Origin: a virus
DNA length: 40,546 nucleotides
IMG/VR virus record: IMGVR_UViG_3300031224_000001
Coordinates: 1-40,546 of that record
Direction: 5' to 3' (one strand)
Position 1 is the stretch's first letter. The number at the start of each line of letters is the position of its first letter. Positions 1 to 40,546 of the stretch are shown here, in pieces. Position numbers and translations under genes: made by a program. Under the pieces are notes generated by a model. It saw nothing but the letters and a program-made list of their open reading frames with translations, was not told the DNA's origin and ran no database searches.

Positions 1-497
1 GTCCGCACCACCTTACCCGTCTGCGCCGTTGCCTCCAGCTTCGCATCCGCATTCTTGGCCACCGTACGACTGGTCGATTGATCTGCCCTCGACTCGGATA
101 GATGCTCCACCGTCTGAAGCGTCGGAGTTATCACATCCAGCGAATTATCAAACTTGCCAAACTCATTTTCATTAGATCTCGTCCGCACCACCTTACCCGT
201 CTGCGCCGTTGCCTCCAGCTTCGCATCCGCATTCTTGGCCACCGTACGACTGGTCGATTGATCTGCCCTCGACTCGGATAGATGCTCCACCGTCTGAGGC
301 TTCGGAGTTATCACGTCCAGCGAATTATCAAACTTGCCAAACTCATTTTCATTAGATCTCGTCCGCACCACCTTACCCGTCTGCGCCGTTGCCTCCAGCT
401 TCGCATCCGCATTCTTGGCCACCGTACGACTGGTCGATTGATCTGCCCTCGACTCGGATAGATGCTCCACCGTCTGAGGCTTCGGAGTTATCACGTC
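1..497 (-). repeat. 180-bp tandem repeats inside the fibre gene (left part)
   Basis: Two full units (1-180, 181-360) and a partial third (361-497) are nearly identical, differing at a handful of positions. The array resumes at the right end of the window (about 40209-40546). Each unit encodes 60 residues, so unit number can change without breaking the frame. Because the contig ends lie inside this array, the true copy number is unknown. Confidence 0.95.
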
Positions 498-1745
498 CCG
501 ATACACATCCTTAGAGCAATCCTCCCGCACAGTTTCCCGCACCCGCACCACCGAACCCGTCACCGCCCCCAAATCCACGCTCAAATCCTGATCCGTCACC
601 CCCTTCCACACCTTCGTCTTCTTCCCCTGGTCCGCCCTAAACTCGCTGTCGTATTCAGGGATAGTGTTCCGATACTGCCGAACATTCTTACGCAGCACAA
701 TCGAAAATCTGCCATCCCCATCCTCATTCAGATTCCGATCATAGGAAGTCCCCGGCGGAATACTTCCGGGAATCGGAAGCAGGGAACTGTCCCCCGTGCC
801 CCACAGAAAAGAAGCCGTGACCACCATATCACAGTTAGAGGAAATCGGAATATCATTCAGCGCCACCCCCGAAAGGTCCAGCTGCGATACCGTCAAATTC
901 ACCAGGCCCTGCGCTGCATCATATCCATTCGCCCGGCAATCCGCCCCCCGGGCCTTCGCCTCATCCATTATCCCCTGGGCCAATGCCTCCGGCACATCAA
1001 AATACTGCGTTAAGCCACTCTGCCGACTTCCCAGCCAACTCGTAAAACCCTTTAAAACAAACTCCGGCTTCGCCACTCCCAGGCGGATCGTCCCGCTGCC
1101 ATCCTGCGCCAGCTCCCAATTTACCGCCAGACAATGCCACCCATCCCCCAGCGCCACCGTCACCGCAGCCCCGTCATTCGCAATTTTACGATAGGCCAGG
1201 CCCGACAGCGTAGCCGTAGACAGCTTCCCGTCCGCCAGGGCCTTCACCGTATCCGGATCCACCCCCACCCATTCCAGCGTCAAATATTCTGCTCCCGGAT
1301 TATCCCCCACCGGAGCCTCATCCACAATTACCACATCCCCCGTATTACTCCGCCCCTGGATCAACCGCGCATCCGCATGAGCAATGGTCGTAAGGAACCC
1401 CTCCGCCAACACCTGAATAATCCGCCAGGTACTCCCCTTCGGATCTTCCCGCCCCTGTGCATCCACCCGCTGCGTCCGCACCCCCAAATGCCGCCACTTC
1501 CCCGCCTTCGGCTGACTATCAATAAGCGGCCCCGTGCAATACGCATATTTAATAGAGGCATCTGCTTCATAATTCGGGACCGAAACAAAACTTTCCAAAA
1601 ACCCCACCAGATCATCCACATCCCGGTGACTGATCCCGTCAATATACCGTTCCAATCGCCCATCCGGCAACAAGCCCTCATCCTGAGAGGTAAAAAGTTT
1701 CCACTTGTGTTCCGCCAGTTTCCCGGCTGCTGTCACATTATTCAT
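1..1745 (-). CDS. Tail fibre/tail-spike-like protein with 60-aa tandem repeats, N-terminal part (continues at 40546)
   Basis: Starts at ATG 1745, which overlaps the TGA of the hydrolase gene upstream (ATGA), and stays open to base 1. The frame continues from the right end of the window to a stop at 39688, giving about 833 residues if the 102-base terminal overlap is collapsed (867 if not; both are in frame). The first ~415 residues are non-repetitive and have no motif I recognise. They run into tandem 60-residue units (180 bp) containing NADAKLEATAQTGKVVRTR and NEFGKFDNSLDVITP. The repeats look like a shaft linking an attachment part to a distal tip. Its place between a hydrolase and further tail genes fits an adsorption or tail-fibre role, which is inferred from layout and not from homology. 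Confidence 0.8.
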   Translation of the reverse strand, partial: MNNVTAAGKLAEHKWKLFTSQDEGLLPDGRLERYIDGISHRDVDDLVGFLESFVSVPNYEADASIKYAYCTGPLIDSQPKAGKWRHLGVRTQRVDAQGREDPKGSTWRIIQVLAEGFLTTIAHADARLIQGRSNTGDVVIVDEAPVGDNPGAEYLTLEWVGVDPDTVKALADGKLSTATLSGLAYRKIANDGAAVTVALGDGWHCLAVNWELAQDGSGTIRLGVAKPEFVLKGFTSWLGSRQSGLTQYFDVPEALAQGIMDEAKARGADCRANGYDAAQGLVNLTVSQLDLSGVALNDIPISSNCDMVVTASFLWGTGDSSLLPIPGSIPPGTSYDRNLNEDGDGRFSIVLRKNVRQYRNTIPEYDSEFRADQGKKTKVWKGVTDQDLSVDLGAVTGSVVRVRETVREDCSKDVYRDVITPKPQTVEHLSESRADQSTSRTVAKNADAKLEATAQTGKVVRTRSNENEFGKFDNSLDVITPKPQTVEHLSESRADQSTSRTVAKNADAKLEATAQTGKVVRTRSNENEFGKFDNSLDVITPTLQTVEHLSESRADQSTSRTVAKNADAKLEATAQTGKVVR

Positions 1746-2449
1746 GATTCGTCTCCGATGATGGCGGATGAATGAGGAATGCCTGCCCGAGCGGTTCCCT
1801 CCCGGGAACGGCCAGGGATGGCGGATTTACCTTTCCCATCTCCCATCTCCCATCTTCCATCTAATAAAAATTTACTCACCCGCTCCCGTGTCCACTCCGC
1901 ACCCTTCTCCCCGAACCAACACTTCGTATGATTAAACGGCCCCACCCTAGAAAATCTAAGTTCCTGGGCCAGCCGTTGATCATTTGTTTTAAACCCAAAC
2001 ACCCCAGCCCTCCCAAACGGATGCCAAGGATTCAGGCTCCCCACATGGATTGCGATATCCAGCGGATTCGTCAGCACCAGCCCCCGATCATAATGCAACG
2101 TCTCCCAATCCACGGTATCCCGGTCCGTAGCCGGAGAGATCAGAATCACATTCCGGAAAAGCAATTCCTCCCAGCCATGATCCTGCGCCATCTCCATCAT
2201 GCGGACTGCAATCAGACAGCCGTAAGAATGCGCCAGCACATCCCCGCCCGGCCGCACCTGCGTCAGCAGCATCCGCGCCATCCGGTCAGTGTATTTGTCG
2301 TACCGCGCATTCCAGGTATGAGAAATCGGCTTGATCGCCCGACACAACTCCATGTCACAAGCGCCCGCCACCGCAGCCCCAAGACTGTGAACCGTCCGGG
2401 CACCATCATCCCGGATCCCCGGAATTGTAAACAGCGGCCGCGTCTTCAT
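1742..2449 (-). CDS. Alpha/beta hydrolase (esterase/lipase-like)
   Basis: 235 residues. A hydrolase nucleophile elbow DVLAHSYG places the catalytic serine at residue 75, and GPFNHTKCW near residue 174 supplies a plausible catalytic histidine. The fold looks like a compact esterase. ATG 2449 overlaps the stop of the small lipoprotein gene (TGATG), and its own TGA overlaps the fibre start, so it is translationally coupled in the tail/lysis block. The role could be de-esterification of host surface polysaccharide or envelope lipid during adsorption or lysis; the substrate cannot be told. The last ~35 residues (from about residue 199) are low-complexity and encoded by a host-type dispersed repeat (1755-1865), so the natural C-terminus has probably been replaced. 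Confidence 0.75.
   Translation of the reverse strand: MKTRPLFTIPGIRDDGARTVHSLGAAVAGACDMELCRAIKPISHTWNARYDKYTDRMARMLLTQVRPGGDVLAHSYGCLIAVRMMEMAQDHGWEELLFRNVILISPATDRDTVDWETLHYDRGLVLTNPLDIAIHVGSLNPWHPFGRAGVFGFKTNDQRLAQELRFSRVGPFNHTKCWFGEKGAEWTRERVSKFLLDGRWEMGDGKGKSAIPGRSREGTARAGIPHSSAIIGDES
1755..1865. repeat. Host-type dispersed repeat fused to the hydrolase C-terminus
   Basis: The stretch contains imperfect short direct repeats (gatggcggat, cccatctcccatctccc) and a small inverted repeat around gcggttccctcccgggaac. A related gatggcgaatggcggat string occurs at 7145-7190, at the end of another gene. Such strings look like bacterial intergenic repeats and not phage coding sequence; they extend the upstream reading frame. 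Confidence 0.5.
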
Positions 2450-2643
2450 CAGAACTCCACCTTATACAAATTAATAAAATACGGATCATTCACGCCCTTA
2501 CCCTCCTCCTCACGTTCAGGAGCCTCAAAGCCCGTGGCGCAGCCGCTCACCCCGAAGATCTCCAGCGAAAGCACGGCAGCCAGCAAGATACCCAGCAGCG
2601 TTGCTGGCAGGTATCTCACTAAAAGCCGCACCGGCTTCATCAT
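2449..2643 (-). CDS. Small membrane-anchored lipoprotein
   Basis: 64 residues. An N-terminal hydrophobic segment (about residues 8-30) ends in a lipobox-like VSGC, so the protein is probably exported and lipidated, leaving a ~30-residue charged tail (EAPEREEEGKG). The start overlaps the end of the preceding lipoprotein gene and its stop overlaps the hydrolase start. Position among other envelope proteins would fit an outer spanin or another lysis accessory. This is inference; no family is recognised. Confidence 0.6.
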   Translation of the reverse strand: MMKPVRLLVRYLPATLLGILLAAVLSLEIFGVSGCATGFEAPEREEEGKGVNDPYFINLYKVEF

Positions 2644-2978
2644 TCCTCCGGCACCGATTCCACATCTTCAGAAGGCGTTACCGCAGTCAAGTCCTGCGTG
2701 TCGTTACCCGCGCCCACTTTCGTGTTGGCGTTAGCTCTGACTTCTCCACCACCTTGAGTGTCGATCCAGGTCTGACCGTCTTCTTTCTTCCCAGCCTCAC
2801 TTGCTTCTGTCTCAAGGACAGCACCACGAGCATAGGCAGAGAGACTGAGGGAGGCATTAGCCTTCGTCCCACTGTCAACCCGAACGGTGTAGCCAGAGCC
2901 TCTATTCTCAATCCTAGTCATGCACCCAGCAGAGGAGAGGGCCAAGAGTATCAGAGTCAGTTTTTTCTTATTGTTCAT
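2640..2978 (-). CDS. Lipoprotein, hypothetical
   Basis: 112 residues starting MNNKKKLTLILLALSSAGC: a short basic N-terminus, a hydrophobic core and lipobox SAGC give a clear lipoprotein signal with cysteine 19. I chose ATG 2978, although the frame is open further upstream, because this start begins the signal peptide and has GAGGAACTC just before it. The mature part is polar and rich in Ala, Thr and Glu. It overlaps the preceding lipoprotein gene by 11 bases. Function is unknown; an envelope or lysis role is inferred from location. Confidence 0.7.
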   Translation of the reverse strand: MNNKKKLTLILLALSSAGCMTRIENRGSGYTVRVDSGTKANASLSLSAYARGAVLETEASEAGKKEDGQTWIDTQGGGEVRANANTKVGAGNDTQDLTAVTPSEDVESVPEE

Positions 2979-3396
2979 TGCGAGTTCCTCCACTAGGTAC
3001 AGTCCAAGTCTGAACTCCCCCAGAGCTGAGCACAGCCTGAACGGTAATGTTCGCTCCATAGGACGCTCCAGGGCTGTCAAAGCGGAACGTGGGATGGGCT
3101 CCGTTGGAGACCTCTTCAGATTCCCCAACCTCAGTGCCGAAGCTACCAGAGATGGATAGAAGCTCCACATTCCCTGCGAGAGAGGCGGGTAGGATAACTA
3201 CCAGATTCCCATCACCCTCTGAAATAGGCTTCCAGAGAAAGGTGTTGATAGCATTTCCTGCGACAGACCCTTCCTGGGAAGTCCCATATACATTGTTACT
3301 ATAATTGTTAGACTTGTCGTTAGCAATATCACTTGCTAGATCACACCCAGCCAGAGAGAAGCTGGCTAGGAGGAGTATCGTTTTTAATGTCCGCAT
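2968..3396 (-). CDS. Lipoprotein, hypothetical
   Basis: 142 residues with an obvious lipoprotein signal, MRTLKTILLLASFSLAGC. The mature domain is Ser/Gly-rich and looks beta-rich. A good ribosome site (AAAGGAAAAAAG) precedes ATG 3396. It is the first of three consecutive lipoproteins, all leftward and overlapping or nearly so. No family recognised. The run could include an outer spanin or surface-exclusion proteins made by the prophage. Confidence 0.7.
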   Translation of the reverse strand: MRTLKTILLLASFSLAGCDLASDIANDKSNNYSNNVYGTSQEGSVAGNAINTFLWKPISEGDGNLVVILPASLAGNVELLSISGSFGTEVGESEEVSNGAHPTFRFDSPGASYGANITVQAVLSSGGVQTWTVPSGGTRNEQ

Positions 3397-3423
3397 CTTT
3401 TTTCCTTTGTTAGTGTTTCGAAA

Positions 3424-3738
3424 TTATTGCACTCTCTTATCCAGAGCTTTCAACGTGGCATTCATCTCCTTCTGCAGAGTCATGAAAGCTACCATCTTTT
3501 CATCCACACGAGCCATCTGTTGCTCCCTGCGGACATCCACCTTCTCAAGACGGTGAAGAGAGGCGCTGTGCTGGGAGACAGTTTGTCCGAGAATTGCGAT
3601 CTTTTCATCCCTCTGCAAACCTTTGCTCTTCTGAACACCAATGTTAATCCCCCAGCCTACGAAAGCACCTAGCAGAAGAAACCCGCCACCCAGCAGAGAC
3701 CACTGTTTCAATAAGTTGTTCTTCTCCCCGTTGGTCAT
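3424..3738 (-). CDS. Membrane protein with coiled coil (possible inner-membrane spanin or holin)
   Basis: 104 residues: a short polar N-terminus, one transmembrane segment (about residues 15-33, LLGGGFLLLGAFVGWGINIG), then a long polar stretch with heptad character (residues ~45-104). One N-terminal membrane anchor followed by a coiled coil is the plan of an i-spanin, and it lies next to lipoprotein genes that could be o-spanins. It could equally be a small holin-like protein. The start overlaps the stop of the DUF4376-like gene (ATGA). Confidence 0.6.
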   Translation of the reverse strand: MTNGEKNNLLKQWSLLGGGFLLLGAFVGWGINIGVQKSKGLQRDEKIAILGQTVSQHSASLHRLEKVDVRREQQMARVDEKMVAFMTLQKEMNATLKALDKRVQ

Positions 3739-4400
3739 ATCAATTCATCCTGTGGCATAAGTGCCTTTAACTGTTCCTCTGTCAGATGTATGTCCATTGT
3801 CGAAAAGCGTTTGTTCGTTCTGCGTTTGTCATAATTTATTTGTTCCCAAGTGATGGCGTTGAGCTCTTCGGCGGTGGTTGCAGAATCTATAAGAGCGTTC
3901 AGGTCTTTCTCTTTTGTGAACTGTGTCTGCACATGGGAGAGTACCGCACCCGCAAGGCCGATGACCGTAGGAGAATCCAGCGTGATAAACTGACCGTCAC
4001 CCAGCTTCCAATCGGTGTTGAAATTCGCATCACCTTGTGCAAAAAGCATCGCACTTGTCAGGGTTGCTTGCGTCTGTCGATCTGTGCGGAGGGGGATGCC
4101 GTTGAAGGTCGTGCCGCCTATCTCCGCTTGGTAACGTGCATCGGCAAGCTCCTGGCGTTTGAGGGACTTGGCTTGGGCGGGGTCTTGCTCGTATAACTCT
4201 GCCAAGCGTTCGGTCTGTCTCTGTGCCTGCGCCACTACACGGAATTCCGCTTGCGTCTTGAGTTCGCCCTCAATGATAAACCAGATACCCTCAGAGGCTT
4301 GCATTGCCTGTTCGTCAGTAAGGGAGGAATGCTCCCGTTGCGGTTCTTCGTCTAGGATATTAAATATCCGTCCTCTTGGTCCGGTGATTGCGTATTTCAT
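3735..4400 (-). CDS. DUF4376-type phage protein
   Basis: 221 residues. The middle and C-terminal part, with ARYQAEIGGTTFNGIPLRTD, TDRQTQATLTSAM and the following TTAEELNAI segment, matches my memory of the DUF4376 family, found in phage tail-fibre-assembly and other tail-region proteins. The N-terminal ~60 residues are a separate Gln/Glu-rich part. It is coupled to the sulfotransferase upstream (ATGA at 4400) and to the membrane protein downstream. A role in fibre assembly or host contact is inferred from family context. Confidence 0.7.
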   Translation of the reverse strand: MKYAITGPRGRIFNILDEEPQREHSSLTDEQAMQASEGIWFIIEGELKTQAEFRVVAQAQRQTERLAELYEQDPAQAKSLKRQELADARYQAEIGGTTFNGIPLRTDRQTQATLTSAMLFAQGDANFNTDWKLGDGQFITLDSPTVIGLAGAVLSHVQTQFTKEKDLNALIDSATTAEELNAITWEQINYDKRRTNKRFSTMDIHLTEEQLKALMPQDELI

Positions 4401-5194
4401 AAATCATTTATCCATTGGAATTTTGTTGCGATTGCGTTTGATAGACCTCTACCCAAGACCTCATTCCATTCTTTAGGAAGGGGTTCAATCTTGGGTCTGA
4501 TTTCGTGGTCTCCGTAGGGGAATCCAATCTCCTGCTCGGTGGTATATTGCGCCACGTTCTCGGTATTGTGTACAACTACCTCCATCCCCAAATACTGCCA
4601 GACCTTGTTCATCGTTTTTTGTGGGTCGTTTGTCAGGTCTTCGGCATGTACAAAATGCAACCTGCCTTTGTGGGTCCGCACCGCTTCATGTACTCGCTCA
4701 AGGGCGATTGATAGGGGCGGGATTGAAAGCCAGCCCTGTGCCCGCTTCTCAACAGTTGTCCAGTTTTGCGGGTTAGCCTTTTCCACTCCCGTAAATCGTG
4801 ATGGGTGTTGCGCCCATTTCTTCTCAAGGGAAGTCAGGATTCCACGGACATCACGAACGGGGACAAGCACCTTGGCATCAGGAAAGACTTTAAAAAGTTG
4901 GTCTAGATGTCCCACCCAGCTTCGGCATTTATCCACCACAATCGGTCTATCTGTCTGAGAGTTGTAAGCAGATTGAATGCCACCACGGAGGAAGTTATAA
5001 TATTGACGCTCTCCGTCAAGTGGATTCTTGAAAGTCTTAAACTCTTCTGTGTCAAAGAACCCACGGGCGATATACCCTATCTCATGCACACCGCTTGTGG
5101 CCGTGGCGTGGACTTGAGGGTTCTGGGCAAGGAGGTTTTGGAGGAGGCTGGAGCAAGCTCTCGGAAGTCCCGATGTATAATGAACAGTTTTCAT
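4397..5194 (-). CDS. Sulfotransferase (PAPS-dependent)
   Basis: 265 residues with the two cofactor motifs of PAPS sulfotransferases: an N-terminal 5'-phosphosulfate loop SGLPRACSSLLQN (residues 8-20, in place of the usual PRSGTT-type loop) and a 3'-phosphate motif VPVRDVRGILTS with Arg114 and Ser122. Length fits the family. It would transfer sulfate from PAPS to a hydroxyl or amine of a glycan, lipid or protein; the acceptor is unknown. It sits between a leucine-rich-repeat surface protein and envelope genes in an AT-richer accessory stretch, so modification of a host surface molecule, or of the phage's own exposed protein, is a reasonable inference. Confidence 0.8.
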   Translation of the reverse strand: MKTVHYTSGLPRACSSLLQNLLAQNPQVHATATSGVHEIGYIARGFFDTEEFKTFKNPLDGERQYYNFLRGGIQSAYNSQTDRPIVVDKCRSWVGHLDQLFKVFPDAKVLVPVRDVRGILTSLEKKWAQHPSRFTGVEKANPQNWTTVEKRAQGWLSIPPLSIALERVHEAVRTHKGRLHFVHAEDLTNDPQKTMNKVWQYLGMEVVVHNTENVAQYTTEQEIGFPYGDHEIRPKIEPLPKEWNEVLGRGLSNAIATKFQWINDL

Positions 5195-5195
5195 A

Positions 5196-6050
5196 TTACA
5201 CCAAATCCTTAATTACTGTTAATGCTTTTCCACCAATTGTGTCGGCCCCCGCTGTCCATGTTCCATCACTTGCAAGGGCGTGTAAGGTTGTAACTCCAGT
5301 TCCTACTAAAACATCGCTTTGATTAAATATAGTTTTGGTTACATAGCAATTTACGGTTGTAAGGTTTGCGCAACTATCAAAAGCATAATTTCCAATAGTT
5401 GTAACTGAATCAGGAATATTTAAATCTCCTGTGAAGCCTGTGCAATAACTAAAAGCACCACTTCCAATTGATGTAACGGAATCAGGAATTGTTAAACTTC
5501 CTGTGAAGCCTGCGCAATATAAAAAAGCAAAACTTCCAATAGATGTAACTGAATCAGGAATTGTTAAACTTCCTGTGAAGCCTGTGCAATTATAAAAAAC
5601 AGAATTTCCAATAGATGTAACGGAATCAGGAATTGTTAAACTTCCTGTGAAGCCTGCGCAATTATAAAAAGCATAACTTCCAATTGATGTAACGGAATTT
5701 CCTAAAGAAAGTGCTTTTGCGGTTGTTAAACTATTTGTTGAAGCAAAATTGTCGGGAATATCTCCGCTATAACTTTCTACGGTATCGGTCGCTGTGGTTA
5801 TAAAAGTATGGGCCGTGAAATATGGCATCTGTAACGGCTCTGAAATCGTAGTCCAATCACCAGTACCCAGCATAAGCATGATCGGGTCATCAGGCAGGTC
5901 AGTCACCCGCACCGTGTCACCAGCGACAAGAGGCGTGGTGTCGTCGCCTTGTGTCCCCGCGAGCCGCTGGGCGTTTGTTACGTCGTAGAGGGTGAAGGGA
6001 ACCTCGCTGCCGGGAACCTCGCTGCCTAAAGATGGGGGTAAGAATAACAT
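5196..6050 (-). CDS. BspA-type leucine-rich-repeat protein (surface/adhesion)
   Basis: 284 residues. The central part (about residues 115-240) holds five 24-residue repeats of the form LTIPDSVTSIGxxxFYNCxG, the signature of BspA/LRR_5 leucine-rich repeats found in bacterial surface adhesins. The N-terminal ~110 residues resemble a small phage structural domain. ATG 6050 is preceded by GAGGT six bases upstream. It follows capsid/adaptor genes and precedes the sulfotransferase, so it is probably a virion-exposed binding protein. The 72-bp DNA repeats are very similar and AT-rich compared with the capsid genes, which suggests acquisition from a host surface gene and makes copy-number change likely. 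Confidence 0.8.
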   Translation of the reverse strand: MLFLPPSLGSEVPGSEVPFTLYDVTNAQRLAGTQGDDTTPLVAGDTVRVTDLPDDPIMLMLGTGDWTTISEPLQMPYFTAHTFITTATDTVESYSGDIPDNFASTNSLTTAKALSLGNSVTSIGSYAFYNCAGFTGSLTIPDSVTSIGNSVFYNCTGFTGSLTIPDSVTSIGSFAFLYCAGFTGSLTIPDSVTSIGSGAFSYCTGFTGDLNIPDSVTTIGNYAFDSCANLTTVNCYVTKTIFNQSDVLVGTGVTTLHALASDGTWTAGADTIGGKALTVIKDLV

Positions 6051-6059
6051 AATAGTACC

Positions 6060-6395
6060 TCAGTATTTAAGAGCTTCGCTATAAATGGAGGCGGAGGTTG
6101 CGGATTCCCGGATAAACTTCGCCTCTTTGGCCTGGATGGGGCTTAGGTACAGAAAGCTACCTGCAGGGATCAGATCCCCGTGGTCACTGCCTGGGGCCGG
6201 GGTGCTGCCGTCCGTGGTCATCCGTACATCTGCGTTCTGCACATTTATCTTTACAGTGTCGGTCCCTTCTGGATAGGCGGCGGCGGGAAGCTGTACCCCG
6301 CCCGCAGTGGCATCCACCGCGAGCACCTGCCCGCTGGAGGTAATCGTTCTGGCCCCGTATAGGGTATTCTTTTGAAGTGTGGCGTTAGATCCCAT
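6060..6395 (-). CDS. Small virion structural protein, hypothetical
   Basis: 111 residues with no signal peptide or membrane segment. The sequence is rich in Ala, Thr, Gly and Ser and looks like a compact beta domain, with GDLIPAGSFLYLSP in the middle. A clear ribosome site (AAAGGAAAATACC) precedes ATG 6395. It lies between the adaptor and the LRR protein in the head/tail operon, so it is probably a structural or decoration protein. Family not recognised. Confidence 0.6.
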   Translation of the reverse strand: MGSNATLQKNTLYGARTITSSGQVLAVDATAGGVQLPAAAYPEGTDTVKINVQNADVRMTTDGSTPAPGSDHGDLIPAGSFLYLSPIQAKEAKFIRESATSASIYSEALKY

Positions 6396-6410
6396 GGTAT
6401 TTTCCTTTAG

Positions 6411-7130
6411 TTAGGTGACTTTAAAACGTATTTCAGGCTCTTGCCCCTGCTGGCTTTCCTGGGCGAGTACGGCCCGGTCGAGTTCGGCCATGGCCCTGGC
6501 CTCCTCCACATCCGCCCGGTCTCCCCGGCCATCGTTGCGCAGCAGTTCCGAAAATGCCCCCCGGGTAATCACTTCCCAGAGATAGGCAGGCACCTCCTGC
6601 ACCGTCCACCAGGCTGTATCGGTCACCGCATTGCCGGTGTTGGCATCGTCGGCGGACACATAGCACTCCCCGCTGGTGCTGTCGTACACCACGGCCCCTT
6701 CGGCGTAGGTGGTAGCGCCGTTATATGCCACCCGGGTAAACTGCGGCGCGGGATCGCGGTACTGCACCCACAGCGTCCCGCTGCTGGTTTCGGCTATGCC
6801 CAAATAAAGCGCAGTCGCGCCGGGCCGGTAGGCCAGACGGTTGGCGGTGTACTTGGTGCGTGGATCCACATCAAACACCCCGAACACTCCCCCCAAAGTA
6901 GGAGATCCACTTACTTTTAAAGGCAGCGTGGATATTCCATCCGCATCTTCCACAATCGTGCGCTCGGCATAACGCAGCCGGTCGCTCCAGGGTGCCTCCT
7001 CCCAGGCAATGCGCGTCCAGTAGCCCATCACATCCGACACTTCCTCCTGTTGCGAAACGCTCCCCCCCCAGGTGGCGGGCGGATAACCCATCAGCCGCAA
7101 GATCCGTTCATAGGCATGGTTAAAGGTCAT
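6411..7130 (-). CDS. Head-tail adaptor / tail tubular protein A-like
   Basis: 239 residues. The N-terminus (HAYERILRLMGYPPATW) and the all-helical C-terminus (AFSELLRNDGRGDRADVEEA) have the layout of podovirus adaptor proteins such as T7 gp11. Between them (residues ~145-185) is a carbohydrate-binding-like insertion, YAEGAVVYDSTSGECY...TDTAWWTVQ, of the kind seen in CBM5/12 modules. ATG 7130 overlaps the stop of the preceding gene. Product name rests on gene order and general features. Confidence 0.55.
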   Translation of the reverse strand: MTFNHAYERILRLMGYPPATWGGSVSQQEEVSDVMGYWTRIAWEEAPWSDRLRYAERTIVEDADGISTLPLKVSGSPTLGGVFGVFDVDPRTKYTANRLAYRPGATALYLGIAETSSGTLWVQYRDPAPQFTRVAYNGATTYAEGAVVYDSTSGECYVSADDANTGNAVTDTAWWTVQEVPAYLWEVITRGAFSELLRNDGRGDRADVEEARAMAELDRAVLAQESQQGQEPEIRFKVT

Positions 7131-7627
7131 GGCGCAACTCCGTTGCGGATGGCTAATGGCGGATGGCGAATGGCGGATTGGTATTTGGGAGGAACAATAA
7201 GCCCGTTATCCTTTATTCTTTCTTCCTTATCCGGCGCTGGCGCCTGCTGCCTCATCTGCCGATACCTCTTGGCCGTCACAGATCCCGGGGTCCATCCCAC
7301 CGTGGGGTTTTCCGCTATGCTGGTCACCCGAAACTGGGGATTGTCGCGCAGAAAGTCATGCACAAACCCGGCATCGTCCCAGCATTCATCCCCCAGCTTC
7401 TTCTGCCACATGATGTAGGTGAGCTTCGGAATCCGGAATTTCATGTGCGTGCCGTCCGGCTTGCGCACCGCCCGCACCCCGTTCTGGTTCCATTTCCCCG
7501 CCTCGCGCTTTTCACGCTCCAAGGCCTGCCGATACCGCTCCTGCTGACGCTGATGCACCCGCACAATCATTTCTTCGCTCTGCGGGAGCAATCCTAAAAT
7601 CTGGCTGTGGGACATCTTGTTCATCAT
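7127..7627 (-). CDS. Hypothetical virion-region protein
   Basis: 166 residues. Residues ~15-60 are a charged helix (EEMIVRVHQRQQERYRQALE), followed by a compact domain with FRIPKLTYIMWQKKLG. The last ~20 residues (YQSAIRHPPLAIRNGVAP) come from a host-type repeat (7145-7190). Start is uncertain among ATGs 7627, 7624 and 7615; none has a strong ribosome site. The gene lies directly between capsid and adaptor genes. No family recognised. Confidence 0.65.
   Translation of the reverse strand: MMNKMSHSQILGLLPQSEEMIVRVHQRQQERYRQALEREKREAGKWNQNGVRAVRKPDGTHMKFRIPKLTYIMWQKKLGDECWDDAGFVHDFLRDNPQFRVTSIAENPTVGWTPGSVTAKRYRQMRQQAPAPDKEERIKDNGLIVPPKYQSAIRHPPLAIRNGVAP
7145..7190. repeat. Host-type short repeat at a gene end
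   Basis: The string tggctaatggcggatggcgaatggcggattgg is made of short direct repeats related to the one at 1755-1865. It encodes the aberrant C-terminus of the 7127-7627 product. Confidence 0.45.
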
Positions 7628-7632
7628 TCATC

Positions 7633-7656
7633 AAAAATAGGGGGACCGCACCCCGG
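7633..7656 (-). terminator. Possible leftward terminator after capsid genes
   Basis: On the minus strand a GGGG/CCCC hairpin with a six-base loop is followed by CTATTTTT. It also lies within a larger imperfect pairing between GGGACCG and CGGTCCC about 70 bases apart. It falls in the 103-bp gap between the 7731 and 7627 genes and could attenuate transcription after the capsid genes. Confidence 0.35.
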
Positions 7657-7730
7657 AAAGTGGATCTAGCATGAAACCACATTCCCGATTGACACATCCG
7701 GCCCGGAGGCACGGTCCCTGATTGTTGTGC

Positions 7731-8159
7731 TTAGAGCACGTTGAAGTACAGATACGCTTCACCGGTATCCACATCGTCCAGCGATTTGCCGGTCATCGAA
7801 CCAACCGTGAGGTTGATCGCGGTCGCGCTGGTGGGCGAATACACCGCACCGGTACCCTTTTTCAGGATCACCTCGGTGCCGTTTTCGTTCACCTGCTGCG
7901 CGGCCAGCAGACTGGCCGCATCGCCGCTGATCCCAGCCGTGAATTCGATGTCGTTAAAGGCCGCATCGGATGCGTCTTTAAACGGCGTAATCAGTTCGGA
8001 CTTCACCAACTCCACGCTTTTCCCCAGCCCCTTGGTCATCAGAGCGATAACCTGGGCGGTGGCCGCAGTGGATTCGGTCAGGTCTTCGTGAGTCACCACT
8101 ACACGCACATTGGCGTTGTGCAGGGCGATTTCTTCATTCAGCAATGACATAATATTCAT
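7731..8159 (-). CDS. Capsid-associated protein (decoration/structural), hypothetical
   Basis: 142 residues. The N-terminal third is helical (SLLNEEIALHNANVRVVVTHED) and the C-terminal part is Ala/Thr/Gly-rich. CAGGAGAAACTAAA supports ATG 8159. It lies immediately after the major capsid gene, where head-decoration or stabilising proteins usually sit. No diagnostic motif; the name is by position. Confidence 0.6.
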   Translation of the reverse strand: MNIMSLLNEEIALHNANVRVVVTHEDLTESTAATAQVIALMTKGLGKSVELVKSELITPFKDASDAAFNDIEFTAGISGDAASLLAAQQVNENGTEVILKKGTGAVYSPTSATAINLTVGSMTGKSLDDVDTGEAYLYFNVL

Positions 8160-8181
8160 TTTAGTTTCTCCTGGTTCAGAC

Positions 8182-9195
8182 TTAGGTAAGGGCGGTGGGA
8201 ATGTAGGAGAACTGACCCAGCGGGTTCAGACACTCCAGGGTATAAACCGCATCCGCATAGGCACGGTCACCCCCACCCTGATTTGCCATCTGAATCAGAC
8301 GGAGATCACGGGCGAAGTCCAAGTTCCACATATCCTTCATGAGAAACAATCCGCCGTAGCTCGTGGCAAAGGTGGATGCAGCCTCTTCGGCATTGGTAAG
8401 AAACAGGAAGTCACTCACCATCAAATCAATGTCGGCAGAATCAATTTCGATCCGGTCCACACATTCGATATATGCCTTGCTCGATGCGTCCTGATTTACC
8501 GCCCGCACATTGTGCTTGCTAGATACCTCTTTCTGCACAGAGAGCCAGGTGCTGATTTGGCTTTTGAGCTGAATGCCCACAATCCCCACCATCTTGGCTT
8601 TGCCTTTGCGCTCTCCGTAAGCCGTCAGAGAAAGAGCTTTAAGCGCATCCTCATCAAACTCATCAAATGGCACCACGCTGCGGGCAGCGGGACGGTAGCC
8701 GGTAGGTACCGGGAGGGTGGCCTGTTCGGCGGTATCCAACCAGGAGCCTGCGCCACGGGTTTCTTTACCTTCGCTGCCATCATCCTCATCACGGCAATCA
8801 TGATTACAGAGAATCCGGCCTTCGATGCTGCGGGCCAAAACCACCAGCGATTCGTCGGTCTGATCCACCATCTCATCAGAGACCCCAGCCACGGTGTTCA
8901 AGCTGGCCAAATCGCCAACCGCCACACCATCGCGGGATTTCTGCCGGATGCCGTAGAGTTTCTTCCGGGGATTGTGGTTAAATTTGTTTACATCCTGGAG
9001 GTCAGGGACCCCTTTCAGGTTCGGGCTGCGGTGTTTCTTCACACCCCAGGAGGTCAGATCGTCCTCACTGGTTTTCTTCATGCTCTTTTTGAACATGGCT
9101 TGCACAGGGGTGGTACCGATGTCTGCATTGGTAATCAATTCGACCAGACTTTCCGGAACATTTTCCTGCACGACTTCATTCACTGGAATTGCCAT
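8182..9195 (-). CDS. Major capsid protein (SU10/DUF5309-like)
   Basis: 337 residues. The layout matches the SU10-type (DUF5309) capsid family as I know it: an N-terminal segment with TPVQAMFKKS, a SWGVKKHRSP stretch, and a C-terminal part ending SYGGLFLMKDMW...YTLECLNPLGQ. It directly follows a scaffold-like gene and has a good ribosome site (AAGGAAAAATCC) before ATG 9195. It should assemble the procapsid shell. The family assignment is from memory of sequence patterns; the capsid role is well supported by gene order. Confidence 0.8.
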   Translation of the reverse strand: MAIPVNEVVQENVPESLVELITNADIGTTPVQAMFKKSMKKTSEDDLTSWGVKKHRSPNLKGVPDLQDVNKFNHNPRKKLYGIRQKSRDGVAVGDLASLNTVAGVSDEMVDQTDESLVVLARSIEGRILCNHDCRDEDDGSEGKETRGAGSWLDTAEQATLPVPTGYRPAARSVVPFDEFDEDALKALSLTAYGERKGKAKMVGIVGIQLKSQISTWLSVQKEVSSKHNVRAVNQDASSKAYIECVDRIEIDSADIDLMVSDFLFLTNAEEAASTFATSYGGLFLMKDMWNLDFARDLRLIQMANQGGGDRAYADAVYTLECLNPLGQFSYIPTALT

Positions 9196-9213
9196 AGGAT
9201 TTTTCCTTATTTA

Positions 9214-10182
9214 TTAGTTTTGAGTTTTCGCCAGCATCCTCTGCGTCAACCGACTCAGAAGCTCCTGCTGACCATTGGTGGGTTCCGGCGGCTGCACGCT
9301 GGTACGAACTGCAGTGCCATCAGTGCCCGGCTCTCTTGGAGGAGTCGGGGCTTTACTTTTCTGAGGTGCGGGAGCACTTTTGGCCGGGACACGTTCCATG
9401 CGCCGTCCTTTCAGCATTCTTCCCACCCACAACCGGCCCTCGGGCAAACTGCGCAATTCCGGCAACTCCGCAAACAACTCTTCCGCTTCCTCGTAGAGAT
9501 CACTGTCCTCATCCAATAGATCAGGATACAGTTTCGCCACTTGTTCACGGTCGATCCGATCACGATCACGCAACTGATCCGCCATTTCGGGCAGGGTCAG
9601 GTCGCGCTCATCCTCCAGGTCCGCCGCCAGCTTCTCCAGCTCCTCCACTTGCATGGTATCGCCAGACTGCTTATCGGTGTAACCCCCCTCCCGGATATAC
9701 GAATTTACCACCCGCAACTGCTTGCGGATTTCGAGACGGCGGGAATCCACCTCCTCCATTGTGGTAAACGATTTCCGTGCGGGGGCTGCAGAAGAACCGG
9801 CTTGCGCCTGCTCCTCCAGCTCCTGAATGCGTTGCTGGGCAGATTCCAGTTCGGTCTCCGCCTTCTTGCGCTTATGGATCTCCTTATTAATCCGCTTTTC
9901 AATGCGGCTCTTACGGCGATCCTCATTCGGATCATCTGCATCCTCCCCTGCTTCCGCAGCGGATTCTGGAGACTCCTCCTCCTCAGTTTCCGGTTCATCC
10001 TGCGCGGCGGCCTGCGCCTGCGCTTCATCGTCCAGACTTTCATCCGCCTTGGCGGATTCCTTCACAGCCTTTTCAGGTGTGTCGTTCGCAGACGAAATTT
10101 GCGGCGCCGCTGCGGGTACGCCGTTTACAGCCTTGGCGGCTGGCTGCTGGGATTCCAGCACTTTACGAATAGCTTCGCTCAT
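9214..10182 (-). CDS. Scaffolding protein
   Basis: 322 residues, very acidic and low-complexity at the N-terminus (Ala/Glu/Asp-rich, residues ~30-90), with a long predicted coiled coil (KRINKEIHKRKKAETELE to ELEEQAQAG, ~residues 95-135) and a basic Pro-rich C-terminal tail (KGRRMERVPAKSAP). This is the usual composition of phage scaffolds, whose basic C-terminus contacts the capsid protein. It lies just upstream of the capsid gene. ATG 10182 has AGGATTAAGTTT before it, and one of the seven GTGT palindromes lies 44-56 bases upstream. Confidence 0.75.
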   Translation of the reverse strand: MSEAIRKVLESQQPAAKAVNGVPAAAPQISSANDTPEKAVKESAKADESLDDEAQAQAAAQDEPETEEEESPESAAEAGEDADDPNEDRRKSRIEKRINKEIHKRKKAETELESAQQRIQELEEQAQAGSSAAPARKSFTTMEEVDSRRLEIRKQLRVVNSYIREGGYTDKQSGDTMQVEELEKLAADLEDERDLTLPEMADQLRDRDRIDREQVAKLYPDLLDEDSDLYEEAEELFAELPELRSLPEGRLWVGRMLKGRRMERVPAKSAPAPQKSKAPTPPREPGTDGTAVRTSVQPPEPTNGQQELLSRLTQRMLAKTQN

Positions 10183-10225
10183 AAACTTAATCCTGTTATG
10201 GTAGGTGATCGTACAACGATGTACG

Positions 10226-10238
10226 GGTGTGGAACACC
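10226..10238 (-). promoter_or_regulatory. Palindrome 1 (GTGTTNNACAC family), upstream of scaffold
   Basis: Minus-strand GGTGTTCCACACC followed by CGTACA. The longer stretch TGTGCTATAGGTGTTCCACA is shared with palindrome 7. It is one of seven copies, all with the same central T after GTGT when read leftward. Confidence 0.6.
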
Positions 10239-10283
10239 TATAGCACAGAATTAAGTTTTACGTCAAAACGCTGTTCCCGTAAC

Positions 10284-10321
10284 GCAGGCATCCTGCCTGC
10301 GGGATCATGGGCTTTCAGCCC
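10284..10321. repeat. Host-type palindromic repeat pair
   Basis: GCAGGCA-TCC-TGCCTGC (7-3-7) at 10284-10300 and GGGCT-TTC-AGCCC (5-3-5) at 10309-10321 lie side by side in a non-coding gap. The first encodes NAGILPA on the plus strand. I remember such strings as intergenic repeats in bacterial genomes of the Planctomycetes-Verrucomicrobia group; this is unverified. Confidence 0.5.
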
Positions 10322-10331
10322 GTTCCTCTCT

Positions 10332-10418
10332 TCATCTCACTTCCAGCTCCATCCCCTTCACCTCACAAAGCCTTTGCGTAATCGGAATATGATCATACCA
10401 AGGTTTTCTAATCTTCAC
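10332..10418 (-). CDS. Possible 28-aa small protein
   Basis: A GTG start overlaps the TGA of the membrane-protein gene (GTGA), as at another junction in this phage. The ORF reads MKIRKPWYDHIPITQ and ends ELEVR. It terminates just before the host-type repeat pair. Overlap coupling is the main support; no family recognised. Confidence 0.4.
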   Translation of the reverse strand: MKIRKPWYDHIPITQRLCEVKGMELEVR

Positions 10419-10654
10419 AATCCACCTCCCACCTGCCGAATCTCCGCCAGGGTCTTCTCCATCCGGTCCAATCCCGCGCTCGCCTCATCCAGATTGCGCT
10501 CGGTGATGCTCCACACCACCACCAGAAACAACCCAAACAACGCCATGGCCAGCAGGAATTTTAGGAACATCATCTGCTCCCGCCTTTCCCGCTCCCGGCG
10601 GATTTTCAGATATTTCAGGGTGCCCAGATCAATAGGTTCATATTCTGCTTTCAT
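10415..10654 (-). CDS. Single-pass membrane protein with coiled coil
   Basis: 79 residues: a charged N-terminus rich in Arg/Glu (KIRRERERREQ), one transmembrane helix (about residues 29-48, MMFLKFLLAMALFGLFLVVV), then a short amphipathic helix. The ATG overlaps the stop of the preceding gene. Located between the exonuclease pair and scaffold genes. A holin-like or membrane-regulator role is possible; nothing specific can be said. Confidence 0.6.
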   Translation of the reverse strand: MKAEYEPIDLGTLKYLKIRRERERREQMMFLKFLLAMALFGLFLVVVWSITERNLDEASAGLDRMEKTLAEIRQVGGGL

Positions 10655-10857
10655 GCCATTTCCCCTATAGAATACATTTTCTTTTTAACCTCGACCACGG
10701 CATTCGCATATGCCTGCCGGAAACAGCAACGCTCCTCCGGAAGCAGCGGTTCCAGATCCGCCTGCATATTCAAGGCTTTCACAATGTTCCCATCCTGGTA
10801 ATACGCCACCGCCACATCCGCAGCGAACCGTATCAACTCCTCCGCCCGGCCGCTCAT
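10651..10857 (-). CDS. Small hypothetical protein
   Basis: 68 residues, helical, containing AEELIRFAADVAVAYYQDGN and a cysteine pair ERCCFRQAY. Coupled at both ends by ATGA overlaps with the exonuclease and the membrane protein, so it is made from the same message. No family recognised. Confidence 0.6.
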   Translation of the reverse strand: MSGRAEELIRFAADVAVAYYQDGNIVKALNMQADLEPLLPEERCCFRQAYANAVVEVKKKMYSIGEMA

Positions 10858-11414
10858 GATCTTGCTCCTTTCAGCAGCTGCCGGATCTCCAGCAAGGTTT
10901 CCACCTGCTGCACCGCATCCTCCAGCGCATTATGGGTTTTCTCTTTGCGCGGCAGATCCGCCTCGCGCACCAGCGTATTCATATCCCGCCGCTGTTTCGG
11001 ATAGCAAAAATCCTGATCCGCCCACTGGATTACATGCGTCTCCAAAATCCGCAGATCAAAGAAATCCGCATACTTGGATGAACACCACAGCAAAGGCTCT
11101 TCATCGTCTTCATCCCCATAAATGAAATCCACCAAAGCTTCCATGCAGGGTCCGAGTGCCGTGGCCTCATCCGCCAGCCGCTTCTCCAGCCACAAAGGCA
11201 ACCGACCGGTCAGGGCGGCCTGCTGAATCCACCAGTTATAAGTCAGCACATCACGCTCCCCATTACCCTGTTTCGGGAAAAGGTGACAAGTTTTCAGCAC
11301 CCCGCTGGCATTAAACCGCACCGCCGCAATCTCCGTAACCTCCAGCCGCGCACCCGCATCATGATACTCCGGCAAGGCCAGCGTCTCAATATCTATCATT
11401 ATTTCTGATTTCAT
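10854..11414 (-). CDS. DEDDh 3'-5' exonuclease
   Basis: 186 residues. MIDIETL (Asp8, Glu10) is the first exonuclease motif and HNALEDA (His161, Asp166) the third, giving the DEDDh arrangement of DnaQ/RNase T and T4 DexA-type exonucleases. The length fits a stand-alone phage exonuclease. It would degrade single-stranded DNA or RNA, in recombination, proofreading or host DNA breakdown. A strong AAAAAGGAAAAAGC ribosome site precedes ATG 11414, and palindrome 2 lies about 110 bases upstream beyond a host-type repeat. Confidence 0.85.
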   Translation of the reverse strand: MKSEIMIDIETLALPEYHDAGARLEVTEIAAVRFNASGVLKTCHLFPKQGNGERDVLTYNWWIQQAALTGRLPLWLEKRLADEATALGPCMEALVDFIYGDEDDEEPLLWCSSKYADFFDLRILETHVIQWADQDFCYPKQRRDMNTLVREADLPRKEKTHNALEDAVQQVETLLEIRQLLKGARS

Positions 11415-11434
11415 GCTTTTTCCTTTTTGTTTTT

Positions 11435-11491
11435 GACAGGATCTACTGGATAAACCGGATAAAAAATCCCGTTAAATCCTGTTATCCTGTC
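11435..11491. repeat. Host-type gacaggat...atcctgtc repeat
   Basis: Eight-base inverted ends (gacaggat/atcctgtc) enclose further ggat/atcc strings. This is a common bacterial intergenic repeat style. It occupies the leader of the exonuclease gene, between palindrome 2 and the start codon. Confidence 0.5.
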
Positions 11492-11513
11492 TAATTATTT
11501 TTATGTCATACTT

Positions 11514-11621
11514 TTACGTACAGGTGTCCAACACCTGCTTACGCCTTTTTCTTCTTTTCCTTTTCAGGTCCGGCAGCGCGGGCAAGCTATTGCCCGGATC
11601 CTCAATAAATTCGTGCAGCAT
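11514..11621 (-). CDS. Possible 35-aa basic protein
   Basis: ATG 11621 lies just after the stop of the 11631 gene. The product begins MLHEFIEDPGNSLPALPDL and ends in a run of Lys/Arg. Its last codons run through palindrome 2 (QVLDTCT then TAA). There is no clear ribosome site; reinitiation from the preceding gene is possible. It is supported only by natural-looking composition and position. Confidence 0.35.
   Translation of the reverse strand: MLHEFIEDPGNSLPALPDLKRKRRKRRKQVLDTCT
11521..11537 (-). promoter_or_regulatory. Palindrome 2, upstream of exonuclease
   Basis: CAGGTGT-TGG-ACACCTG on the minus strand, perfect 7-bp arms around three bases, followed by TACG. Same family and same central T orientation as the other six. 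Confidence 0.6.
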
Positions 11622-11630
11622 GGCCAGGGT

Positions 11631-11951
11631 TTACGCATTGGGAAACAGCGCATAGATAAAAGACGGCGGCACCTGCTGAGCCAACAGCGCCCGGATCTCC
11701 TCCGACCTGGGCCGCAAATCATCCACCGTCCATTCCATTTCCCAGAGAATGGTGTTGGAATTACCCGGTGCCTCCCGCCAGCATGTCACCGCATAAGGCA
11801 ATCCCCGGCCGCCACGCACCCGCCGCCGGTACATCACCGCCCGCGCCACCTCCGCTGGATCTTCGCTCCAATACTCCCGGCCATCCGCCCACTCCAGATG
11901 CAGCTCCGTGCAGCACACCCGATCTATTGGATCTAAGGACAACCCCTGCAT
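11631..11951 (-). CDS. Hypothetical protein of the small-gene cluster
   Basis: 106 residues starting MQGLSLDPIDRVCCTELHLE. I chose ATG 11951 because it overlaps the upstream stop (TGATG). It contains a basic patch (MYRRRVRGGRGL) and a Trp-rich middle. No family recognised. It is the last well-supported member of the coupled cluster. Confidence 0.6.
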   Translation of the reverse strand: MQGLSLDPIDRVCCTELHLEWADGREYWSEDPAEVARAVMYRRRVRGGRGLPYAVTCWREAPGNSNTILWEMEWTVDDLRPRSEEIRALLAQQVPPSFIYALFPNA

Positions 11952-12103
11952 CACATCCCCCGCCCCGTCAGAATCCACCACGCAATCCGAAAGCGTTCCC
12001 CGAAAGGCCGCTGACGCAATCCCAGCAACAATCCCCGCGCCGTAGCCAGCTTCTTCCCCCTGGCCTTCAACATATCCCGGCGCGCATAGCGTTTATTGCT
12101 CAT
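11951..12103 (-). CDS. 50-aa basic protein, duplicated in the cluster
   Basis: ATG 12103 overlaps the upstream stop (ATGA). The product starts MSNKRYARRDMLKARGKK, is Arg/Lys-rich and ends in a possible amphipathic segment (RIAWWILTG). Its first 30 codons and the 57-bp element before it are duplicated almost identically at 14103-14261. Function unknown. Confidence 0.6.
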   Translation of the reverse strand: MSNKRYARRDMLKARGKKLATARGLLLGLRQRPFGERFRIAWWILTGRGM

Positions 12104-12171
12104 AACGCGCCTCCATCAACAAATCCCGCCTCGGAATTCGGCTTTATCGCCTCATCCGAGCGGGTTGCGTT
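12013..12171. repeat. ~159-bp duplication, copy 1 (element plus 5' end of a gene)
   Basis: Matches 14103-14261 with about three differences by eye. It comprises one 57-bp linker element (12115-12171) and the first 30 codons of the MSNKRYARRD gene. The near identity implies a recent duplication. Confidence 0.85.
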
Positions 12172-12402
12172 GTATAAGAAATCCGGGCGATACGTCCGAA
12201 TCATGTCGCACGCCATTTCCGACGCGTCTCTCCCTGTTAAGTGGTGATTTCCACCAAGCACACAATAAAAAACCGATGTCGGTATTTCATGGCGGCGCAT
12301 GGTCGGAGCATCACAACCGGATTTTATCATCTCTGAGACGACACGAGCAGCAAAAGCCGATGCAGCATCTCTATTCAAAAGCATAGCATGGATCAATTTC
12401 AC
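12100..12402 (-). CDS. Hypothetical protein ending in a linker element
   Basis: 100 residues. The start is GTG 12402, overlapping the stop of the methyltransferase gene (GTGA). The body (KLIHAMLLNRDAASAFAARV, then FYCVLGGNHHLTGRDASEMA) looks like a small globular domain. The C-terminal ~25 residues, from NATRSDEAIKPNSEAG on, are encoded by a 57-bp linker element and match the end of the 14190-14849 product. Function unknown. Confidence 0.65.
   Translation of the reverse strand: MKLIHAMLLNRDAASAFAARVVSEMIKSGCDAPTMRRHEIPTSVFYCVLGGNHHLTGRDASEMACDMIRTYRPDFLYNATRSDEAIKPNSEAGFVDGGAL
12115..12171 (-). repeat. Linker element h (57 bp)
   Basis: Begins AACGC and ends GTTGAT in the minus sense, with CTCGGA/TCCGAG arms. 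It encodes NATRSDEAIKPNSEAGFVD at the end of the 12100-12402 gene, eight codons before the ATGA junction. Confidence 0.75.
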
Positions 12403-12452
12403 AACGAGTCCTCCTGCCGAATCTCCTTCGTCGATCCGGCAAAGTCATTGTT
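12399..12452 (-). repeat. Linker element f (54 bp)
   Basis: Starts AACAATGAC and ends CGTTGTGA in the minus sense. Arms GCCGGATC/GATTCGGC pair with covariation relative to the other copies. It carries the methyltransferase stop and the GTG start of the next gene. Confidence 0.7.
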
Positions 12453-13274
12453 GATTTTGTCGTCAATCGCATTCCGCCAAGTTTCAGGCGTCCATTGACC
12501 ATCACAAGGTCCGTCCGAAAACCATGCGTCATTATTTGCCAACCAATCGAGTCGGATAGTGTCGTTTAAAGGACGGTCAACCAGACCCTCGACCGAATCT
12601 CGTACCTCGATCCGGTCAGCTTTGGCGTTGACACATCTTTTCCCGGAACCTTTGCATAAATCACAACGCCGAGTGTATGGTGATCCAACTCCTTCCGTGC
12701 CCGATCCCTCACACAAAAAGCAGTCAACCATACTCTTGACGGAATCTCCTTCGTCGATCCCGTCAGCTTTTGCGTTGATTTTATGAAACACCAGCCAGTG
12801 AGACTTCGCGGTGCGTCCGCACCGATTCCCCACGAGCGGCCGCTCGGGAGTCAGTGCTAAAACCTCGCTTACTTTTATCTGATCCTCGTTCCATTTAAAG
12901 ATAAGCGTCCCTTCATGTTTCAGCACTCGGAAGCACTCAGCAAAGCCACGGCGTAAATCATCCTGCCAATCGTTTTCAAGCTTCCCATATTTGAGAGCGA
13001 GCCAGCTTCGCTTACCTGCTCTCACCAGATGAGGAGGATCAAAAATCACAAGAGAAAATGTTTCATTTTCAAAAGGTAATTTTCTAAAATCAGCTTTAAT
13101 ATCAGGATCAATCACCAGTTCGCGGCTTCCGCCGCTGCTCGATTTATCTTTGAGCGTATGCGCCTCACGGCGCACATCCACAAAGACAGCTCGTTTATCC
13201 TCGCGGTCAAACCAAAACATCTTTGATCCACAACAGGCATCCAAAACAGGGGGCATGGTATCAACCAAACTCAT
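12399..13274 (-). CDS. SAM-dependent methyltransferase with zinc-finger and C-terminal modules joined by linker elements
   Basis: 291 residues. VLDACCGSKMFWFD (residues 10-23) is a class I methyltransferase motif I variant, and FDPPHL (78-83) is the DPPY-like catalytic motif of DNA amino-methyltransferases. After the catalytic part, element d (residues 167-184) is followed by a 31-residue module with two CxxCxGxG motifs (CFLCEGSG, CDLCKGSG), as in DnaJ-type zinc fingers. Element e (216-233) then leads to a third module (LDWLANNDAWFSD...TPETWRNAID), and element f (275-291) ends the protein. It probably methylates phage DNA. The ATG overlaps the upstream stop; MPPVLDACCG at 13256 is an alternative start. 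Confidence 0.8.
   Translation of the reverse strand: MSLVDTMPPVLDACCGSKMFWFDREDKRAVFVDVRREAHTLKDKSSSGGSRELVIDPDIKADFRKLPFENETFSLVIFDPPHLVRAGKRSWLALKYGKLENDWQDDLRRGFAECFRVLKHEGTLIFKWNEDQIKVSEVLALTPERPLVGNRCGRTAKSHWLVFHKINAKADGIDEGDSVKSMVDCFLCEGSGTEGVGSPYTRRCDLCKGSGKRCVNAKADRIEVRDSVEGLVDRPLNDTIRLDWLANNDAWFSDGPCDGQWTPETWRNAIDDKINNDFAGSTKEIRQEDSL
12576..12629 (-). repeat. Linker element e (54 bp)
   Basis: AACGCC...GTTGAC with arms GACCGGATC/GATTCGGTC around a nine-base loop. In frame inside the methyltransferase gene it encodes NAKADRIEVRDSVEGLVD. Confidence 0.85.
12723..12776 (-). repeat. Linker element d (54 bp)
   Basis: AACGCA...GTTGAC with arms GACGGGATC/GATTCCGTC. The C-to-G change in one arm is matched in the other compared with element e. 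It encodes NAKADGIDEGDSVKSMVD in frame. Confidence 0.85.
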
Positions 13275-13312
13275 GACCGAACCTCGTACCTCGGTCCGGT
13301 CAGCTCTGCGTT
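13260..13312 (-). repeat. Linker element c (53 bp)
   Basis: AACGCA...GTTGAT with arms GACCGGACC/GGTTCGGTC, again compensated. It holds the end of the 13271 gene (NAELTGPRYEVRS, stop) and the ATGA start of the methyltransferase. It is one base shorter than the in-frame copies, matching the -1 step of an ATGA overlap. Confidence 0.8.
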
Positions 13313-13519
13313 ATTTAAAACCTGATAGTGGGTCGCATACCTCCGAGCTGCCCTTATCCTTAATTTCAAGAGCTGGGCATTAATGTTGGCCCGTGACGTA
13401 TTCGGAGAATACAACCCCTCATCAATGAGTCGGCGGATAAGAGCGCCGGAGGAAAGCTTTTTGACTTCAGGCCAATTTCTGGCCATGAACTCTATTCGTT
13501 GGCGACGGTCTGAGGTCAT
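13271..13519 (-). CDS. Small HTH-like protein ending in a linker element
   Basis: 82 residues from ATG 13519, chosen because it overlaps the upstream stop (ATGA). An ATG three codons upstream is also in frame. The body (RQRIEFMARNWPEVKKLSSG, then ALIRRLIDEG) is helical and could be a helix-turn-helix domain. The last 13 residues, NAELTGPRYEVRS, are element c. Function unknown; it sits between two coupled genes of the cluster. Confidence 0.6.
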   Translation of the reverse strand: MTSDRRQRIEFMARNWPEVKKLSSGALIRRLIDEGLYSPNTSRANINAQLLKLRIRAARRYATHYQVLNNAELTGPRYEVRS

Positions 13520-13569
13520 ACCAAACATTCCTGCGAATCTCGCAAGCTCGATCCGCAGACTTCAGCGTT
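13516..13569 (-). repeat. Linker element b (54 bp)
   Basis: AACGCT...TTTGGTATGA with arms TGCGGATC/GATTCGCA. Nearly identical to element a. It contains a stop overlapping the next gene's start where element a reads on. Confidence 0.85.
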
Positions 13570-14193
13570 AACTACCTTTGAACCAATCCATCCTGATTCA
13601 CCTAAATTAATACGTCTGGTAATTTGTGCCTGTGCGGCAGACTTTGATTTAAATACCGATGCTTTTGAAATATCGAATGTGCAGTAACTTTTAGTCATAA
13701 ACCTGCAATCTGCTTTAACCACAAACTTTTCAACCAGACTATCCACCGAACAGCCCTTATCGGTCTGTCCGGTAATCTCTGCGTTCTGCCCAAGAATGAT
13801 CGCCTCGGCATCTTCCTTGGATAGCCCATACCCAACGGCACTAAGCGGCTCGACACCGAGCGGTTCGAGGTATTCCGGCAGCGGTTCGGGGCAGTTTTCA
13901 CAGTTCCAAAACCACCACTGATCGCCCATAGATTGGGGAGTCGAGTGCTGGTAGGTTATTCCCAGATCGCGCATTACCTTTTGCGGGTGCTCGTTCGGAG
14001 ATTCCATCATGTTGTATCGCAGATGCATTTTCATGCCTCTTCCCCCTCTTCCTCTTTTATCTGAATGGTGAGCAGGCGCGTTTCCGCATTCATCAGGGCG
14101 CTGACGCAACCCCAGCAACAATCCCCGCGCCGTAGCCAGCTTCTTTCCCCTGGCCTTCAACATATCCCGGCGCGCATAGCGTTTATTGCTCAT
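13516..14193 (-). CDS. Mosaic hypothetical protein containing two linker elements
   Basis: 225 residues if translation starts at ATG 14193, which is coupled by ATGA. An internal ATG at 14034 (MKMHLRYNMM), with GGAAGAGGC before it, may be the ancestral start. Residues 1-31 copy the MSNKRYARRD gene. Residues ~32-53 are an out-of-frame reading of a duplicated tail of the 15130-15492 gene. Then comes a Trp-rich domain (DQWWFWNCENC), element i (137-155), a second domain (FMTKSYCTFDISKASVF) and element b (209-225), which ends at the ATGA junction. Function unknown. The structure shows how the cluster is built from interchangeable pieces. Confidence 0.65.
   Translation of the reverse strand: MSNKRYARRDMLKARGKKLATARGLLLGLRQRPDECGNAPAHHSDKRGRGGRGMKMHLRYNMMESPNEHPQKVMRDLGITYQHSTPQSMGDQWWFWNCENCPEPLPEYLEPLGVEPLSAVGYGLSKEDAEAIILGQNAEITGQTDKGCSVDSLVEKFVVKADCRFMTKSYCTFDISKASVFKSKSAAQAQITRRINLGESGWIGSKVVNAEVCGSSLRDSQECLV
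13729..13785 (-). repeat. Linker element i (57 bp)
   Basis: AACGCA...GTTGAA with arms ACCGGACAG/CTGTTCGGT, compensated relative to other copies. In frame it encodes NAEITGQTDKGCSVDSLVE. Confidence 0.8.
14037..14102. repeat. Duplicated tail of the 15130-15492 gene
   Basis: About 53 bases (tgaatggtgagcaggcgcg and flanks) match 15140-15195, the 3' end of the gene at 15130. Here they sit in another frame, inside the N-terminal extension of the 13516-14193 ORF. Confidence 0.8.
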
Positions 14194-14261
14194 GACGCGC
14201 CTCCATCAACAAATCCCGCCTCGGAATTCGGCTTTATCGCCTCATCCGAGCGGGTTGCGTT
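14103..14261. repeat. ~159-bp duplication, copy 2
   Basis: Copy of 12013-12171, with the same order: linker element, ATGA junction, first codons of the MSNKRYARRD gene. At 14103 it joins directly to the duplicated tail described at 14037-14102. Confidence 0.85.
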
Positions 14262-14849
14262 GATTACCTCTAATTCATCATCAAACCCCATGACGATATT
14301 AGACCCGCCAAAAATTACAGGTATCCATTTTCCTGGTGCATGCTTAGGGCTAAATGCAGGGAATGGATCATTTCTGTAATACAGATATAACGACACTTGA
14401 AGGTGATCTTTAAAAGGAAAAGCCAAATAACTTGGAAGGCAATCATGCTTAATACACTTTTTCAAAATCAATGCGTGGAATTGATTTTCATCTTCAACCA
14501 AACATTCCTGCGAATCTCGCAAGCTCGATCCGCAGACTTTGGCGTTGTCACCCCATGCGTCCAACTCAATCACAAGTTCTTCAGGGACCACTCGTAAACT
14601 GGGAACTTCAAAACCTTCTTCCCAACACCCCGTGTCATGGTCAAAGTGTAAGCTTGAGTATTCAATATCCTTTCGCAGCTTGCTAACGATTTCGCCGTCA
14701 GGCTCTGGGATAGTGTAGCTATCAAAAGGCCCTCCGTATGTAGGTAGGTATCCATAATTCGGATGCTCGATCCACATGAAAAACGGTTCAAGTGTGATTG
14801 GGCATCTGTCGGGACACCATAGATTTTCTTTCATTGGTTTTGCGATCAT
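14190..14849 (-). CDS. Two-module hypothetical protein with linker elements
   Basis: 219 residues. AAGGAAAAGAT precedes ATG 14849, which overlaps the upstream stop. Residues 1-101 form one module (MIAKPMKENLWCPDRCPITL onward, Trp/Pro-rich). Element a (102-119) joins it to a second module (120-196, QFHALILKKCIKHDC...FGGSNIVMG), and element g (197-215) closes the protein before the ATGA junction. The second module resembles a separate small phage protein that has been fused. Functions unknown. Confidence 0.65.
   Translation of the reverse strand: MIAKPMKENLWCPDRCPITLEPFFMWIEHPNYGYLPTYGGPFDSYTIPEPDGEIVSKLRKDIEYSSLHFDHDTGCWEEGFEVPSLRVVPEELVIELDAWGDNAKVCGSSLRDSQECLVEDENQFHALILKKCIKHDCLPSYLAFPFKDHLQVSLYLYYRNDPFPAFSPKHAPGKWIPVIFGGSNIVMGFDDELEVINATRSDEAIKPNSEAGFVDGGAS
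14205..14261 (-). repeat. Linker element g (57 bp)
   Basis: Same sequence as element h: AACGCAACC...GTTGAT. It encodes the C-terminal NATRSDEAIKPNSEAGFVD of the 14190-14849 product. Confidence 0.75.
14493..14546 (-). repeat. Linker element a (54 bp)
   Basis: AACGCC...GTTGAA with arms TGCGGATC/GATTCGCA around gagcttgcga. In frame it encodes NAKVCGSSLRDSQECLVE. Confidence 0.85.
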
Positions 14850-15133
14850 ATCTTTTCCTTATTTTCAACCAGACAATCGGGCGAATGCTCGTTCACCTCG
14901 CATCCACCCATCTGGGCGTTATATTTACGGTCAAAGGACTCCAGCGCTGCAACAGCAAGCGCGATGTTCTCGATCATGACTCTCGTTTCAAAACCTCTCG
15001 ACGCCCTCTCCATCCGTTCATTCATAAAGCCCAAAAAATCTACAAGGTGATGCCCGTCATCATGATCAGGGCCACCCCACTTGACATCTTGCCGCTCACG
15101 CTCTTTCATTATTTCATCTAGTATTGGGTTCAT
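14846..15133 (-). CDS. Phage protein of the ERxRQDxKWG type (MazG-like fold possible)
   Basis: 95 residues from ATG 15133, which overlaps the preceding stop (ATGA). The longer open frame upstream is a shadow of the 15130 gene. The motif ILDEIMKERERQDVKWGG followed by an all-helical part with IENIALAVAALESFDR is shared by a widespread group of small phage proteins, some annotated as nucleotide pyrophosphohydrolase-like. The usual glutamates of MazG helices are not obvious, so enzymatic activity is doubtful. The C-terminus is element j plus NKEKI. Confidence 0.65.
   Translation of the reverse strand: MNPILDEIMKERERQDVKWGGPDHDDGHHLVDFLGFMNERMERASRGFETRVMIENIALAVAALESFDRKYNAQMGGCEVNEHSPDCLVENKEKI
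14865..14921 (-). repeat. Linker element j (57 bp)
   Basis: AACGCC...GTTGAA with arms GGTGGATGC/GCATTCGCC (G-T wobble pairs allowed). It encodes NAQMGGCEVNEHSPDCLVE at the end of the 14846 gene. The ribosome site of the next gene follows directly. Confidence 0.75.
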
Positions 15134-15492
15134 AAATCCTCCTCTTCCTCTTCCATCTGAATGGTGAGCAGGCGCGTTTCCGCATTCATCAGGGCGCGGA
15201 TTTCTCCCACAAGTTCGCGCAGGCTGTTGTCGGGTTTGTCTTCTACGGCCAACTCCTCCATGCACTCTTCCCGGTCGTGGCGCAGCACGGTGACGATGGC
15301 CTGCATGATGGGGTGCTCGCGGTTGCGGCGCAGAATCTTGGCCGCCTCGCGGTAATTCAAGCCTTTGTTCCATTTGGTGAGGTAGCGCAGGGCTTTGGCC
15401 TGCTCTTCCTGCAGCTTCGCCTGCATCTCTGCGGCGGCGGCTTCCATATCCGGCGGGGTGTCAGTCGCCGGGGTGTCGTTTTCGGGGGTCAT
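15130..15492 (-). CDS. Hypothetical helical protein
   Basis: 120 residues, Glu/Ala-rich with long helices (AAEMQAKLQEEQAKALRYL, then LRELVGEIRALMNAETRLL) and an acidic tail (MEEEEEDL). AGGAGAAAAAGC precedes ATG 15492, and palindrome 3 lies about 43 bases upstream. It directly follows the portal gene. It might be a structural or assembly factor. Its 3' end was copied to 14037-14102. Confidence 0.65.
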   Translation of the reverse strand: MTPENDTPATDTPPDMEAAAAEMQAKLQEEQAKALRYLTKWNKGLNYREAAKILRRNREHPIMQAIVTVLRHDREECMEELAVEDKPDNSLRELVGEIRALMNAETRLLTIQMEEEEEDL

Positions 15493-15534
15493 GCTTTTTC
15501 TCCTGGTTATTTATTCATCTTTCACAAATATGTA

Positions 15535-15551
15535 CAGGTGTCAAACACCTG
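15535..15551 (-). promoter_or_regulatory. Palindrome 3, at the portal stop and upstream of the 15492 gene
   Basis: CAGGTGT-TTG-ACACCTG on the minus strand, followed by TACA. The portal TGA stop lies inside it (AAGGTV-type reading, codons GGT GTT TGA). Confidence 0.6.
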
Positions 15552-17685
15552 CTGCTGTTACTTTTCTTCCTAAAGTTCTGCCGGTCTGGGCATTCTCTGC
15601 TTGTCCGGCCTGATTTTGTAGGTGCTGGACACGGGCCTCCAACATTTCCCTTTTAAGTGGGGTTAGGCTTAAAACATATTCAGGGCTGGAAGTTATTTTC
15701 TCTTCTATGACGCTGGCGCGGTATCCAAAGTTTTGACCATCCTCCTTCATATCTGGTTCTAATCCGGAGGCGATCATCGCCATATTATTCATCTCATCTT
15801 TGCGTTCGGCTTCGTTTGCGCGTTGCACAGGACGCAATACTTTCTCGGCCACATTCCCAGGTAGGAGGCGGGTAAGGTAGTCGGTCATTTCAGCGCGGTC
15901 GATGGTTTGATCGGTGTCGATGGCCAGGAGGATGTCCCGGGCCAGTTCGCCAATGACTTTGATATACTCAATATCCATGGTGCGGGAATCGAAATTGATC
16001 TGGATGTCCTCCAGCAAATACAGATTATCCCGCATGGCTTCGATATTTAAATCCTGGCCAGCTCCACATACCCGGCGGATGTCGTCGGGGTTCATGTATT
16101 TGAGACTCAGCTGCACTACTTGCCGCACCACATCGCGCATGGCATCTAAAAAGTTGTCCACCAGATCCTGGGTAAGCAGTTGCTGCACCAGCGCGGGGAT
16201 CTCCACCACCGGCAATCCAAAATACATGGAGACACTTTCCATAATCTGTTTCTGCGCCTCAATCGTGGTACGCGGCATGTCCGGTACCTTGATCGGCTCC
16301 AGCATTTCCTGACGCCGTTTGCGGATGCGCCCCAGCGACCGCCACGACATATCCCGCTCTGTCCGCATATCAGTGACATACGGCGGCAGGGAAAACAGTT
16401 GGGCGTGATTGCTGGTAAGATCCCGGAAGGTCTTGAGATAGTTCTGATCTGTCACCAGCAGTTCGCTCACTCCCCGGCTGTCGAGCAGGTTTTTGCTTAT
16501 CACCTCGCGCACAAACCAGGCAAAAGGGAAATCGCCATGCGGATAATCCAGCAAAGTCATCTTGGCCGCCGGAGCTTCGCAGTGAGCGGAGAAGGGCAGC
16601 ACATAAATCCCGGTCACGCCGTCATCATTGGTGGCCCGGAGATAGGCATAAAACACTTCGTAGAGATCTTTGTACACCGGTGCCCGGTTGCGGTACATCT
16701 GCTGGGCGCTTTGGGTCACCTCCTGCACCTCGGGAATCGCCGTCTTGCCTTTCTTGAGTTTCAGCTGTTCCACAAATTCTTTTGTCCACTCGCCAGAGGC
16801 GGCTTTGGCCTCGATGTCGGCCAGGGTAAACCATTCGCGGCGGTACACATAGCGGCAGTCAGAAGGGGATCGGGTAGTGGCCGGGATAAATACCTCATCC
16901 CACACCCGCAGGGCTTTGATCTCCGCATGGTTCCGGTGAACATAGCTTTCCGGAAAATCCGCTTTGCCCTCTTCCCGCAATTCTTTGAGCTTGCTCTTGA
17001 TGGTGCCCGGTTTGAGCGCGGGGAAGCGGGTGGCAATCCGGGTAAGCAACTCCTCTTCAAATTCGGGATCCAGCAGCAGGGCCTCCAGATCCAGCAGCGT
17101 CTGCTCATTCAGTTCGCCTCCGCCTTCGATCACCTCCTGCAAAATATCCATGGCGCCATAGCTGGCCATGCGCACCCGCTCTTCCTTTTTCCAGCCCACG
17201 TGCATCAGCGACAGGGCCGGGGAATCCCCCAAACCGTAATTGGCAAAGCGTTCCACCTCCAGCCGGTAATCATGGCCAATGCGGGAATTCAAAACCCACT
17301 GGGTAAAGGTGGTAATATGCCCGGCCAGGGAGTTATCCCCCACCTCCACCCCGGAAATCCGCAATGACCCCATTTTACAGGAGGCTTTACACATGGCCAC
17401 CTGCAATCTCAAAATCATATCCGCCAGACGGTACCGGCTATCCATCGCGCCCTCAAACGGAAACGCCTTTTGATTCGCCGTATCGTATTTGCGACCATCC
17501 GCATACTGATTTGGCCAGACACAAAAACGGGTACGCTCGCCAAAGGCTCTGCGTACCCAAACATCCCGACTGTTCTGCAGGTTTACGGTTTCAATCCCCG
17601 CCTTCACCTGCTTAAACATTTCATCAGACACCGCTACAGGCTGACCCTGACCTTTCTGCCGTTCAATGTTGGTATCCGTGTCCAT
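15541..17685 (-). CDS. Portal (head-tail connector) protein
   Basis: 714 residues, the size of podovirus-type portals. Typical features: an N-terminal part with long helices and FPFEGAMDSRYRLADMI (residues ~73-90); a mid-section with YLRATNDDGVTG and a conserved LLDYPHGDFPFAWFVRE block; then a C-terminal region with RGVSELLVTDQNYLKTFRDL and PALVQQLLTQDLVDNF. It lies downstream of the large terminase and upstream of scaffold and capsid. It forms the dodecameric DNA channel and docking site for terminase and tail. Palindrome 4 is 16-30 bases before ATG 17685. Confidence 0.85.
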   Translation of the reverse strand: MDTDTNIERQKGQGQPVAVSDEMFKQVKAGIETVNLQNSRDVWVRRAFGERTRFCVWPNQYADGRKYDTANQKAFPFEGAMDSRYRLADMILRLQVAMCKASCKMGSLRISGVEVGDNSLAGHITTFTQWVLNSRIGHDYRLEVERFANYGLGDSPALSLMHVGWKKEERVRMASYGAMDILQEVIEGGGELNEQTLLDLEALLLDPEFEEELLTRIATRFPALKPGTIKSKLKELREEGKADFPESYVHRNHAEIKALRVWDEVFIPATTRSPSDCRYVYRREWFTLADIEAKAASGEWTKEFVEQLKLKKGKTAIPEVQEVTQSAQQMYRNRAPVYKDLYEVFYAYLRATNDDGVTGIYVLPFSAHCEAPAAKMTLLDYPHGDFPFAWFVREVISKNLLDSRGVSELLVTDQNYLKTFRDLTSNHAQLFSLPPYVTDMRTERDMSWRSLGRIRKRRQEMLEPIKVPDMPRTTIEAQKQIMESVSMYFGLPVVEIPALVQQLLTQDLVDNFLDAMRDVVRQVVQLSLKYMNPDDIRRVCGAGQDLNIEAMRDNLYLLEDIQINFDSRTMDIEYIKVIGELARDILLAIDTDQTIDRAEMTDYLTRLLPGNVAEKVLRPVQRANEAERKDEMNNMAMIASGLEPDMKEDGQNFGYRASVIEEKITSSPEYVLSLTPLKREMLEARVQHLQNQAGQAENAQTGRTLGRKVTAAGV

Positions 17686-17700
17686 AGTTCAATCCTGTAG

Positions 17701-17715
17701 AGGTGTGGAACACCT
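17701..17715 (-). promoter_or_regulatory. Palindrome 4, upstream of portal
   Basis: AGGTGT-TCC-ACACCT on the minus strand followed by CTACA. A TTGACA lies three bases upstream of it, so the palindrome fills the spacer of a possible promoter with a weak -10 (TACAGG). Confidence 0.6.
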
Positions 17716-17732
17716 TTTGTCAAGGGTTCTGA

Positions 17733-18113
17733 TTAAGTTTTTTTAGAGTTAAGCCGCAATTCATAGCCCTGCCACATGCCGGTGGGCAAGCGCAGCAGGC
17801 GGTACACCGCCCCGGCAGTTTCCCAAAACAGCACCCGTTCATCCTTGTATCCACTGGGGTAGCTCAGTTCAAACAGTTCACCGGCCAGGGGGCCGTCGAT
17901 CATGCGCACATGAAAGCCGTTGCATTCATCGACCGCGTGCAGCACATCCTCCGCCGCCACCATCAGCGCCGCCGCATAATCCTCCGGCGCAATATCAAAC
18001 TCGCAGGTAAAGCGGTAGATCAGTTTATCCAGCTCTGCACCAAATGCCGCCACCTGCCGTTCCGGGGTGGTGGGGTTGATACGCTGGGGTTTTATGGAGT
18101 TTTGTTCAGCCAT
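17733..18113 (-). CDS. Hypothetical protein preceding portal
   Basis: 126 residues with a helical core (DKLIYRFTCEFDIAPEDYAA, then AEDVLHAVDECN) and a Trp/Tyr-containing C-terminal strand region. It overlaps the end of the small HTH gene by 22 bases, and the portal gene follows 48 bases later. No family recognised; a packaging or regulatory role is only positional. Confidence 0.6.
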   Translation of the reverse strand: MAEQNSIKPQRINPTTPERQVAAFGAELDKLIYRFTCEFDIAPEDYAAALMVAAEDVLHAVDECNGFHVRMIDGPLAGELFELSYPSGYKDERVLFWETAGAVYRLLRLPTGMWQGYELRLNSKKT

Positions 18114-18286
18114 TTCTCAATATCCGTTCGATACAAAAGACTGGCCTTATGGCCACTCTCCGCCTTATAGCATATCAATTCTTTTTTGTCCAATGCCCCC
18201 CGAATCCGCTTCTGGGTGATTTTATATTCCCCCGCCGCCTGCCGGATCGTGATCAGGATACTCTTCGGTTTATTTTCTTCGGTCAT
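18092..18286 (-). CDS. Small helix-turn-helix protein (excisionase/AlpA-like)
   Basis: 64 residues. LITIRQAAGEYKITQKRIRG, then ALDKKEL, and the following LLYRTDIEKWLN match the winged helix of MerR/excisionase-type DNA-binding proteins: helix 1, a turn, a recognition helix, a beta wing and a final helix. GGAGC precedes ATG 18286. It could be a regulator of the late operon or a DNA-bending packaging factor. The family type is fairly clear and the target is not. Confidence 0.7.
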   Translation of the reverse strand: MTEENKPKSILITIRQAAGEYKITQKRIRGALDKKELICYKAESGHKASLLYRTDIEKWLNKTP

Positions 18287-18395
18287 TTTTGCTCCTTGTT
18301 TTCAGTTAATTGAAGTCAGCAGGCAGTTTCCTGCGGGTGGCCGGCAACCCGGTTGTACCATTACCACTGACAAATTGTTGATTATTTATTTTCTA
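18287..18395. other. Intergenic gap with no recognised gene
   Basis: 109 bases including a GC-rich inverted stretch (gcaggcagtttcctgc, cggcaacccggttg). No palindrome of the GTGT family and no clear promoter seen. Confidence 0.4.
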
Positions 18396-18722
18396 TTACA
18401 GATCTATCCCAAGTCGTTCCATTCTCATTTCTCTGCTTTTTCTAAGAGCCCTTTCTGCAATTTCCACCAACGCATCTTCAAAACCACATAGAACCGCTTC
18501 CGCCTGAATTGTGCTAATTTCGTTGATTTCATTAGTCACGCCAGTAACAGCCCACTTCCCAGCACTAAAATGATCACCAAATATTTCTATTTCAAAGTGA
18601 CCATTAGGGCCACCACCTTTGTTTTCATCGGTTACATGTTTTACTTTTAACCAATCGGATGGCTCTCTTCCTTCAAACGGAGCTTCATATTCTTCAAACG
18701 GACCTTCATATATTGCAGGCAT
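18396..18722 (-). CDS. Hypothetical protein
   Basis: 108 residues from ATG 18722, chosen over ATG 18734 because GGAG sits six bases before it. The N-terminus repeats a PFEE/PFEG motif (EGPFEEYEAPFEGREP). A compact domain follows, with HFEIEIFGDHFSAGKWAVTG and then a helix with EDALVEIAERALRKSREMR. It follows the large terminase, separated by a cluster of TTCCGA inverted repeats. No family recognised. Confidence 0.6.
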   Translation of the reverse strand: MPAIYEGPFEEYEAPFEGREPSDWLKVKHVTDENKGGGPNGHFEIEIFGDHFSAGKWAVTGVTNEINEISTIQAEAVLCGFEDALVEIAERALRKSREMRMERLGIDL

Positions 18723-18752
18723 ATCATTCTCCATTTAGTTTGTTTTCATTTC

Positions 18753-18798
18753 TCCGAACATCGGAAACGTTCCGACATTCACTTTCCGACTCTCGGAA
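18753..18798. promoter_or_regulatory. Cluster of TTCCGA/TCGGAA inverted repeats (operator-like)
   Basis: Three 3-base-spaced inverted repeats: TCCGA-ACA-TCGGA (18753-18765), TCGGAA-ACG-TTCCGA (18761-18775, sharing a half-site) and TTCCGA-CTC-TCGGAA (18784-18798). They lie between the large terminase stop and the 18722 gene. The regular spacing suggests a dimeric regulator. Confidence 0.55.
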
Positions 18799-18806
18799 AT
18801 TGTTCA

Positions 18807-20804
18807 TCAATGGCATCCCCCACCCACAGTCTTGTAAAAGTCATCGCCGCCGGTGTCGTGGAGATCCTGGGCGAAGAAGTAGCGGATCAGGTCGATAAAA
18901 TCTTTGCAGGCTCCCTTCTGCCCGTCATCCCCGGTCCACACCGAAAGCGCAAAGATGCTGTTGAAACATTCCTCGGCGATGAAGAAGCGCGGGCGGTTGG
19001 TGTAACTGATCGGCTCCTTTTCGTCGTAGCTGAGACGGTCATTGATCAGGTGTACGGCGGACTGCGGATTATTGTCGGCCAGGCTCCCGGCGGGTCCCAG
19101 ATGCACGGGAATAAAATCCAGTCCAATATCGTCCAGTTCGTCGATCAAGGTGAAGGTGCCCTCCGCGCTGGCGGTGGCGGTGTTGCCGGCCCGGGCATCA
19201 ATGTAGCGCTCCACCACTTGTTCCCCGGTTTCAGTGTCGGGCTCCCAGTCTTTGGGATCGGGGTTTTCGGTGAGGTCGATCTCCCAGTTTTCCAATCGGG
19301 CCAGTTCCTTTTTATAATCGAGCAGATTGAATCCGAAGGGGTTTTGTGCGGGTCCCTTTTTGCCGTCTTTCTTTTGCCCGGAGACTTCCGCCCAGAGGCC
19401 GGGGTGGCCTACGCCGGGAATCACATAGTTTCCGGGCCATTCGCGGTACAGGTACACATCTCCACCCACCACCCGGAACCAGCCGAATACGAAGTTGCGG
19501 CCGCCGGAGGGATCGCAGATCATGTAGTTGGTGCCGCCTTTGGGGATTTTGTCGCTGGGGAGGGTGTGCACCTTGGGATTGAACTTGGGAAAGCGGTTGC
19601 CGCTGGTTTTATGCGCCACGCCATAAAAGCGCTCCTGCACAAAAGCCATAGATGTACCCAGCACCCGCTCATACACGGCGGAGGGGTTGCCGTAGGGGTT
19701 GTCGTTGGAGTGGAAAAACAGCACCGCTTTCTTGTATTCGATCTGGCCGCCGCGCATCACTCCTAGGCAGCGCATCACCCGGGGCACCTGCTTGAACGCC
19801 CGGCCTGCGGGGATCTCGGGCTGCGACCTGGTGCCTTTGATCCAGTTGTGCACGTTTTCGGGGATGGATCGTGGACCATAAATCTTGCTCTCGGCAAAAG
19901 CTTCCGGACTTTCAAATCCAAGGGAGGCCCACTCCAGCGGCTCCCCGGTGTCATCGGGACAGGCAAAGGCCACTGCCATGCGGGTTTTATCTGCGCCATC
20001 CTGAAACATGCGGACCAGTTCCGAATATCCTTGCACCGGGGTTTGGGTGATACAGATTTTTCCTTCCCGGGTGGCAGTACGAAACTCCAGCGTCTCCAAC
20101 CAGTCGGAGGGTATCAACTCGTCCGCCCAACCCCAGTCCAGCTCTCCCCCCTCAATGGTGTCCGATTTGTCGCTGGAGTAGTATTTGAATTTGAGCACAC
20201 CTTCCAGGTGGTTCACGATCTTGTTGTCTGAGTATCCCGGACCTGATTTAAAACTCATGTACTCCGGATTTCCGTCCAATATCCGGGCATTGCGTTTTGA
20301 AATGGGCATGTGGGTATTGATCAGCGGCTGCTGTTCATCTTTGCTTCGGCCTGCATCTGCATGAAAACACCACACGGTTTGTTTTTTGGCTCGGTACAGC
20401 ATCTGCACCGATCTCTTGGCCGCGTACTGACTTTTACTACCCCGGTTTGCACCGCTTATCAGCAGCGTGCTGACGGGTGCATTGAATCCCAAACATTCGC
20501 GCATGGCCTTGCTCCACATCTCCCATGTCCATTCCTCCCCGAACTCGCGGTTGATCTCCGCCAGAAAACTCTGATCGTAACATTCCAACCCCAGCAGCGC
20601 ATCCGCCACTTTCCAGATATGCGGCTCCCATCCGTACACCAGCGGATCCTTTTCCTCTCGGTAAATCGCCAGGGTGCGGCGTTCAAAGTATTCGGCGGCA
20701 TCTTCTTCATTTTCATCCACCTCATCGGCGGTGAGCAATGGGATCACCGGATGAAAGTCAAAATTCGTTTGCAGTTTTTGCCCTTCCTCTGCGATAGCGT
20801 TCAT
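18807..20804 (-). CDS. Large terminase subunit
   Basis: 665 residues. ATPase motifs: Walker A variant SGANRGSKS (residues 117-125) and Walker B LDWGWADE with Asp228/Glu229. Nuclease motifs: ICDPSGGRN with Asp431, ERYIDARAG with Asp536 and a C-terminal FIDLIRYF. It drives DNA into procapsids through the portal and cuts concatemers. The ATG overlaps the stop of the small gene upstream (ATGA). The length and arrangement are normal for large terminases of podovirus-type phages. Confidence 0.92.
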   Translation of the reverse strand: MNAIAEEGQKLQTNFDFHPVIPLLTADEVDENEEDAAEYFERRTLAIYREEKDPLVYGWEPHIWKVADALLGLECYDQSFLAEINREFGEEWTWEMWSKAMRECLGFNAPVSTLLISGANRGSKSQYAAKRSVQMLYRAKKQTVWCFHADAGRSKDEQQPLINTHMPISKRNARILDGNPEYMSFKSGPGYSDNKIVNHLEGVLKFKYYSSDKSDTIEGGELDWGWADELIPSDWLETLEFRTATREGKICITQTPVQGYSELVRMFQDGADKTRMAVAFACPDDTGEPLEWASLGFESPEAFAESKIYGPRSIPENVHNWIKGTRSQPEIPAGRAFKQVPRVMRCLGVMRGGQIEYKKAVLFFHSNDNPYGNPSAVYERVLGTSMAFVQERFYGVAHKTSGNRFPKFNPKVHTLPSDKIPKGGTNYMICDPSGGRNFVFGWFRVVGGDVYLYREWPGNYVIPGVGHPGLWAEVSGQKKDGKKGPAQNPFGFNLLDYKKELARLENWEIDLTENPDPKDWEPDTETGEQVVERYIDARAGNTATASAEGTFTLIDELDDIGLDFIPVHLGPAGSLADNNPQSAVHLINDRLSYDEKEPISYTNRPRFFIAEECFNSIFALSVWTGDDGQKGACKDFIDLIRYFFAQDLHDTGGDDFYKTVGGGCH

Positions 20805-21073
20805 GCTACACTGCCCTTTTCTGAATCTGACTTTTTAAGCTCTTCGGAAGCTTTCGCTGCATCCCGCATGAGCTTGCGTATTTTACTTAAATCTTTTTTT
20901 GCATCATCGAAATAGTACCGGACACAGACCCCTACCCACTTCGGTTTTTCACCTGCACAATAAAGCTCAAAGTTTTCTTTCATCACCTCACGTACCTGCC
21001 GTATCTGTGATCCGCCTTTGGGATGCAGTTCCACCACCCACGCTTCATCAAGTTTGTTGCAATCAAAACTCAT
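20801..21073 (-). CDS. Small hypothetical protein between helicase and terminase
   Basis: 90 residues from ATG 21073 (MSFDCNKLDEAWVVEL), which overlaps the helicase stop (ATGA). The C-terminal half is a charged helix (KDLSKIRKLMRDAAKAS). Preceding the large terminase, it could be a packaging accessory or even a small terminase, but there is no motif to prove it. Confidence 0.55.
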   Translation of the reverse strand: MSFDCNKLDEAWVVELHPKGGSQIRQVREVMKENFELYCAGEKPKWVGVCVRYYFDDAKKDLSKIRKLMRDAAKASEELKKSDSEKGSVA

Positions 21074-22434
21074 CCTAACGCCTCCGGGTGTCCCCAATCC
21101 TTGGGAGCGCGTTGCATGGTAAAATAACTCGTGCGAAACCAAAACGGCAATATCCCAACCCCGCCGTTTTGCTGTTTGGCGATGTCCAGATAAATTGCCC
21201 GATCCGTGACCTCATTCACTTTTGCGAGTTCATAATCAAATTTTGGGTACTTATGCAGCAACAGAATATTTTGAGCATCCTGCTCGATGTCCCCACAGCC
21301 TTTGATATCATCCATAGTCGGGGCTTTCATGGGGGCGCGCTTATCTTCGCGCCCCAACTGGCAAAGCATCAGCAAGGGGATCTCCAGTTCCTGACAAAGC
21401 TCCTTCATCACCGCCGAACAATACGAGATCACCCGCACTGGATCATGACTGCGAATATGATCCGCCGTAAATTTTTGCGCATAATCCGCGACCAGCATTT
21501 TAATCCCTTCACGCTTCGCTTTAAGCCTCACCCACGAACAGGCTTTTAAAATATCCCGATTGGCATGGAGGGTGTGCAACGGCCACTTGGAAACCGACTC
21601 CACCGCTTTATCAATATCCGCAAAGTTTTTTCCAAATGCATTTCCAGAATTAAGCTTAGGCATACTCACTTTGCCGCGGCGGCACAGCCAACGCGCCTCC
21701 AATTCATTACGGGGCATATCCATGTTCAACCATCCCACCGGCACCCCCTGCTCACACTGAAAATCCACAATATCCCCAGCCAGACTTGTTTTACCAGACC
21801 CCGGCCGCGCCGCAATGCAGGTATAACTCCCAGGCTTCAAGCCCGTAAGCGATTCATCCAAATCCTTAATCCCCGTCATCAATCCCGGCATCCCCACCTT
21901 TCCATCTCGAATATCCGCCCACTGATCTCTTATTTTTTTAAGCGACTCCTCAAACGGCATCTCATTAGTTTTTACCGGAATCAAATCAAAGAAACGCTGC
22001 GGAACTTCCATCAAAAATTCTTGCGCATTCAACGTTCCCTTTGCATCCCCCGCCACTTCATCCGCAACCTTAATCACCTGCCGCTTCATGTACAGGTCCA
22101 CCACGGTTTTGAAATAATGATGTTGGTTAAAATGAATCGGCGCCAACTCCGAACACTTCATCAAATATTGCTCATCCGGCAATTCACCCAGCAAGCCCTT
22201 TGCTCGCAAACGCTGCTGGAGCATCACCGGGTCCACATATCCATGCCGCTCGGTATGCAAATCATACAATTCCTGCACCAGCAGATGGTGAGCCGGCCGA
22301 TAAAACATTTTCGGTTGGAGGTCAAAATCCGCTTGCGCCACCGAAGGCGACTCGCAATTCATCACCATCACTCCGATCGCCGCCTGTTCAATCGCATCAT
22401 CAAATAATTTTGTATCCGTTTCCTGCATCATCAT
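21070..22434 (-). CDS. Replicative DNA helicase (DnaB-like)
   Basis: 454 residues. The N-terminal domain (about 10-110) is DnaB-like, with AAIGVMVMNCESP and PDEQYLMKCSELAP. The RecA-like domain has Walker A ARPGSGKTS (residues 209-217), a Walker B region MLVADYAQ and the conserved PLLMLCQLGRE loop. It unwinds DNA at the phage fork. It is coupled directly to the initiator gene (TAATG overlap), the usual initiator/helicase pairing in temperate phages. Confidence 0.92.
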   Translation of the reverse strand: MMMQETDTKLFDDAIEQAAIGVMVMNCESPSVAQADFDLQPKMFYRPAHHLLVQELYDLHTERHGYVDPVMLQQRLRAKGLLGELPDEQYLMKCSELAPIHFNQHHYFKTVVDLYMKRQVIKVADEVAGDAKGTLNAQEFLMEVPQRFFDLIPVKTNEMPFEESLKKIRDQWADIRDGKVGMPGLMTGIKDLDESLTGLKPGSYTCIAARPGSGKTSLAGDIVDFQCEQGVPVGWLNMDMPRNELEARWLCRRGKVSMPKLNSGNAFGKNFADIDKAVESVSKWPLHTLHANRDILKACSWVRLKAKREGIKMLVADYAQKFTADHIRSHDPVRVISYCSAVMKELCQELEIPLLMLCQLGREDKRAPMKAPTMDDIKGCGDIEQDAQNILLLHKYPKFDYELAKVNEVTDRAIYLDIAKQQNGGVGILPFWFRTSYFTMQRAPKDWGHPEALG

Positions 22435-23480
22435 TACCCCGCTGTGAAATCAGGCCGGTCACTTGACTGCCCGCCGTTTTTATTTTTTTTAGCAACCTCA
22501 TCCTTGAACAGCGACTCCTCCAAATACTTCACCGGCTTGGTCACAAACTTCGCCTCACACTCCGTCCAGTTCCCCATTTCCGCATGGTACGCCAACGTTT
22601 GCAGCAAACCCTCCACCGAACGCGCCTCCAAACCTTTGTTCACCCACAAGCCCAGAGCCCGTACCTTGCCCACCTTCAGCGGATACGCCTCCCACCACTT
22701 TTCAAAATTGGGATAATCACGAAGATCCAATTCAGGCCCCTCGCCCTTGCAAGCCTGGCCCATCTTGTTTGCAAACCAACTCGGTGGCTGCCCAATCGTT
22801 TTATCCATGCATTCCACGAAGGCCATGAGCGCGGCAACCATCCGCCCATCCCCAGGATCAAACTCCGGATTGGCCCGCAAGATCTGAAACCAAGCCTCTG
22901 CCGAAAACTGGCCAGCTCGAACCTTCCCGCTGTCCACAATCCTCTGCCAAAGATTCCGAGAATCGACAGACAGAAAATCATCACCATCACCGCCCCCGGC
23001 AGGGGGGTGTTGTTTCTTCCCTTCTTCCCTTCTTAACTTATTATCTTTCTTAGTTAGGTGTCGGGGGTCTGTCGCCACTATGTCGCCACTATGTCGGGGG
23101 TCTGTCGCCACTATGTCGGAAGGTATGTCAGAAGGTATGTCGTTCTGTCCGTCATTTTTCGGAGGTTCTGAGACGTAAGCCACGTTATCTAATAGGGTTA
23201 CGATTGTCCCTTTACCTGTCGGAACTATGTCAATTGCACCTGCGGTAACTAAGTCGCTTTTTGCTGTCCTGTAACGGCGAATTGTCCAGCCCCAGACTTC
23301 TACGTCCGAAAAGCCCAAAACACTCTGTCGTTTCTCTAGGTTTAGAGGGTTCCAGCCGTCCGAATATCTGGCCCGGTCTTGGATCAAAAGTAACAACCGC
23401 AAAGCGTCCGGCTTATGATGAATCAGCCATCGCAAACGGTCCCCGCGCCACGTCCTGAAGAATCCTTCCTTTTCAGCCAT
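22434..23480 (-). CDS. Replication initiator / replisome organiser-like protein
   Basis: 348 residues. The N-terminal ~105 residues look like a winged-helix DNA-binding domain (KPDALRLLLLIQDRARYSDG, GWTIRRYRTAKSDLVTAGAI). A repetitive linker with two VATDPRH units follows, then a C-terminal domain with NFEKWWEAYPLKVGK and ALGLWVNKGLEARS, a helicase-loader-type architecture like lambda O. The linker is encoded by the iteron array. The gene precedes the helicase and is coupled to the small gene upstream (TGATG). Confidence 0.75.
   Translation of the reverse strand: MAEKEGFFRTWRGDRLRWLIHHKPDALRLLLLIQDRARYSDGWNPLNLEKRQSVLGFSDVEVWGWTIRRYRTAKSDLVTAGAIDIVPTGKGTIVTLLDNVAYVSEPPKNDGQNDIPSDIPSDIVATDPRHSGDIVATDPRHLTKKDNKLRREEGKKQHPPAGGGDGDDFLSVDSRNLWQRIVDSGKVRAGQFSAEAWFQILRANPEFDPGDGRMVAALMAFVECMDKTIGQPPSWFANKMGQACKGEGPELDLRDYPNFEKWWEAYPLKVGKVRALGLWVNKGLEARSVEGLLQTLAYHAEMGNWTECEAKFVTKPVKYLEESLFKDEVAKKNKNGGQSSDRPDFTAG
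23030..23150. repeat. Iteron array and AT-rich stretch: candidate replication origin
   Basis: Tandem 11-12-bp units all beginning GTC: GTCGGGGGTCT (23060, 23093), GTCGCCACTAT (23071, 23082, 23104), GTCGGAAGGTAT (23115) and GTCAGAAGGTAT (23127), ending near 23150. The units are about one helical turn apart. An AT-rich run (ttaacttattatctttctt) borders one side at 23034-23052. The placement inside the initiator gene copies the lambda O arrangement. Confidence 0.65.
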
Positions 23481-23668
23481 CAGCCCACCCTCCTCAGAAG
23501 CTCACGGAAAGCCTCCACATGCGTCTGGCCGGGTTTGCGTATCTTGTCCAGGAGAGCGCAGTCTGTCTGCGTCAGCTCAATCCTGTATGCCTTCCTCTGC
23601 GGTTTCTGTATTCGCCTCCATGTAGGGGCTCCATACGCGCCATCGGCGCAGCTTCGTGTGTTCTTCAT
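23480..23668 (-). CDS. Small basic protein, possibly ribbon-helix-helix
   Basis: 62 residues, starting MKNTRSCADGAYGAPT. The C-terminal half, RKAYRIELTQTDCALLDKIR and HVEAFRELLRR, has the strand-helix-helix outline of RHH regulators. AAGGTGACTGAC supports ATG 23668; the frame is open further upstream but that part looks non-coding. It is coupled to the initiator gene, which it may regulate. Confidence 0.6.
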   Translation of the reverse strand: MKNTRSCADGAYGAPTWRRIQKPQRKAYRIELTQTDCALLDKIRKPGQTHVEAFRELLRRVG

Positions 23669-23703
23669 GTCAGTCACCTTTCTTGAGGTTACCAAGCTCT
23701 TCC

Positions 23704-23844
23704 CCCAGTTTGCGGGCTGGGTACGAAGAAGGGCTTGTACTCGCTCCGCAAAGACATCGCAGGAACGACGTGCCACCGGTGGTGACAACGAGCACAAGCC
23801 CAAAGGGGACCGGTGGATCGTTCCAAATGTGTGTCTTTGCGGAG
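23704..23844. ncRNA. Candidate structured RNA with pseudoknot
   Basis: Perfect or near-perfect pairings: 23744-23756 with 23832-23844 (13 bp, CTCCGCAAAGACA), 23762-23768 with 23818-23824 (GGAACGA), 23773-23780 with 23809-23816 (CCACCGGT). In addition, 23731-23743 (GGGCTTGTACTCG) pairs with 23789-23801 in the loop with one mismatch, which creates a pseudoknot. A small hairpin CCCAG/CTGGG lies at 23704-23721. No protein in this stretch looks real on either strand. Strand of transcription is not known. Confidence 0.6.
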
Positions 23845-23892
23845 ACTTCCCACATCCTGAACGAATCCCTGTAAAACAATCAAGAAAATTTA

Positions 23893-23922
23893 TTGCTTTT
23901 TTTTGCGCCATCCCGCTAAAAT
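23893..23922 (+). promoter_or_regulatory. Possible rightward promoter
   Basis: TTGCTT and TAAAAT separated by 18 bases, ending 37 bases before ATG 23959. A T-run inside the spacer is also close enough to end a rightward transcript of the structured region. Confidence 0.35.
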
Positions 23923-23958
23923 TTAAACTTAACCCAAAAGCAAGGACACTCACCGCGA

Positions 23959-24173
23959 TGGAACCACTAAGTTTTTTTGACATGTTTGTAATTTTTTGCG
24001 GAGTCTCCATTGTGCTGACTCTTCTCGGCCACGCTTTTTCCTGCGTCATGGCTGTGATTTTTATATTATTTTCAGAAGCTAAAGCGGCCGTAGTATTCCC
24101 GCTGTTAGGATTACTCGCCCTCCTGGGATGCTGCGTTCTGACTTTTTTTGTTACAAAATGGATTGTATTCTGA
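23959..24173 (+). CDS. Possible two-pass membrane protein (antisense to the leftward operon)
   Basis: 71 residues with two hydrophobic helices: residues ~8-38 (MFVIFCGVSIVLTLLGHAFS) and ~46-68 (VVFPLLGLLALLGCCVLTFF). AAGGA lies 12 bases before the ATG, which is rather far. Composition is far more protein-like than the opposing minus frame, and a possible promoter lies upstream. It would be a holin-like or small inner-membrane protein. It runs against its neighbours, and a leftward frame with a good ribosome site (ATG 24178, open to 23480) covers the same DNA, so it remains uncertain. Confidence 0.45.
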
Positions 24174-24200
24174 TTCATGCTTTTTCCTTCTTTTTTGTAT

Positions 24201-24215
24201 AGGTGTTCAACACCA
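24201..24215 (-). promoter_or_regulatory. Palindrome 5, at the end of the 24207 gene
   Basis: TGGTGT-TGA-ACACCT on the minus strand followed by ATACA and then a strong ribosome site AAGAAGGAAAAAGC with ATG 24178. The TGA in its centre is the stop of the 24207-24689 gene. Confidence 0.6.
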
Positions 24216-24689
24216 GCGCCCCTTTTTTTTCGGAGACGGCCGGTTAATTCGATACAGATCCTTTTCAATGTGTGTCACCGGGATCTGCATACCCAAAACG
24301 AAATTCTGATTGCGGTCACCCCGCACCAATACTCGCACGCGCTCGCTGTCTTTTTCACAAATCAGCACCGTGCGGTTTTTTGACAGACGAAGAAACTTCA
24401 CCTTGTACTCCATGGGTGGGCCGCTATACGCCACGCATTCGTATTTTTGCGGCGCAATTTTTTTCAGAATGCACCCCTCAATATAAGACCAGAAGCCCTC
24501 CGGCAGCTTGTCCTGGTCGATCTCCAGCGCATCCAGCGCCATCATCACCCCTTTATCCGTCAAAGCCCATCCATGGGCCTCCAGAGCCAGCCAGTGCGTC
24601 TCCGGGTCTAGCGCATGTTTCAGCACTTCCATCTCTTCAAATGGTATCCCGATCACTCCGGCTACCGCTTCACTGTCATACTGTTTCAT
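24207..24689 (-). CDS. Hypothetical protein
   Basis: 160 residues from ATG 24689 (MKQYDSEAVAGV), chosen because AAAAGGGG lies just upstream; a TTG seven codons earlier is less likely. The N-terminal half is helical (MEVLKHALDPETHWLALEA). The C-terminal half is beta-rich and basic, ending NRPSPKKKGRWC. It lies between the HTH protein and the replication genes. Function unknown. Confidence 0.65.
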   Translation of the reverse strand: MKQYDSEAVAGVIGIPFEEMEVLKHALDPETHWLALEAHGWALTDKGVMMALDALEIDQDKLPEGFWSYIEGCILKKIAPQKYECVAYSGPPMEYKVKFLRLSKNRTVLICEKDSERVRVLVRGDRNQNFVLGMQIPVTHIEKDLYRINRPSPKKKGRWC

Positions 24690-24710
24690 AAGAGCCCCTT
24701 TTCTGAACAA

Positions 24711-24907
24711 ATTTTGGGTAAGGAAATGGATATATAGATATGAGACGCGCCGCGCCGCCGACCCCCCTCCCCCCCCCTCTGCTGGCTATACCATTGTATA
24801 GTACATCCATCCCGATGCCCGGCTGGATGGTTCCCGGCTGGGGTGAATTTGTCTCGAATTTGGCACGTATTAAAAATTTCATAGGTTTTCAGGGGTTTTC
24901 GATTCAT
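24711..24907. other. Non-coding gap with a G-tract and small palindromes
   Basis: Contains a poly-C run on the plus strand (24764-24782, G-rich on minus), a CTATAC-CATT-GTATAG hairpin near 24786-24801, direct repeats cccggctgg and ggttttcaggggttttc, and the GTGCCAAATTCGAGACA motif (24845-24866) shared with the integrase leader. No gene is credible here. Its position next to a possible small terminase makes a packaging site conceivable. Confidence 0.4.
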
Positions 24908-25618
24908 TCATAATGAATATCGGTCTATTTCATCCAGCATTTCATCCGGCTCCAGGTCATCCGGCCAGGCTTCCGGATCCACTGGCCCGGGCTCTGAATC
25001 AGGCAGCAGCAGGCCGCCGGCCGGGTCCGCTCCTTTAGACGCAATACTTTTCCGCCCATTTTCCATTCCGGGTGTCGGTCCGGTGGTTTGTCCGTCCGCT
25101 GCCCGGATGCGTGCCCGGTATCCTGCAAGCTCCCCATGATCTGGCCGTGCTTCCAGCTTGCCAATGATCGCGGTGGGGGCGCCGGTCAGCTTCTGGGCCT
25201 GGTCAATCATGATCCCGGATACAATCGCCTTATCCTTAGTACTAATCTTCTTTCTTATGTCCGGGTCAAGCAAATCTTCCTCCACACATTCCGCCGCAAG
25301 GGCTCCGGCAGCATATGCCCGGCCTGCTATTTTAGCTCTGGCCTGTGTTATTGATTCCTGATTCTCCCGGCGGATAGCGGACACCGTCCGAGAGGTCATT
25401 TGAAGTAATCGAGCAATCTCTATTTGGCTATGCTTCCCGCTGGCTAACATTTGCACACATTGCCGATAACTGTGGGGCCGGTCTCGAAGAACCCGAGCTC
25501 CGGTGTAGCTCGCAGCGGTCAGCGGGTGCGGCTCGCTCTGGGTTGCGTCAAGATCCGCCTCATCAAATAAGAGCGGTTCACGGTTCGCCGGTTCTGTTGT
25601 TGTTTCTGGTTCTTCCAC
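24908..25618 (-). CDS. HTH DNA-binding protein, possible small terminase
   Basis: 236 residues from GTG 25618; there is no in-frame ATG nearby. Residues ~45-85 (YRQCVQMLASGKHSQIEIAR, LLQMTSRTVSAIRREN) form a resolvase/terminase-type helix-turn-helix. A helical middle follows (ALAAECVEEDLLDPDIRKKI), then a Pro/Gly-rich acidic C-terminus (PEAWPDDLEPDEMLDEID). This is compatible with a small terminase that binds pac DNA and contacts the large subunit, but the large subunit is 4 kb away and a regulator is an alternative. A promoter-like TTGACG/TATTTT lies right before the start. Confidence 0.6.
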   Translation of the reverse strand: MEEPETTTEPANREPLLFDEADLDATQSEPHPLTAASYTGARVLRDRPHSYRQCVQMLASGKHSQIEIARLLQMTSRTVSAIRRENQESITQARAKIAGRAYAAGALAAECVEEDLLDPDIRKKISTKDKAIVSGIMIDQAQKLTGAPTAIIGKLEARPDHGELAGYRARIRAADGQTTGPTPGMENGRKSIASKGADPAGGLLLPDSEPGPVDPEAWPDDLEPDEMLDEIDRYSL

Positions 25619-25625
25619 GGGTCCT

Positions 25626-25653
25626 AAAATACAAAAAAAAGCGCCCCCGTCAA
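25626..25653 (-). promoter_or_regulatory. Sigma-70-like promoter for the leftward HTH gene
   Basis: On the minus strand TTGACG (25648-25653) and TATTTT (25626-25631) are separated by 16 bases. The predicted start of transcription would be at or next to GTG 25618, giving a leaderless or nearly leaderless message. Confidence 0.45.
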
Positions 25654-25746
25654 GTGTGCGTATGATTAAACAGGTTTTAAGATGTGATAGCCAACGACAT
25701 AAAAAAAGAAACCGGACAATTTTACCACACCACTAGATTTGATCCT

Positions 25747-25816
25747 GTATATCTAATAAAAGCCACACGGCCAACCGCCCCGGACGGATTCCGGGAAACC
25801 ACCTGAAAAGGAAAAA
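25747..25816 (+). repeat. 70-bp leader repeat, copy 1
   Basis: Matches 26112-26181 with one difference. It includes TATATCTAAT, the first ACGGATT-loop hairpin (25779-25795) and the ribosome site AAAAGGAAAAA of the following gene. The whole leader was duplicated. Confidence 0.9.
25779..25795 (+). promoter_or_regulatory. Early leader hairpin 1
   Basis: CCCGG-ACGGATT-CCGGG. The loop ACGGATT is shared with hairpins 2, 3 and 4, while stems differ with compensating changes. It lies about 12 bases before the ribosome site of the 25819 gene. Confidence 0.7.
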
Positions 25817-25818
25817 CA

Positions 25819-26052
25819 ATGAGCACTGACACTAAAATCGAATGGACCGCCTCTAACAACAGTAGCTATCTCAATGGTCGCCGCACCGCCAAAAATATGC
25901 GGGCCGCAGTCCGCGAAGCCCGGCACTATCTGCGCAATGAGTTGTTGGGTGAGGGCAAAATATCCTATTTTGAGGTGGGCGATGATTTCCCCATCCGGCA
26001 GGATGAGATCAGCATCCAGACCAGATACAACTGGGTTGTTACTGAGGCTTAA
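25819..26052 (+). CDS. Small early protein, hypothetical
   Basis: 77 residues, starting MSTDTKIEWTASNNSSYLNG. Its composition is mixed, with a helical middle (TAKNMRAAVREARHYLRNEL) and a beta-like end. AAAAGGAAAAACA supports ATG 25819. It is the first gene of the rightward block and follows leader hairpin 1. No family recognised. Confidence 0.65.
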   Translation: MSTDTKIEWTASNNSSYLNGRRTAKNMRAAVREARHYLRNELLGEGKISYFEVGDDFPIRQDEISIQTRYNWVVTEA

Positions 26053-26055
26053 AAT

Positions 26056-26124
26056 ATGAGAATCACCACAAACCACAGCGCAAGCAGCTATGGCCATCCC
26101 GTCATCCCCGCGTATATCTAATCA
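26056..26124 (+). pseudogene. 22-codon remnant of a small early gene
   Basis: ATG 26056 has GAGG eight bases upstream. The product begins MRITTNHSASSYGHPVIP and stops inside the second 70-bp leader repeat. I remember longer proteins with this N-terminus in phages and plasmids, so this looks like a gene truncated when the leader was duplicated. It may still be translated. Confidence 0.4.
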
Positions 26125-26181
26125 AAGCCACACGGCCAACCGCCCCGGACGGATTCCGGGAAACCACCTGAAAAGGAAAAA
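26112..26181 (+). repeat. 70-bp leader repeat, copy 2
   Basis: Second copy of the leader found at 25747-25816, 365 bases downstream. It contains hairpin 2 at 26144-26160. Confidence 0.9.
26144..26160 (+). promoter_or_regulatory. Early leader hairpin 2
   Basis: CCCGG-ACGGATT-CCGGG, identical to hairpin 1. Precedes the 26184 gene. Confidence 0.7.
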
Positions 26182-26183
26182 AG

Positions 26184-26369
26184 ATGCATAATATCTACAA
26201 AGAAAACGGACACGAAACCCGCACGGCATACCTTGCCGCGCTGGCCACTGATTACGGGCAAAGCCTGCAACTGATTCACACCATTTCCGATACGCTGGGA
26301 AGCGCCGAAGACTTCGACGCGCTGCCCGCATTCCTGCAGGATCTGGAAGCGGTGGAGGTGTTCGCATGA
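26184..26369 (+). CDS. Small acidic early protein (NGxETRxxYL family)
   Basis: 61 residues. KENGHETRTAYLAALATDYG followed by SDTLGSAEDFDALPAFLQDL resembles a family of short acidic proteins common in plasmid and phage early regions and of unknown function. AAGGAAAAAAG precedes ATG 26184. Its stop overlaps the next start (ATGA). Confidence 0.7.
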   Translation: MHNIYKENGHETRTAYLAALATDYGQSLQLIHTISDTLGSAEDFDALPAFLQDLEAVEVFA

Positions 26370-26515
26370 GTGTTTGCAAATACAAAAATAGCAGAAACTT
26401 TGCCGTATATGATGACCAAGGAAACCTTGTTTGCGTATGCGTTTATAAAAAAGGCGCGGAAGAAGTCGCGCGCCGTCTAAACGCTACATTAAACTTCATG
26501 GAGGTTGCAGCATGA
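26366..26515 (+). CDS. 49-aa early protein
   Basis: Starts at ATG 26366 inside the preceding stop and ends inside the next start, so it is coupled on both sides. The product, with FAVYDDQGNLVCVCVYKKGA and EEVARRLNA, resembles short proteins often found next to the 26184-type gene. Function unknown. Confidence 0.65.
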   Translation: MSVCKYKNSRNFAVYDDQGNLVCVCVYKKGAEEVARRLNATLNFMEVAA

Positions 26516-27027
26516 TCAATCCCTTCTTACATTTAACGCAGCCGGAAGAAGTCAAAAAAGAATTCCGCCGTCAATGCTTCATTCACCACCCGGACCAGGG
26601 CGGAACGGATGCAGCGTTCCGGGATCTCAACCGGATGTATCAGGAACGCTTGCGCGTTCTTGACGGATCCAAGCACAAGACCGAAGGCGGAAAAGAATTC
26701 ACCTACACCTATAACGAAGCCCGGGAAACCGAAGTGGCCGCAAAACTCGCGGAAGCAATCGCCGCGCTGCCTGCTACGGTTAATATTCTGTTAATCGGTA
26801 TTTATATCTGGATTGACGGCGAAACCAAACCCGAACGGGAAACCCTGAAAAAGCTGGGGTTCTACTGGTCAAAAAACCGCGCTCGCTGGTACTGGAAACC
26901 GGCGGACTATAAAAGCCGCCGATCTAAATCCGGCCTGGCCACGATCGCAGCCCGCTACGGGTACCAGAATTTCACCGGAGAAAAGGAGGAAAACAGCGCC
27001 CCACGCCGGGCACGGATAAACGCCTAA
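26512..27027 (+). CDS. J-domain protein with C-terminal GFYWSKNRxRWYWK domain
   Basis: 171 residues. Residues ~5-50 carry a short DnaJ-like domain with the HPD motif (HHPDQGGTDAAFRDLNRMY, His26-Pro27-Asp28), which in J-proteins contacts DnaK. After a linker, residues ~110-150 hold a conserved mobile-element domain (KKLGFYWSKNRARWYWKP). Proteins of this kind are common in plasmid and phage early regions; the exact job is unknown, but recruiting host DnaK to phage complexes is plausible. A second J-domain occurs in the giant virion protein. Coupled upstream by ATGA. Confidence 0.8.
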   Translation: MINPFLHLTQPEEVKKEFRRQCFIHHPDQGGTDAAFRDLNRMYQERLRVLDGSKHKTEGGKEFTYTYNEARETEVAAKLAEAIAALPATVNILLIGIYIWIDGETKPERETLKKLGFYWSKNRARWYWKPADYKSRRSKSGLATIAARYGYQNFTGEKEENSAPRRARINA

Positions 27028-27095
27028 ACCCGCTGAAGAGGTCCGGGCACGGACCGAAACCCCGCAAGGGGTCCGGGATGCAAACAAACCGCCGC
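27028..27095 (+). other. Intergenic stem-loops upstream of hairpin 3
   Basis: GGTCC-GGGCAC-GGACC and CCCC-GCAA-GGGG lie in tandem here (GCAA is a stable tetraloop). They may end the J-domain message or shape the next leader. No gene in this stretch. Confidence 0.4.
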
Positions 27096-27112
27096 CTGGT
27101 ACGGATTACCAG
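27096..27112 (+). promoter_or_regulatory. Early leader hairpin 3
   Basis: CTGGT-ACGGATT-ACCAG: same loop as hairpins 1 and 2 but a different, fully compensated stem. Precedes the 27133 gene by 20 bases. Confidence 0.7.
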
Positions 27113-27132
27113 AAACTGAAAAAGAGAAAAAA

Positions 27133-27588
27133 ATGAAGATCATAAAATTAAAAAGCGCAATTCTTAGCCAACTGGCAAAAGCCGCCGCCGAAAATGACGG
27201 GGCAATCAAGATATGTAATGAACCCTACATGCCTTTATCATGTGAACTCATTGGAGAAACCGAAGTTTCCGGCCAAAGCCTCCAATGCTTTTCCATGTGC
27301 CACTACGGAGAGCAAAACGGGGATTTAATGCGGGATCCTGATGTTTGTTTCTTCATCCAAAAAGACGGAGAAAATGAATATTTCATACCTTACGAATTCC
27401 AAAACGACTACGCCGGAGAATACACCTGTGCCTTTAAAGATCAAAAATGGCAAACCCGCGAACAAAGAGACATTGCAGAATTCTGTCAAATTTGGATTAA
27501 AAACCTGAAAGAACAGGGATACATTGACCAATTAAACCCGGATTACGTGCAAGCCGTTAAAGATTTTGAAAAGGAGCCAACAGCATGA
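27133..27588 (+). CDS. Hypothetical early protein
   Basis: 151 residues, acidic and aromatic-rich, with several cysteines (LQCFSMCHYGEQNGDL) and a conserved-looking FIQKDGENEYFIPYEFQND stretch. AAAGAGAAAAAA precedes the ATG. The 3' end overlaps the next start (ATGA). No family recognised. Confidence 0.65.
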   Translation: MKIIKLKSAILSQLAKAAAENDGAIKICNEPYMPLSCELIGETEVSGQSLQCFSMCHYGEQNGDLMRDPDVCFFIQKDGENEYFIPYEFQNDYAGEYTCAFKDQKWQTREQRDIAEFCQIWIKNLKEQGYIDQLNPDYVQAVKDFEKEPTA

Positions 27589-27743
27589 GCCCCGAACTAT
27601 TAAAAACCATCCTCGAAAAACAGGCAGCGCGGGAAAAAACCGAACCCTATTACACCAGCAATCAGATTTTACAGCTTTCCTTCCTGCTGGCCGGTTGCAT
27701 CTTTGGTCTTGCAATCCTCATACATGCCCTGTTAAATTACTAA
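27585..27743 (+). CDS. 52-aa membrane protein
   Basis: Starts at ATG 27585 in the preceding stop codon. A charged N-terminus (ELLKTILEKQAAREKTEPYY) is followed by one transmembrane helix (LSFLLAGCIFGLAILIHALL) close to the C-terminus. The tail-anchored layout suggests a small inner-membrane regulator. Function unknown. Confidence 0.6.
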   Translation: MSPELLKTILEKQAAREKTEPYYTSNQILQLSFLLAGCIFGLAILIHALLNY

Positions 27744-27750
27744 AAACCGC

Positions 27751-27767
27751 CCGGCACGGATTGCCGG
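27751..27767 (+). promoter_or_regulatory. Early leader hairpin 4
   Basis: CCGGC-ACGGATT-GCCGG, compensated stem and same loop. AAAAGGAG of the next gene follows about 10 bases later. Confidence 0.7.
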
Positions 27768-27789
27768 AACAAAACAAAAGGAGAAAATT

Positions 27790-27975
27790 ATGAAAGCCAA
27801 CGGCACACATAAATTCAACATCGCCGGAAAATCTGGTGAGATCACCATAAAAAATAAAGAAGCTACTGTCTTGATTCAAGGCGGGCACCAAAATGGCGGA
27901 ACTTGCGAAGATATTGAAGACATTCTTCGTTTAATCGCTACCGGAATCAAAACCGCACTTGTACTTGATAAATAA
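27790..27975 (+). CDS. Small early protein
   Basis: 61 residues with a beta-rich first half (THKFNIAGKSGEITIKNKEA) and a helical end (EDIEDILRLIATGIKTAL). AAAAGGAG gives a clear start. No family recognised. Confidence 0.65.
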   Translation: MKANGTHKFNIAGKSGEITIKNKEATVLIQGGHQNGGTCEDIEDILRLIATGIKTALVLDK

Positions 27976-27982
27976 ACCCCGC

Positions 27983-28002
27983 GCCCGGCGGATTATCCGG
28001 GC
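27983..28002 (+). promoter_or_regulatory. Early leader hairpin 5
   Basis: GCCCGG-CGGATTAT-CCGGGC: a six-base stem and an eight-base loop that keeps CGGATT. It lies only 10 bases before ATG 28013, where no purine-rich ribosome site is visible. Confidence 0.6.
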
Positions 28003-28012
28003 AAAATTTATC

Positions 28013-28360
28013 ATGTCAGAAACATCTATCATATTAAACTGTACCAATGAGCAGAAAGGCGCAGCCAAGTGCGCAGCCTATCCCGGCAAACTCGCAGAGT
28101 GGGCGCTTGAGTGGATCAATACCGGCGTACAACTCTCTGAGAACGCCCCCGTTGATCTCCCGCCCTACCTCATTGCCGACAATCCGGCCACCGGTGACTT
28201 GTACGCGCTGCACACCCAGCGGCCGCGCTGCTTAATCCGTTTAATCGAAACCGACCGGGGATATATCGCCCAGCCGGTGGAATCCTACGAACCCATGACT
28301 CAAAGCGCCCAGGATCTTGCGCGGATCCTCCGGGGTGCGGAAGACGCAGCTTCAGAATAA
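28013..28360 (+). CDS. Hypothetical early protein
   Basis: 115 residues from ATG 28013 (MSETSIILNCTNEQKGAAK); the open frame further upstream crosses the leader hairpin and is unlikely to be translated. It has a helical first half (LAEWALEWINTGVQL) and a beta-rich second half with PRCLIRLIETDRGYIAQPV. It is the last of the hairpin-preceded genes. Family not recognised. Confidence 0.65.
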   Translation: MSETSIILNCTNEQKGAAKCAAYPGKLAEWALEWINTGVQLSENAPVDLPPYLIADNPATGDLYALHTQRPRCLIRLIETDRGYIAQPVESYEPMTQSAQDLARILRGAEDAASE

Positions 28361-28371
28361 GCAGCACGCCG

Positions 28372-28503
28372 TCAATACCCAGTATTCCGCCGCATCCAGT
28401 CACAGATCGAAGATTCAGGCACCCTGACAATTTTCCCATCCCGGAACACCGGCCCGAGACCTTCCCGGCCCGAGCTTTTCCGGTACAATTCGATCCGCCG
28501 CCG
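28372..28503 (-). pseudogene. Duplicate 3' fragment of the excisionase-like gene
   Basis: 28382-28503 matches 29401-29522 with two differences. It keeps the excisionase frame (ELYRKSSGREGLGPVF to the stop) but has lost the 5' third. It lies 1019 bp from, and in the same orientation as, the intact gene. Confidence 0.8.
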
Positions 28504-28733
28504 TAAAGTGGCAAAAAGAGAAGTCGCAAAAAAAGCCGCGAAAATCGAAAGAAAAGGGCCGGAAAAAAATCCCCCTGAAAACTCGTCAAGTAAATCGACG
28601 AAATAAAGTGAATTGTTTTAACCCCGCTTTCCCCCAATGGAACCGGGTTTTTTCACGCCTTGTCCCTGAAAAGTACCCCGGAAAAAAATAAGCACATCCG
28701 CCAATTTTCCGCCCTGCATGTCAAAAATGTTAC
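28504..28733. other. Gap without a convincing gene
   Basis: Purine-rich on the plus strand. An open frame without a start codon encodes a Lys/Arg-rich stretch (VAKREVAKKAAKIERK). No palindrome of the GTGT family and no clear promoter recognised. Confidence 0.4.
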
Positions 28734-29078
28734 ATGCACAACGACCCAAAAATCCTTGCCGCGAAAATCCTCACCCTACCGGATGATGCCCCGGAACTGG
28801 CTGACATTGCCGCAATTCTGAACGGACAGGAGCCCGAACAGGAGGAGGAGCTTCTCCGCCTGTCCGACCTGTCGAAAAAGCTGGATGTGTCCGACACTTG
28901 GCTTTGTCGCCTTGGGGTTCCGGCCCGCCTGGGTATCCCGTTCGGGGGAGGCCGTCGTTATCGCCCCTCCGAGGTGCGCAGCTGGATGCAGTCCGACGAA
29001 TGCCGCGCACGAGTTTCTGAACTCCACCGGCAACGCAAATCCCGTGAGGCACTGAAGCAGGATGGGACCACCGCATGA
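28734..29078 (+). CDS. Helix-turn-helix protein (excisionase/MerR-type fold)
   Basis: 114 residues. An acidic N-terminus is followed by EELLRLSDLSKKLDVSDTWL and a wing segment FGGGRRYRPSEVRSWMQSD, i.e. the winged-helix pattern of AlpA/Xis-type proteins. A basic tail (RVSELHRQRKSREALKQ) ends it. There is no good ribosome site. It lies between the two copies of the excisionase 3' end and could control integration or early transcription. Confidence 0.7.
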   Translation: MHNDPKILAAKILTLPDDAPELADIAAILNGQEPEQEEELLRLSDLSKKLDVSDTWLCRLGVPARLGIPFGGGRRYRPSEVRSWMQSDECRARVSELHRQRKSREALKQDGTTA

Positions 29079-29170
29079 CCCCCGATGCATCTATACCTTG
29101 CGCGGAATGTGGCCGTTCTGTGCATGACATCAGCGCAAAGGAGAGGGACCGCATGAGCGATCCGGGCTGA
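29075..29170 (+). CDS. 31-aa zinc-binding-like mini protein, possibly frameshifted
   Basis: ATG 29075 overlaps the preceding stop. The product begins MTPDASIPCAECGRSVHDIS (CxxC plus His) and stops after MSDPG. A second frame continues to 29333 without an ATG and encodes a natural-looking tail (GPEKEIADIAQQRLSSIRED, ending HIKEKYNL). Either two tiny genes or one gene broken by a frameshift near 29155. Confidence 0.45.
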   Translation: MTPDASIPCAECGRSVHDISAKERDRMSDPG

Positions 29171-29207
29171 ATGCCCGGGCGGATCGGAGACACTAGAAGC
29201 CCGTGCT

Positions 29208-29333
29208 TTGTTATGCAGCATCTCCCGGCGCCACACTGGACCGGAAAAAGAGATTGCCGACATTGCCCAACAGCGCCTTTCCTCCATCCGGGAAGATATG
29301 ATCGACCACATTAAGGAAAAATACAACCTGTAA
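29208..29333 (+). CDS. Possible 41-aa protein or frameshifted continuation
   Basis: Starts at TTG 29208 and reads LCSISRRHTGPEKEIADIAQ onward, ending in a helical DHIKEKYNL. It is followed by the bidirectional terminator at 29357, which supports a real gene end. The start is weak; see the mini protein just upstream. Confidence 0.35.
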   Translation: MLCSISRRHTGPEKEIADIAQQRLSSIREDMIDHIKEKYNL

Positions 29334-29356
29334 AAATTTCCTCCCTACAAAACCAC

Positions 29357-29383
29357 AAAGGCCGGGCAAATAGCCCGGCCTTT
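29357..29383. terminator. Bidirectional terminator
   Basis: AAAGGCCGGGC, loop AAATA, GCCCGGCCTTT: a perfect 11-bp stem with A and T runs at the two ends. It sits between the converging early block and the excisionase gene and would stop both. Confidence 0.85.
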
Positions 29384-29390
29384 CCTTTGT

Positions 29391-29594
29391 TCAGTATCCT
29401 GTATTCCGCTGCATCCAGTCACAGATCGAAGATTCAGGCACCCTGACAATTTTCCCATCACGGAACACCGGCCCGAGACCTTCCCGGCCCGAGCTTTTCC
29501 GGTACAATTCGATCCGCCGCCGGATGGTCCTTGTATCCACTTCAAACATGCCGGCCACTTCGTCCAGACTATAGCCGTTTACTCTACTATTCAT
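29391..29594 (-). CDS. Excisionase-like winged-helix protein
   Basis: 67 residues: YSLDEVAGMFEVDTRTIRRR is a MerR/excisionase helix-turn-helix, GPVFRDGKIVRVPESSICDW the wing and closing helix. Its size and position immediately after the integrase gene fit a recombination directionality factor. An alternative is a small helix-turn-helix regulator. Its last 40 codons are duplicated at 28382-28503. Confidence 0.75.
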   Translation of the reverse strand: MNSRVNGYSLDEVAGMFEVDTRTIRRRIELYRKSSGREGLGPVFRDGKIVRVPESSICDWMQRNTGY

Positions 29595-29597
29595 AAT

Positions 29598-30689
29598 TCA
29601 CCTCTGTTCAATCAATTTCCATGGCCGGTCCAACTTAGCATAAAATTTAGTAGTGGTGTCTAGAGAATCATGTCCCAGATACTCCTTTGCCCAGGCAGGG
29701 TCCAGATCCGTATATACCCGACTGCCAAAAAGTTTCCGCAATTCATGCACTTTCTTCTGAGTTTCCCAACCCAGATCCTTCATCCAGGTAGCAAAATCCT
29801 TTGTGACAAGATAATATCTCTCATGCTTTTTACCCGGCAAAATTGTATTCCGGCCCTCTGAAAATTTGCAAATAGCCTCCCATATATCCTTGTGAATGGG
29901 TACAAACCTTTCTGTACCCTTTGGCGTCCAATACCCACGATCAATCAAAGCAATTCCCAGCACACCCCGGCTTTCCGTCACCCAGTCCTTACGCATTGCC
30001 GCGATTTCCCCGGCCCGCAACCCGCAATTAATAGCCAACGTGTAAATGATCCATAAAACAGGGTCAGATTCCTTCAATTCAGATCCCGCCTTTTCCGTTT
30101 TCCTCACCAGAGCCTCTGCCGGATTATCATAAGTAGGCAACTTTCCCTTTGGCAAAGAGACCTCCCGCAAATCCCGCGCCCAGTCCCGGACATCCAACCC
30201 CTGATCCGCATAAAAAATCACCGCATTCTGACCGATCAAAGATTTAGCCTGCACCCATTTTGCATAAATGCTTGCCATCCTCCGCTGACCACTCACCCGG
30301 GCCACCTTGTTCAACTCCTGCCCGTGCCACTCCCGCACCGCTGCCGGAGTCAAAAGATAAAGATCCGCATCCATAGAGAGCCCGGCACCCAAAACCGCAA
30401 TATCCGTGAAAGCATTCCTCGCCTGGCGCACCGTGGTTTTAGCCAGTCGGCCCCTTCTGCTCCTCCCAGATTCCGCATACCTTTCCCACAAATCAAGCAA
30501 GCCCTTCACCGTGCAACAAACCGCAGTCGGCTTCCGCTCTTCCAACAAATTTACAAGCAATTCATCACCTGCCTTCTGTGCCCAGCGTTGACTTCCGTTC
30601 CCAAGTGTGCCAGTGAATCTTTCACCATCCACCATGGTACGCATCACCCATTTCCCGGTATCCGGTCTCTTATAAATATTCGATTTCAT
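29598..30689 (-). CDS. int: Tyrosine recombinase (phage integrase)
   Basis: 363 residues from ATG 30689 (MKSNIYKRPDTGKWVM), supported by CGGAG seven bases upstream; an in-frame TTG at 30707 is less likely. The N-terminal SAM-like part has RQARNAFTDIAVLG. The catalytic domain shows the first Arg in INCGLRAGEIAAM, HELRKLFGS (His-x-x-Arg), YLGHDSLDTTTKFY with the GH pair and the nucleophile Tyr. It catalyses integration and excision at att sites. The leader carries palindrome 6 and a GTGTCA array. Confidence 0.92.
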   Translation of the reverse strand: MKSNIYKRPDTGKWVMRTMVDGERFTGTLGNGSQRWAQKAGDELLVNLLEERKPTAVCCTVKGLLDLWERYAESGRSRRGRLAKTTVRQARNAFTDIAVLGAGLSMDADLYLLTPAAVREWHGQELNKVARVSGQRRMASIYAKWVQAKSLIGQNAVIFYADQGLDVRDWARDLREVSLPKGKLPTYDNPAEALVRKTEKAGSELKESDPVLWIIYTLAINCGLRAGEIAAMRKDWVTESRGVLGIALIDRGYWTPKGTERFVPIHKDIWEAICKFSEGRNTILPGKKHERYYLVTKDFATWMKDLGWETQKKVHELRKLFGSRVYTDLDPAWAKEYLGHDSLDTTTKFYAKLDRPWKLIEQR

Positions 30690-30700
30690 GCTTTTACTCC

Positions 30701-30792
30701 GTGCCAATTTCGAGACAATCCATGTGTCAATTAAAGGATTGCCGTGTCAACGTGTGTCACCATAGACGCATGAAGAAAGGTGTCAAACACCT
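30701..30792 (-). promoter_or_regulatory. Integrase leader: GTGTCA repeats, shared motif and palindrome 6
   Basis: GTGTCA occurs at 30724, 30744, 30754 and 30780 in one orientation. The last lies in palindrome 6 (30778-30792, AGGTGT-TTG-ACACCT on the minus strand), the only copy lacking the following TACA. GTGCCAATTTCGAGACAAT (30701-30719) resembles 24845-24866. The arrangement looks like a regulator-binding leader. Confidence 0.55.
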
Positions 30793-30888
30793 TATACAAC
30801 AATTTCCTACCCCTAAAATGATAACTCGTTCCGACTAAGTTCTTCGGGCGTGCTTATTTTATCGTTAGTTATTGGGGCAGAAAATCCA
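30793..30888. other. Gap between giant gene and integrase leader
   Basis: AT-rich. It contains a long imperfect inverted repeat (cccctaaaatgataact against agttattgggg) that might end the giant-gene message. No gene seen. Confidence 0.35.
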
Positions 30889-33800
30889 TTATTCAGTGAG
30901 TCCGGTTCGTCTCCTGTAATCCCATTCCCTGATCTCTGGGGGCGCGTCACCAATCTTTTCAAGTAAATCAAGTACCGTGTCAAGGTGTTCAATCTCCTGC
31001 TCATTATGGGCAAGGGCAGCCTGGGCGTGCATGACCATTGCCCGACGGACATTCCTTTCCTCCTCCCACCGTTCCCCTGCCTGATAGGCTTTTGATAGCT
31101 GGCCATATCTCGGCATTTGCCTGACCGCTGCCTTGAGGGATTCCAGTTGATCCAGTTGGACGCGAAGGGCGTACAAATCCTTGTCCCGGATTTGGCCGTA
31201 TGGTGCATCCTTGATCCAACTCCAGCCCGCGCCTCTGAGCCTCCTGTCTATCTGGGACAGTGTTGCCTGTACCTTGGATAGGTCTTGCGGGCTCTGGGCA
31301 AACCATCCTGCAGGATTTCGCATGAACATCCTGCCGATGAACGGAAGGTCCGCCATCTCTCCAATCGGCTTGTTCCGGTCCATGTTATCTAGGATCCGCA
31401 CTATTTCCCCCACCTGGCGACTTAAGCCCTGATTCACGATATATTCCAGCTTGGTCGGTGAGTATTCAAGAAATCTTCCCACCTTCTTGTAGAAAGCCGG
31501 GGTGGTTGTGTAGTGCTGTTCGGCTGCGGGCAGGTTCACCAGCCAGGGGCTCACAATATGCCTTTGGCGGAAGTAGGACCAATTACTCCCGGCTTCCTGT
31601 AATGTGTTGATCTGAGGCCCAAGGAACTGCGTAGGGCTTCCGGCATCGGCTATCCGCTTGAGAAGCTGGATGGATTTCCGGCGCCCATCCACCCGGCTTC
31701 GGTCCAACAGGTCATCCATCACGGAATTGTAGACCAGTGAGGCCATGGCACCTTCTGCCCCGTAGGGAAAACGCGCCCGGAATCCCATGACATCGTGATA
31801 ATTCAGCCGGTCATCAAGAGGGCGTTCCCGTTCCCGGTCCTTTTCGTCATCGTCCATCATTGCAAACCGGAGGGCGGCAATGCTGCCAAACACGGCGGGG
31901 ACCATGACCATCAGCTTTGTCCAGGCGGTAGCGGCAATGGCCGGGTCCGGATCGGTGAGAAGCTGGCTTGTCCGGCGGACTGCCTGAATCTGGGGATTAA
32001 AGAACCCCGGCATTGCAAGTACGGATCTGAGGTCCGCGCTCGGGGAGTGCTCATTGAAGGGGCCTGTCACATTCCAGTAGGCAAGCATGGCTTCCCGGTC
32101 AGTCGCCCCACGTTTCAAGGCGGCCACGGATGCTCCTTCCCGGCTGGCGGACTCCAGGAAGGGGGATATGGTCTTGCCCAAGGTCACAAGATTCACAATG
32201 TCCCCTGCCTTGAACAGCGGGAAAAGCCAGTTAGCGGGTTGGAACACCGTCTGGAGTAACCGGACAGTCTTGTCAGGGTGCTGGGAAACATAGAGTCCTT
32301 CCGTCAGGAATCGCATCACGGCATTCTGTTGCATATTCCGGAGAAGTTCCGTTTCTGTTGGCTGCACCCTGGAAAGTAAAAGTCCCTCCTGGAATACCTG
32401 GGGATACTTTTTGGAAAATTTATTCATCACCCCCAGGACTGTTGCTCCGCCGGGAAACCATCCTACTTTGTCGGTGTTCATCATCGTCTGGTTGACTACG
32501 TCCCCCATCAAGTTGTTGACCGCGAAGGGGAGAGACTGGGTAATGTTCCGTTTCCAGTTCTCAATGGTAGGCCGGAGAAGCCAGTTAGCCCCTTTCCAGA
32601 ATGCGGAAAGTTCTTTACCCTTGGCGAAGCCCATGAACAGCGCGTCATCTGATACCTGAACGTACTGCCTTTCCCCATCTTTGAGGAAAGAAAGGACATT
32701 CACGTCATTGGGGCGGCCAGGTCTGTAAATCTTCTGAAACTCGGTAGCAAGGTTCAGATTCTCAGGCTGGAACCATTCTTTGACCTGCTTCACGCTTTCA
32801 CCCGTCTGCTCTGCGATGTTCTGCGCCACGGCATCATAGGCCTGCTTCACAATCCATTCCTTGGAAACTTCGGCAACCTTCTGTTGCGGCATTTTCAGGG
32901 GGATCATTACCCGACCGGCTGCGGATCGGACTTCCATCGGCAAAGCATTGTCTTTCGCCATGGATTGAAGATTGTCGAACATCTGATTTGCGAACTGATT
33001 CCAGTAAACCGAGCTATAGGCCTGACGGGTGTAATGCTCGGCAACTGTGTTCAAGTCCTGAATGGCTTCCCCGGAACCGAATGCGCGGCGAAGACCTGTT
33101 CCCATGTCTGCCCCGGTTGCGCCCCGATGTCCGGCGGGACTGTTCATCACCCTGGGAAGAGGCCAGTACATTTCCCGCCGTTGAATTTTAGACTTTTCTC
33201 CTTTTGCCAGCATTCCGGAGCGTTCACGGAGATCAAGCAGAGCGTCAAAGTAGGATTGCACTTCATCAAAATGCCTTTTGAAGTTGGGAATTTCCTTCTC
33301 GGCCTGCGCTACGATTCCCTTCAGGTCCTCGAGCGATATCCCTTCACGGAATCCGGGATATTCCATACCGTCTTGAACATGCCGGTTCAGACTTTCCAGA
33401 GCCCATCCAGCCTGTTCAAATTGCTCGTAGTATTGAGGCGGGATGGTCTTAATTATATCATTCCAGGTCCTCGGGAGTAAAACATTGACCTTCCCCTTCT
33501 GGTCGATGTAGCGGACCCCTCGTGCCGGGCCAGTTCCTGAATAAGCCAATTGAGTTTCCGCGCCGATCTGCAGAAGAATATTATGTCCTTCAATCAATTC
33601 CTGAGTGCGTTTCCGGGATTTCCTCATTTTCTCTGCTGCGACTTTTAGAGTGTCCCCCGATTCACGATAGGCCTTTATTGCCTGACGGGCGAACTGTCTA
33701 TCAAGTCGCGAAACTGGAGCCCCGGAGGCTACGCCTTCTACTAACTTTTGCCCCTGGCGCAAGACCACGTTTAACCCCTCTTTCATGGTAGGGGCCTGAC

Positions 33801-36800
33801 GTTGATCCTTGTTGAAGGTTGCCCACCGTTGGGCTGCGGGTTGGTTCATGAACCGATTATAGGCGCGTGCCGCGTCCCGGATTCCAGGAAGCACGTTGGG
33901 AAGGTATTTAGATATTGCGCTCTCCATCCTGACATCAATAGTCGTATCCTGAATGCTTCCTGGATTCGTAACTTTCAACCGCATCCACTCCGCCACGCCT
34001 TCGTGAACATTCTCTGCTGAAGCCATAGAACCCGGACGCTTTGTCAGCCGGAGCAGAGAATTCCGCACACCTGGATCCTGAAAAAATCCTTCGCCTCCCA
34101 TTTGATTCACCAGAAGCTCTTTCAGTCCATGTCCAGCCTCGTGGAAATTGATTTGCGATTGAGTATTGCGGGTCATCGCAAGGTGTCCAGTCCTCCGATA
34201 GTGGGCCGGGTGTTTCCGGGAAGTCTGCGACTTTGATCTGCGCATTTCGACTTGAACCAACTTGTTCACATACTGAACAATGTCCGCTACGCCGGCGGCA
34301 TTTCTTCCTTTGGCTGCGGCCTGAGCTACCAAATTCGCACCTTGCTTAGATTCACCGTCCCCTTTTGTCCAGTCGGGCACCTTTGCAAAGCGCTTATTCA
34401 GTTCCTCTGCCGGATCATTCAATTCACCCCGCCATTCATCGACTTCCGGCGGCAGGTTCTTCTGCGCCTTCCGTCCAACTACCCGTAGTATCCCACGGAT
34501 TTTCTGAGGGGTAAAGCCCTGTTCAGCGGCTATATCTTCCACGCCCTTTCCAGCCAGCACCCCGTCCCTCACATCCGCCTCTAGATCCTGCAAGGGAGTC
34601 ACCGCCAAAGCTTCCTGATAAGCAGAGATAGACCGGTCCGGTCCTTTGGCCGCAATCAAATCCTGCAATTCCGTGGTGCCCTCTCCACCCACCGGGGCCT
34701 GGAGAGAAGCGGTCAAACGCTGATCCCGCATCCCGGCGGTGTTCTTCGCAAACTGATTCTTCGCCACATTGCGTGCCACCGCGCCCAGCCAGGTCTGCAC
34801 CTTCGCCTTATTCGGGTCAAACGTATTCGCCTTATCCAGCGCACGCAGAGCCACATCCTGCATCATATCCTCCATCTCCCCCGGACGCACACCCATCTTC
34901 CGCAATTCAGAACGGATCATGGCGGAATGCTCTATCAGGGCGGAGTCAACCGCATCCCCGTTCCGACCCTCGGAAGCCTGTTCACTGGTAGTTTCCGAAG
35001 CTCGGACATCCCCCTCCGCAAGTGCCGAATCCGCCTGCTGACGCGCCGCCACCTGATTCACCGGCAACTGCGCCTCCTCCTGGGGAGAGAGTTGGGTGTC
35101 TGCCGGATCAGAGACCGTATCCAGTTCCACCGGAAAGCGGGTTTGTTTATCCTCTTGTGCTACGATTTCATGCCCTGCAAACGGGTCCACCAATTCACCC
35201 CGCCATTCATCGACCTCCGCCTGCTGACGCGCCGCCACCTGATTCACCGGCAGCTGGGCCTCCTCTTGTGGAGAAAGCGCGGTTGTGCCCTCCGATTGCG
35301 TACCCGTCAAATCATTTAGCCCCACCTCCCTGCGCATCGGCAGACCCAGGCGGAACCCCTCCGGCAACACCGGATCCACCCCGTCCCCGCCACTTCCTTT
35401 CACCACGTCGGCTCCGAGATCATCATCCACATACTTCTGAAAAAAGTTCTCAAACACTCCCATTTTACGAAAGGCTTCCCTTCCCGCAGGCGTAAGTTCA
35501 TACTCCACACTGCTGCCAGCCGCCCCTGGTTGTCCTTCAGGTTTTACAGATGCAGTAGTTTTACGATTCCACCATTTCCCCTCCGCCTGGGTCACCACAT
35601 CTCCCATCACGGTATTATATGCCTGGCGCACCGCGTCAAATTCTCTCGCGGCATTGGGATTATTCTGGTTCACATCCGGGTGAGTTCTCTTTGCTGCAGC
35701 TAGGTACGCATTCCGGATCTCATCCGGGGAGGCTCCCGGCTTAATATTTAGCGTCTCGTAAGCAGACTTTGTTTTCACCCGCGCCATCGTTTTTTGCTGC
35801 GCAAATTTAACGCCTTTATTGCCCACCATTTTTACCCCCTTCATGGCCATCCCGATAAACGCCCCCCCCACAAAAGATTCCGCAAGATTCGTTTCCTCCT
35901 GAAACTGCTCCCAAGTCATATCCGCCAACTTATTATTCACCAGATACGTATAAAGCGACTGACCACTCATAGCCGTACCCGACTTAGCTCCAGCCATAAT
36001 AATCCCCAACCCCGCTTGTTCGGCAGGATTCAAGGTTGCCGCAAACTTGCCTAAAGCCCCCCCACTGCCCGACCTAAATCCCAGCCTCAAAATCGCATAA
36101 TTCCCCACCGCCCCCAGGGTTGCCCGCGCCGCCGCCTCGGTATCCCCCATGCCCTTCTTCACATTCGCATCATATTGTTGGAATCCTCCTTCGGTTATGT
36201 AAAAGGGCAACAACTGGGGCACCGCTATAATTGCCGGCAGGTCCGACATCCCTTCCAAAGTCTCCGCCATCCCGCGCCCCTGATACATCAGCGGATCCTT
36301 TTCCCTCCGGCGCACCGCCGCTTTGCGGTCAATATTTTCCACTTCAGCCCTTACGCTCTTACCAACACGTTCAAGAAACCGTCCAAATCTATTCAGACTT
36401 GTATCCCCGTGCCGGGTCCACATTTCATTTCCATTCCTATCCGTATCCACCAGCTTATAGTTCGGATCCTCTCTGCGCGGATCATCTGCCGCCAGCTGCA
36501 GGCCCCGCCCCTCATCAGGATGCATTGCCGCCGCAGTTGAAAACCTATGCCCCACGCCTTCCATTGCCCGGCCCGCCACTTTCCAAAGCACACCCAAACC
36601 TTTTGTTTCCGAAATATTTTCACCGATAGCCCCTAAGCCTTTTTTCACGCTTACAAGCGGCCACAATTCTCCATATTCCTTCCGCAACTGGTTTTCCAAT
36701 GGACTATCCTCCACTGCGTGCCAATAAATTTTCTGGAACGCCTCCATGTGTTCCGGGGTCCATCCCTCGGTTTGCTGCTTGTATTTGGCAAATTTATGCA

Positions 36801-37326
36801 CATCCCCACGTTGCATCAGCAAATCCACCGAATCCTGAAACGCCCCACGTATCCATTCCTCCGTCAGCACCGACTCTTCCGGCGCTGCTTCACCCCGCTT
36901 CAAACGCTCTATATCCTCTGCGTAATTCTCCAGATTCAGGCTGTAAAAAGATCGATCTGTAGCATCATCGCTTTCAGCCCTCGCCTGGATACGACGCATC
37001 ATCCCCTCTTTCCATTCCGAGTTTACCGCAATGCCCTTTTCCGTCAACTCCGCAAGCCCCACCCTGATCCTGTCCACCGGGTCTGAGGCTTCCACATTCA
37101 GATACTCACCCAGCTCTACGTCACGAACCACCTCATGGCCCGCATAAGGGTCAGCCACCGCCGCGTGTTCCTGCCCAGAAACAATCTCATGGCCTGCAAA
37201 TGGGTCATCGTCGGCATTCACAATCTCATGGCCTGCAAATGGGTCATCGTCGGCATTCACAATCTCATGGCCTGCAAATGGGTCATCGTCGGCATTCACA
37301 ATCTCATGGCCTGCAAATGGGTCCAT
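30889..37326 (-). CDS. Giant multidomain virion (ejection) protein with J, sigma-like and metallopeptidase domains
   Basis: 2145 residues. In order: four tandem DPFAGHEIV(NADD) repeats (residues 2-50) plus variants at ~59 and ~713; a helical region to ~510; a DnaJ domain (~517-575) with HPD at 549-551; linker repeats SPQEEAQLPVNQVAARQQA (~685 and ~746); a sigma-70 region-2-like segment (791-862, MEDMMQDVALRALDKANTFD, TWLGAVARNVAKN) and a region-4-like HTH (~905-955, GVEDIAAEQGFTPQKIRGIL); a zinc peptidase motif HEAGH (1062-1066) with EGVAE (1109-1113); then ~1000 helical residues typical of ejected internal proteins or polyvalent proteins. Most likely packaged in the particle and delivered into the cell. 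Domains are recognised by motif only. Confidence 0.85.
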   Translation of the reverse strand: MDPFAGHEIVNADDDPFAGHEIVNADDDPFAGHEIVNADDDPFAGHEIVSGQEHAAVADPYAGHEVVRDVELGEYLNVEASDPVDRIRVGLAELTEKGIAVNSEWKEGMMRRIQARAESDDATDRSFYSLNLENYAEDIERLKRGEAAPEESVLTEEWIRGAFQDSVDLLMQRGDVHKFAKYKQQTEGWTPEHMEAFQKIYWHAVEDSPLENQLRKEYGELWPLVSVKKGLGAIGENISETKGLGVLWKVAGRAMEGVGHRFSTAAAMHPDEGRGLQLAADDPRREDPNYKLVDTDRNGNEMWTRHGDTSLNRFGRFLERVGKSVRAEVENIDRKAAVRRREKDPLMYQGRGMAETLEGMSDLPAIIAVPQLLPFYITEGGFQQYDANVKKGMGDTEAAARATLGAVGNYAILRLGFRSGSGGALGKFAATLNPAEQAGLGIIMAGAKSGTAMSGQSLYTYLVNNKLADMTWEQFQEETNLAESFVGGAFIGMAMKGVKMVGNKGVKFAQQKTMARVKTKSAYETLNIKPGASPDEIRNAYLAAAKRTHPDVNQNNPNAAREFDAVRQAYNTVMGDVVTQAEGKWWNRKTTASVKPEGQPGAAGSSVEYELTPAGREAFRKMGVFENFFQKYVDDDLGADVVKGSGGDGVDPVLPEGFRLGLPMRREVGLNDLTGTQSEGTTALSPQEEAQLPVNQVAARQQAEVDEWRGELVDPFAGHEIVAQEDKQTRFPVELDTVSDPADTQLSPQEEAQLPVNQVAARQQADSALAEGDVRASETTSEQASEGRNGDAVDSALIEHSAMIRSELRKMGVRPGEMEDMMQDVALRALDKANTFDPNKAKVQTWLGAVARNVAKNQFAKNTAGMRDQRLTASLQAPVGGEGTTELQDLIAAKGPDRSISAYQEALAVTPLQDLEADVRDGVLAGKGVEDIAAEQGFTPQKIRGILRVVGRKAQKNLPPEVDEWRGELNDPAEELNKRFAKVPDWTKGDGESKQGANLVAQAAAKGRNAAGVADIVQYVNKLVQVEMRRSKSQTSRKHPAHYRRTGHLAMTRNTQSQINFHEAGHGLKELLVNQMGGEGFFQDPGVRNSLLRLTKRPGSMASAENVHEGVAEWMRLKVTNPGSIQDTTIDVRMESAISKYLPNVLPGIRDAARAYNRFMNQPAAQRWATFNKDQRQAPTMKEGLNVVLRQGQKLVEGVASGAPVSRLDRQFARQAIKAYRESGDTLKVAAEKMRKSRKRTQELIEGHNILLQIGAETQLAYSGTGPARGVRYIDQKGKVNVLLPRTWNDIIKTIPPQYYEQFEQAGWALESLNRHVQDGMEYPGFREGISLEDLKGIVAQAEKEIPNFKRHFDEVQSYFDALLDLRERSGMLAKGEKSKIQRREMYWPLPRVMNSPAGHRGATGADMGTGLRRAFGSGEAIQDLNTVAEHYTRQAYSSVYWNQFANQMFDNLQSMAKDNALPMEVRSAAGRVMIPLKMPQQKVAEVSKEWIVKQAYDAVAQNIAEQTGESVKQVKEWFQPENLNLATEFQKIYRPGRPNDVNVLSFLKDGERQYVQVSDDALFMGFAKGKELSAFWKGANWLLRPTIENWKRNITQSLPFAVNNLMGDVVNQTMMNTDKVGWFPGGATVLGVMNKFSKKYPQVFQEGLLLSRVQPTETELLRNMQQNAVMRFLTEGLYVSQHPDKTVRLLQTVFQPANWLFPLFKAGDIVNLVTLGKTISPFLESASREGASVAALKRGATDREAMLAYWNVTGPFNEHSPSADLRSVLAMPGFFNPQIQAVRRTSQLLTDPDPAIAATAWTKLMVMVPAVFGSIAALRFAMMDDDEKDRERERPLDDRLNYHDVMGFRARFPYGAEGAMASLVYNSVMDDLLDRSRVDGRRKSIQLLKRIADAGSPTQFLGPQINTLQEAGSNWSYFRQRHIVSPWLVNLPAAEQHYTTTPAFYKKVGRFLEYSPTKLEYIVNQGLSRQVGEIVRILDNMDRNKPIGEMADLPFIGRMFMRNPAGWFAQSPQDLSKVQATLSQIDRRLRGAGWSWIKDAPYGQIRDKDLYALRVQLDQLESLKAAVRQMPRYGQLSKAYQAGERWEEERNVRRAMVMHAQAALAHNEQEIEHLDTVLDLLEKIGDAPPEIREWDYRRRTGLTE
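37183..37323 (-). repeat. 42-bp tandem repeats at the start of the giant gene
   Basis: Four nearly identical copies encode DPFAGHEIVNADD at the N-terminus. They can expand or contract without a frame change. A degenerate copy (DPYAGHEVV) follows, and a lone copy lies near 35165-35190. Confidence 0.9.
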
Positions 37327-37329
37327 ACC

Positions 37330-38358
37330 TTACCCCCTCGGAACCCGGCGAACCATACCATCGACACCCGTATAGGTTGTACCCGGTGGCAGCAACTCCG
37401 AAGCTTCCGCCGCAGAAGCAAACCTGTATCCGCTTTTTATCAATCGCTCTGCGGCATCTTTAGAGCTTTTTCTACGGCTCTTACGAACGCCTAAAAGCCC
37501 ATGCCGATCATCTCCACCGGCAATCTCTTCATTGTGCTTTCGGATATTGGCGACCAGTTCCTTTTGTACATCTGTTGTTTGAGCGGTATCACTTTCGTCA
37601 GCATCGCCATCCGCCTTCCCCCAGTAATCATCATACTCCGACGTACCCGGCGTAAAAGGAGGCCATTCATCCGCTCCCGCCGCACTCTCCTTAAACAATT
37701 GCGTCTTTGTGCCCCCACTGGGCAAAGTAATCTCCCGGCCAATTTGTTTTTGACCCGTCTCATCAAAAATCGGTTTAGTTCCCACCTCCATTGGTTGTTG
37801 CATCGGCATTGCCCTGCCTGTGGCATCCTGATAGATCCCGCCGCCCTTCCATCCCGCTTCCTCTGCCATCTTCTCTATCCGCTTCAGATTCCCATCACGT
37901 CGCATCTCCTCCACTCCACGGGTCAGCCAGCTCCCCACCACGCCACCCACCGAATCAATGGTTTGGCCCAGCACATCCATGCTCGAACCGTAACGGGAAG
38001 CCCCCGCATTGATTCCCGCCACATTCTCCGCCGCCGATCCCTGCCGATCCGCCACATTCTCCGCCGCCGATCCCTGCCGATCCGCCACGCCAAACGCCTG
38101 TTCTCTGCCAATCTCCGCCACACCGGTGGCCGCTTCGCCCCGACGATCCTCCACACCAAACTGCGTTTGCTGCTCCATGCCCGCCAGCCTTTGCTGATGG
38201 TCCATTTGTTTCTGACGGGACATCATCTGATTCATCTGCTGAATGCGCGCATCTTCATCCCGCGCAAAATCTTCTTTCGTCATGGCCTGACCCATCGTTC
38301 GGCGGAAAGTGCGGGCGGAGCCGCCACGTAAATAATCTGTAGTAGGAGCATCAAACAT
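37330..38358 (-). CDS. Internal/tail protein with coiled coil
   Basis: 342 residues. A Gln/Met/Arg-rich N-terminal coiled coil (DEDARIQQMNQMMSRQKQMD) is followed by two exact VADRQGSAAEN units (33-bp repeats at about 38022-38088), a glycine-containing hydrophobic patch (SVGGVVGSWLTRG) and a basic C-terminus (RKSRRKSSKDAAERLIKSGY). Immediately upstream of the giant protein, this fits an internal virion or ejectosome partner. Palindrome 7 lies 24-34 bases before the ATG. Confidence 0.6.
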   Translation of the reverse strand: MFDAPTTDYLRGGSARTFRRTMGQAMTKEDFARDEDARIQQMNQMMSRQKQMDHQQRLAGMEQQTQFGVEDRRGEAATGVAEIGREQAFGVADRQGSAAENVADRQGSAAENVAGINAGASRYGSSMDVLGQTIDSVGGVVGSWLTRGVEEMRRDGNLKRIEKMAEEAGWKGGGIYQDATGRAMPMQQPMEVGTKPIFDETGQKQIGREITLPSGGTKTQLFKESAAGADEWPPFTPGTSEYDDYWGKADGDADESDTAQTTDVQKELVANIRKHNEEIAGGDDRHGLLGVRKSRRKSSKDAAERLIKSGYRFASAAEASELLPPGTTYTGVDGMVRRVPRG

Positions 38359-38381
38359 AGCAATACCTCATAATTGTAGGA

Positions 38382-38392
38382 GTGTGGAACAC
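38382..38392 (-). promoter_or_regulatory. Palindrome 7, upstream of the 38358 gene
   Basis: GTGT-TCC-ACAC on the minus strand, followed by TCCTACAAT. TACAAT would also serve as a -10 box. The upstream flank TGTGCTATA is shared with palindrome 1. Confidence 0.55.
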
Positions 38393-38438
38393 ATATAGCA
38401 CATTAATGAAATCTGGTCAAAGGCGGGAGGCCCTGGGG

Positions 38439-39128
38439 TTAATAACTCCAAAATTCTGGAGTGGCCTCCGTGTTATCCAACACGAAATAAGCTCCGTAGG
38501 CCTGCTGGCCCCTATTCTCCTCCACCTCCAAGGTGACGGTATCCCCTGCTTTTGGCCCCACCTGAAAATCAAATGTGGCATAAGGATAAGGAGTGTCAAG
38601 GCTAGAAGCACGGGCAAAAGCAGGATTTGCAAAGTTCTCTGCCTGAATGGTGTAAAAGAGTTTCAGAGGGCCCCCACCATAAAGGCCAATCTGAAAAGCA
38701 AAGATTCCTGGATGATTCCCCATCACCGTAATCGGATCGGTAGATGTATCCTCCAAGATTTCGGTAAACTGAAATACAAATGACTTCGATAAAGGATCGC
38801 TCAAGCACACCCGCGCAAAGGGTTCAATATCCTCAAGCAAAGGTTCGGTATCTGTAGATACCTCCGTTTTGTACATCAACTGCGTAAGCTCTGGGGTTCG
38901 AATACGTACATCCGACCCGCCAGCTACATAACCCTCAATCGCAAAAGACGTGAGAGATTTGATATTCCAAATCAGATAGCAGGCATTCAGATACTTTTCA
39001 TGTCCATCCGCCCCTGGCAGATCCACCGCATCCCAATAACTCCGGAAACCCCCTGCGCTCAAATCATGCAAAAAGCAATAAGGCGCACCATTCGACGCGC
39101 TCATAGCCATAAACTCTTGGGTAGCCAT
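38439..39128 (-). CDS. Tail-region structural protein, hypothetical
   Basis: 229 residues, soluble, beta-rich, with no signal peptide. It contains SASNGAPYCFLHDLSAGGFR near the N-terminus and a C-terminal region rich in aromatic residues (YPYATFDFQVGPKAG). The ATG overlaps the stop of the 39128 gene. It lies downstream of the fibre, probably a tail or fibre-associated protein. No family recognised. Confidence 0.6.
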   Translation of the reverse strand: MATQEFMAMSASNGAPYCFLHDLSAGGFRSYWDAVDLPGADGHEKYLNACYLIWNIKSLTSFAIEGYVAGGSDVRIRTPELTQLMYKTEVSTDTEPLLEDIEPFARVCLSDPLSKSFVFQFTEILEDTSTDPITVMGNHPGIFAFQIGLYGGGPLKLFYTIQAENFANPAFARASSLDTPYPYATFDFQVGPKAGDTVTLEVEENRGQQAYGAYFVLDNTEATPEFWSY

Positions 39129-39691
39129 TATCCTATCCTCACTAGCTCAACAATCGGACCTCGACGACCGGCGCAAAATATATTCTCCCTGAACACCCCG
39201 CCCTGACAAACCACTTTCTCCCCGCGCACAATGGGTAAACGGTAATAATCTTGAGTCTCTACAGGACCAGCACTTGCATCCCCATCGTAAAGCTCCTCTC
39301 CACCCACATCCATCGTAGGCACCCCCATAGGGTCCGCCAGTCCGGTTATAACAGAATTACTCACCACAAATTCCACACTCCAATCCGTATGCGCCGCACC
39401 CGGAGCGGGAGAAGGATCATAATCCTCCGTGGCATCCGCATACGTAAACGATATGATCCCGCCTTTGGTATAGATCCTAAACTGCGTTACACCCCCACCA
39501 CCACCACCACCCCCCGGCAACCATTCCGGAATCTCATCCATCGGGCCAGCCCCCGCCACCGGCGCATCAAAAATATCTTCCGTTTGGACACTCAACCTTT
39601 CCTCGATCAAGGTCAATCGGTCCATAAGATCCTGCTGTGGCAATGCCTTTTCAGCGGGCTTAACCTCATCTGCTGGATCTATGTCGCTCAT
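39128..39691 (-). CDS. Tail protein with poly-glycine hinge, hypothetical
   Basis: 187 residues. A helical N-terminal part (DLMDRLTLIEERLSVQTEDI) is joined by a run of eight glycines to a beta-rich C-terminal domain (FRIYTKGGIISFTYADATED). The ATG overlaps the fibre stop (ATGA). Helix plus hinge plus beta domain suggests a fibre-associated trimeric protein; this is inference. Confidence 0.6.
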   Translation of the reverse strand: MSDIDPADEVKPAEKALPQQDLMDRLTLIEERLSVQTEDIFDAPVAGAGPMDEIPEWLPGGGGGGGGVTQFRIYTKGGIISFTYADATEDYDPSPAPGAAHTDWSVEFVVSNSVITGLADPMGVPTMDVGGEELYDGDASAGPVETQDYYRLPIVRGEKVVCQGGVFRENIFCAGRRGPIVELVRIG

Positions 39692-40546
39692 AATGTTCCA
39701 TCCTCATCTGCTGCCCAATCGCTTTGACCGTCAAATACATAGCCTTGGCCTTGGAAATACGTACCCGTGGAATTAGGATTAATCCTCACGCCACTATGAT
39801 TTAAAAGATCCGCGGCTACCGCGCTTGCAGACGTATTCCCTACAAACCTTAGGGTGAGGGTCAAAGTCCGCTTCTCAGTCGTGCCATCCTCAATGGTGCG
39901 ATATTGATCCTTCTTCACGGTCGTTGGCTCGTTATAGTCTTGATAAGGATCTGCCGGTGTCGATGAAAACCCCGAAAACCTTTTGGGTGTAGCCACACAA
40001 CTTACCGCATACAGACCAAACGCATCCCTCGGACTCACCGAACCAATCACATGATGCCCACTTAGATCTACCTCTGCCACACCCGCATCGCCATTATCCG
40101 CAATCGCCTCCGCCTCCGCTTCTGTCAGTTGACCCGCCAGGCGTTTGTAAATAATCCCATAATCATTACTTCCCGCAATAAACCAATCTGTATCCCACTT
40201 GGTTCCCGGCGTAATAACATCCAGCGAATTATCAAACTTGCCAAACTCATTTTTATCAGATCTCGTCCGCACCACCTTACCCGTCTGCGCCGTTGCCTCC
40301 AGCTTCGCATCCGCATTCTTGGCCACCGTACGAGTGGTCGATTGATCTGCCCTCGACTCGGATAGATGCTCCACCGTCTGAAGCTTCGGAGTTATCACAT
40401 CCAGCGAATTATCAAACTTGCCAAACTCATTTTCATCAGATCTCGTCCGCACCACCTTACCCGTCTGCGCCGTTGCCTCCAGCTTCGCATCCGCATTCTT
40501 GGCCACCGTACGACTGGTCGATTGATCTGCCCTCGACTCGGATAGA
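39688..40546 (-). CDS. Tail fibre/tail-spike-like protein, C-terminal part (continues from base 1)
   Basis: Continuation of the gene that begins at 1745. The stretch near 40205-40546 holds further 60-residue repeats. A unique C-terminal domain of ~170 residues follows, with KWDTDWFIAGSNDYGIIYKR, EADLSGHHVIGSVSP-like strands and TTEKRTLTLTLRFVG, ending GQGYVFDGQSDWAADEDGTL. An apparent ATG at 40506 is only an in-repeat methionine-like start. The distal domain would carry receptor specificity. The last 102 bases are the same as 1-102. Confidence 0.8.
   Translation of the reverse strand, partial: LSESRADQSTSRTVAKNADAKLEATAQTGKVVRTRSDENEFGKFDNSLDVITPKLQTVEHLSESRADQSTTRTVAKNADAKLEATAQTGKVVRTRSDKNEFGKFDNSLDVITPGTKWDTDWFIAGSNDYGIIYKRLAGQLTEAEAEAIADNGDAGVAEVDLSGHHVIGSVSPRDAFGLYAVSCVATPKRFSGFSSTPADPYQDYNEPTTVKKDQYRTIEDGTTEKRTLTLTLRFVGNTSASAVAADLLNHSGVRINPNSTGTYFQGQGYVFDGQSDWAADEDGTL
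40445..40546. repeat. 102-bp terminal overlap with bases 1-102
   Basis: The last 102 bases are identical to the first 102. Removing one copy restores the normal 180-bp repeat phase and keeps the fibre frame (102 is divisible by three). This is what a circular molecule or a circularly permuted genome looks like when an assembly is cut inside a repeat. Confidence 0.9.

Follow-up and report, generated by a model that had tools for sequence, protein, structure and literature searches.

RNA-based phage immunity is known from a few systems: the C4 RNAs of P1 and P7, the CI RNA of P4 and the relatives gathered in the Rfam C4 family. The P4 CI RNA pairs with the seqA and seqC sequences and shuts off replication-gene expression through premature termination (PMC4825925). 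C4 RNA is processed by RNase P; its b' segment occludes a ribosome site whilst its a' segment sets specificity, and specificity between P1 and P7 is restricted by 4 nt that differ in C4 and in the targets (PMC5320573). When P4 was used as a control in our searches, its CI RNA was recovered as C4 (RF01695, 74.9 bits), with isrK/c4-a1b1 upstream. In P4 a Phage_ASH ORF with an Icd-like C-terminus runs through the CI RNA. A 65-codon ORF nested in the same frame, which we take to be kil, starts 55 nt behind the RNA and is followed by the replication genes. Translation of these nested long and short genes modulates termination in P4.

The locus described here has a similar layout and no detectable relationship to these RNAs. 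It lies in a viral DNA of 40,546 nt (IMG/VR record IMGVR_UViG_3300031224_000001, positions 1 to 40,546), which is referred to below as the window. Integrase and excisionase-like genes suggest that the phage is temperate.

Organization of the replication operon

Reading along the minus strand, a palindromic element is followed by the start of a long ORF (24178), a structured RNA (23868-23704), a nested ORF and the genes for an initiator and a DnaB-like helicase (Table 1). The first-pass annotation, made from the sequence without database searches, had found no convincing protein on either strand across the RNA and had placed the RNA between two units. The former was wrong, since the long frame spans the whole element, and the latter is not simply so, as the element lies inside this frame and is part of the replication unit. 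The nested ORF ends in a stop codon that overlaps the initiator start, and in predicted folds a small ACCU:AGGU hairpin takes up part of its Shine-Dalgarno-like sequence.

Table 1. Features of the replication operon and its leader (window coordinates)
Feature	Positions	Strand	Remarks
Palindromic operator/promoter-like element GGTGTTGAACACC, upstream of long ORF	24199-24215	-	common to about seven operons of this phage
Long ORF (232 aa) through the structured RNA	23480-24178	-	ATG preceded by AAGGA
P0, upstream strand (GGAUUCGUUCAGGAUGUG)	23851-23868	-	can pair with 5' side of hairpin; strand identical in L003
Core hairpin P1+P2+P3 with specificity loop, candidate small RNA	23744-23844	-	z -4.98; P1 kept in L003
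P1	23744-23756 with 23832-23844		13 bp
P2	23762-23768 with 23818-23824		7 bp
P3	23773-23780 with 23809-23816		8 bp
P0, downstream strand (CACAUUUGGAACGAUCC)	23815-23831	-	P2 and P3 excluded when paired
a', loop segment GGGCUUGUGCUCG	23789-23801	-	complementary to 3' flank, 13/13 pairs including one G-U
a, target segment CGAGUACAAGCCC	23731-23743	-	directly 3' of P1
Small hairpin CCCAG...CUGGG, downstream of a	23704-23721	-	CCCGG...CCGGG in L003
Shine-Dalgarno-like AAAGGUG of nested ORF	23675-23681	-	identical in L003
Nested in-frame small ORF (62 aa)	23480-23668	-	kil-like in position only; 68% identical in L003
Replication initiation protein	22434-23480	-	phrog_9474 E 1.1e-9; phrog_270 E 6.7e-6
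DnaB-like replicative helicase	21070-22434	-	PF03796 E 2.9e-44; phrog_19 E 8.4e-59

Over the same 510 nt ahead of the nested start, the long frame is open both in the window and in a divergent relative, the contig L003, and for each of them none of 2000 shuffles left it open. The protein sequence encoded in this upstream part mostly differs between the two phages, with the open frame kept, and the long ORF has no match in Pfam, PHROG or NCBIfam. A ribbon-helix-helix fold for the nested ORF product was suggested by eye and set aside, the structural model being of low confidence and without a fold match. A membrane-like ORF of 71 aa on the plus strand (23958-24173) was likewise rejected as a partner: it lies on the strand opposite the long ORF, and L003 does not preserve its sequence. 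Direct repeats at 23059-23118, inside the initiator gene, are possibly origin iterons of the lambda O kind.

The hairpin and its strand

Three nested pairings of 13, 7 and 8 bp had been noted in the first reading of the sequence, and all three are present and build one long stem (P1, P2 and P3). The minimum free energy of the element is -65.5 kcal/mol as plus-strand and -61.4 kcal/mol as minus-strand RNA. On both strands the stability z-score is about -5.0, with none of 200 shuffles as stable, and the hairpin fold is real.

Its biology is that of the minus strand. The reported match of 12 of 13 bases between the flank and the terminal loop is correct for plus-strand RNA, where the remaining position is an A-C mismatch. 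Read as minus-strand RNA, the same position becomes a G-U pair and the match is complete. The whole window was shuffled 150 times without yielding a stem of 11 bp or more that had a 13/13 loop:flank match, and two reached 12. Taken with the conservation described below, the element is very probably a conserved, structured RNA in the replication-operon leader, made from the minus strand.

Conservation in relatives

Eight scans of viral contigs found the leader in one near-identical contig (L002/L004) and in L003, so that statements on covariation rest on two divergent sequences, the window and L003. The other contigs from these scans share with the window only a 665-aa protein family, unassigned and terminase-like by position. 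Two scans of bacterial genomes gave no relatives, the leader, the initiator and the small ORF found nothing convincing among named phages and plasmids at either the DNA or the protein level, and a scan of other loci for the same geometry gave matches at chance level only.

Compensatory change within a conserved pairing had been named at the outset as support for the structure, and it is seen in L003. All 13 pairs of the P1 outer stem are kept, with two compensatory changes; a':a keeps 11 of its 13 pairs, two of which have changed on both sides in compensation, and contains a tandem G-A mismatch; and the small hairpin downstream of a has one compensatory pair. Paired cells make up 96.8% in the alignment, falling to 28-51% when the partners are slid by 1-3 columns. 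The observed covariation was matched by 16 of 500 shuffles, the most that can be expected from two sequences. Neither P2 nor P3 is kept as such, L003 having another P2 and a UUCG hairpin.

The pairing of a with a' has been kept despite five and three substitutions in the two segments. Under random substitution, the chance of retaining 11 a:a' pairs is about 0.03 and that of retaining P1 is 0.006. The calculated loop:target duplexes are strong for the cognate combinations (-23.6 and -19.2 kcal/mol) and weak when loop and target are swapped between the phages (-11.7 and -9.8 kcal/mol). Judged by these energies, the predicted loop:target specificity has co-diverged between the two phages. The 3' arm of the stem, target a and the hairpin that follows are conserved as nucleotides whilst indels shift their reading frame in L003, and thus it is the RNA, not a protein, that is kept there.

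A further contig, L010, has the upstream sequence and ribosome-binding site of the window, and the unit of leader, ORF and initiator is replaced. Its ribosome-binding site runs directly into an unrelated gene in the initiator position, without leader RNA (L010 1-1500 compared with window 22434-24214). The leader therefore travels with the replication module.

Alternative folds of the leader

The upstream strand of P0 provides a second partner for the 5' side of the hairpin. The P0 duplex is worth about -19 kcal/mol in both the window phage and L003, and shuffles as good were obtained in 2 of 1000 and 1 of 1000 cases. The full leader has two folds that are close in energy, one with the P1 hairpin and the other with P0 and a:a'. 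The window leader prefers the a:a' fold by ~6 kcal/mol and that of L003 prefers P1 by ~2 kcal/mol. No second good copy of the complement of the loop motif was found within the leader.

The element had originally been described as a pseudoknot candidate. With P1, P2 and P3 intact this is geometrically impossible, because ~8 nt would need to span ~28 bp. Geometry allows a pseudoknot with P1 alone formed; P3 would have to open for it, as probably would P2 in this phage. Unless they do, the stem and the loop:flank pairing are alternatives.

Comparison with the CI, C4 and IsrK RNAs

The first-pass annotation had matched the element to no class, and Rfam searches at the gathering thresholds and at E up to 10 gave nothing of meaning. 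The C4 covariance model (RF01695) matches neither the window nor L003 at E up to 10, so the element is not a C4 member; it would work like the C4 family without belonging to it.

The resemblance is closest to P4. In both cases an antisense-type RNA lies in the leader of the replication operon and its loop is complementary to a target downstream, and the RNA is traversed by a long ORF that contains a short ORF in the same frame, with the replication genes next. The nested ORF has 65 codons in P4 and 62 in the window, and it begins 55-75 nt after the RNA. There is, however, no similarity to CI in sequence or by covariance model. The target here is ~60 nt ahead of the ribosome-binding site, whereas that of P4 lies on it, and in place of the seqA and seqC pair there is a loop complement on the downstream side only, the upstream P0 pairing with a side of the stem. 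No Phage_ASH or Icd-like protein is encoded here, and, unlike the satellite P4, the present phage is tailed and encodes a capsid protein and a DnaB of its own.

With the C4 RNAs of P1 and P7 the element shares a hairpin whose specificity loop varies, a target in the mRNA that follows and a specificity that, by sequence and calculated duplex energy, differs between related phages. The C4 architecture of an outer stem carrying two small hairpins with the a' and b' loops is lacking: the window RNA is one long hairpin, and the L003 fold has an outer stem, the a' region and one UUCG hairpin. The GG of the RNase P GG(W) motif is absent from the presumed 5' end, where the stem begins CUCC. The position of a relative to the Shine-Dalgarno sequence means that, in contrast to C4, the target does not occlude the ribosome-binding site; a 6-bp GUCACC:GGUGAC match to the Shine-Dalgarno sequence exists and is of chance size. 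The genes under control would also differ, a replication operon here and an antirepressor in P1 and P7.

IsrK of Gifsy-1 (RF01394) is similarly a phage leader RNA that can fold in alternative ways, and it controls translation of the phage genes downstream (PMC4825925). The element gives no match to RF01394 and differs from it in structure and in the genes concerned.

Possible function

On balance, we favour the reading that this is a non-homologous leader RNA resembling C4 and P4 CI, whose a' loop would act on a to hold the replication operon off, in trans as for C4 and CI. Target a precedes the ribosome-binding site of the nested ORF by ~60 nt, and this ORF leads into the initiator and DnaB genes. 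In a lysogen the hairpin would be made as such or excised from the leader, and its a' segment would then bind a on newly made leader in trans or, alternatively, in cis as the other fold. The pairing might silence the small ORF together with the replication genes behind it, by a block to translation or by premature termination, and ribosomes that initiate upstream, where the long ORF begins, would override this block. Folding of both phages with a blocked gave no consistent change in Shine-Dalgarno accessibility, and neither a good promoter just upstream of the RNA nor a C-rich, Rho-site-like bubble in the leader was seen.

Of the roles suggested in the first-pass annotation, that of a small RNA regulating replication or lysogeny fits best, given the compensatory pairing in the relative and the position in a replication-operon leader. 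Nothing was found in support of a packaging RNA or an RNA decoy, nor does any ribozyme family match at E up to 10 as would suit a self-cleaving RNA.

More tentatively, the element may be an antisense RNA immunity system that acts in trans and has arisen independently in a tailed phage unrelated to P1 and P4, and which has converged on the P4 layout and whose specificity comes from a co-diverging loop and target. If so, the same layout in a non-homologous RNA would suggest a recurring way to hold replication genes off, and also that searches with the C4 covariance model miss other such RNAs. The matched loop and target changes in the two phages make heteroimmunity directly testable.

As a' adjoins a in cis, a purely cis-acting switch explains the pairing equally well. 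The leader would toggle between the P1 hairpin and P0 with a:a' and so set replication-gene expression with no RNA acting in trans, perhaps depending on whether the long ORF is being translated, or on whether the initiator or the small-ORF protein is bound. The near-equal energies of the two folds, the conservation of P0 in both phages and the direct abutment of a on P1 all suit such an attenuator. We nevertheless consider it less likely, though the most serious of the rivals. The favoured fold is not the same in the window phage and L003, no ligand or protein is known, and co-divergence of cognate loop and target is usually a mark of trans immunity, although pairing in cis would also give it.

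It is improbable that the inverted repeats act as DNA, in a replication origin or recombination site where compensatory changes keep DNA hairpins. The element does adjoin the initiator gene, and a cruciform would fit the compensatory changes too. The iteron-like repeats, however, sit within the initiator gene, the usual place in the lambda O type; the odd a:a' position forms a G-U pair only as minus-strand RNA; and the neighbouring Shine-Dalgarno sequence and ORF start are conserved along with the element. There is slightly less to be said for a stability or processing hairpin of the RNase III type, with the loop:flank complementarity arising by chance. A long, near-perfect stem is the typical substrate, but chance complementarity is hard to reconcile with the retention of a:a' and P1 in L003 through the substitutions noted above. 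That the region is plain protein-coding sequence with structure as a by-product is very improbable: both phages keep the minus-strand frame open, but the amino acids upstream of the nested ORF are mostly not conserved and the 3' half of the RNA is framed differently in the two phages with its nucleotides conserved.

Other features of the genome

The palindrome AGGTGTTnnACACCTnTACA occurs in front of about seven minus-strand operons (at 38392, 30791, 24214, 17714, 15549, 11535 and 10238), in places between TTGACA and TnTACA hexamers, and is also present in L003 and L010. With 13 matches against 0.11 expected, it looks like a phage-wide operator/promoter. Tandem repeat units of 180 nt lie at both ends of the record (1-540 and 40207-40506) and are 97-98% identical, and the genome may therefore be circular or complete. 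A 75-nt direct repeat (25747-25821 and 26112-26186, 96% identical) ends at an ATG in each copy. Another direct repeat, of 168 nt (12005-12172 and 14095-14262), is 98% identical between copies ~2 kb apart.
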